Of a DNA stretch of 32,234 bases, positions 1 through 32,234 are shown piece by piece. The stretch comes from Phycisphaerae bacterium (GTDB lineage: Bacteria > Planctomycetota > Phycisphaerae > UBA1845): positions 1 through 32,234 of the forward strand of contig JAJDDQ010000055.1 in assembly GCA_029260215.1 (NCBI GenBank). The letters are read 5' to 3'. Every line of letters starts with the position of its first letter. Position 1 is the first letter of the stretch. The notes beneath the pieces are model-generated. The model ran no database searches, was not told where the DNA came from, and worked only from the letters and a program-made list of their open reading frames with translations. Made by a program: the position numbers and the translations under genes.

Positions 1-139
1 AACAGCTTCGCCAAGCCTCGCCGGGGCATTGCGAAGCCAAATCGGCAAGCAAAACCCGCCCAATTCAACATCAACACTGGCGATAATTGCAAAACATCGC
101 GGAAAACACATTCCCGATGAGGTTGTTTAGCAACCTGTT

Positions 140-176
140 AAAGGAGGGGAGGAAGAGGGCAATCATCACACCCGTA
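140..176 (-). repeat. Truncated core fragment of the 921-1189 element
   Basis: Read on the + strand, AAAGGAGGGGAGGAAGAGGG followed by CAATCATCACACCCGTA matches the reverse complement of the left half of the element core at about 990-1020, and still better that of the copy at 15519-15545 (about 29 of 37 positions by eye, differences mostly transitions). It is preceded by CAACCTGTTA, which resembles the element terminus, but no full 24-bp end is present. I read it as a decayed or deleted copy. The rest of 1-275 shows nothing I can assign: all three + frames stay open for the first 110-130 bases, so a tail of an upstream gene can be neither shown nor excluded. Confidence 0.4.
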
Positions 177-275
177 AAGCCCAACTGAGTTTGTCGTTGT
201 TTGGGATTTCACGTGGCTGAAGAGTTACGATATGCGAAACTCGTCGATTTTCGGCGGGAGGAAGGAAACTGATTT

Positions 276-671
276 ATGGCTACGAATGCATCGTTTCGCA
301 TGCACGGTTGGGATGAGGCCGCTTGCGACGAGGTTGAAGGAAGCGCTCGATTGACCAGAGTGCGGGCTGGGAAGTCCTACGAGGGTGTGATCGAGGGTGA
401 GGGGGTTCTGGAAATGTTGATGGTTTCTCGTTCCGACGGCGGTACCGAGTTCTGCGGGATGGAGCGCGTGACCGGAAGCGTGGACGGGCGAAAGGGCAGC
501 TTCGTGTTCCGCCACGACGGGACGTTTGAGGCCGGCAAGGTTCGGGGGACGTGGCGCGTTGTTCCCGGTTCGGGTACTGGGGATTTACAGTCGATCGGCG
601 GGGGCGTGACGTTTGAAAGCGGCCACGCGGACAGTTATCCGATTCAATTCGATTTTCATTTTGACAATTAG
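276..671 (+). CDS. DUF3224 family protein
   Basis: A 131-residue protein with the full DUF3224 pattern: an F-x-M-x-x-WDE opening near residues 7-15, LTRVRAGKSYEGVIEGEG (about 26-43), a GMERVTGSVDGRKGSFVFRH centre, and a C-terminal GTWRVVPGSGTGDL segment with a Gly-rich strand and an acidic/aromatic end. Its length equals that of the family. DUF3224 proteins are small soluble beta-barrels, believed related to the allene-oxide-cyclase barrel, with no established function. No signal peptide or membrane segment is seen, so it is probably cytoplasmic. The start is supported by GGGAGGAAGGAAA just upstream of the ATG. It stands alone; the next 600 bases hold repeat elements, not genes. Confidence 0.85.
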   Translation: MATNASFRMHGWDEAACDEVEGSARLTRVRAGKSYEGVIEGEGVLEMLMVSRSDGGTEFCGMERVTGSVDGRKGSFVFRHDGTFEAGKVRGTWRVVPGSGTGDLQSIGGGVTFESGHADSYPIQFDFHFDN

Positions 672-696
672 GTTTTCGGCTTGCGGTTCTTGTGAC

Positions 697-888
697 GTAA
701 CAGGTCATCAACCTGCAATGGCGATGTTTCGGTGTGGAGGCGTGCTGGTTGAGAATTGTGCTGGATGGGTCTGGGGGCGTCCGCGCGGACTGAAGTCCGC
801 GGTTCGTGGGGTGCGTTTGAAAACCGTGTAGAGTACGGGCGAACGCGGTCCCTGAGCGGATTGACATTGCGCACCGCCAACCTGTTAC
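697..888. mobile_element. 192-bp element with 24-bp terminal inverted repeats (MITE-like)
   Basis: Left end 697-720 (GTAACAGGTC, then ATCAACC, then TGCAATG) and right end 865-888, which reads on the minus strand as GTAACAGGTT...GCAATG, form an inverted pair of 24-bp ends. These ends are the same family as those at 921-944 and 1166-1189. The interior differs from that element: it carries the near-perfect palindrome CGCGGACT-GA-AGTCCGCG at 784-801 and no convincing gene. The bases abutting the two ends (CTTGTGAC and GACCGAGT) are not direct repeats, so this copy is older or rearranged. Being non-coding with related termini, it is best read as a second subtype of the same MITE family. Confidence 0.6.
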
Positions 889-912
889 GACCGAGTTGTT
901 CGCACGTTTTGC

Positions 913-1197
913 GCTGCTTCGTGACAGGTCAGCCGTGTGCAATGTCGGGTGACAAAAAACACGGCGAGGACGGTATTTTCTCGCACAGACGCAACAATAG
1001 CCTTCTTTCTCCCCTCCTTCAAAAGGAGGGGCCGGGGGACGTTCTTTTTGCGAGACGAAGCGTTGCTCCAGTCCAGACCCCCCTGTATCCCCCCTTTGCA
1101 AGGGGGGAAGAATTGTTCCCTGACGCAAGGAAACGACAGAAGACAAAAGAAGACAAGCAAGTATGCATTGCACATGGCTGACCTGTTACGCTGCTTC
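913..1197. mobile_element. 269-bp MITE with 24-bp TIRs and 8-bp target duplication
   Basis: The element proper is 921-1189. Its left end is 921-944 (GTGACAGGTC...TGCAATG) and its right end is 1166-1189, the reverse complement of GTAACAGGTC...TGCAATG. The two ends differ at two of 24 positions. GCTGCTTC directly precedes the left end (913-920) and directly follows the right end (1190-1197), a perfect 8-bp target-site duplication. The interior holds two perfect 9-bp stems with 3-nt loops: CCCCTCCTT-CAA-AAGGAGGGG (1011-1031) and TCCCCCCTT-TGC-AAGGGGGGA (1088-1108). The open frames crossing it look spurious and none resembles a transposase. IS66-family insertion sequences are known for ends starting GTAA and 8-bp duplications, so mobilisation by an IS66-type transposase is inferred. 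Confidence 0.8.
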
Positions 1198-1313
1198 AAA
1201 AACCGAAGCGATGATTCAAGTCCGCGTCCGAATACCCGTATTAGCCGAGGATTTTCGGCGGGGGCGCCGGCAAATCGTGGTAACCGGCAGGGCCGATCTG
1301 TTATGATGGGGCT

Positions 1314-1907
1314 ATGAAAATGGGTTACGGTTTCCGGTGTTTTTCGGCGATTGCGGTTGCGTGCGGGGTCTGGTTTTGCGCCGGTTGCGAGAACGGTGCG
1401 ATCGTATCGACCGGTGGTGATGAGCCGTATGCGTTTTCGCTCAACATTGAGGATGCGTTGGCTGGCGGCGTGCCTGCGGAACCGTTTATCGACATCCCAT
1501 ACCGGGGCGCGCTGGTTTCTGAAACGGGCGACGAAGTCGGCATGGTGTTGTTGTCGACTTGTGGTTGCGGATACTGGCGGGCGTATGCGGAAGTCGACGA
1601 CGATCGTTTGCTTGCGCGTCTTGCGTTCCGTGGTTTTCCGGAAAGTTTTAGTGAATTTGTAACGGCTGACGGCGAACCGGCTGAGATCGTCGGACAGTTC
1701 GAGGACGACGGTCGGCGTGCGTTTGGGCAACTGGCGACCGATCGAACATTGGCGCGGTTCATGGCGGATCCGCTCGTCGATACGCCGAACCTGGGTTGCG
1801 TGTTGTGTCACGTAGGCGACGACCCGCCACGTCCGCTGCCCGCTGCGCACCGGACGGTGGACGAGGCTACGAACTGTCTCGGTTGTCACGAGACCGTGCC
1901 CCATTGA
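1314..1907 (+). CDS. Two-haem c-type cytochrome-like lipoprotein
   Basis: A 197-residue protein. Residues 1-25 form a signal peptide (basic start, hydrophobic core) ending at a lipobox-like CAG-C25, which suggests a membrane-anchored periplasmic lipoprotein. Two covalent haem-binding motifs lie near the C-terminus: CVLCH (162-166) and CLGCH (188-192). The remainder (about 30-155) is acidic with a CGCGYW segment and matches no family I can name. Histidines between the motifs (His179) could be distal ligands. A role in periplasmic electron transfer is inferred from the haem sites only. The start may be the ATG at 1314 or at 1320, and no strong ribosome site distinguishes them. It converges with the next gene, 63 bases away. 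Confidence 0.75.
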   Translation: MKMGYGFRCFSAIAVACGVWFCAGCENGAIVSTGGDEPYAFSLNIEDALAGGVPAEPFIDIPYRGALVSETGDEVGMVLLSTCGCGYWRAYAEVDDDRLLARLAFRGFPESFSEFVTADGEPAEIVGQFEDDGRRAFGQLATDRTLARFMADPLVDTPNLGCVLCHVGDDPPRPLPAAHRTVDEATNCLGCHETVPH

Positions 1908-1970
1908 CCGTGCCCTTGTGCGGATAACGGCTGAATCTGCCGGTTGCGTTCATTCCCTTTCGGACGGTTT

Positions 1971-2456
1971 CTATTTCTTCTTCGGCATATCGTAGATGCG
2001 TGCCGCGGGGGCCTTCATGCGGTACTGCTTCTGAGGCCCGACGATCTTGGCGATTTCTTCGGGCGACTTTCCGGAGTCCTCGGCGTAGTGACGAGCCTCT
2101 TCCTGCGAAATATCCTCGATCGACAGTTCACCCTCGATCGTCGCTTCGTGCCCGACCGCGTCCATTGGGATGAGTCGGCCATCCACCGGGCAGGTGAACT
2201 TCACGAAAATCGTGTCCGTGCGTGCATTGTCCGCGATGCGCAGCCAACAGCCCTTCTTCGCGCAGACGCTGTCCACCTTGCCCGTGAGATGGATTTCCCG
2301 GCCGTTGTACATGTCCGGTTGGCTGAACACTTTCTCCGCCGAGACTCTGTCGTCGGATTTCAGTTTCATCGGCTCGCCGTAGTCGGCGTACTTGGCAGCA
2401 CAGCCGCTGAGGAGTGTGGCCAAACAAAGTGCAGTGGCGAAGCGAATGCGTGTCAT
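1971..2456 (-). CDS. DUF4920 domain lipoprotein
   Basis: A 161-residue exported lipoprotein: signal peptide with lipobox LSG-C19, then a DUF4920 domain (about 40-115). That domain has the conserved pattern of a GKVDSVCAKKGCWLRI core, in which two cysteines flank AKKG, followed by a strand-rich segment (FVKFTCPVDG) of OB-like appearance. DUF4920 proteins are small periplasmic or lipid-anchored proteins of unknown function; the conserved cysteines suggest metal binding or redox chemistry, but that is speculation. The C-terminal 45 residues are polar and basic and may be disordered. AAGGAGG lies 8 bases before the ATG (complement of 2464-2470), which fixes the start. Confidence 0.85.
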   Translation of the reverse strand: MTRIRFATALCLATLLSGCAAKYADYGEPMKLKSDDRVSAEKVFSQPDMYNGREIHLTGKVDSVCAKKGCWLRIADNARTDTIFVKFTCPVDGRLIPMDAVGHEATIEGELSIEDISQEEARHYAEDSGKSPEEIAKIVGPQKQYRMKAPAARIYDMPKKK

Positions 2457-2873
2457 GATGTTGCCTCCTTGATTGTTCCGTTTCCGTGAAAACTTTGACT
2501 CTGCCCGCGATCCGGGTGGGTGTCCAACTGTAAGCGTTGGCCCTCGCCCGAGTTGGACAGGAGTCAGTCGCAGGATAACCCGCGTTGCGTTTTCTGGCGA
2601 CGGCTATGCATCGAAATCGTGGTTGATTATCGCAAGCGAGAATTCTCTTTTTGCGCTGTTCTGAGAAACTGAAATGCGAAGTTCGTTTGGCGTTCGGCGG
2701 GGCCTGGAACCGTGTAGCACGGACCGTGTCCTGACAGAGCAGCGACAGTGAGGGAGCGTGGGCAGGAGTTGCGTCCATTTCGCTGGATACGCGAATCTCG
2801 TGGTCCCGCCCTGGTCTCGTTCAGGGTTGCGGCGCGGTCGGGCTTTTCATGTCGGATGACGTTTCGTGTAGCA
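2457..2873. other. Intergenic region with one dispersed palindromic repeat
   Basis: These 417 bases separate the divergently read end of the DUF4920 gene from the stop of the next minus-strand gene. No frame here has gene-like content. The only recognisable item is the repeat at 2735-2758, listed separately. A promoter for the DUF4920 gene should lie near 2475-2560, but no clear -35/-10 pair was found. Confidence 0.5.
2735..2758 (-). repeat. Dispersed repeat, copy 1
   Basis: On the minus strand this reads CGCTCCCTCACTGTCGCTGC plus TCTG and matches 6465-6488 at 22 of 24 positions. Both copies are intergenic. Sequences of this type, seen in databases as spurious peptides such as PLPHGRGSE, are scattered through many environmental bacterial genomes. 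Confidence 0.6.
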
Positions 2874-3341
2874 TCAGAACAACGGCGCGCTTGACGTCAG
2901 GATGGTCAGGTCGATGGCGTCGATTTCTTGCGAGCGAATGTCGCCGATGTGCGTCAGCACGTACAGCTCGTAGCACAATCGCCATTGGATCGCGACGATC
3001 GTATAAACCGCAAGCACACCGCCGGCGGCTAACTCAGCCACCAGTCGTCGCCGGTTGGACAGGATGATTGTGCTGGCGAACGTTACCAGACTCAGCTTGT
3101 AGAGCATGATGGCCGGCGGACTGTTCAGCAGCCGTCGGGCGATGGGATTCGACTCGTCCAGCATGCCCTGCTCGTGGGCCAGCATGGTTAGCGCTACATC
3201 AAAGATGCTGAACACCCACAATCCCATGACCAGACAGATCACGCGGTGAGACCGGGCGGCTGTGAACCAGTCAATCGTCCGGGTCAGCCAAGTGGCTGCG
3301 ATCGGCGGCGACAGGTTGGGTATGGCGACGGTCTTGAACAT
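2874..3341 (-). CDS. DUF5658-like small integral membrane protein
   Basis: From the ATG at 3341 the protein has 155 residues. It has about four hydrophobic segments: VICLVMGLWVFSIFDVALTML, the IMLYKLSLVTFASTIIL stretch, LAAGGVLAVYTIVAIQW, and a weaker one. The first ends in the pattern D-x-x-x-T followed by an ESNP turn, typical of DUF5658 and related membrane proteins. No enzymatic role is known for this family. The frame stays open to 3437, but the extra 32 residues are unlike a membrane-protein N-terminus, and GGAGGGG precedes the ATG at 3341, so I prefer the shorter form. It is divergent from moaC. Confidence 0.65.
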   Translation of the reverse strand: MFKTVAIPNLSPPIAATWLTRTIDWFTAARSHRVICLVMGLWVFSIFDVALTMLAHEQGMLDESNPIARRLLNSPPAIMLYKLSLVTFASTIILSNRRRLVAELAAGGVLAVYTIVAIQWRLCYELYVLTHIGDIRSQEIDAIDLTILTSSAPLF

Positions 3342-3527
3342 TGGCGACTGGCCCCTCCAAAGGCTATCTGCCCACACGCCTGCATCGACGCGGAAAGCGC
3401 GGACCTTGACCCCAGCCATGCATGGCTTCACGTCCAAATCGAGACCGAATACACTGTTGAGGGAGTCCCGGGCGGTTATGGCCTGGGTTGTGCCCGGTAG
3501 TATCGGCCACCCGGAGATTTTCGACCC

Positions 3528-4022
3528 ATGAATTCTTCAGAGAATCCAGACCTATCACACATCGACAGCGACGGTCGCGCACGCATGGTCGACGTGACCG
3601 ATAAAGACGTGACCGTGCGGGAGGCTGTCGCGACAGCTTGCGTGACTATGCGGGAGGAGATTCTCGATCGGTTGCTGGCCGGTACGCTTCAGAAAGGTGA
3701 AGCGTTGACGGTGGCGAAGCTCGCGGGCATCAACGCTGCCAAGCGTACCGGCGAGTTGATCCCGCTGTGTCATCCTCTGCCGCTGCACTGGGTCGAGGTG
3801 GCGTTCGAGCGTTTGGACGCGACGCGACTACAGATAACGACGCACGTGCGCACGGCTGCGAGGACGGGCGTGGAGATGGAGGCGATGACCGCCGCCGCCG
3901 TTGCGGCGCTGACCATCTACGACATGGCCAAAGCCGCGGACAAGGGCATCGTGATAGGCCCGATTCGGCTGGAGCGGAAGACGGGCGGCAAGAGCGGTGA
4001 TTATGCCGCGCCACCGGCGTGA
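3528..4022 (+). CDS. moaC: Cyclic pyranopterin monophosphate synthase MoaC
   Basis: MoaC converts the 3',8-cyclo-GTP product of MoaA into cyclic pyranopterin monophosphate, the first stable intermediate of molybdenum cofactor synthesis, in the cytoplasm. The 164 residues carry all family signatures: LSHIDSDGRARMVDVTDK (9-26), IPLCHPLPL (78-86), TGVEMEAMTAA (113-122), and IYDMAKA with the active-site Asp132 and Lys135, followed by KTGGKSG near the end. Length is normal. GGAG sits 11 bases before the ATG. No other moa, mog or moe gene is adjacent, so the pathway is dispersed. A molybdenum-storage homologue lies 20 kb downstream. Confidence 0.96.
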   Translation: MNSSENPDLSHIDSDGRARMVDVTDKDVTVREAVATACVTMREEILDRLLAGTLQKGEALTVAKLAGINAAKRTGELIPLCHPLPLHWVEVAFERLDATRLQITTHVRTAARTGVEMEAMTAAAVAALTIYDMAKAADKGIVIGPIRLERKTGGKSGDYAAPPA

Positions 4023-4089
4023 TCGCTCCGGATTGTCGCTGATTTTCAAAAATTTTGAATAGGATTGAAATCTCAGTGGGTTTGCCCCT

Positions 4090-5136
4090 ATGTTACCCCC
4101 CGTGACGACGATACAAAGGACAATGCCCGTGGAACCAACGATCCCGCTCATCCAGCCGACCCGCGCATCGTTTCCTATGGAGCTTTACGCTCCGATCGAG
4201 GACGATCTGGCAAAGGTCTCGCGGATTCTGCAATCCGAGTTGCGCAGTGATCACCTCTTTGTAAATGAGCTTTTCGGGCGCATTCGCGGCTATCACGGCA
4301 AAATGCTCAGGCCTGCGTTGTTGTTGCTTTCCGGGAGAGCGTTTGGTGAGATCGGCGACGCGCACCACACGCTGGCGGCGGTGGTCGAACTGGTCCACGT
4401 TGCGACCCTCGTTCACGACGACGTAATCGACGATGCACGGGTCCGGCGGAAGCACCCGACCATCAACGCGACAAACGGCAACGTGGCGGCGGTTCTCTTG
4501 GGTGATTACCTGATTAGCCACGCCTACCACCTTTGCAGCAGTTTGCAGGATCAGTATGCGTCGCGCGCGATTGGGGCTACGACGAACACCGTTTGCGAAG
4601 GTGAGTTGATGGAGATTCACCATCGCCACGACGCGACGCTGAGCGAGCGTGACTATTTTCGCATTATCCGTGGCAAAACGGCAGCACTGACGGCTACCTG
4701 CTGTGCGTTGGGGGCGCGTTATTCGGACGCTGATGACGCTGCGGTTGAGGCTTTGCGCGAGTATGGAATGAGTGCGGGTGTCGCGTTTCAGATTGTTGAC
4801 GACGTGCTCGATTTGGTCGGGGAAACCGCGTTGGCCGGCAAAGACCTTGGGTTGGACGCGGCCCACGGCAGTGCGACGCTGCCGATTTTGCACTGCATCC
4901 GCGCTGCGGATTCGGCGGTCGCGTCACAACTTGTCGAATTCATATCCGGTCGTAAGAGTATGTCGCGAAACGAGTTGCGATCTTTTCTGGTTGAGACGGG
5001 GAGCATCGACTACGCGATCGACACGGCCAAGCGGCACGTCTCGCGGGCGACAGATTCTTTGAGTGGGCTGAATCCGTCCGAAGCGCGGGACACGCTGACC
5101 GCGATGGCTGACTTCATTATTCGACGCAATTCCTGA
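4090..5136 (+). CDS. Trans-polyprenyl diphosphate synthase (IspB/HepT type)
   Basis: This condenses isopentenyl diphosphate onto allylic diphosphates to make long-chain polyprenyl diphosphates, probably for the quinone side chain. The all-helical synthase fold is indicated by KMLRP (71-75), the first aspartate-rich motif DDVID (110-114) in the context LVHDDVIDD, GDYLISHAY, GELMEI, KTAAL and the second motif DDVLD (237-241). The length of 348 residues suits octaprenyl/heptaprenyl synthases better than farnesyl synthases, and the simple DDxxD first motif is the long-chain type; exact chain length cannot be read from sequence. The ATG at 4123 is an alternative start, but AAAGGA lies only 2 bases before it. 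A weak TTGTCG/TGAATA pair with a 17-base spacer sits at 4033-4061. Confidence 0.88.
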   Translation: MLPPVTTIQRTMPVEPTIPLIQPTRASFPMELYAPIEDDLAKVSRILQSELRSDHLFVNELFGRIRGYHGKMLRPALLLLSGRAFGEIGDAHHTLAAVVELVHVATLVHDDVIDDARVRRKHPTINATNGNVAAVLLGDYLISHAYHLCSSLQDQYASRAIGATTNTVCEGELMEIHHRHDATLSERDYFRIIRGKTAALTATCCALGARYSDADDAAVEALREYGMSAGVAFQIVDDVLDLVGETALAGKDLGLDAAHGSATLPILHCIRAADSAVASQLVEFISGRKSMSRNELRSFLVETGSIDYAIDTAKRHVSRATDSLSGLNPSEARDTLTAMADFIIRRNS

Positions 5137-5210
5137 ACCGGTTGCCAAACTCGCACCGGGGATTTTGACCTGGGCGATGCGCGGGGTCTGCGGTTAGAAT
5201 CCCAACTGTC

Positions 5211-6308
5211 ATGTTGTTCAAATGTGTGGAAAAAAGCCTGAGCCGGGGCGTGGTCGTGGTGCTGGCGAGCGGGTTGGTTTGCGCGGGTGTGCTTGCGCAG
5301 GATGCCGACTCGAAGCAGCCGGAATTCGACCCCAAGGCGCTTGATGAACTGAACGCGCTCGGCAGGCAAGTGCGCGAGATGGGCGACTGGTCGGAGCAGG
5401 CGGAATTTATTTCTTCGACGATTGATCGATTCTGGAAGAAGAACGCGTGGGATACGGAGCCGGACGATTTCGCGCGGACGTTGGCCAACGACGTGGTGCG
5501 CATTCCGCCGTGGGAATTCCAGAAGCGGATGGACAAATTTACGGACCTCGTCGCCGCCCGGTACAAGCTTGATGTGGGACAGCGGACGAGGCTGCTGGGT
5601 CGGCTTACGCGCGCGTCGGCACTTTTCATGTTCAAGAATGCGTCAATGGTTTCGGGGCAGGTCCGCGAGTGGATCGATCTTCGGGTTAACCGCCGGCCGT
5701 TGACGCCGGAGTTGGTGGCGCGCTGGACGCGCGAGTCGGAGGCGGCTTTCGCGGACGCGATGATGCGGATGGAGAAACTCCGTCAGGCGACCGTGAACGA
5801 AATGAACGCGGATCAGCGAAAGCTGCTCGAACGCGATTTCGAGCGATACGACCATCGACTCAACGATACCGTTCGCAGCCGTGCCGAGTGGGTGAAGGGG
5901 AAATGGTCGCCGGATGAGTGGGGGTTGGAAAGCCCGTACCTGGTGGAATCGCCCCCATCGGCTGAGATGTCGCCGGTGAACGGGCGAGGCGATATCGAGG
6001 GGCGTCTGCTCGACGTAATCGACTGGTCCAAGCCGAGGCCGGAGGACGCATGGCGGCGCTATGTTCGGGAGTTCATCCACCTGAACGAGCTGGATCCGGG
6101 GCAGCGTACCGCGATCGAGTCCTTCCTGACGGAGCTTGAGGCGCGGGCGTGGCAGTTCCGTCGCAGCCACGCATCCGAACTTCGGTCGCCGGACGCGGTT
6201 TTGAAGAAGGCGGCTGACGCCCGTCTGGATGCGATGTTTGGGGAGTTGAAGTCTCGTGCGGAGGCTCTTTTGACCGAGGTTCAGCGTGAAGCGGGGAAAA
6301 ATCGGTAG
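5211..6308 (+). CDS. Exported helical protein of unknown function
   Basis: A 365-residue protein not recognised as a named family. Residues 1-29 form a signal peptide (VVVVLASGLVCAGVLAQ core with an AQ|D-type cleavage site), so it is exported. The mature part is almost entirely amphipathic helix, rich in Arg, Glu, Trp and Leu, with two similar-looking helical blocks (about 40-200 and 260-360) joined by a proline-containing loop (LVESPPSAEMSPVNG). The second block has the phrase HLNELDPGQRTAIESFL, reminiscent of helical periplasmic sensor-type folds with repeated L-x-x-x-Q-R. No catalytic motif is visible. The start ATG at 5211 lacks an obvious ribosome site. It follows the prenyl synthase by 74 bases on the same strand. 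Confidence 0.7.
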   Translation: MLFKCVEKSLSRGVVVVLASGLVCAGVLAQDADSKQPEFDPKALDELNALGRQVREMGDWSEQAEFISSTIDRFWKKNAWDTEPDDFARTLANDVVRIPPWEFQKRMDKFTDLVAARYKLDVGQRTRLLGRLTRASALFMFKNASMVSGQVREWIDLRVNRRPLTPELVARWTRESEAAFADAMMRMEKLRQATVNEMNADQRKLLERDFERYDHRLNDTVRSRAEWVKGKWSPDEWGLESPYLVESPPSAEMSPVNGRGDIEGRLLDVIDWSKPRPEDAWRRYVREFIHLNELDPGQRTAIESFLTELEARAWQFRRSHASELRSPDAVLKKAADARLDAMFGELKSRAEALLTEVQREAGKNR

Positions 6309-6464
6309 GAAGTTCCGTTCCCACTGCTGATATTGCATCGTCGGCGTCCGTGTCGCTTGAATTGACTTTATCCGCCGCCTAGCATGCGTCGAAATAGCAT
6401 ATACTCCATATGGGAGTTGGCGCTGGTACGCGGCGATACCCGATTGTGCGGGGTGTCCGCCAAC

Positions 6465-6488
6465 CGCTCCCTCACGGTCGCGGCTCTG
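6465..6488 (+). repeat. Dispersed repeat, copy 2
   Basis: CGCTCCCTCACGGTCGCGGC plus TCTG matches 2735-2758 (minus strand) at 22 of 24 positions. It lies in the 264-base gap before the next gene. Nothing else in that gap (6309-6572) is recognisable apart from a TATACT hexamer at 6400-6405 that lacks a good -35 partner. Confidence 0.6.
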
Positions 6489-6572
6489 AAGGAGCGTACG
6501 GAACCCGCAGGAAAAGGGCTGTCGCTGCATTGGGTTGCGGCTGCGTCGGCGGTGGCCTAAGGGGTATGAGAA

Positions 6573-7631
6573 ATGATGAGATCGAACGGACCCGGTTTTT
6601 CGGGAAATAATGCGTTATTCGGTTGGCGGCGGTTTTGCGCTGTGATTGCGCTGGCTGCTCTTATCGGCCCTGGGGAGGCGATCGGGCAGGGCGGTCCGTC
6701 GCGGGTCAGTCGGCCTCGGGCTGGGGAGATGGGTGCGTCGAGTGCTTTGCGACGCGGTGCCAACGGGATGCCTGGGATGCGCCGGTCCGGCGGGGTTACA
6801 GCGGGCGTGACGCCGTTGGGGATGATGACGGGCGGGACGACGCCGGCGGATTTGAACGCGTTTGTGTTTCGCCCGCGGATGGTGCTTGAGAGTGCTGCGT
6901 TTGCCGCGCCGATTCGCCGCATGTCGCTCGGGGGATCCGTGGCGACGATGAAATACATGATGACGATGGAGGAACTGGCGGCGGCGGTTGAGGCGCAGAA
7001 GAATGCCGAAAAACCGGAGCCGGACCACTACGTCAATATTCTGTACACGCAGTTGGACGCTCAGCGGAGGCATTTGCTGGCGGACGGATGGGCCTACTTC
7101 AAGAATGGCGACAGTTTGCGTTCGCGTGGTGCGTTTGTGGCGGCGGAGGAGGTCGATGCACGATCGCCGATCCCGCGTTTTGGTCAACTCGTTGTGGATT
7201 TCGAACGGTCGCATTTTCGCCGGGGGATGACGACGCTGGCTCGGATCATGAGCTACGATGCGATTCGACGGCCGGGTCAGCCGGGTATCTTGGAATACAA
7301 TGTTTCGTTGCAGGCTGCTTTTCAATCGGACGACCATCTGAAGAACGCTCTGCTCAAGTTGCGCCGGTTCGCTCAAAAGAATCTTCAAAATGCGCCGGTG
7401 CAGGCGTTGTATTGTTACGCCCTGTGGTATTCGCGTTATCCGGCGGGGATGCTGGAGGCGGAGGGTGTGGCTTTGCGGTTGAAGCGTACCGCGCCGGGGA
7501 CACCGTGGGCGGGTCTCTACGATCAACTTCAGCGGGCGAAGCAATTGCTCAAGCAGCGGGCTGCGACGGAAGCTGCTGCTGCTGCTGCGGCGGCGGCGAC
7601 AGCGGCGACGGCGGACGGACCGAGTAGTTAG
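6573..7631 (+). CDS. Exported TPR-like protein with poly-alanine tail
   Basis: A 352-residue protein with an N-terminal signal peptide (WRRFCAVIALAALIGPGEA, cleavage near residue 38), followed by a Gly/Arg/Met-rich low-complexity stretch (about 40-90) and then helices resembling degenerate TPR units (about 145-325: DAQRRHLLADGWAYFKNGD, RSRGAFVAAEEVD, KNALLKLRRFAQKN, LYCYALWYSRYPAG). The end is a run of alanines encoded by near-perfect GCT/GCG triplet repeats (about 7570-7605), a likely site of length variation. TPR-like exported proteins commonly act as scaffolds, but no partner is visible. The start could be either of two adjacent ATGs; AAGGGG lies upstream. Confidence 0.65.
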   Translation: MMRSNGPGFSGNNALFGWRRFCAVIALAALIGPGEAIGQGGPSRVSRPRAGEMGASSALRRGANGMPGMRRSGGVTAGVTPLGMMTGGTTPADLNAFVFRPRMVLESAAFAAPIRRMSLGGSVATMKYMMTMEELAAAVEAQKNAEKPEPDHYVNILYTQLDAQRRHLLADGWAYFKNGDSLRSRGAFVAAEEVDARSPIPRFGQLVVDFERSHFRRGMTTLARIMSYDAIRRPGQPGILEYNVSLQAAFQSDDHLKNALLKLRRFAQKNLQNAPVQALYCYALWYSRYPAGMLEAEGVALRLKRTAPGTPWAGLYDQLQRAKQLLKQRAATEAAAAAAAAATAATADGPSS

Positions 7632-7684
7632 TTTGTGGTGCGTCTTTTTGGTGTTTGTTTGGATCGGCATTGGATGGTGTTCCT

Positions 7685-7759
7685 CGTGTCGCACGCGACA
7701 CGGCTAAACGGGTTGGGTAACGGATTTCGTGTCGCACGCTACACCGCTAAATGGGTTGG
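7685..7759 (+). repeat. Imperfect 32-bp tandem repeat (two units)
   Basis: Units 7685-7716 and 7728-7759 agree at 29 of 32 positions with a period of 43. Each begins CGTGTCGCACGC and ends GGGTTGG. The first unit contains the small palindrome CGTGTCGCACGCGACACG. They lie in the 220-base gap upstream of the sugar dehydratase gene. Two units with an 11-base spacer are too few for CRISPR. Confidence 0.6.
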
Positions 7760-7851
7760 CGTGACAACGGGACGCGCTTGGTGCAGGACGACGCTGTACT
7801 TGATCGTTGTTGCGGACCTTTTTCTTCGTTCGTTTTTTCAAACTGGAACTG

Positions 7852-9855
7852 ATGAGTCATCACGACAACGTGAATCAGCATAAAGAGTCGGCGGGGTGGC
7901 TGGTGCGTCACCGGCTGATTGTCCCCATCGCGGTTTACGCGGGGATTTTTACACTGTCGATGATGGTGGCGTTTGCACTCGCTTACAATTTTCACCGGAC
8001 GGCGCAGTGGTTCGGCGCGCTTCTGGTGCCGCTGCTGATTCTGTCCGTGCCGACGAAGCTGGTCGTTTTCGGCTGGAGCAAGCAGTTTCGCGGGGCTTGG
8101 CGGTATGTTGGCCTGTACGATTTGATCGGTGTGGTGCGCGCGTCGCTGGTCGGGTCGTTCGTTTTTGTTCTGCTTTACTTCGTTATTGAGAACGTCTGGG
8201 ATCGTCAATTCGGCCATCGGCTTATCGACCGAGATTTGGGCAATCAGCTTCGGCAGGCGGTTTTTCTGCTCGATTGGGCGGCTACGGTGGGGCTGGTCGG
8301 GATCTGCCGCATCTGTGTTCGGTTGTATCACGAGGAGGTTCACGCGGAGCGTTTCGAGAAGCAGTCCCGTGCGTTGATCATCGGGGCTGGTGACGCGGGT
8401 GAGGCGTTGCTGCGGGAGATTCTGCGTACGTCGCGTGAGCGTTACGATGTGGTCGGTTTTCTGGACGAGCGTCCTTCGCAGATTCACCGGACGATTCACG
8501 GTGTGGAGGTGTTGGGCGATCTGGATGATATGAAGACGGTCTGCGAACGGCAGCGCGTTGACGAGATTCTGATCGCGCTTCCGAAAACCACGCCGCGTGA
8601 AATTCGTCGCGTGGTGGAGATTTGCGAGGGCAACAATCTTCGTTTCCGCATTGTTCCGGGCATCGCGGATTTGATCGACGGCCGCATGCAGGTGAGCCAG
8701 CTTCGCGAAGTGGATATCGAGGATCTGCTGGGGCGAGCACCGGTCGAACTGGACGTTACGTCGATCGCCGCACAGCTTTCCGACAAGCGTATTCTGGTGA
8801 CCGGGGCGGGCGGCAGTATCGGGTCTGAGATGTGCCGGCAGATCGCGCGTTTCAAGCCGAAGAAACTGATTCTTTTTGAGCAGGCTGAGAACAATCTATT
8901 CGAGATTGAGCGTGAGTTGCGGAGTGCCTTTCCGGGGCTGCGTATTGTTCCTTACGTCGGCGACATCTGCGACGCTGTCCGCGTGAATTTCGTGATGGAG
9001 TGCGAGCAGCCTGCGGCTGTTTTTCATGCGGCTGCGCACAAGCACGTGCCGATGATGGAGATCAATCCGGGGGAGGCCATCAAGAACAACATTGTCGGGA
9101 CGCGGACGGTGGCGGACGCAGCCGTCGAAAACGGTGTGCCGAAGATGGTGATGATATCGACGGACAAGGCTGTGAACCCGACGAGCGTGATGGGTTGTTC
9201 CAAACGGGTGGCTGAGTTGTATGTTCAGCAGATCAGCGAGAAGAGTTCGACGCAGTTTGTGACGGTGCGATTCGGCAATGTTCTGGGTTCGAGCGGCAGT
9301 GTTGTGCCGATTTTTCGCAGGCAGATTGCGGCGGGCGGCCCGGTGACGGTTACGCATCCGGAGATGATGCGTTTCTTCATGACGATTCCGGAGGCGGCGC
9401 AGCTTGTGTTGCAGGCGGGTGTGATGGGTACGGGCGGCGAGATTTTCGTTCTTGATATGGGCGATCCGATCAAGATTGTCGATCTGGCGCGGGACATGAT
9501 TACGCTGAGCGGGCTGCGACCGGAGGTGGATATCGAGATTCAATTCACGGGTCCGCGTCCGGGTGAGAAGCTCGTTGAGGAGTTGGCCATCGCGGGCGAA
9601 AACGTCACGCCGACGCAGCATCCCAAGATTGGCGTCTGGAAGCACAAGCCTGACGATCTCGAGCGCATCCGCCGTGGGATTGAGCGGTTGGTCGCGTTGG
9701 CCGACGTGGACAACCCGGCGGCGATTCAGTCGCAACTCAGGGATGTGGTTCCCGAGTACCACGAAGAGGAAGAGTTCAAGCAGCATCGCGCGGAGCCGGA
9801 GGCTGTCTCGCCCCCGGCGGTTGCTTCGTCGGCCCAGCCTGCGTCCGGTGGGTAG
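7852..9855 (+). CDS. Membrane-bound nucleotide-sugar 4,6-dehydratase (WbpM/PglF/CapD type)
   Basis: This family oxidises and dehydrates a UDP-HexNAc (usually UDP-GlcNAc) to the 4-keto-6-deoxy sugar, the first step toward modified sugars for O-antigen, capsule or glycoproteins. Four N-terminal membrane segments (about 20-155) precede a CoA-binding-like Rossmann domain (GAGDAGE at 178-184) and a second, catalytic SDR domain (VTGAGGSIGSE at 316-326, STDKA at 436-440, VMGCSK at 446-451). The tyrosine of the usual YxxxK is methionine here, which is normal for this subfamily. The C-terminus (about 640-667) is Pro/Ala/Glu-rich. The frame begins with a TTG at 7807, but the ATG at 7852 gives a proper membrane-protein start. 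No glycosyltransferase neighbours. Confidence 0.92.
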   Translation: MSHHDNVNQHKESAGWLVRHRLIVPIAVYAGIFTLSMMVAFALAYNFHRTAQWFGALLVPLLILSVPTKLVVFGWSKQFRGAWRYVGLYDLIGVVRASLVGSFVFVLLYFVIENVWDRQFGHRLIDRDLGNQLRQAVFLLDWAATVGLVGICRICVRLYHEEVHAERFEKQSRALIIGAGDAGEALLREILRTSRERYDVVGFLDERPSQIHRTIHGVEVLGDLDDMKTVCERQRVDEILIALPKTTPREIRRVVEICEGNNLRFRIVPGIADLIDGRMQVSQLREVDIEDLLGRAPVELDVTSIAAQLSDKRILVTGAGGSIGSEMCRQIARFKPKKLILFEQAENNLFEIERELRSAFPGLRIVPYVGDICDAVRVNFVMECEQPAAVFHAAAHKHVPMMEINPGEAIKNNIVGTRTVADAAVENGVPKMVMISTDKAVNPTSVMGCSKRVAELYVQQISEKSSTQFVTVRFGNVLGSSGSVVPIFRRQIAAGGPVTVTHPEMMRFFMTIPEAAQLVLQAGVMGTGGEIFVLDMGDPIKIVDLARDMITLSGLRPEVDIEIQFTGPRPGEKLVEELAIAGENVTPTQHPKIGVWKHKPDDLERIRRGIERLVALADVDNPAAIQSQLRDVVPEYHEEEEFKQHRAEPEAVSPPAVASSAQPASGG

Positions 9856-9881
9856 ATTCGGGATTTTGCGATGCTTTCACG

Positions 9882-12206
9882 TCAGCCGATGTAGGCGACG
9901 GCGCGTTCCTGTTCGCCGTCCATCGCGATTTGTAATCTACAACCGTCGGCGACATCGGGTACGTGGATGATGCGGACTTCGTCGCTGAAAGAGGCGTCTT
10001 TGGGGACGATCTCAGCCAGGGCATTCTGCGTGTTCAGGAACAGGTCGCTGTTGAAGCCGTTGCCGTCCTGATCCGGGTAGAGGGGCAGGTAGGCGATGTT
10101 GTCCTCGACGAGGTCCTGGAAAAAGTGTGTTCCGAAGGACACTTCGGGGACGTATCCGCTGCGCTCGCGGGCGACTTCGATGAGCATGCGTGCGTTGTTG
10201 ATGTCGGCGTAGCTGACGCGGATACCGAGGAGCACGTCGTTGCTGCCCCATCGACCAGGTCCGACGAGGATGAACTTTTTGCCGGCGAGTGCCTGGTTGA
10301 CGCGGCCTATGACGCGGGCGATGGCCAGCCTGCGATCGTTCGATTCGACTGAGTGGTAGGCGTCGGAGCTGACGTAGACGATGTACTGGATGTTGCGGAT
10401 CATGGCGGTGCGCACGTAGCGATTCGCGGTGAAAACGATTTTCTCCACGGGGAGATTCTCGGGAATCACCACCCGTTCGGAAGGGGCAGCCTGGTGTTGG
10501 CCTCTGCATTGGAGGATGTAAAACTTTTCGCCGTCGCAGGCGAATTCGACATCGACGGGATGGCCCATTGATTGCTCGAGTTCCTGGAGCATCTGCTGTA
10601 CGCGGGAGGCGAAGGGCGTCTCCTTGAGCAGTTTGTCGAAGGTGATGCACATGTCTTCGGGGGCTGCGTCGAGCATGCGACCGGCGGGGGTGTACAGTTC
10701 GTGTTCTCTTCTGACGGAGACGAATTTGTCGAGCATGGGGAACGGTTCGCCCTGAGCGAGCAGTGTGGGAAGCGTAACAGAGTCGAACCTGTTCTCTTCG
10801 AGGTTGATGACGTCGATTGTTTTTTGTGAATGGCGGATGATTTCGAGGGGCGTGGCGTCGGGTCTGAGTGTTGGGGCTCCGAGCGCGACCATGCGTGCGA
10901 AATCCGCGCCGACGCGATCGACGGCTCGCGTGCCGAGGCCCAGGACGAGCCGGAGGAAACCGTCTTCGCGTTTGATGCGCGGGGACCATCGGTATTCGTT
11001 GCGTGACAGGGCGACGCCCGCGAAGGCCGGCAGGAAGTATTTTCCCATTTTCCTGCCGACGACCTTCTGGATGAGGACGCCCATTTCCTCGTCGTAATCG
11101 ATGAGGTTGTGCCTTCGCCGGTAGAGGATGGGATCGGGGGCGAGCGTGCTCGCGTAGACTTCGCCGATGGCACCGAGGAGGGCGCGGAGGCGGACTTCGA
11201 CCTTGCCCTGGTTGGGGATGAAAATACTCGCGTATTTCCCGCTGAACGCTGAGGAGCATCGGTCTTCGAGGAGGCTGCTGGATCGAACGATGAGGGGGGT
11301 TTCCTCAAGCTGTTCGATGAGGGATCGAAGCTGCTGCACGATTTCCACGGGGAAAGGCGAGTTTCGAAAAACGCCTCGGATCAGCGGGTATTCGTTGCGG
11401 ATGTCCTCGATGTTTTTGTATTTCTGGCTGTGGTAGGCACGCAGGCCGTTGAGTTCGAGAAATTGTTCGGTGACGTCGCTGCGAACGAAGTAGGAGTCGG
11501 GGATGGCGATGGGCAGGTCAGGGCCTGCGTCCAGCGCGGCGTCGTCGAGGATTCGGTGTGCGATGAACATTCCGCCGGCTTTTCCGCCGATCTTGCCCAT
11601 GCGTGATTCGGAGCCGATGGTGCGTCGGGTGATATCTTCGTAGTCGCGGATGCGCACGAATTTTTTGGCGAGACCGAGGAACGTCAGATCGTCGTTGATG
11701 AAGTGTCTCGCGAGGTTGACGCGTACGCCGAACAGGTCCGACGGGTCGAGATGCAGCTCGCCGAGGGGGAGGGCGCAAAAGCGTTCCAGACGATCCGCCA
11801 ATACGCGGAATGAGACGTTGGGCAGGCTGACGACGTCGGCGAGGTTCTGGGCCTCTTCGCGTTTGAGCACGAAGTTGACGATTTCCATGATGTCGGAGGC
11901 AGAGAGATGCTTGGCTGCGTGTTCGCGTGCGAGGGACTTAACCGCGTCGTTCTCGGCTTCATCGAGTCTTTCGGCGCCGGATTCGTTGGGGTTATCGACG
12001 ACTCTTCCGGGTGGGCGTCCGATGCGTTTTCGGGCTTCCTCGGCGATGCCGCCCATCGTGATGAGTTCTTTGGTACAGAGGTAGATGATGAGTTGCCGGT
12101 AGATGCGGTCGCGCATGGTGGGGTGCATGGCGAGCAGTCGGTCGAGGCATTGTTCGACGGTTTCGTTCGTTTCGGGCGCGATATCGGACTGCGTTTCAGG
12201 ATTCAT
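9882..12206 (-). CDS. PEP/pyruvate-binding-domain protein (PEP-synthase N-domain only)
   Basis: A 774-residue protein homologous to the nucleotide-binding half of phosphoenolpyruvate synthase and pyruvate phosphate dikinase. Visible landmarks are GKIGGKAGG (205-213), the ATP-grasp-like signature LIVRSSSLLEDR (305-316) with AFSGKY (320-325), and a distal CRGQ end of the kinase domain near residue 580. The phosphohistidine swivel domain and the C-terminal PEP barrel are absent; instead there is a unique N-terminal 190 residues and a C-terminal 190-residue region (NRYVRTAMIRNIQYIVYV onward). It therefore cannot complete the PEP synthase cycle alone, and its substrate is unknown. The ATG at 12206 is chosen over an upstream TTG because AGGGG lies 9 bases before it. 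It converges with the dehydratase gene 26 bases away. Confidence 0.85.
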   Translation of the reverse strand: MNPETQSDIAPETNETVEQCLDRLLAMHPTMRDRIYRQLIIYLCTKELITMGGIAEEARKRIGRPPGRVVDNPNESGAERLDEAENDAVKSLAREHAAKHLSASDIMEIVNFVLKREEAQNLADVVSLPNVSFRVLADRLERFCALPLGELHLDPSDLFGVRVNLARHFINDDLTFLGLAKKFVRIRDYEDITRRTIGSESRMGKIGGKAGGMFIAHRILDDAALDAGPDLPIAIPDSYFVRSDVTEQFLELNGLRAYHSQKYKNIEDIRNEYPLIRGVFRNSPFPVEIVQQLRSLIEQLEETPLIVRSSSLLEDRCSSAFSGKYASIFIPNQGKVEVRLRALLGAIGEVYASTLAPDPILYRRRHNLIDYDEEMGVLIQKVVGRKMGKYFLPAFAGVALSRNEYRWSPRIKREDGFLRLVLGLGTRAVDRVGADFARMVALGAPTLRPDATPLEIIRHSQKTIDVINLEENRFDSVTLPTLLAQGEPFPMLDKFVSVRREHELYTPAGRMLDAAPEDMCITFDKLLKETPFASRVQQMLQELEQSMGHPVDVEFACDGEKFYILQCRGQHQAAPSERVVIPENLPVEKIVFTANRYVRTAMIRNIQYIVYVSSDAYHSVESNDRRLAIARVIGRVNQALAGKKFILVGPGRWGSNDVLLGIRVSYADINNARMLIEVARERSGYVPEVSFGTHFFQDLVEDNIAYLPLYPDQDGNGFNSDLFLNTQNALAEIVPKDASFSDEVRIIHVPDVADGCRLQIAMDGEQERAVAYIG

Positions 12207-12355
12207 GCAGGTCAACCCCTGTGAAACCGTTGTTGATCCATCGCCGACCTGTACCGCGACAACTCCGGTGCCGGGTTACTTCGGTCCGTCGCATTGATCG
12301 ACGATCCGTATAGAATACAGCAGTTGGTGTTTTGAATCGACGGGTGGGCTTATTG

Positions 12356-14329
12356 ATGTCGGATATGGCGAAAAATCCTACGGAACGCGTTCGTTGCACG
12401 CCTCGCGGGGCGGGTGGGGACGTTGCGCTGCCGGTTTCGGGGGATGGTCGCCCGGGGAAAATGAAGCGGTCCAAAATGGGCCCCAGGCGGGCGGCGGTGC
12501 TCATCGGCGTGCATGTGTTGATGGTGGGCCACTACGTTCACTTCAAACTAGCGGGGACGACGCTCTCGCCGGTCGAGCCTTCCGAGGCTATGTACACGCT
12601 GCGACAGGGGCAGCTCAACGCGGGATTCATTTTTTTCGCGGTGGCGTTATTGTTGACGATTCTTCTTGGCCGGTTTTTCTGCGGCTGGGCGTGCCATCTT
12701 GTTGCGGTTCAGGATTTTTGCGGCTGGTTAATGAAAAAGGTCGGGATCAAGCCGAAACCATTTCGCTCGCGTTTGTTGATGTTCGTGCCGCTGGGGTTGG
12801 CACTCTACATGTTCGTTTATCCGTCGGTGTATTTTTGGCTTTCGCCTCGTTTTCAGGCGAGTTTTCCGGGATTTTCGAATCATCTGAGTACAGATGATTT
12901 TTGGAAGACTTTTCCGGGGCCTGCGTTCGCGATTCTGACGGTGTTCCTGTGCGGATTTCTAGCGATTTACCTGTTGGGTGCGAAGGGCTACTGCACGTAC
13001 GGCTGTCCTTACGGGGGGTTTTTTCTGCCTTTGGACCTTGTCTCGACGGGCAAGATTCTGGTCAATGACGATTGCGAGCAGTGCGGGCATTGTACTGCCA
13101 ACTGTACGTCGAATGTGCGGGTGCATGAGGAAGTGAAATTGTACGGGATGGTGGTGGATCCCGGGTGCATGAAATGTCTCGATTGCGTGAGTGTCTGCCC
13201 GAATGATGCGCTGCGTTTCGGGTTGGCTAGGCCTGCGCTTTTCAAGGGTCAGCCTGCGGTTCCGAAGAAATCGCGTTCGTTTGATTTTACGTGGACTGAA
13301 GAGATTGTGCTGGCGGTCGTTTTTTTGGGCAGCACTTTGGCGATGCGCGGACTTTACGACGGGCCTCCGCTGTTGATGTCGGTGGCGTTGGGGTCGATGA
13401 CGGCGTTTGTGACGTTGAAGCTGTGGCGTCTGGTTCGCGATCCGACCGTGCGTATACAGAATCTCAAGCTCAAGACCGCCGGCAAGCTCGGTTTGAGCGG
13501 CGGCGTGTTCTCGGCGTGTGTGGTGTTGTGGCTTGCGTTCACGGTACACAGCGGATTCGTGCAGTGGCAGCATGCGGCGGGCACGTACCATTTGAATCGT
13601 ACGGAGGTGTCTGAAGAAGATGTTTACAGCGGGCGTTACGCGTCGATGCCGCTTTCGGACGATCACCGATATCACGAAGCCGCCGCCCGGAAGGCGTTTG
13701 AGCGGGCTGACCGTTGGGGGCTGCTTGGTTGGACCGACGTCAAGCGTGGAATGGCGTGGATGAGTATTCTGGAGGGCGATTACGAGGCGGCTGAAGAACA
13801 CATTCGCGAGGCGATCGCACTGGAAACTGAAGCCGGTTCGCTCTATGGGGATATTGCGAAGTTGCGCGTGTTTCAGGGTGACGTAGCCGGTGCCATTGAA
13901 GCGATGGAGCAGGTGTTCGAGCAGCGCGAGCCGACGTCGATGGACCATTTTCAGATGGCAGGTTGGTTGATCGGTGCCCGGCAGTATGACGGGGCTGTCG
14001 GCGAATACCGGGCCTGCGTCAAGCTGAATCCGCAGCACGCGGAAGCCCTGCACAATCTCGGCGGCTTGCTGGGGCGGATGGGCCGATTCGCTGAAGCCCT
14101 GCAAGCGTTGCATCAGGCTGAGGCTTTGGTGCCGGAGGATGTATCGACACAGATCGAACTAGGCATGGCCTACGCCGGCTCGGGCGATCTGAACAAGGCG
14201 GTTCAGCATCTTCAGCGTGCGTTGGAAATCGACCCCGGGAATCAGTCGGCGCGTATGCAGCTCAATTACATACGTCAGCAGTTCTCGAATCCGCCGCCGT
14301 CGCGGAACGGACAGCCGGGCGGGGGCTGA
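12356..14329 (+). CDS. NapH/CcoG-like membrane 4Fe-4S protein fused to TPR domain
   Basis: A 657-residue fusion. The N-terminal half is a polyferredoxin of the NapH/CcoG/RdxA group: membrane helices, FCGWACH (108-114) and CTYGCPYG (213-220) on the membrane faces, then two 4Fe-4S clusters CEQCGHCTANC (240-250) and CMKCLDCVSVCP (271-282). More membrane helices follow (about 315-360 and 378-400). The C-terminal third (about 460-640) is a TPR array with clear units such as AEALHNLGGLLGRMGRFAEAL and a final canonical AVQHLQRALEIDPGN. The first part fits quinol-linked electron transfer; the TPR part suggests docking of a partner on the same or opposite side of the membrane. The ATG at 12356 follows GGTGGG by 7 bases; the in-frame TTG at 12332 is less likely. 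Confidence 0.85.
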   Translation: MSDMAKNPTERVRCTPRGAGGDVALPVSGDGRPGKMKRSKMGPRRAAVLIGVHVLMVGHYVHFKLAGTTLSPVEPSEAMYTLRQGQLNAGFIFFAVALLLTILLGRFFCGWACHLVAVQDFCGWLMKKVGIKPKPFRSRLLMFVPLGLALYMFVYPSVYFWLSPRFQASFPGFSNHLSTDDFWKTFPGPAFAILTVFLCGFLAIYLLGAKGYCTYGCPYGGFFLPLDLVSTGKILVNDDCEQCGHCTANCTSNVRVHEEVKLYGMVVDPGCMKCLDCVSVCPNDALRFGLARPALFKGQPAVPKKSRSFDFTWTEEIVLAVVFLGSTLAMRGLYDGPPLLMSVALGSMTAFVTLKLWRLVRDPTVRIQNLKLKTAGKLGLSGGVFSACVVLWLAFTVHSGFVQWQHAAGTYHLNRTEVSEEDVYSGRYASMPLSDDHRYHEAAARKAFERADRWGLLGWTDVKRGMAWMSILEGDYEAAEEHIREAIALETEAGSLYGDIAKLRVFQGDVAGAIEAMEQVFEQREPTSMDHFQMAGWLIGARQYDGAVGEYRACVKLNPQHAEALHNLGGLLGRMGRFAEALQALHQAEALVPEDVSTQIELGMAYAGSGDLNKAVQHLQRALEIDPGNQSARMQLNYIRQQFSNPPPSRNGQPGGG

Positions 14330-14409
14330 ATTGAAATCAACAGGGGTTCGCGGTAGGTTCGTTGTCGCGTAGGCCTATTCGCAACACGATTCAACAGTGG
14401 AGCAGTGCA

Positions 14410-15429
14410 ATGTCCGGCGTCACACCGATTATGAGTAGGCCGATCGTCACCCTTACCCAACACATCCACGAGCAGCAGCGGCGGTTTCCTGTGGCGACGG
14501 GGGACTTGAGCTGGCTTCTCTCGGGCGTGGCGCTCGCGACGCGGATTATTGAATCGTATGTGCGTCGGGCGGGCATAGCCGAGGTGCTCGGCGAGGTTGG
14601 TACTGATAATGTTCAGGGCGAGCGTGTGCAGAAGCTCGATCTGCTGGCCAATGAGACGATCTTGCGGTGTTTGGGGTATCGGGAGATCGTGGGCATTCTT
14701 GTGTCCGAGGAGGACGAAGAGCCGACGCTGGTCATGCAACCGAGTGACGGCGGCAAGTACATTGTGCTGTTCGATCCGCTCGACGGATCGAGCAATATCG
14801 ATGTGAATGTCTCGATCGGGACGATTTTTTCGATTCTCCGCTGCGATGAAAATGACCAGGGGCCTGACAGCGCGGTGCGGAATTGTCTCCAGCCGGGGGT
14901 TCGGCAGGTGGCGGCGGGGTACGTGGTATACGGCAGCAGTACGGTGATGGCTTACACGACGGGCGAAGGTGTGCATATGTTCACGCTTGAGCCGTCAATC
15001 GGGGCGTTCGTGCTTCAGTCGGAAAACGTGCGCATGCCGGAGTCGGGAAAAACCTACAGCGTCAACGAAGCCTATCGCGATTCGTTTTCGCGAGGTGTGC
15101 AGGACTATCTCGCATGGACCAAAACCAAAGAGGCTGGCGGATACGGATCGCGTTATATCGGTTCGCTTGTGGCAGACTTTCATCGCACGCTTTTGAAGGG
15201 CGGGGTGTTCCTTTACCCAGCTACAGCCAAGAACCCCAGCGGCAAGCTGCGTCTGCTCTACGAAGCCAATCCGATCGCGTTCCTAGCGGAGCAGGCTGGC
15301 GGGGTCGCGACGGATTTTTCGGGACGCATTATGGAAAAGAAGCCGGATTCGCTCCACGTGCGCACGCCGCTTCTGATCGGCAGCAAGAACGAAGTCGAGC
15401 GCGTGATGGAATTCGTTGGCCGAGAGTGA
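14410..15429 (+). CDS. fbp: Fructose-1,6-bisphosphatase, class I
   Basis: This hydrolyses fructose-1,6-bisphosphate to fructose-6-phosphate, the committed step of gluconeogenesis, in the cytoplasm. The metal-binding signature LFDPLDGSSNID lies at 120-131 with the acidic SEEDEE just before it (99-104), and the sugar-binding segments GYGSRYIGSLVADFHRTLLKGG and the AKNPSGKLRLLYEANP stretch follow in the usual order. The length of 339 residues is normal. The start is set by GGAG seven bases before the ATG at 14410; a TTG at 14362 in the same frame is ignored. It stands alone, 80 bases after the iron-sulfur/TPR gene, and is followed by a degenerate MITE. Confidence 0.95.
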   Translation: MSGVTPIMSRPIVTLTQHIHEQQRRFPVATGDLSWLLSGVALATRIIESYVRRAGIAEVLGEVGTDNVQGERVQKLDLLANETILRCLGYREIVGILVSEEDEEPTLVMQPSDGGKYIVLFDPLDGSSNIDVNVSIGTIFSILRCDENDQGPDSAVRNCLQPGVRQVAAGYVVYGSSTVMAYTTGEGVHMFTLEPSIGAFVLQSENVRMPESGKTYSVNEAYRDSFSRGVQDYLAWTKTKEAGGYGSRYIGSLVADFHRTLLKGGVFLYPATAKNPSGKLRLLYEANPIAFLAEQAGGVATDFSGRIMEKKPDSLHVRTPLLIGSKNEVERVMEFVGRE

Positions 15430-15451
15430 TGGCCGGGGTTTGTTTCAATGC

Positions 15452-15677
15452 ATGACTTCAGGCGCGTGCAAAATCGGATGGCCGAAAGCGAGATTGGAGT
15501 GAGACGCTGCCGTGCGGACGCAATGATCGCTCTCTTTCTCCCCTCGTTTATAAGGAGGGACTGGGGGACGTTCTTCTTGCGAAGCGAAGCGATACGTTGG
15601 TCCAAAACCCCCCTGTGTCCCCCCTTCGTAAGGGGGGACAGAAGACGGGTATACATTGCCCAAGGCAGAATATCCGC
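15452..15677. mobile_element. Degenerate copy of the 921-1189 MITE
   Basis: The core 15519-15638 aligns with 990-1109 at roughly three quarters or more identity by eye, including both hairpins: TTTATAAGGAGGG remains of the first (its left arm has mutated), and CCCCCCTT-CGT-AAGGGGGG of the second. The left end (ATGAC, then TTCAGGCGCGTGCAA) and right end (CATTGCCCAAGGCAGA) are recognisable but decayed forms of the 24-bp terminus. It fills most of the 281-base gap between fbp and thyA. A frame running through it joins thyA and yields the peptide [12 protein letters not shown], which is repeat-derived and not a true thyA N-terminus. Confidence 0.65.
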
Positions 15678-15710
15678 GTCTCTAATACACGTCCGGCTAC
15701 GGTGATCGGA

Positions 15711-16508
15711 ATGCAGCCATACCTTGATCTTGTGCAGCGTGTTCTTGAGGAGGGCGAGCCGAAATCGGATCGCACGGGCGTGGGTACGCGAAGCCTGTTC
15801 GGTGCGCAACTGCGCTTCGATTTGGCGCGCGGATTCCCTCTGCTGACGCATCGGAAGATTCACGTTCGTTCCGTGGTGCATGAATTGCTGTGGTTCATTC
15901 GCGGCGAGACGAATATTCGGTATCTGCGTGATAACGGCGTGCGCATTTGGGATGCGTGGGCGGACGAGCATGGCGAATTGGGGCCTGTGTACGGGAAGCA
16001 GTGGCGGGCGTGGACGTGTCCGGATGGGCGTGTGGTCGATCAGTTGTGCAGCACGATCGAGGAGATTCGTAAAAATCCGCACTCGCGGCGGATGGTGGTG
16101 AGCGCGTGGAACGTGTCGGACCTGCCGGACATGTCCTTGGCGCCTTGCCATGCTTTGTTTCAATTCTACGTTTCGGGCGGTGGGCGATTGTCCTGCCTAC
16201 TGTATCAGCGGTCGGCTGATCTTTTTCTCGGCGTTCCGTTTAACATTGCGAGCTATTCGCTCTTGACGCACATGATTGCTCAGGTGACGTCTCTGAAAGT
16301 GGGTGAGTTTATCCACACCATCGGCGACGCGCATCTGTACGAGAATCACATCGAACAGGCGACGGAGTTGTTGCAACGTTCGCCGCGACCGCTGCCGACG
16401 TTGCATCTCAATGCGAACGTGTGCGATATTGACGATTTTTCCGGAGCGGATATCGAGATACGCAACTACGATCCTCACCCGGCTATTCGCGCCAAGGTGG
16501 CGGTGTGA
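15711..16508 (+). CDS. thyA: Thymidylate synthase ThyA
   Basis: This methylates dUMP to dTMP with 5,10-methylene-tetrahydrofolate, releasing dihydrofolate. From the ATG at 15711 the protein has 265 residues, essentially the length of the E. coli enzyme, with the catalytic cysteine in [12 protein letters not shown] at Cys146. Other landmarks are DRTGVGT (20-26), the dUMP-binding SRRM (125-128), [14 protein letters not shown] (166-182), and [12 protein letters not shown] (202-213). The frame is open upstream through a degenerate MITE to 15597, but that extension is repeat sequence. The last four bases overlap the folA start (GTGA), so the pair is translationally coupled, which fits the need to regenerate the dihydrofolate that ThyA makes. 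Confidence 0.97.
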
Positions 16509-17014
16509 CTACGCAGTCGATCGAGTTGATCGCGGCTGTCGCCGCCAACGGTGTGATCGGGCGGGACGGGGGTTTGCCCTGGCACCTGCCGGACGACCTG
16601 CGTCGTTTCAAGTCTTTGACGATGGGGCACGCTATCGTAATGGGCAGGCGGACGTTTGAGTCGATCGGGAGGGCACTGCCGGGGCGGATTTCGATTGTGG
16701 TCAGTCGATCTCTGGACGATTCTCCGACGTCGGGTATCAGGTTTGCGCACACCATCGACGAGGCCCTTCGAATTGCTGCGGAATGTGAACCGCCCACGTT
16801 TGTGGCCGGTGGGGCAGCTATTTACGCCGCGATGCTGCCGTTTGCCGGGGTGTTGCACCTGACAGAGTTGGACGAACCGGTCGCGGGCGACACTTTTTTC
16901 CCGAAGTTCGACAAGTCCGACTGGAATCTGATCGGCGACGAACCGCATGCGGCAGACGCGGATCATGCAATCGGATTCCGCTTCCGCAGGTATGAGCGAA
17001 TCTCTGCCGATTGA
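16505..17014 (+). CDS. folA: Dihydrofolate reductase
   Basis: This reduces dihydrofolate to tetrahydrofolate with NADPH, recycling the product of ThyA. The 169 residues show [31 protein letters not shown] (6-36) with the active-site acid Asp31, [16 protein letters not shown] (46-61), VVSRS for cofactor binding, and [14 protein letters not shown]. The C-terminal half is typical ([18 protein letters not shown]). The start is a GTG overlapping the thyA stop by four bases. Length is normal for a chromosomal type. Confidence 0.95.
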
Positions 17015-17107
17015 TGTGTCTTGGCTGCGTTTCAGCCCCGTCGTTTTTTTCGGCGGGTTGCCGACTGCCCGAATGTCATCCATGATGAACGCGAAAGGGG
17101 TTCCATT

Positions 17108-17467
17108 TTGCCTGCTAAGAAATGTGTTGGGTTTTTGAGTGATTTGATTTTCGAGAGCAAGATTCGGTCGACGGCTGGCGTGTTTAATGTCGAGTTCAAG
17201 AGTGCGCGGTCGCTCGGCGATTTTGAAAAAAACCTGGATGAATGCAGTCCGGAGTGGACCATCATCGATCTGAACGCGACGCGATCCGATGTGTTGGAGG
17301 CGGTGGGGTTGGCCAAGCGTCATGCGTCGGCTCCGCGTGTGCTTGCGTTCTGCTCGCATCTGGACTCGGAGCTGATGGAGTCCGCCCGTCAGGCTGGCGC
17401 GGACGATGTTTGGCCGAGGTCGCAACTTGCATCGCAATTGCCGCTGGTGTTCGGGGGTAAGGTGTGA
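17108..17467 (+). CDS. Small response-regulator receiver-like protein
   Basis: From a TTG start the protein has 120 residues and covers one receiver-like domain with no output domain. The start is chosen because AAAGGGG (17094-17100) lies seven bases before this TTG. The strand-three segment WTIIDLNAT keeps the usual phosphoacceptor position (Asp54). The beta-4/alpha-4 region reads FCSHLDSELMESARQAGADDVWPRSQ, in which the usual lysine is replaced by arginine and the acidic pair of strand one is largely missing (FLSDLIFESKI). This combination resembles a conserved group of atypical receiver proteins that I know from cyanobacteria and related phyla, without a known partner. It is 93 bases after folA and 61 before serA; co-transcription is possible. 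Confidence 0.65.
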   Translation: MPAKKCVGFLSDLIFESKIRSTAGVFNVEFKSARSLGDFEKNLDECSPEWTIIDLNATRSDVLEAVGLAKRHASAPRVLAFCSHLDSELMESARQAGADDVWPRSQLASQLPLVFGGKV

Positions 17468-17528
17468 GTGATTTTGGGGTGCGGGCGCGGAATGGACCGA
17501 GCTGCTTCAGTGGACGATAACTAAAGCC

Positions 17529-19130
17529 ATGACACGAATACTCGTAGCGGACAAGTTGGCCTCCGAGGGGATCGAAAAACTTCGGTCGGCGGCGGGCGTG
17601 GAGGTGGAGGTACGCACAGGCCTGAGTCCGTCGGAACTTGGTGGGATCGTCGGTGAATTCGACGGCATGATCATTCGGTCGGCGGTCAAGGTGACGGCTG
17701 ACGCGCTGGCGAAGACGGGCCGGTTGCGGGCGATCGCGCGGGCGGGCGTCGGTGTGGACAACATCGACTTGCAGGCGGCGACGGGCGCGGGCGTTCTGGT
17801 TATGAACACGCCCGATGCCAACACGATTTCGACGGCGGAGCACACAATGGCGTTGCTGTTGGCGTTGATGCGCAAGATTCCGGCGGCGCACACGCATGTG
17901 TTGTCCGGCGAATGGAAGCGTGCGTCTTTTGTGGGTTCGCAACTGGCTTCGAGGACGCTTGGGATTGTGGGGTTGGGTCGCGTGGGCAGGGCGGTGGCGC
18001 GTCGGGCGTTGGCGTTCGACATGCGTGTGCTGGGCTTCGATCCGTTTATCAGCGGCGACACGATTTTTGACGGGGCGGTCAAGGTCGTTCGCGATGTTGA
18101 GGAACTGTTCAAAGAGGCGGACTGCCTGACGCTGCACGCCAAGGTGACCGACGAGACGCGCAACCTTATCAATCGCGATGCCATCGCGCTGATGAAGCCG
18201 ACGACGGTTTTGGTCAATTGTGCGCGGGGTGAACTGGTGGATCAGCAGGCGCTCGCGGACGCTTTGAACGAGGGGAAACTGGCGGGGGCAGCCATCGATG
18301 TGTTTCCCGAAGAGCCGCCGGTGGGGAATCCGTTGCTGTCAGCCGCGAACGTAACGCTTACGCCGCATCTTGGGGCTTCGACGGCGGAAGCACAGGCGGC
18401 GGTCTCTCTGGAAGCGGTGGATACGCTGCTGGATTATCTGGTCCGGGGCGAGATGCGGTCTGCCGTAAACGTGGTGGGGCTGCCCGCGCATTTCAGCGCG
18501 TACGATCGGAGTTTTCTGGACTTGGCCTGTCGCATGGGCGGGATTCTCGCGCCTTGGTGCGCGTCCGGGGTCCGGCGTATCCGGCTGGCGACTTATGGTT
18601 CTGATCTGCGTAAGCTGACGTCAACGCTATCGCGTCAGGTCATCGCGGACATTCTTGCTCCGCATATCGGCGCGCGTTTGAATCTGGTCAACGCGGACAC
18701 GGTGGCGAAGGAGCGCGGTCTGGAAGTGGATGCGGTGGCGCATGAGAACGCGCTGGACTATCCCGACACGGTTTCGGTGACGGTAGAGAGCGGCGAGGGG
18801 GAACGGTCAGTCGAGGGCACGGTTTTCGCCGACGGCAAGCCGCGGATTCTTGCGATCGACGGCTATCGCATGGAGATGACGCCCGAGAAGCGGCTGGTGC
18901 TGATTTACAACGACGACAGGCCTGGCGTGATTGGGTTGGTGGGCAAGCTGTTTGGCGATCACGGGATCAACATCGCGGACATGACGCTGTCGCGGCGGGA
19001 GCGGAAGGCGCTCATGGTGCTCAAGCTCGACGAGGAGGCGGACGAGTCTCTGCTGCGCTCGCTGCGTGAAGCCGACGAGATTCTTGATGTACGGACTATT
19101 CTCCTTCCGGCGCTGCATGTGGAACCATGA
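17529..19130 (+). CDS. serA: D-3-phosphoglycerate dehydrogenase
   Basis: This oxidises 3-phosphoglycerate to 3-phosphohydroxypyruvate with NAD+, the first step of serine synthesis. The 533 residues match the long form: catalytic and NAD domain with GIVGLGRVGRA (145-155), NCARGELVD including Arg234, and the catalytic histidine in TPHLGASTAEAQ (His280); then the intervening substrate-binding domain (about 315-450); then a C-terminal ACT domain (about 452-530, LVLIYNDDRPGVIGLVGKLF) that usually binds serine for feedback control. No strong ribosome site precedes the ATG. The stop overlaps the next gene by four bases (ATGA). Confidence 0.96.
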   Translation: MTRILVADKLASEGIEKLRSAAGVEVEVRTGLSPSELGGIVGEFDGMIIRSAVKVTADALAKTGRLRAIARAGVGVDNIDLQAATGAGVLVMNTPDANTISTAEHTMALLLALMRKIPAAHTHVLSGEWKRASFVGSQLASRTLGIVGLGRVGRAVARRALAFDMRVLGFDPFISGDTIFDGAVKVVRDVEELFKEADCLTLHAKVTDETRNLINRDAIALMKPTTVLVNCARGELVDQQALADALNEGKLAGAAIDVFPEEPPVGNPLLSAANVTLTPHLGASTAEAQAAVSLEAVDTLLDYLVRGEMRSAVNVVGLPAHFSAYDRSFLDLACRMGGILAPWCASGVRRIRLATYGSDLRKLTSTLSRQVIADILAPHIGARLNLVNADTVAKERGLEVDAVAHENALDYPDTVSVTVESGEGERSVEGTVFADGKPRILAIDGYRMEMTPEKRLVLIYNDDRPGVIGLVGKLFGDHGINIADMTLSRRERKALMVLKLDEEADESLLRSLREADEILDVRTILLPALHVEP

Positions 19131-20068
19131 AAGAGCGGTTGGCCATCGGGATCGACCTTGGCGGTACTGCGGTCAAAGCCGGCTTGATCGACGAGAAGCT
19201 GCATATTGTGGATCAGCGCGTCTGCCCGACCGAGGCGTGCAAGGGCTTTGAACACGTTCTTGGCACGTTGGCTGGTTTGGTGGCGGACCTCGCGGGCGAT
19301 GGGCAGTCGATCGTCGGCGTGGGTGTGGGGAGTCCCGGGCCTCTGAGTCCGTCGCGCGGTGTCATTTTCAAGAGCGTGAATCTTCCGGGCTGGACCGATG
19401 TTCCGCTGCGCGACTTGTTGGCCGATCGCACGGGGCTTTCCGTCGTCCTGGAGAACGATGCGAACGCGGCTGCCTATGGCGAATTTCGCGCCCGTCATGC
19501 GTCGGATGATTTGATTCTTATCACGTTGGGGACGGGCGTTGGTGCGGGGACGGTCATCGGCGGGCGCGTGTTCCACGGTCATTTTGAAAACGGTTCCGAA
19601 TGGGGGCATTTGATCGTTCAGCCGGGCGGGCGATCTTGTAAATGCGGGCAGATCGGTTGTCTGGAAAGTTATGCGTCGGCCACGGCTGTTGTTGAGAGTG
19701 TAACGACCGCGATGGCGGCGGGTGAGACTTGTTCATTGAGCGGGCAGTCGTTGTCCATCACGGCTGACGTTGTGGCGGAGGCGGCGCGATCGGGTGACGC
19801 GCTCTGTCTGCGTGTGTGGGAGGACGCCTGTCGCATGTTGGCTGTCGCGTGCGTGGGCATGCAGCACGCGGTCAATCCGCGACACATTCTCATCGGGGGC
19901 GGGATGAGTGCGGCTGGCGCGATTCTGCTTGACGCGGTGCGCCGGCATCAAAAAGCGTTGACCTGGCAGCTTCACGCCGACGCTCCGCTGATCGGGCTGG
20001 CGCGACTTGGTAACAAAGCCGGCATCATCGGAGCGGCTGCGCTGGCGTTCGAGGAATTTGGTCCGTGA
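19127..20068 (+). CDS. ROK-family sugar kinase (glucokinase-like)
   Basis: A 313-residue ROK protein. Features in order: ATP-binding IGIDLGGTAVKAGLID (7-22), GVGVGSPGPL (64-73), the catalytic aspartate in LENDANAAAYGE (Asp111), LGTGVGAG (134-141), the sugar-binding NGSEWGHL (155-162), and the zinc-binding CKCGQIGCLES (171-181; Cys171, Cys173, Cys178 with His161). Absence of an N-terminal helix-turn-helix makes it a kinase rather than a ROK repressor. Glucose is the commonest substrate, but mannose, fructose or N-acetyl sugars are possible. It overlaps serA by four bases and is probably translated from the same message. Its stop is 17 bases from the end of the convergent protease gene. Confidence 0.9.
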   Translation: MKERLAIGIDLGGTAVKAGLIDEKLHIVDQRVCPTEACKGFEHVLGTLAGLVADLAGDGQSIVGVGVGSPGPLSPSRGVIFKSVNLPGWTDVPLRDLLADRTGLSVVLENDANAAAYGEFRARHASDDLILITLGTGVGAGTVIGGRVFHGHFENGSEWGHLIVQPGGRSCKCGQIGCLESYASATAVVESVTTAMAAGETCSLSGQSLSITADVVAEAARSGDALCLRVWEDACRMLAVACVGMQHAVNPRHILIGGGMSAAGAILLDAVRRHQKALTWQLHADAPLIGLARLGNKAGIIGAAALAFEEFGP

Positions 20069-20085
20069 AGGTGTGGATCGCCGTG

Positions 20086-22023
20086 TTACGGTCGCGCGGG
20101 CAGTCGCGCGCCCGCCCATGATCGCGTGGCTGGCATGACGCCTCGGATGAGCTGTCGAAGCGTTAGCACGTCGTTGGGTTCTATGATGCCGTTGCGGTTC
20201 ATGTCGGCGAAGTTGGTTCCGGTGAATCCACCTGCCCCGGAGTCGATGTTTTCCGGGGCGTTGATGATCGTCCGGAAGCGGAGCACGTCGAAGGGGCCTG
20301 TCTTGCCGTCCTGATCGACGTCGCCGGGCAGAAACCCAACATCGATGCGATCCGGCTCGTCGGCGGTCGGGCCGAGGTCGCCAGCGGTTTCGACGGGATT
20401 ACCCGAAAGATCTTCTACGTTGGCCACAATCGTCGTCCACGCGCCGACCGGGATCGGGCTGGTCAGTCGCACGCGAATCGATGGGTTGGCGGATGCGTCG
20501 ATGAACGAGATTTGCGGCGCGGTGTCCGACGTTGACCACAGGCTGAAGGATGAGGCCGTCAGCGAGCCGTCCGGCCCTGCGCCTCTGTCGCGGACTGGCT
20601 CGTTGAATGTGATCGCGAATTCGACGGTGCCTTCATCGACGTTCAGGCCGTCGGCGCTTTCATTACGCGGGTCGATGTAGCCGCTCGCGGGCCGGGTCAG
20701 CAAGCCGCCGTCGTGCAGAATGTAGGGCCGCAGTTCGTCAAGCGGTACGGCGGACAGTGCAGCCATCGCATCAACGCGGCCAAATCCGAATAGCTCATCG
20801 AAACCCGGGGCGCCAGCGTCCACAGCCGTCTCGCGCAGTATCTGACGAACTTCTGTAACGTCAAGGTCGGGGTTGAGGCTGTACATGAGCGCGACGATCC
20901 CGGTTACCTGCGCACACGCCATCGATGTTCCCGTCATGTAGCCGTAGTCATCGCCGTTTCCCCAGAGCGTGGACCAGATTCCGATGCCCGGGGCGGCGAC
21001 GTCGATGTGCGGCCCGGTACCGGATCGCACGTAGTGATTGTCGGTCATCCCGGATGCGGACACCGCGATGGCCTCCGGGTAGGCGGCGGGGTAATAGGGC
21101 GTGCTCGATTGATGATTGCCCGAAGAGGCTACCACTGTGACGTTGTTCTCCCATGCGTAACGCACTGCGTCGGCCAGCAGACCGTCGCCGCCGGCACCGC
21201 CGCCGCTGTAATTTACGACGCGGGCACCGTTGTCCACCGCGTAGACGATGGCTTCCGCGATGGACTCCCAAGTTCCCACGTCTCCGTCGAAGACCTGAAG
21301 CGGCATGATCTTGCATCGGGCAATTCCCGCCACGCCGAGCGCGTTGTCGATGTTGGCTGCGATGATGCCCGTGACGTGCGTTCCGTGTGCGCTGCTGGCC
21401 GCCGGGTCGTTGTCCTGGTTCATGAAGTCCCAACCGATTCCGTCGTCGATGTATCCGTTGGCATCGTTGTCGATGCCGTCCGGTGGATCGTCGTTTTGCC
21501 AGAGCACGCCCTGCAAGTCTTCGTGCGTTGTGAGCAGTCCGCTGTCCGCGACCGCGACGATGATCTCGTCCGAACCGGTGGTGATGTCCCACGCCTGGTC
21601 GAGGCCCATGACGATCGGTGCGTATTGTCTTGACGCGTAGTATGTGTCTTGCGGTGTGTAGGCCGGCGTCATGATGTAGTTCGGGTGGGCGTACAAGACG
21701 CCGGGCAGTTGTCCGATAAGCTTTGCGGCGCGGAGGACATCCGCATTATCGGGCAGTTTGACGACGCGGGCACAGGCCAGCGGGTTGGGGCGACCGATCG
21801 CGCGGGTCGCTGTATTGCATCGCCCTACGTTGCGCCAGGAGGCTGCGTTCGGAACGGTATTGCGGACGCGATTGAGGTCACCCGCCGCGGGATGCCGCGC
21901 GTAACCCACAATAAGCTCCCCCGGTACCCATTCCGGGCTGGCGGACGCATTGGCTACGCCCGCCATGACGGTGATCAGCATTCCTGCGGTTGCGGTTCCT
22001 CCTGCGCTCCATCGGTTTTGCAT
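20086..22023 (-). CDS. Secreted subtilisin-family (S8) serine protease with C-terminal dockerin-like repeats
   Basis: From the ATG at 22023 (GGAGGG five bases before it) the protein has 645 residues: signal peptide (about 1-30), propeptide with GELIVGY (about 36-115), and an S8 catalytic domain with Asp160 in VADSG, His213 in AHGTHVTG, the oxyanion Asn303 in SSGN, and Ser367 in TGTSMACAQ. All four are intact, so it should be active. A Ca-binding-like loop DNDANGYIDD follows the Asp motif. A beta-rich Big-like domain (about 450-575) comes next, then two dockerin-type EF-hand repeats: DVDQDGKTGPFDVL and DMNRNGIIEPNDVL. In planctomycetes such terminal pairs occur on many exported proteins that are not part of cellulosomes. 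Substrate unknown. Confidence 0.92.
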   Translation of the reverse strand: MQNRWSAGGTATAGMLITVMAGVANASASPEWVPGELIVGYARHPAAGDLNRVRNTVPNAASWRNVGRCNTATRAIGRPNPLACARVVKLPDNADVLRAAKLIGQLPGVLYAHPNYIMTPAYTPQDTYYASRQYAPIVMGLDQAWDITTGSDEIIVAVADSGLLTTHEDLQGVLWQNDDPPDGIDNDANGYIDDGIGWDFMNQDNDPAASSAHGTHVTGIIAANIDNALGVAGIARCKIMPLQVFDGDVGTWESIAEAIVYAVDNGARVVNYSGGGAGGDGLLADAVRYAWENNVTVVASSGNHQSSTPYYPAAYPEAIAVSASGMTDNHYVRSGTGPHIDVAAPGIGIWSTLWGNGDDYGYMTGTSMACAQVTGIVALMYSLNPDLDVTEVRQILRETAVDAGAPGFDELFGFGRVDAMAALSAVPLDELRPYILHDGGLLTRPASGYIDPRNESADGLNVDEGTVEFAITFNEPVRDRGAGPDGSLTASSFSLWSTSDTAPQISFIDASANPSIRVRLTSPIPVGAWTTIVANVEDLSGNPVETAGDLGPTADEPDRIDVGFLPGDVDQDGKTGPFDVLRFRTIINAPENIDSGAGGFTGTNFADMNRNGIIEPNDVLTLRQLIRGVMPATRSWAGARLPARP

Positions 22024-22252
22024 CTTATCCCTCCGTGTCCGCCTCGATACTTCAGGCATCTTCCACGCCCTCGGTCAGATTGTAGGCTGGTGTAGCAAGC
22101 GTAGTCACCGTGGAATTTGAGGCCGATAACTACCGTTGCGAAGTCGGAATGATCGTCCGTGCGCGGTTATCGCGACTTGCGGATCAAACCGCGTCCGCTG
22201 TGAGACGATATCCACAACAATTGGGGAACCGACGCAACGAGAGGATCATTAC

Positions 22253-23227
22253 ATGGCTGAACAACAGCAGACCGCCGTTCAAACGAACACCGCCGAGCAG
22301 ATTCTTTCGCAGGTGAAGATTCCGTCGCTGCCGGAAGCCGCTGTTAAACTGCTGACACTCTGTCGCGATGAGTTGGTGGGGGCCGGTGAGATCGTGCGCG
22401 TTGTCGAGCTGGACCCTGCGCTGACCGCCCGTGTCTTGAAGATTGCCAACAGTGCAGCTATGGGCTTGCAGCGGCGTGTCAATACATTGTCGCGTGCGGC
22501 TGTCGTGCTGGGGAACGAGAATCTCAAGGTCGTGGCGTTGGGTTTTCATCTGACGGCGGGTTGGCGCAATTTCGGTTCGGAATGCTTCAACATTCGCGAG
22601 TTTTGGCGGAACAGTGTGGTGCGTGCCTGTCTAGCGCGGCGTATCGCGCAGTCTGTCGAATATCAGCCTCGGGAGGAAGCGTTTCTCGCCGGCATGCTTC
22701 AAGACCTTGGTACGCTGGTGATGGGTGTTCATTTCGGGGCGGGGTATGTTGAGGCTGTTCAAACGTGCCCAGCCGACCTGGCTGCGCGCACCGCGATGGA
22801 AGAGGAGCAGTTCGGCGTAAATCATTGCGAGATCGTTAAAGCGCTCGCGCACAGCTGGAATTTCCCCGAGCAACTGACCAACGCCCTTGGCCAGCAGAGC
22901 GTTCAGCCGACGATGATGGCCTCCAAAGACGCGTCGGAAGTTCTGTGGCAGATCGCCTACTTTTGTGCGGCTGTTCCTTTTTCGCAGGATCGTCAGACAG
23001 CCAAGCTTGGCGAGGACATGCGCAACCTTGCCTACAGTGCCTTCGGAATGTCGATGGAAACGCTGAGCGACGTTTTTTCCGACACCGTCGAGCAGTTCAA
23101 CGCTTTGCATAGTGTTTTCGCGCATCTGATTCCCCGGGACTGCCAGATCGACACGATTATGTCCCAGGCCCGCGACATGCTTGAGTCCGGTGACATCGAG
23201 TTCAACGAGGAAACCTCGAAACAATGA
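22253..23227 (+). CDS. HDOD-domain signalling protein
   Basis: A 324-residue single-domain HDOD protein. The HDOD region (about 20-220) shows the opening IPSLPEAAVKLL, ELDPALTARVLKIANSA, NTLSRAAVVLGNENLKVVAL, and an HD-like position reading AFLAGMLQDLGTLVM, where the histidine of a true HD phosphohydrolase is glutamine; loss of metal ligands is usual in HDOD and implies a non-catalytic regulatory role. The C-terminal 100 residues are helical and contain a few motifs typical of the group (WNFPEQLTNA). HDOD proteins often act in stress, motility or cyclic-nucleotide signalling, but no partner domain or kinase is nearby. GAGAGG lies 8 bases before the ATG at 22253. The 229-base gap to the divergent protease gene must hold both promoters. 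Confidence 0.88.
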   Translation: MAEQQQTAVQTNTAEQILSQVKIPSLPEAAVKLLTLCRDELVGAGEIVRVVELDPALTARVLKIANSAAMGLQRRVNTLSRAAVVLGNENLKVVALGFHLTAGWRNFGSECFNIREFWRNSVVRACLARRIAQSVEYQPREEAFLAGMLQDLGTLVMGVHFGAGYVEAVQTCPADLAARTAMEEEQFGVNHCEIVKALAHSWNFPEQLTNALGQQSVQPTMMASKDASEVLWQIAYFCAAVPFSQDRQTAKLGEDMRNLAYSAFGMSMETLSDVFSDTVEQFNALHSVFAHLIPRDCQIDTIMSQARDMLESGDIEFNEETSKQ

Positions 23228-23326
23228 TCTCGGACTCTTCGTGCGGGCGGGCGACCGTGCGTTCCAGTGCTTTGTCAAGCGTGAAACGACGGGTGGGGGA
23301 GTTGAACGGTCCTTGGGATTCGACCT

Positions 23327-23346
23327 CCCACGGCTAAAGCCGTGGG
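23327..23346. repeat. Perfect palindromic hairpin between convergent genes
   Basis: CCCACGGC-TAAA-GCCGTGGG is an 8-bp perfect stem with a 4-base loop. It lies between the stop of the HDOD gene (23227) and that of the molybdenum-storage-like gene (23366), where it could terminate transcription in both directions, although no T-run follows on either strand. Sequences of this form are common dispersed palindromes in environmental genomes, so it may be a repeat rather than a dedicated terminator. Confidence 0.5.
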
Positions 23347-23365
23347 GCACGCGTGGTTGTGCGTT

Positions 23366-24178
23366 CTATGACGTGATGACCGTGCCGACATCCTCGCCGT
23401 TAAGCGCGCGTGTCAGATTGCCTTTCTTCAAACCGTTGACGATTTGAATCCGCCGGCGGTGCTGGGCGTTGACCATCATTTCGAGAACGGGACGCTCAAC
23501 GACCACGTCGTTGAAATCCTGTTCGATCAATTCCTGCGCGGTGATTTTCGGAATGAACTTGGCGTTCTTGTCCTTTTTCGGGTCAGCCGTGTAGAGGCCG
23601 TCTTCGTCCTTGACGTAGATCATCGAGCGTGCCCCAAACGTTTCGCTGACCAGGTACGAACCCGTGTCCGTGCGGTGCGGCGGGATGCGGCCGATCTTCG
23701 GATTCTGCTGCCAGAATGTGTAGGGCGGCATGCCGAAGAACACGACGGCTTGACGTTCGCAGAGGTAGAGCGGCAACTGCGGGAACTGGAGCGGCTCAAT
23801 AAAGGGTATGCCGTGCTTGGCGAGCAGATAGTGAACCATGCGCGCGTTCTGCATGCTCACGAACGTGCCCAGCACGCTCAGAACACCCGTCGGCAGGCCG
23901 AGGTCGATCCCTACGCTGTACGCGTGCCGTGCGCGCGTTCCCGCACCCGTTCCGACGATCATCTTGTGATGCGGGAGATTCTCGACGATCTCCTCAATGA
24001 CCGGGTACAAACCGGCTCGCCCTCGGTCGATAATGCTCTGCCCGCCGATTTTCAGGACGTTGGCTTCGGGGAGAACCTGAACCGACGGGTTCTCTCCCGA
24101 GGCGGTCATCAGTTTTTCGTCGGTCAGCGATCCGGCGATGAGCTTCTCGCCCAATTCGGTCAACAACTTGTCGGCCAT
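23366..24178 (-). CDS. Molybdenum storage protein subunit-like (MosA/MosB, amino acid kinase fold)
   Basis: A 270-residue amino-acid-kinase/UMP-kinase-fold protein that resembles, motif for motif, the MosB subunit of the Azotobacter molybdenum storage protein: VLKIGGQSIIDRGRAGLYP (41-59), GTGAGTRARHAYSVG (76-90), LLAKHGIPF (118-126), RIPPHRTDTGSYL (164-176), VKDEDGLYTADP (189-200), and VNGLKKGNLTRALNGEDVGT (247-266). The length equals that of MosB. In Azotobacter, MosA and MosB form a heterohexamer that packs polyoxomolybdate in an ATP-dependent way. Here only one gene is present, and the multi-histidine segment of MosA is missing (PPYTFWQQNPKIG), so it may form a homomer, bind a different oxyanion, or be a related nucleotide-binding protein. 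I compared from memory; no alignment was run. Confidence 0.75.
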   Translation of the reverse strand: MADKLLTELGEKLIAGSLTDEKLMTASGENPSVQVLPEANVLKIGGQSIIDRGRAGLYPVIEEIVENLPHHKMIVGTGAGTRARHAYSVGIDLGLPTGVLSVLGTFVSMQNARMVHYLLAKHGIPFIEPLQFPQLPLYLCERQAVVFFGMPPYTFWQQNPKIGRIPPHRTDTGSYLVSETFGARSMIYVKDEDGLYTADPKKDKNAKFIPKITAQELIEQDFNDVVVERPVLEMMVNAQHRRRIQIVNGLKKGNLTRALNGEDVGTVITS

Positions 24179-24281
24179 GCTTCTATACTTCCCCGCGGTG
24201 TAAACCGCATATGATCAACTAACATTGGACGCAATAAAGCGGTGCGGCTGAGGACACGATTCACGATCGCCGAATCGTCGT

Positions 24282-25109
24282 TCACGTTCTGACGAATCGA
24301 ACACCCGTCAGCACATATGATTCCGGCGAATCCTGTTCCGCGTCAAGGTCGCCAAACCGCTGCTCCGCCCACGCCTGCACGTCGCGTAACACATCGTCAC
24401 GCACGTTACTCGAAACCGTCACGCCCGCCAAACCCGACTTGCTCCGCCACGAATCGATCGCGTCGATAGGCCTGCCGCGAGAAACCCAGGACGTCGCTAC
24501 GGTCGGCGAAATCAGGCTGATCTTCAAATTCGACGTTGCTTCGCCAGCTCGATCGCTGTTCGACAGCGATTCAAGCAGGCGGTCGACGTGCGATCGGCCG
24601 TCGCGAGGCTCGATACCTCGCTCGCGTGCTGCCTCCTGCATCCTTGTCCGCAGAAGTTCTTTGTATCCGTTCTTGTCGCGGTGTGTTCGCCCGAGAACGA
24701 AATACATGGATGTGTCGGCGATACGCCGGAGTTCGCGAGCGATATGCTCCGTTTCCATCAGGTGTGCTGAGCGCGAGGCGAATACGCACGCGATACGCCG
24801 GTCCGCGACAGGCCAACGGGCATCGCCGTTAGCCACCACGCGCCGGTCACGCTTCGACCAGTTGGGCGATTGGAGCATACGCGGGGAGGAATCGATCGCG
24901 ACGTAACGGCGTGACTCCGACAGATGGCGACCGATCTCACCCGTGCCGGCACCCAGTTCCAGGAGCCAATTGCGATCGCCGAGGTCCGCCAACGTGAGCA
25001 GCGCGTGTGCGACGGCTGATGCGACGGAATCCCCCAGCCCGGCCCGCGTGTCGAAACGCTCGGCCTGACCGTCGAAGTCTGCTTGTCGTGAATCGCGATT
25101 ATTTCCCAC
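24282..25109 (-). CDS. SAM-dependent methyltransferase, class I
   Basis: A 275-residue protein with a class I methyltransferase fold. Motif I is WLLELGAGTGEIGRHL (48-63), followed by a YVAIDSSPRML segment for the ribose-binding acid, a GDARWP motif, and a region (about 105-150) typical of motif post-II. The remaining C-terminal half is basic with no recognisable substrate domain, so the target is unknown. The start is a GTG at 25109 without a clear ribosome site; it lies 11 bases after the stop of the upstream exported-protein gene, so coupling is possible. A promoter for the molybdenum-storage-like gene, 103 bases downstream, is not visible. Confidence 0.8.
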   Translation of the reverse strand: MGNNRDSRQADFDGQAERFDTRAGLGDSVASAVAHALLTLADLGDRNWLLELGAGTGEIGRHLSESRRYVAIDSSPRMLQSPNWSKRDRRVVANGDARWPVADRRIACVFASRSAHLMETEHIARELRRIADTSMYFVLGRTHRDKNGYKELLRTRMQEAARERGIEPRDGRSHVDRLLESLSNSDRAGEATSNLKISLISPTVATSWVSRGRPIDAIDSWRSKSGLAGVTVSSNVRDDVLRDVQAWAEQRFGDLDAEQDSPESYVLTGVRFVRT

Positions 25110-25120
25110 GAGTTCGCGCG

Positions 25121-26098
25121 TTAGCGAATCCAGTGGTACTTACGTCCGCGACTCAGACGGAACGTCGCCATCATGAACATGCTCATCACCACGGCGGCCA
25201 TCATGCCCGCCCCGCACATGCCCTGCGCGGGCGTATTGTTACCATCATCGACCGGTGTGTCGTCGGGTTCGTCGTCGTTTATCATGCCGTCGTCATCCGG
25301 CATGTCGTCGACGGGGGTGTCATCCATATTGTCCATGTCGTCGGGCATCATGTCGTCGACCGGCATGTCGTCCGGCAGAGCATCTTCGCCGACTTCCTGA
25401 GCGGTCACCGTCAGTTTCGGGCGTTCATCGGGCATGGTCCACTGCCGCGAATGAAAGGTGTATCCCAGGTTCGCATCGACCGCGACGAGCGCCAGCGACA
25501 CGCTCCGTCCGGAGGCCAGGTCGGTTGCGAAGCGATCAGTCACCGCCAATTCAAAAACGACCGTGCCGTCAACGCCCGCGTTGCTGAACGTACCCAGTGC
25601 ATCGTCAAGCTCGGAGTCGCGTAATTCCTCGCTCCTGGCGAAGGAGAGCGAATCTCCAGTGGCTGTCCCCTGACCGTTGGGACGTCCGAGGCCTTCGGTC
25701 CAACTGTCGTCCGCGACCCAGAACACCTCGAACATTCCCACGCCGACACTGAAAATGCTGTTTCGCGGTGCCCCGACCTCATCGAGCGCAATCGTAACCG
25801 TGACCACTTCCCAATCGCCGCTGCCAAATTCCGCGTCGAACGCGGTGATGAACGGTGTCGTGTCGAACTGCATCCATGCGTCGGCCCGCTCGCGAAGATC
25901 GCCGTCTGCATTCATGCCCTCCACACCGGACACACTCAAGGCGGCAGCCGCCCCGAGCGTTGCCGTCGGTGACACCTGCCTCGTGAACGTGTCCTGAGAA
26001 GCGTCAATCGTCACGCTGGTCGTATCCTGCGCGCTGGAAACGCTGCACACGATACTGAAAACGCACACCGAACCTGCTTTGACTATTCGATTCATCAT
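25121..26098 (-). CDS. Exported DNRLRE-like protein with Asp-rich linker and C-terminal anchor signal
   Basis: A 325-residue protein: signal peptide (1-23, ending SSAQ), a beta-rich domain resembling DNRLRE domains (about 28-235, with DASQDTFTRQ, WMQFDTTPF, and the tell-tale DDSWTEGLGRPNG), an Asp/Met/Pro-rich linker of near-repeats (about 240-290: PVDDM, PDDMD, TPVDD, PDDDG), then MCGAGMMAAVVMSMFMMATF and a basic RLSRGRKYHWIR end. That tripartite tail (Cys-Gly motif, hydrophobic helix, Arg/Lys cluster) resembles a sorting/anchor signal of the Myxo- or Synerg-CTERM kind. The long Asp-rich linker would span the surface layer and may bind calcium. GGAGGT lies 8-10 bases before the two start ATGs. 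Confidence 0.75.
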   Translation of the reverse strand: MMNRIVKAGSVCVFSIVCSVSSAQDTTSVTIDASQDTFTRQVSPTATLGAAAALSVSGVEGMNADGDLRERADAWMQFDTTPFITAFDAEFGSGDWEVVTVTIALDEVGAPRNSIFSVGVGMFEVFWVADDSWTEGLGRPNGQGTATGDSLSFARSEELRDSELDDALGTFSNAGVDGTVVFELAVTDRFATDLASGRSVSLALVAVDANLGYTFHSRQWTMPDERPKLTVTAQEVGEDALPDDMPVDDMMPDDMDNMDDTPVDDMPDDDGMINDDEPDDTPVDDGNNTPAQGMCGAGMMAAVVMSMFMMATFRLSRGRKYHWIR

Positions 26099-26416
26099 AG
26101 GGTCTCACCTCCGAAACATGTCGCGAAAGGGTCGCCGATTATGCCCGTATCGGCCTGCAAAATAACCGCATCTGCGCGCGGTGTCCAAGGCTATTTCGCG
26201 GTGCCGCGCCCGTCTCGATTGTGTTGCGCAAAACGGGGCCGATCAGCCACCACGGAAAAGTTAAACAAATTCCTTCACGAATCGCTTTAACTTTTTCGCG
26301 ATAGATTCCGAAAAAAAAGAAGAACATAAATGTTACGGCGCTTTCGGCGGCTTCCCCAACGTTCGTGGAACGCATTACGCCCAAGGACGCCATTGCTCGT
26401 ATCAGGAGAGTCAGTG
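26099..26416. other. Divergent intergenic region upstream of the SWIB gene
   Basis: These 318 bases divide two divergently transcribed genes and become notably A/T-rich at 26250-26335. The only clear structure is the inverted repeat at 26256-26295. I see no convincing -35/-10 pair, although the SWIB gene must be transcribed from here. Confidence 0.5.
26256..26295. promoter_or_regulatory. AT-rich 10-bp inverted repeat, possible operator
   Basis: AAAAGTTAAA (26256-26265) and TTTAACTTTT (26286-26295) are a perfect 10-bp inverted repeat with a 20-base spacer; centre-to-centre distance is 30 bp, close to three helical turns, so two dimer half-sites would face the same side of the helix. It lies 121 bases before the SWIB start. 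The second arm runs into a further T, so a weak stem is also possible, but an AU-rich 10-bp stem with a 20-base loop would be a poor terminator. Operator function is inferred from geometry only. Confidence 0.4.
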
Positions 26417-26971
26417 ATGCCAATTGCCAAGAAATCCAAATCCTCCGCCCGCAGCGCCAAGCGTCCGACCGCGAAGAAGAAAACGGCCGCACGCAAGAGC
26501 GTGAAAAAGCGCGCGTCAGCCAAGGCGTCCACCAGCCGTGCCTCCGCTAAGGCTTCGGCCAGCAAGGCAACCGCAAAGCGGACGACAAAGACCGCCGCCA
26601 AGAAGAAAACGACGGCCAAGGCAGCCAAACGCTCAACCGCGACAGGTGCTCGGCGAACCACCGCGTCCGCGACCGCCCGCAGCGGATCGAAGGCGGCCGC
26701 TTCCCGCAAACGCGTGCCGAATGCCGCCTTCATGGCCCCCATGCAGCCCGACGGTGCTCTGTCTCCCATTGTTGGAAACAGGCCTCTGCCGCGTACGCAG
26801 GTCACCAAGAAGATATGGAGCTATATCAAACGTCACGATCTGCAGGACGCCGACCGCCGCACGGTCATCGTGGCCGACGACAACCTGCGGCAGGTCTTCA
26901 ATGGCAAACGTCGCATCGACATGTTCCAGATGACCAAGCTGATCAATCAGCACCTTATCCCCATCAAGTAA
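26417..26971 (+). CDS. Histone-H1-like SWIB/MDM2-domain protein
   Basis: A 184-residue basic protein. Residues 1-100 are almost wholly Lys, Ala, Ser, Thr and Arg (AKKKTAARKSVKKRASAK type), like bacterial histone-H1/HC1-type tails that bind DNA without sequence specificity. Residues 105-184 form a SWIB/MDM2 domain (APMQPDGALSPIVGNRPLPR, KKIWSYIKRHDLQD, NLRQVFNGKRRIDMFQMTKLINQHL), the eukaryote-like fold known also in Chlamydia proteins. Together they suggest a nucleoid-associated chromatin protein. AGGAGA precedes the ATG at 26417 by 7 bases; the longer open frame to 26330 is rejected. A terminator follows at 26999-27036. Confidence 0.92.
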   Translation: MPIAKKSKSSARSAKRPTAKKKTAARKSVKKRASAKASTSRASAKASASKATAKRTTKTAAKKKTTAKAAKRSTATGARRTTASATARSGSKAAASRKRVPNAAFMAPMQPDGALSPIVGNRPLPRTQVTKKIWSYIKRHDLQDADRRTVIVADDNLRQVFNGKRRIDMFQMTKLINQHLIPIK

Positions 26972-26998
26972 GCCAAGCCCGGGATCGGAGTGAGAGCT

Positions 26999-27036
26999 GC
27001 CGGCGGATCGCAAGATTCGCCGGCTTCTATTTTCTT
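26999..27036 (+). terminator. Rho-independent terminator after the SWIB gene
   Basis: GCCGGCG (26999-27005) pairs with CGCCGGC (27018-27024), with a 12-base loop region in which GA could pair with TT in part, followed by TTCTATTTTCTT. Position is 28 bases after the stop codon. Confidence 0.75.
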
Positions 27037-27641
27037 GAATTCGTTCCCAACAAGCCCGCCACTCCGTGCAGCGAACACCACTTTGTCCCCGCAAGCAGTC
27101 GATCAAGAAACGAATTGTTGTAAAAAAACCACGGGATCCAGCGCTGCTTCCTGTCGCCCCCAATCGAGGGGCGGATCGGACTCGCATTGGGAAAGAGGCT
27201 GGACCCCGTCGGCGCGTATTGTTCGCTTCGGGTGCGCTACACCCGATCAGTTTTCATTCAAACCGGCAGACTCACGAATAAACCATGCACTCTCAGCAAC
27301 CGCTACGCAGGGACGGTGGGGTGTCCACGTCCGTACAAGCATGATCTTCGCGTTGAACAAGTGTCGGTCCAGCCCTTGACCGTCTTCCGACGTGTTTTCG
27401 TGGTTCCTGCCGTGGAAAACCCGTTCTGAATTCGTGCTGTCCACGGATTGCGACACAGTTTTCGATCTCGGTCTGCGAATCTCATTGAATGGAGCCTGTC
27501 CAGATGTTAGGATCAACCCTAATGTTTTGGCTCGTAGGAGTCGCGAAGAGGGGTATCTGCTTTGCAGCGCCAATTTTCGCCCCCTGCGCGTCAAACCGAG
27601 TCGGGTCTTGAGCCAACTCACCGTTTCGGAGTTGAGTCGCT
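27037..27641. other. Intergenic region with one promoter candidate
   Basis: About 600 bases without a convincing gene. Open frames of 60-130 codons on both strands have no domain or ribosome site. The clear item is the promoter candidate at 27485-27513. The leader from about 27520 to 27641 is C/G-rich with short complementary runs (for example AGAGGGG and CCCCCT), but I could not match it to a known riboswitch. Confidence 0.5.
27485..27513 (+). promoter_or_regulatory. Sigma70-type promoter candidate for the LVIVD/dockerin gene
   Basis: TTGAAT (27485-27490) and TAGGAT (27508-27513) are separated by exactly 17 bases, four and four matches to the TTGACA/TATAAT consensus. Transcription would start near 27520, giving a leader of roughly 120 bases before the ATG at 27642. 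Confidence 0.45.
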
Positions 27642-29450
27642 ATGTCTATTCACCGTACTCAGAGTCCATCTCTCCCAGGTCTTGCCTTCGCATGTCTGTT
27701 GATTTTCTCGACCACAATCATGTCAGCACAAGGGGCAGAGGGTGAGTTGCTGGGGCCGTGCGAAGTCATGGAAGGCGAACCCGTTTGCTCGGGCAGCTAT
27801 GTTGATACGTTCAATGGAGGTTGCGAAGCGGATGAGCATATGTTTTCGACTATCGAGTTTGACCGTGTCCTGTGCGCGCGCAGCGGCGTGTTCAAGGCTG
27901 GCCTGGAGGGTTCGAGGGATTCCGATTGGTATCAAATTCAGGTCGATGAACCAACGCGATTGACCTGGGTCGCAGAGGCTGCGTTTCCCATCGACGTGTC
28001 CATCATATCCGCTGCCTATTCATGCGGGGAAGGCCCACCCACGCTGGCTTCCAAGGAGGCACGCGGACAAGGCCAAATCGAGCGTGCGACCGTGACGGAG
28101 CCGGTTCAGCCGGGAACGTATTGGCTGTTCGTTGCGCCATCGACCGCGTCGGATTTCGCACAATGCGGCGCATCGTATAAGGCGTTGCTCACAAGAGAGG
28201 ACTACGATCCGCCCCTGCCCGTCGCCGCCGTCTCAGACGGAATAGAAGTTGAAGTCGTGTCACACTGGGACGAGCACCCTGAGGACTATCAGGCAGCCGA
28301 CCTCTGGGCGGATGATCGCGGTTACGCGTACGTGGGAAATCGCCTGGGTGCGACGGTTGATATCATGAATGTTCAGAACCCAGCCGCTCCATTTCTTGAG
28401 GCTGTGTATCAGGTCCCGCCCCCCGATAAAGACTCAGTGGCCAAGGACATCAAGGTGTTCGACGGAATCATGTACGTCGCGCTCGACGAAGGCGGATTCG
28501 CGGGGGCACAGATCGTCGACGTTCGCGATCCATCCAACCCGACCTTGCTTACCAGTATTTCGATCCTGGAGTTTTCCAACGTCCACAATCTGTTCTACGA
28601 CAACGGCTACCTGTACATGGTCAACAGTTTCTTTCGAACGGTTGTCATCGTGGACCTGTCCGATTTCGATCCGGATAATCCGCCGGCTACGATAACGCAG
28701 TTCAAGTGGCGCATAGACGACATAGGACAGAGTTTCGTACACGATGTGACTGTCCTGAACGGTCTGATGTACGCCAGCGCGTGGGACGGCGGCCTATGGG
28801 TTTACAATGTCACCGACGTAGCCAACACGATACCGACTTTCGTCGCGTCGGTACCCGGCGACAACACGCATGCAGCTTGGCCTAGCGAGGACGGGCGATG
28901 GATCGTGACCAATGAAGAGCGCATCAGCGGCGGCCCGGTGAAACTCCACGAAATGACGCCGACCGCCGACGGGTTCCATCTGGAACACGTTTTTACCTAC
29001 GCGATCCCAACGTCTCAATCAATCAGCTCGCACAACGTGTACGTGGTTGGGCGTCGAGTCTACGTTGCCTGGTACGCGCGGGGCATGATGGTGTTCGACA
29101 TCGTCGAGGAGAGTAAATCACTCAAACTCGTCGGCCACTACGACACCTCTCCGGAGCCGACGGAAGGATTCCTTGGTGTTTGGGGCGTCTATCCGTTTCA
29201 AGGGCGAAGCCGTGTCATGGTCAGCGACAAGGAAACACAGCTTTGGATATTCGACGTGCGCATCCCCGGCTCGGGTGATTTCGACGGTAACGCGGTCGTC
29301 AACACGCTCGACCTGCCAGCCATGCTGGAGTGTGGAGCCGTTCCGGGTGCCGCGTTTGTGACACCGGATTGCGACGTGTTCGATTTTGATGGCGACGGAG
29401 ATGTCGATTTCGCAGACTACGGTGCTATGCAGATTCACGTAACGCAATAA
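27642..29450 (+). CDS. Exported LVIVD-repeat (beta-propeller-like) protein with dockerin-like end
   Basis: A 602-residue exported protein: signal peptide (1-31, IFSTTIMSAQGA), a beta-sandwich N-domain (about 60-185) with the pre-peptidase-C-like phrase SDWYQIQVDEPTRLTW, then a chain of LVIVD-type repeats (about 205-540) with units such as RGYAYVGNRLGATVDIMNVQNP, GIMYVALDEGGFAGAQIVDVRDPSNP, GYLYMVNSFFRTVVIVDLSD and GLWVYNVTD, which together should form a beta-propeller. The C-terminus has paired dockerin/EF-hand segments: GDFDGNAVVNTLDL and DFDGDGDVDFADYG. Cysteines in the N-domain may be disulfide-bonded. The function is unknown; LVIVD proteins are surface or secreted. GGAG lies about 11 bases before the ATG. 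Confidence 0.82.
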   Translation: MSIHRTQSPSLPGLAFACLLIFSTTIMSAQGAEGELLGPCEVMEGEPVCSGSYVDTFNGGCEADEHMFSTIEFDRVLCARSGVFKAGLEGSRDSDWYQIQVDEPTRLTWVAEAAFPIDVSIISAAYSCGEGPPTLASKEARGQGQIERATVTEPVQPGTYWLFVAPSTASDFAQCGASYKALLTREDYDPPLPVAAVSDGIEVEVVSHWDEHPEDYQAADLWADDRGYAYVGNRLGATVDIMNVQNPAAPFLEAVYQVPPPDKDSVAKDIKVFDGIMYVALDEGGFAGAQIVDVRDPSNPTLLTSISILEFSNVHNLFYDNGYLYMVNSFFRTVVIVDLSDFDPDNPPATITQFKWRIDDIGQSFVHDVTVLNGLMYASAWDGGLWVYNVTDVANTIPTFVASVPGDNTHAAWPSEDGRWIVTNEERISGGPVKLHEMTPTADGFHLEHVFTYAIPTSQSISSHNVYVVGRRVYVAWYARGMMVFDIVEESKSLKLVGHYDTSPEPTEGFLGVWGVYPFQGRSRVMVSDKETQLWIFDVRIPGSGDFDGNAVVNTLDLPAMLECGAVPGAAFVTPDCDVFDFDGDGDVDFADYGAMQIHVTQ

Positions 29451-29491
29451 TCCGGGCGCATTCTCGCCCAAGCTTGTGACGGGTGTACGAA

Positions 29492-30160
29492 TCAGGACGG
29501 GCAGCATGCCGCAACGACAAACGCGCGCATGCGTTCAATATCTTTGGCTCCGACGCTTCGCTCAACGCCCGACGACACGTCGACCGCATCAGGCTGCACC
29601 ACGGCGATCGCCTCGGCCACGTTTTCAGGCGTCAATCCGCCGGCCAGCACGATCGGGCATCGAGAATCATCCGGCACAGCCTCAATCGCCCGACGCAAGA
29701 GTTTCCAATCGGCGGCCTCACCCGTCCCGCCGAGTTGCTGCGTGTGGAAGCTGTCCAGCAAAACCGCGCTCGCCCCAGCCTCTCGAAATCGCGCTACGCG
29801 CCCTGCGATCGCCTGAGCGTCGTCCCCCGGCTGCGGGCGATCAACGCAGATCACACGAAAACCGTCACGACAAAGACCACTGATTTCGCCATCGCCAGCC
29901 GTCCCGTAAAGCTGGATGTCGAAAATCCGCAATCGTTGCAACATATCCCGGAATTCCGCAGGGATGCCTCCTCGGTCGTCCACGGCCGCCAGCACCACCG
30001 GCGTCACGAACGGTGGCAGGACCGATACAATCGATTCAGCCGTCGATGCGTCGATTTCTCGCGGTCCGGACGCGAAATTCAGACCCACCGCATGCACGCC
30101 CGCCGTTGCAGCCGCCCGCGCGTCGGCTTCGTTCGTGATACCGCAAACCTTTACTTGCAT
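29492..30160 (-). CDS. trpF: Phosphoribosylanthranilate isomerase
   Basis: This performs the Amadori rearrangement of N-(5-phosphoribosyl)anthranilate, the third step of tryptophan synthesis. The 222-residue TIM barrel shows VKVCGIT with catalytic Cys6 at the N-terminus, VGLNFASGPR, the QLYG strand (usually QLHG), LLDSFHTQQLGGTGEAADW (including the catalytic Asp and phosphate-binding GGTG), VLAGGLTPENV and VDVSSGVE, all in normal order. No other trp gene is adjacent, so the pathway is dispersed. It ends 42 bases from the stop of the convergent LVIVD gene. Confidence 0.95.
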   Translation of the reverse strand: MQVKVCGITNEADARAAATAGVHAVGLNFASGPREIDASTAESIVSVLPPFVTPVVLAAVDDRGGIPAEFRDMLQRLRIFDIQLYGTAGDGEISGLCRDGFRVICVDRPQPGDDAQAIAGRVARFREAGASAVLLDSFHTQQLGGTGEAADWKLLRRAIEAVPDDSRCPIVLAGGLTPENVAEAIAVVQPDAVDVSSGVERSVGAKDIERMRAFVVAACCPS

Positions 30161-30380
30161 GGGCCTCTAACCTTCTTAACCGAGCTTTGTCCGTACGTGT
30201 GCTGAACGAACGAAACGAGAGTATATCATGATCTTGAACTATCTTATCAGCGTCCGGCCTGCATTGTCATTGCTACTTGACCGGACAAAGCTGTATCGTA
30301 GACTCGATTTGGACGGTGGCGGTCGGCGCGATAATCCGTCCACGTATCGGCCTAGACAGCTTCAGTTCGGGGAATCAGTT

Positions 30381-31226
30381 ATGACACGCAAGCACCGTAT
30401 CATCGGCGCTGGTCTGGTCTCGTTGTTGGTGGCGATAATGTCGGGGTGCGCTGCACCGGTGGATCGCACTGCGGAACGATTCGGAAAAACCTTCTATCTC
30501 GACGGTGCGGGGAACTGGGGCTTCGGCTCTGCCAGCGTGCCCAAGGGTCTCAAGGAAGCGGGCTACAAGGGTGACGTCGAGATTTATGTCTGGACGACGT
30601 CCTTCAATCCGCTGATCGACCAGCTCAATATCATCGGTGCCCGTCTTAAGGGTGAGGCTCTTTCAAAGCGCATCACTGAGTATCGGAAACGGTTTCCCAA
30701 CAACAAGATCAACATGATCGCGTTGTCCGCCGGAACCGGTGTGGCTGTCTGGGGCGTTGAGGGGCTTGAAGGGGATACCAGGATCGACAATCTGATCCTG
30801 CTCGGCTCATCCCTTTCGCACGATTACGACGTGCGTAAAGCGCTCAGCCATATGAATGGAAAAATATACGTCTACCATTCGCCGCACGATGCGGTGCTTG
30901 GCGGCGTGCGCGTCATTGGGACCATCGACGGCAAGCGCGGTGTCGATTCAGTTGGCCTCGTCGGCCTCACGCCCCCGCGAGGCCTGGAAAACCGTGTCGT
31001 CAACATCGCTTGGAACAAGGGCTACATGGCTGCTGGTTGGACCGGTGCCCATACGGATACGACCAGTGAGCGATTCGTGCGGCAGTTTATCGCACGCCAT
31101 GTCGCAGGCTCTCCCCGTGCCCCCATTCGCAAGACGGTTTCGGGTTCGCAGGCTGTCTACCACACGCTCGTGAATCGCCTGCCGCGTCAACACGAAGCCC
31201 GCCGAGCGCGTCGCTACGGCGGATAG
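30381..31226 (+). CDS. Alpha/beta-hydrolase-like lipoprotein
   Basis: From the ATG at 30381 (GGGGA seven bases upstream) the protein has 281 residues: signal peptide with lipobox MSG-C23, then an alpha/beta-hydrolase-like core. Candidate nucleophile Ser117 lies in IALSAGTG (an ASxG-type elbow in place of GxSxG), the acid may be Asp170 in YHSPHDAVLGG, and the histidine His224 in GAHTDTTSERFV. The upstream frame to 30228 would hide the signal peptide, so I reject it. The C-terminal 30 residues are basic (RLPRQHEARRARRYGG). This could be a serine esterase or lipase anchored in the membrane; substrate cannot be read. Confidence 0.72.
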   Translation: MTRKHRIIGAGLVSLLVAIMSGCAAPVDRTAERFGKTFYLDGAGNWGFGSASVPKGLKEAGYKGDVEIYVWTTSFNPLIDQLNIIGARLKGEALSKRITEYRKRFPNNKINMIALSAGTGVAVWGVEGLEGDTRIDNLILLGSSLSHDYDVRKALSHMNGKIYVYHSPHDAVLGGVRVIGTIDGKRGVDSVGLVGLTPPRGLENRVVNIAWNKGYMAAGWTGAHTDTTSERFVRQFIARHVAGSPRAPIRKTVSGSQAVYHTLVNRLPRQHEARRARRYGG

Positions 31227-31524
31227 CGCAGGATCAATCCAACTGTAGCGAACCGTGAACTTCAGTTCGCGCGGATTCCCAATGTGCAATCATTGTCGGC
31301 TGCGATGTCTATGCATTGGGCCTGCTCGCTTCGTTGTCGTTTGGCGTATCCATCAGTTCAAGTGTGAACAATATCCGCAACGCTCCCGTTCGCGCCCAAT
31401 AGCATTCGTCGCTTGGATTCAGAAGCGTGACATTACCGGCCTGATGTGTTATATTGCGCCAGTTCCACCGCTGGTGTGAATGCAGTTCATCCGTGAAACA
31501 GTGCAAAGACGAAAGGGCGTTTCT

Positions 31525-32142
31525 ATGAATCCCAAGGCTATCACCGGAGCGTTTGCCGGGGCTGTTGTCGGTGCGATTGTCTGGGCGGTTGTGGCTGCGA
31601 CCGCCAATGTTGAGATTGGTTACATCGCCTGGGGAATCGGCTTGGCGGTGGGTTTGGGCGCGAAGTTTGGAGGCTCTGAAGGACAGAAGGCCGGTGTTAT
31701 CTGTGCCGTATTGGCTCTGGCATCGATCTTCGCCGGCAAGATGTTCACGGTGGATTACGCGATTCGGGAGGAATTGGGCGACATATTCGCAGGCAACCTG
31801 ACTCAGGAATACTACGATGAGGTGATGGTGGATGCCGCCGATTTTGCGGAAATAGAGTCGACCAAAGACTACGCCGAATTCCTCGTGACGCACGGATATA
31901 CTGATGCCGCCATCCCCGAAGACGTGACCGTCGAGGAATTGAACTGGTTCGAAAAACACACCGTTGAAAGACTCCGCGAGCTTCAGCAGGATCAGCCTTC
32001 GTTTGATGAGTGGCTGGTGCTGGCGAGCGACCATAACGAAAAGAACCTCGAAATCGCAATGGCGGAGATCAGCGTCGTTCCCTTTGTCGTGGAGGTAACA
32101 GGTCAGCCATCTGCAATGCAAGGCACGGGCGCGGAATGTTAA
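31525..32142 (+). CDS. Small membrane protein whose C-terminus is encoded by a MITE terminus
   Basis: From the ATG at 31525 (AAAGGG seven bases upstream; the ATG at 31480 has none) the protein has 205 residues. Two or three hydrophobic segments fill the first 75 (TGAFAGAVVGAIVWAVVAAT, IAWGIGLAVGLGA, GVICAVLALASIFAGKMF), followed by an acidic soluble part (80-190). I recognise no family. Residues 191-198 (VTGQPSAM) are encoded by the 24-bp element end at 32095-32118, and the last seven residues are downstream of it, so the natural C-terminus may have been replaced. Confidence 0.65.
   Translation: MNPKAITGAFAGAVVGAIVWAVVAATANVEIGYIAWGIGLAVGLGAKFGGSEGQKAGVICAVLALASIFAGKMFTVDYAIREELGDIFAGNLTQEYYDEVMVDAADFAEIESTKDYAEFLVTHGYTDAAIPEDVTVEELNWFEKHTVERLRELQQDQPSFDEWLVLASDHNEKNLEIAMAEISVVPFVVEVTGQPSAMQGTGAEC
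32095..32118 (+). repeat. Solo 24-bp MITE terminus inside the 3' end of a gene
   Basis: GTAACAGGTC AGCCATC TGCAATG differs from the end at 1166-1189 (minus) at one of 24 positions. It is a left-type end in + orientation. No inverted partner occurs in the remaining 116 bases, so either a longer element runs off the window or this is a solitary end. The 8 bases before it are TCGTGGAG, which would be the duplication to seek downstream. Confidence 0.7.
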
Positions 32143-32234
32143 GATAGGTAGTTTGCGCGATTATCCTTGCGCTGGTATGTAGACCGTCATGCAGCCACGG
32201 AAGGCGAAAATCATTGCGGCGAAGGGATTGGTCG

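Follow-up and report, generated by a model that had tools for sequence, protein, structure and literature searches.

The element at positions 913 to 1197 is, with a probability that we put at roughly 93% from comparison of its sequence, an IS66-type MITE which takes its ends, and probably its enzyme, from a larger IS66 element in the same genome. As a mobile element it belongs to a known kind; the unusual part is its exchangeable and strongly conserved core. An abundant repeat thereby gets a named parent, IS66, which also explains ten contig ends of the genome that break off within this parent, and two defined mobile shells can be connected with a hairpin scattered over many phyla. Should the core prove to be a cassette that is exchanged and selected, the purpose of dispersed GC-rich palindromes would become directly testable.

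The window analyzed here is the entire contig C51 (32,234 nucleotides) of a draft genome of 4.97 Mb in 88 contigs that is 97.1% complete. All the features described in the original prediction were found at their positions in it. Read from the window, the 8-bp target duplication GCTGCTTC (no strand) is perfect on the left (913 to 920) and on the right (1190 to 1197). Within it lie the left terminal inverted repeat GTGACAGGTCAGCCGTGTGCAATG (921 to 944, plus strand; identified in the window and by a genome pattern search) and the right terminal inverted repeat (1166 to 1189), which reads GTAACAGGTCAGCCATGTGCAATG on the minus strand; the two agree at 22 of 24 positions. The interior contains two hairpins, each with perfect 9-bp stems and a 3-nt loop. 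Hairpin 1 (1011 to 1031) has arms CCCCTCCTT and AAGGAGGGG at 1011 to 1019 and 1023 to 1031, and hairpin 2 (1088 to 1108) has arms TCCCCCCTT and AAGGGGGGA at 1088 to 1096 and 1100 to 1108. Two third arms accompany them: G2 (1034 to 1042), here GGGGGACGT with the family consensus GGGGGAGGT, was placed by element alignment, and C2 (CCCCCC, 1078 to 1083) by element alignment and DNA fold. A perfect 8-bp flank pair around 150 to 350 bp with repeats matching at 20 or more of 24 positions occurs once in the window and in none of 60 simulated windows with the nearest-neighbor transitions of the real one, so a chance origin of the flank-repeat arrangement is excluded.

The neighbors of the element are a DUF3224 gene (276 to 671) and a 197-aa open reading frame without a Pfam match (1314 to 1907). 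Four open reading frames of at least 80 aa overlap the element, none with a Pfam match; there is thus no tnpC inside, and the element is non-autonomous. It is short, has terminal repeats and duplications, lacks coding capacity and occurs in many copies, as expected of a MITE. Rfam gave four matches between 600 and 1400, all far below the gathering score. Two relatives share the window. A truncated subfamily-B copy, of which the 3' part remains from a break in hairpin 1 onward, occupies 141 to 228 (compared by eye), and a second MITE type of 192 bp, with related ends, another core and a flank match of 0/8, lies at 697 to 888, 32 bp left of the main element. The core of this sister element contains the palindrome GCGTCCGCGCGGACTGAAGTCCGCGG (777 to 802), which starts with CGTC.

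With the element and its surroundings as query, 63 matches were obtained in the genome, and scores were computed for 40 of the 120 candidates from a first look. The 24-bp repeat pattern matched the genome 98 times at up to three mismatches (reversed control, 0). In these matches and the stretches near them, a tabulation of repeat pairs and flanks, as the original prediction had proposed, gave 45 repeat pairs, reduced to 43 elements when L002 1439 and L019 1374 were dropped as alternative left ends. The catalogue rule (an ungapped repeat and at most six mismatches at both ends) excludes copies with lost or gapped ends, such as L011, L012 and L016. Twenty-eight elements measure 236 to 288 bp and have the CCCCTCC/CCCCCC core in full or for the most part, 14 measure 191 to 194 bp and have another core, and one is 155 bp long. 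The repeats fall into two subfamilies, GTAACAGGTC and GTAACTCTTC, with one of each in some elements (e.g., L019 and L020).

Flanking bases agree at 8/8 positions in 11 of the 43 elements, at 7/8 in 15, at 6/8 in 4 and at no more than 5/8 in 13; a few of those with 0 to 2 matches may be chance pairs. When the left flank of one element was set against the right flank of another (n = 1,806), 7/8 was reached in 0.17% and 8/8 in none. Where 6/8 or more of the flanking bases match (30 elements), the agreement per position was 0.83 to 1.0 at length 8 and 0.03 to 0.47 at lengths 6, 7, 9 and 10, a comparison that is partly circular because these elements were chosen at length 8; the mismatched-pair test is not circular. 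Copies without 8-bp flanks had been named in advance as evidence against the prediction. They exist as the 13 elements with poor flanks, but 26 elements keep 7 or 8 matching bases. That the family arose as an artefact of repeats collapsed in a draft genome is most improbable: several of the 88 contigs do start or end inside these repeats, but the elements lie at 43 different places, 26 have matching flanks, and a reading frame is restored on removing one of them.

As judged from that frame, one MITE copy interrupts a gene which has an intact paralogue. The copy (C6:640-885, duplication TGACCAAC) splits a reading frame, and its flanks, minus the element and one duplication, form a single open frame with a signal-like start and a PEP-CTERM-like end (named by eye). 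The rejoined frame has 11 matches in its own genome, two of which are its own halves; among 60 genomes, 8 others also contain matches. Its best match is the intact paralogue on C47 (76% identity), with which the rejoined DNA agrees at 124 of 164 nt, ungapped across the insertion site; the 8 target bases are not conserved in the paralogue. Further MITE-like matches occur near the intact paralogue (L297, about 1293 to 1425).

The original prediction had reported no transposase, which is correct inside the element but not for the genome or even for the window: at its right end (32095 to 32234) lies the left end of an IS66 (ISBst12-like) element that is present in several copies. The left terminal repeat of this autonomous-type element (32095 to 32118, plus strand) matches the right repeat of the MITE at 23 of 24 positions, and the start of tnpC, MQPRKAKIIAAKGLV (32189 to 32234, plus strand), runs to the contig end and is continued on C54 by ...EAALRGELTDTQARWLTNE. 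PF03050 (TnpC) was detected at seven places in the genome, all of them partial; in several of the fragments the MITE-type repeat GACATTGCAGACGGCTGATCTCTTAC forms the end, at the tnpC stop or close to it, and the TGA stop codon falls inside this repeat. The proposed search for an IS66 transposase gene with matching ends was therefore successful.

Both ends of the parent recur at contig ends. The right-end pattern is matched in full close to the ends of C11, C15, C22, C31, C68 and C82, and a seventh time, with one mismatch, inside C24; internally, these ends agree with C82 at 121 to 132 of 132 nt. The left end GTAACAGGTCAGCCATCTGCAATG is located at four contig ends (C51, which is the window, C52, C54 and C85), identical inside at 113 of 113 nt, and the TnpC start encoded in this 113-nt stretch resembles the TnpC of an IS66 element from a related genus, L227 (15 of 31 residues identical, E 1e-6 in a single comparison). 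Outer flanks pair perfectly over 8 bp between C52 and C31 (CTCTGGGG) and between C85 and C68 (CAAAAATC). The left flank of the window copy, GTCGTGGAG (32086 to 32094), recurs after the right end on C82, over 9 bp rather than 8, and this shared flank suggests that C51 continues into C82. When the four left and seven right ends were compared, no flank partner was found for C54, C11, C15, C22 or C24. No complete IS66 copy is assembled in the genome, and left and right ends are joined only via their shared outer flanks. From the matching contig ends and the paired flanks, IS66 is present as several closely similar copies that the assembly does not bridge. These helper copies are presumably intact, and they may be active at the present day.

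Full-length IS66 elements were found in related genera, and PF03050 was present in 18 of 32 genomes searched. L217 is 1,599 bp long, encodes a 511-aa TnpC and has GTAACTCTTCAGCC at both ends, which is the start of the MITE subfamily B repeat; L227 is 1,542 bp long, with a 476-aa TnpC and the ends GTAACTCCTCAGCCACGTGCAATG and GTAACACATCAGCCATGTGCAAT. Neither has a clear duplication around it (2/8 and 3/8, respectively). L229 (1,581 bp, ends GTATCTGTTTAGCGCC) has flanks matching at 7/8. The terminal repeats of the MITE fit the IS66/ISBst12 end pattern GTRACNNNTCAGC. Several IS families make 8-bp duplications, which leaves some room for ends derived from a family other than IS66. This origin is very improbable: TnpC fragments in this genome end in the same repeat type with the stop codon inside the repeat, the IS66 left end in the window matches at 23/24, and ISDge4 of Deinococcus geothermalis, an actively moving member of the ISBst12 group, is described with the same end pattern (GTGACTACTCAGCA and GTAACTGCTCAGCA, against GTGACAGGTCAGCC and GTAACAGGTCAGCC in the MITE) and likewise with an 8-bp direct repeat (PMC12898284). 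The same account bears on the start of the left end, GTGA, which the original prediction had treated as one transition from GTAA; GTGA is also known in the ISBst12 group, in ISDge4 (PMC12898284). The prediction of a non-autonomous IS66 derivative is thus upheld by the 8-bp duplications of the family, by the TnpC fragments and window IS66 end with the MITE repeat, by the full elements of related genera and by the ISDge4 ends as published in that source. In the mechanism we propose, TnpC supplied by full-length IS66 copies at other sites of the genome would act in trans: it would recognize the 24-bp GTRACNNNTCAGCC...TGCAATG repeat and place the MITE at a staggered cut, producing the 8-bp duplication. 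Such mobilization in trans is what we infer for the family.

The hairpin arms of the core are better conserved than the terminal repeats. Across 28 aligned elements, mean column identity was 98.6% in the six arms, 85.0% in the terminal repeats and 75.3% in the rest, and the GC columns of the rest were likewise only 75% identical. In the 18 elements with both repeats in the list of 98 pattern matches, the arms reached 99.0%, the repeats 89.2% (93.7% without the subfamily columns) and the rest 77.1%. None of 10,000 column permutations gave a difference between arms and repeats as large in these 18 elements, a value that is optimistic because columns within an arm are not independent. A similar trend was seen in the 14 elements of the 192-bp type (palindrome, 98.6%; repeats, 92.4%; rest, 88.2%). 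The genome contains hairpin 1 in exactly this form 49 times and its reversed control not once.

Conservation of the arms could instead be an artefact of copy finding, or the result of gene conversion, rather than of selection. The first search scored its 40 of 120 candidates by window similarity, and its matches were dominated by the core, which would favor such a bias. It is nevertheless an unlikely explanation: the 18-element subset retains the gap between arms and repeats, GC columns outside arms and repeats reach an identity of just 75%, and the same arms were found again in IS630-type shells. The reading of the core that we favor, at about even odds, is that the palindromes themselves have a role under selection, either in recognition by a protein or as a DNA or RNA structure that aids spread or tolerance. 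The RNA fold of the whole element has a z score of -6.5, to which the terminal repeats contribute; folded as DNA, the core has a z score of -3.0, with G2 and C2 paired in the minimum-energy fold and unpaired in the centroid. G2 and C2 are conserved like the stems although the two simple hairpins leave them unpaired, which would point to structure beyond the two hairpins; candidates are a quadruplex, a triplex or a stem of G2 with C2. A bidirectional terminator was considered and dropped by eye, there being no T-run after the stems.

The same core recurs in MITEs of a different type in the same bacterial family. In related genera, ten pairs of the repeat AGTGCCGTTTCCAGAAAGGTTG delimit elements of 128 to 189 bp, seven of them 148 to 152 bp, and eight of the ten match the IS66-type MITEs via the core, whole or mostly, at E 1e-3 or better; the other two carry other palindromes. 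These elements differ from the IS66-type MITEs in the repeat itself, in having TA across both ends (6 of 10) and in having a full relative, L286 (1,171 bp, AGTGCCGTTTCCAGAAAGGTTG-type ends), that encodes HTH_32/HTH_29 and DDE_3 proteins. From these proteins and the TA target, we take the shells to be IS630-type. As the core is common to IS66- and IS630-type shells, comparison of the two indicates that it is not a relic of tnpC or of an IS630-type transposase gene. IS630-type shells with other palindromic cores were seen at L271 (1395 to 1522) and L275 (1361 to 1522), whose sequences suggest that palindromes are exchangeable. In three elements (L052, 1501 to 1769; L151, 451 to 691; L014, 1995 to 2281), part of hairpin 1 is replaced by a CTGGACG...CGTCCAG palindrome, as if palindromes swap. 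Of 298 genomes of the class, two have the two-hairpin pattern in its exact form (34 copies here and 1 in G031), and several more genomes of the same family have a relaxed form. We speculate, at somewhat less than an even chance, that the MITE shells of this planctomycete family are modular and that a cassette of two palindromes with six arms, related to the hairpin dispersed over many phyla, passes between IS66 and IS630 shells, is constrained above the ends and is itself what selection sees, rather than the shell.

More widely, the exact hairpin CCCCTCCTTNNNAAGGAGGGG was found in 12 of 199 genomes drawn from the phylum, including the source genome, and its reversed control in none. The hairpin with a third arm was found in 45 genome-contig stretches from several phyla, assigned by record title, including Patescibacteria, Planctomycetota, Bacteroidota, Nitrospinota, Nitrospirota, Armatimonadota and other groups. 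In a test for flanking inverted repeats plus duplication, applied to one match per stretch, only L121 and L134 exceeded the maximum of 77 random places, and the idea that the cross-phylum hairpin stems from MITEs in general was rejected. L121 (Methyloprofundus) has the ends GTAACCGTTCAGTC and the 8-bp repeat AAGTAACT, and its genome (G065) has no PF03050 match. At 4353 to 4456 of L121 (the reverse of the stored locus), a 104-bp unit with ends GTAACCGTTCAG and the repeat AAGTAACT contains a similar hairpin pair. The original prediction had likened the hairpin core to scattered palindromes and placed it in a defined mobile unit; the unit is found here, but elsewhere the hairpin mostly lies outside any recognizable mobile unit, with 2 of the 45 stretches as exceptions.

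Preferred insertion within genes was also rejected, as 10 of the 45 hairpins lie in spanning frames (open frames of at least 150 aa, some of which may not be genes) against 547 of 868 random places (63%), making such positions rarer than at random. Some hairpins are apparently in frame within genes (L098, L095 and L123). At L093 (1466 to 1532, the same place as in L095), a doublet without recognized terminal repeats lies in an open frame of a MAG of the same family, in a gene that is Hsp70-like by eye. Viral contigs yielded no exact doublets, and plasmids no match. Since the hairpin mostly lies outside any unit of repeats and duplication and sometimes within frames, it gives the impression of an independent dispersed repeat that has MITEs as one of its carriers.

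An alternative takes the hairpin doublet itself for the thing that moves: REPIN-like and mobilized by a RAYT (IS200-like tyrosine transposase), it would have inserted between IS66 and IS630 ends that were dead. The plan described for REPINs is two inverted palindromes with a spacer (PMC3116915), and the core has just such a pair. Doublets and singles without recognized repeats (e.g., in the Hsp70-like gene of L093/L095), palindromes without repeats at several of 12 places read in the source genome, and PF01797 genes in 15 of 18 genomes searched are consistent with this alternative, as are other C/T-rich hairpins at three RAYT loci, which include L186 and L187, the latter nearest in type (ACCCCTCTT and AAGAGGGGC). 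However, the hairpin itself was found in none of 30 RAYT loci (28 distinct, from a longer list; about 1.5 kb on each side), and the sole match of a formal scan, L206, has another sequence. Furthermore, spacer, flanks and repeats stay together as one unit in 28 elements, and the duplications lie outside the terminal repeats, not beside the palindromes. We therefore consider movement of the doublet by a RAYT rather doubtful and retain the reading of the elements as IS66-type MITEs with TnpC as the probable enzyme.

Among the literature matches listed, no paper described the element itself or any IS66 MITE built around a core of this kind, and its place among known systems is best given by comparison. 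Related full IS66/ISBst12 elements carry a single transposase gene, whereas the MITE lacks tnpC and has the two-hairpin core as its interior. With REPINs and BIMEs, as far as their published description goes (PMC3116915), it shares the inverted palindrome pair and the existence of both singles and doublets, but its palindromes sit inside IS-type terminal repeats with 8-bp duplications. The 192-bp sister is reminiscent of tagged REPs, its palindrome beginning with CGTC after a G, the tag reported for one REP super-family (PMC3733652). Like the Rickettsia palindromic elements mentioned there, the hairpin is in some copies located in an open frame inside a gene; it differs from them in its occurrence in many phyla, as judged here by record title. 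Similar by description is the Chunjie MITE of Geobacter uraniireducens, which is 178 to 235 bp long and is reported with 38 copies that have repeats and direct repeats, together with further intergenic copies and 57 partial ones (reviewed in PMC10969869).
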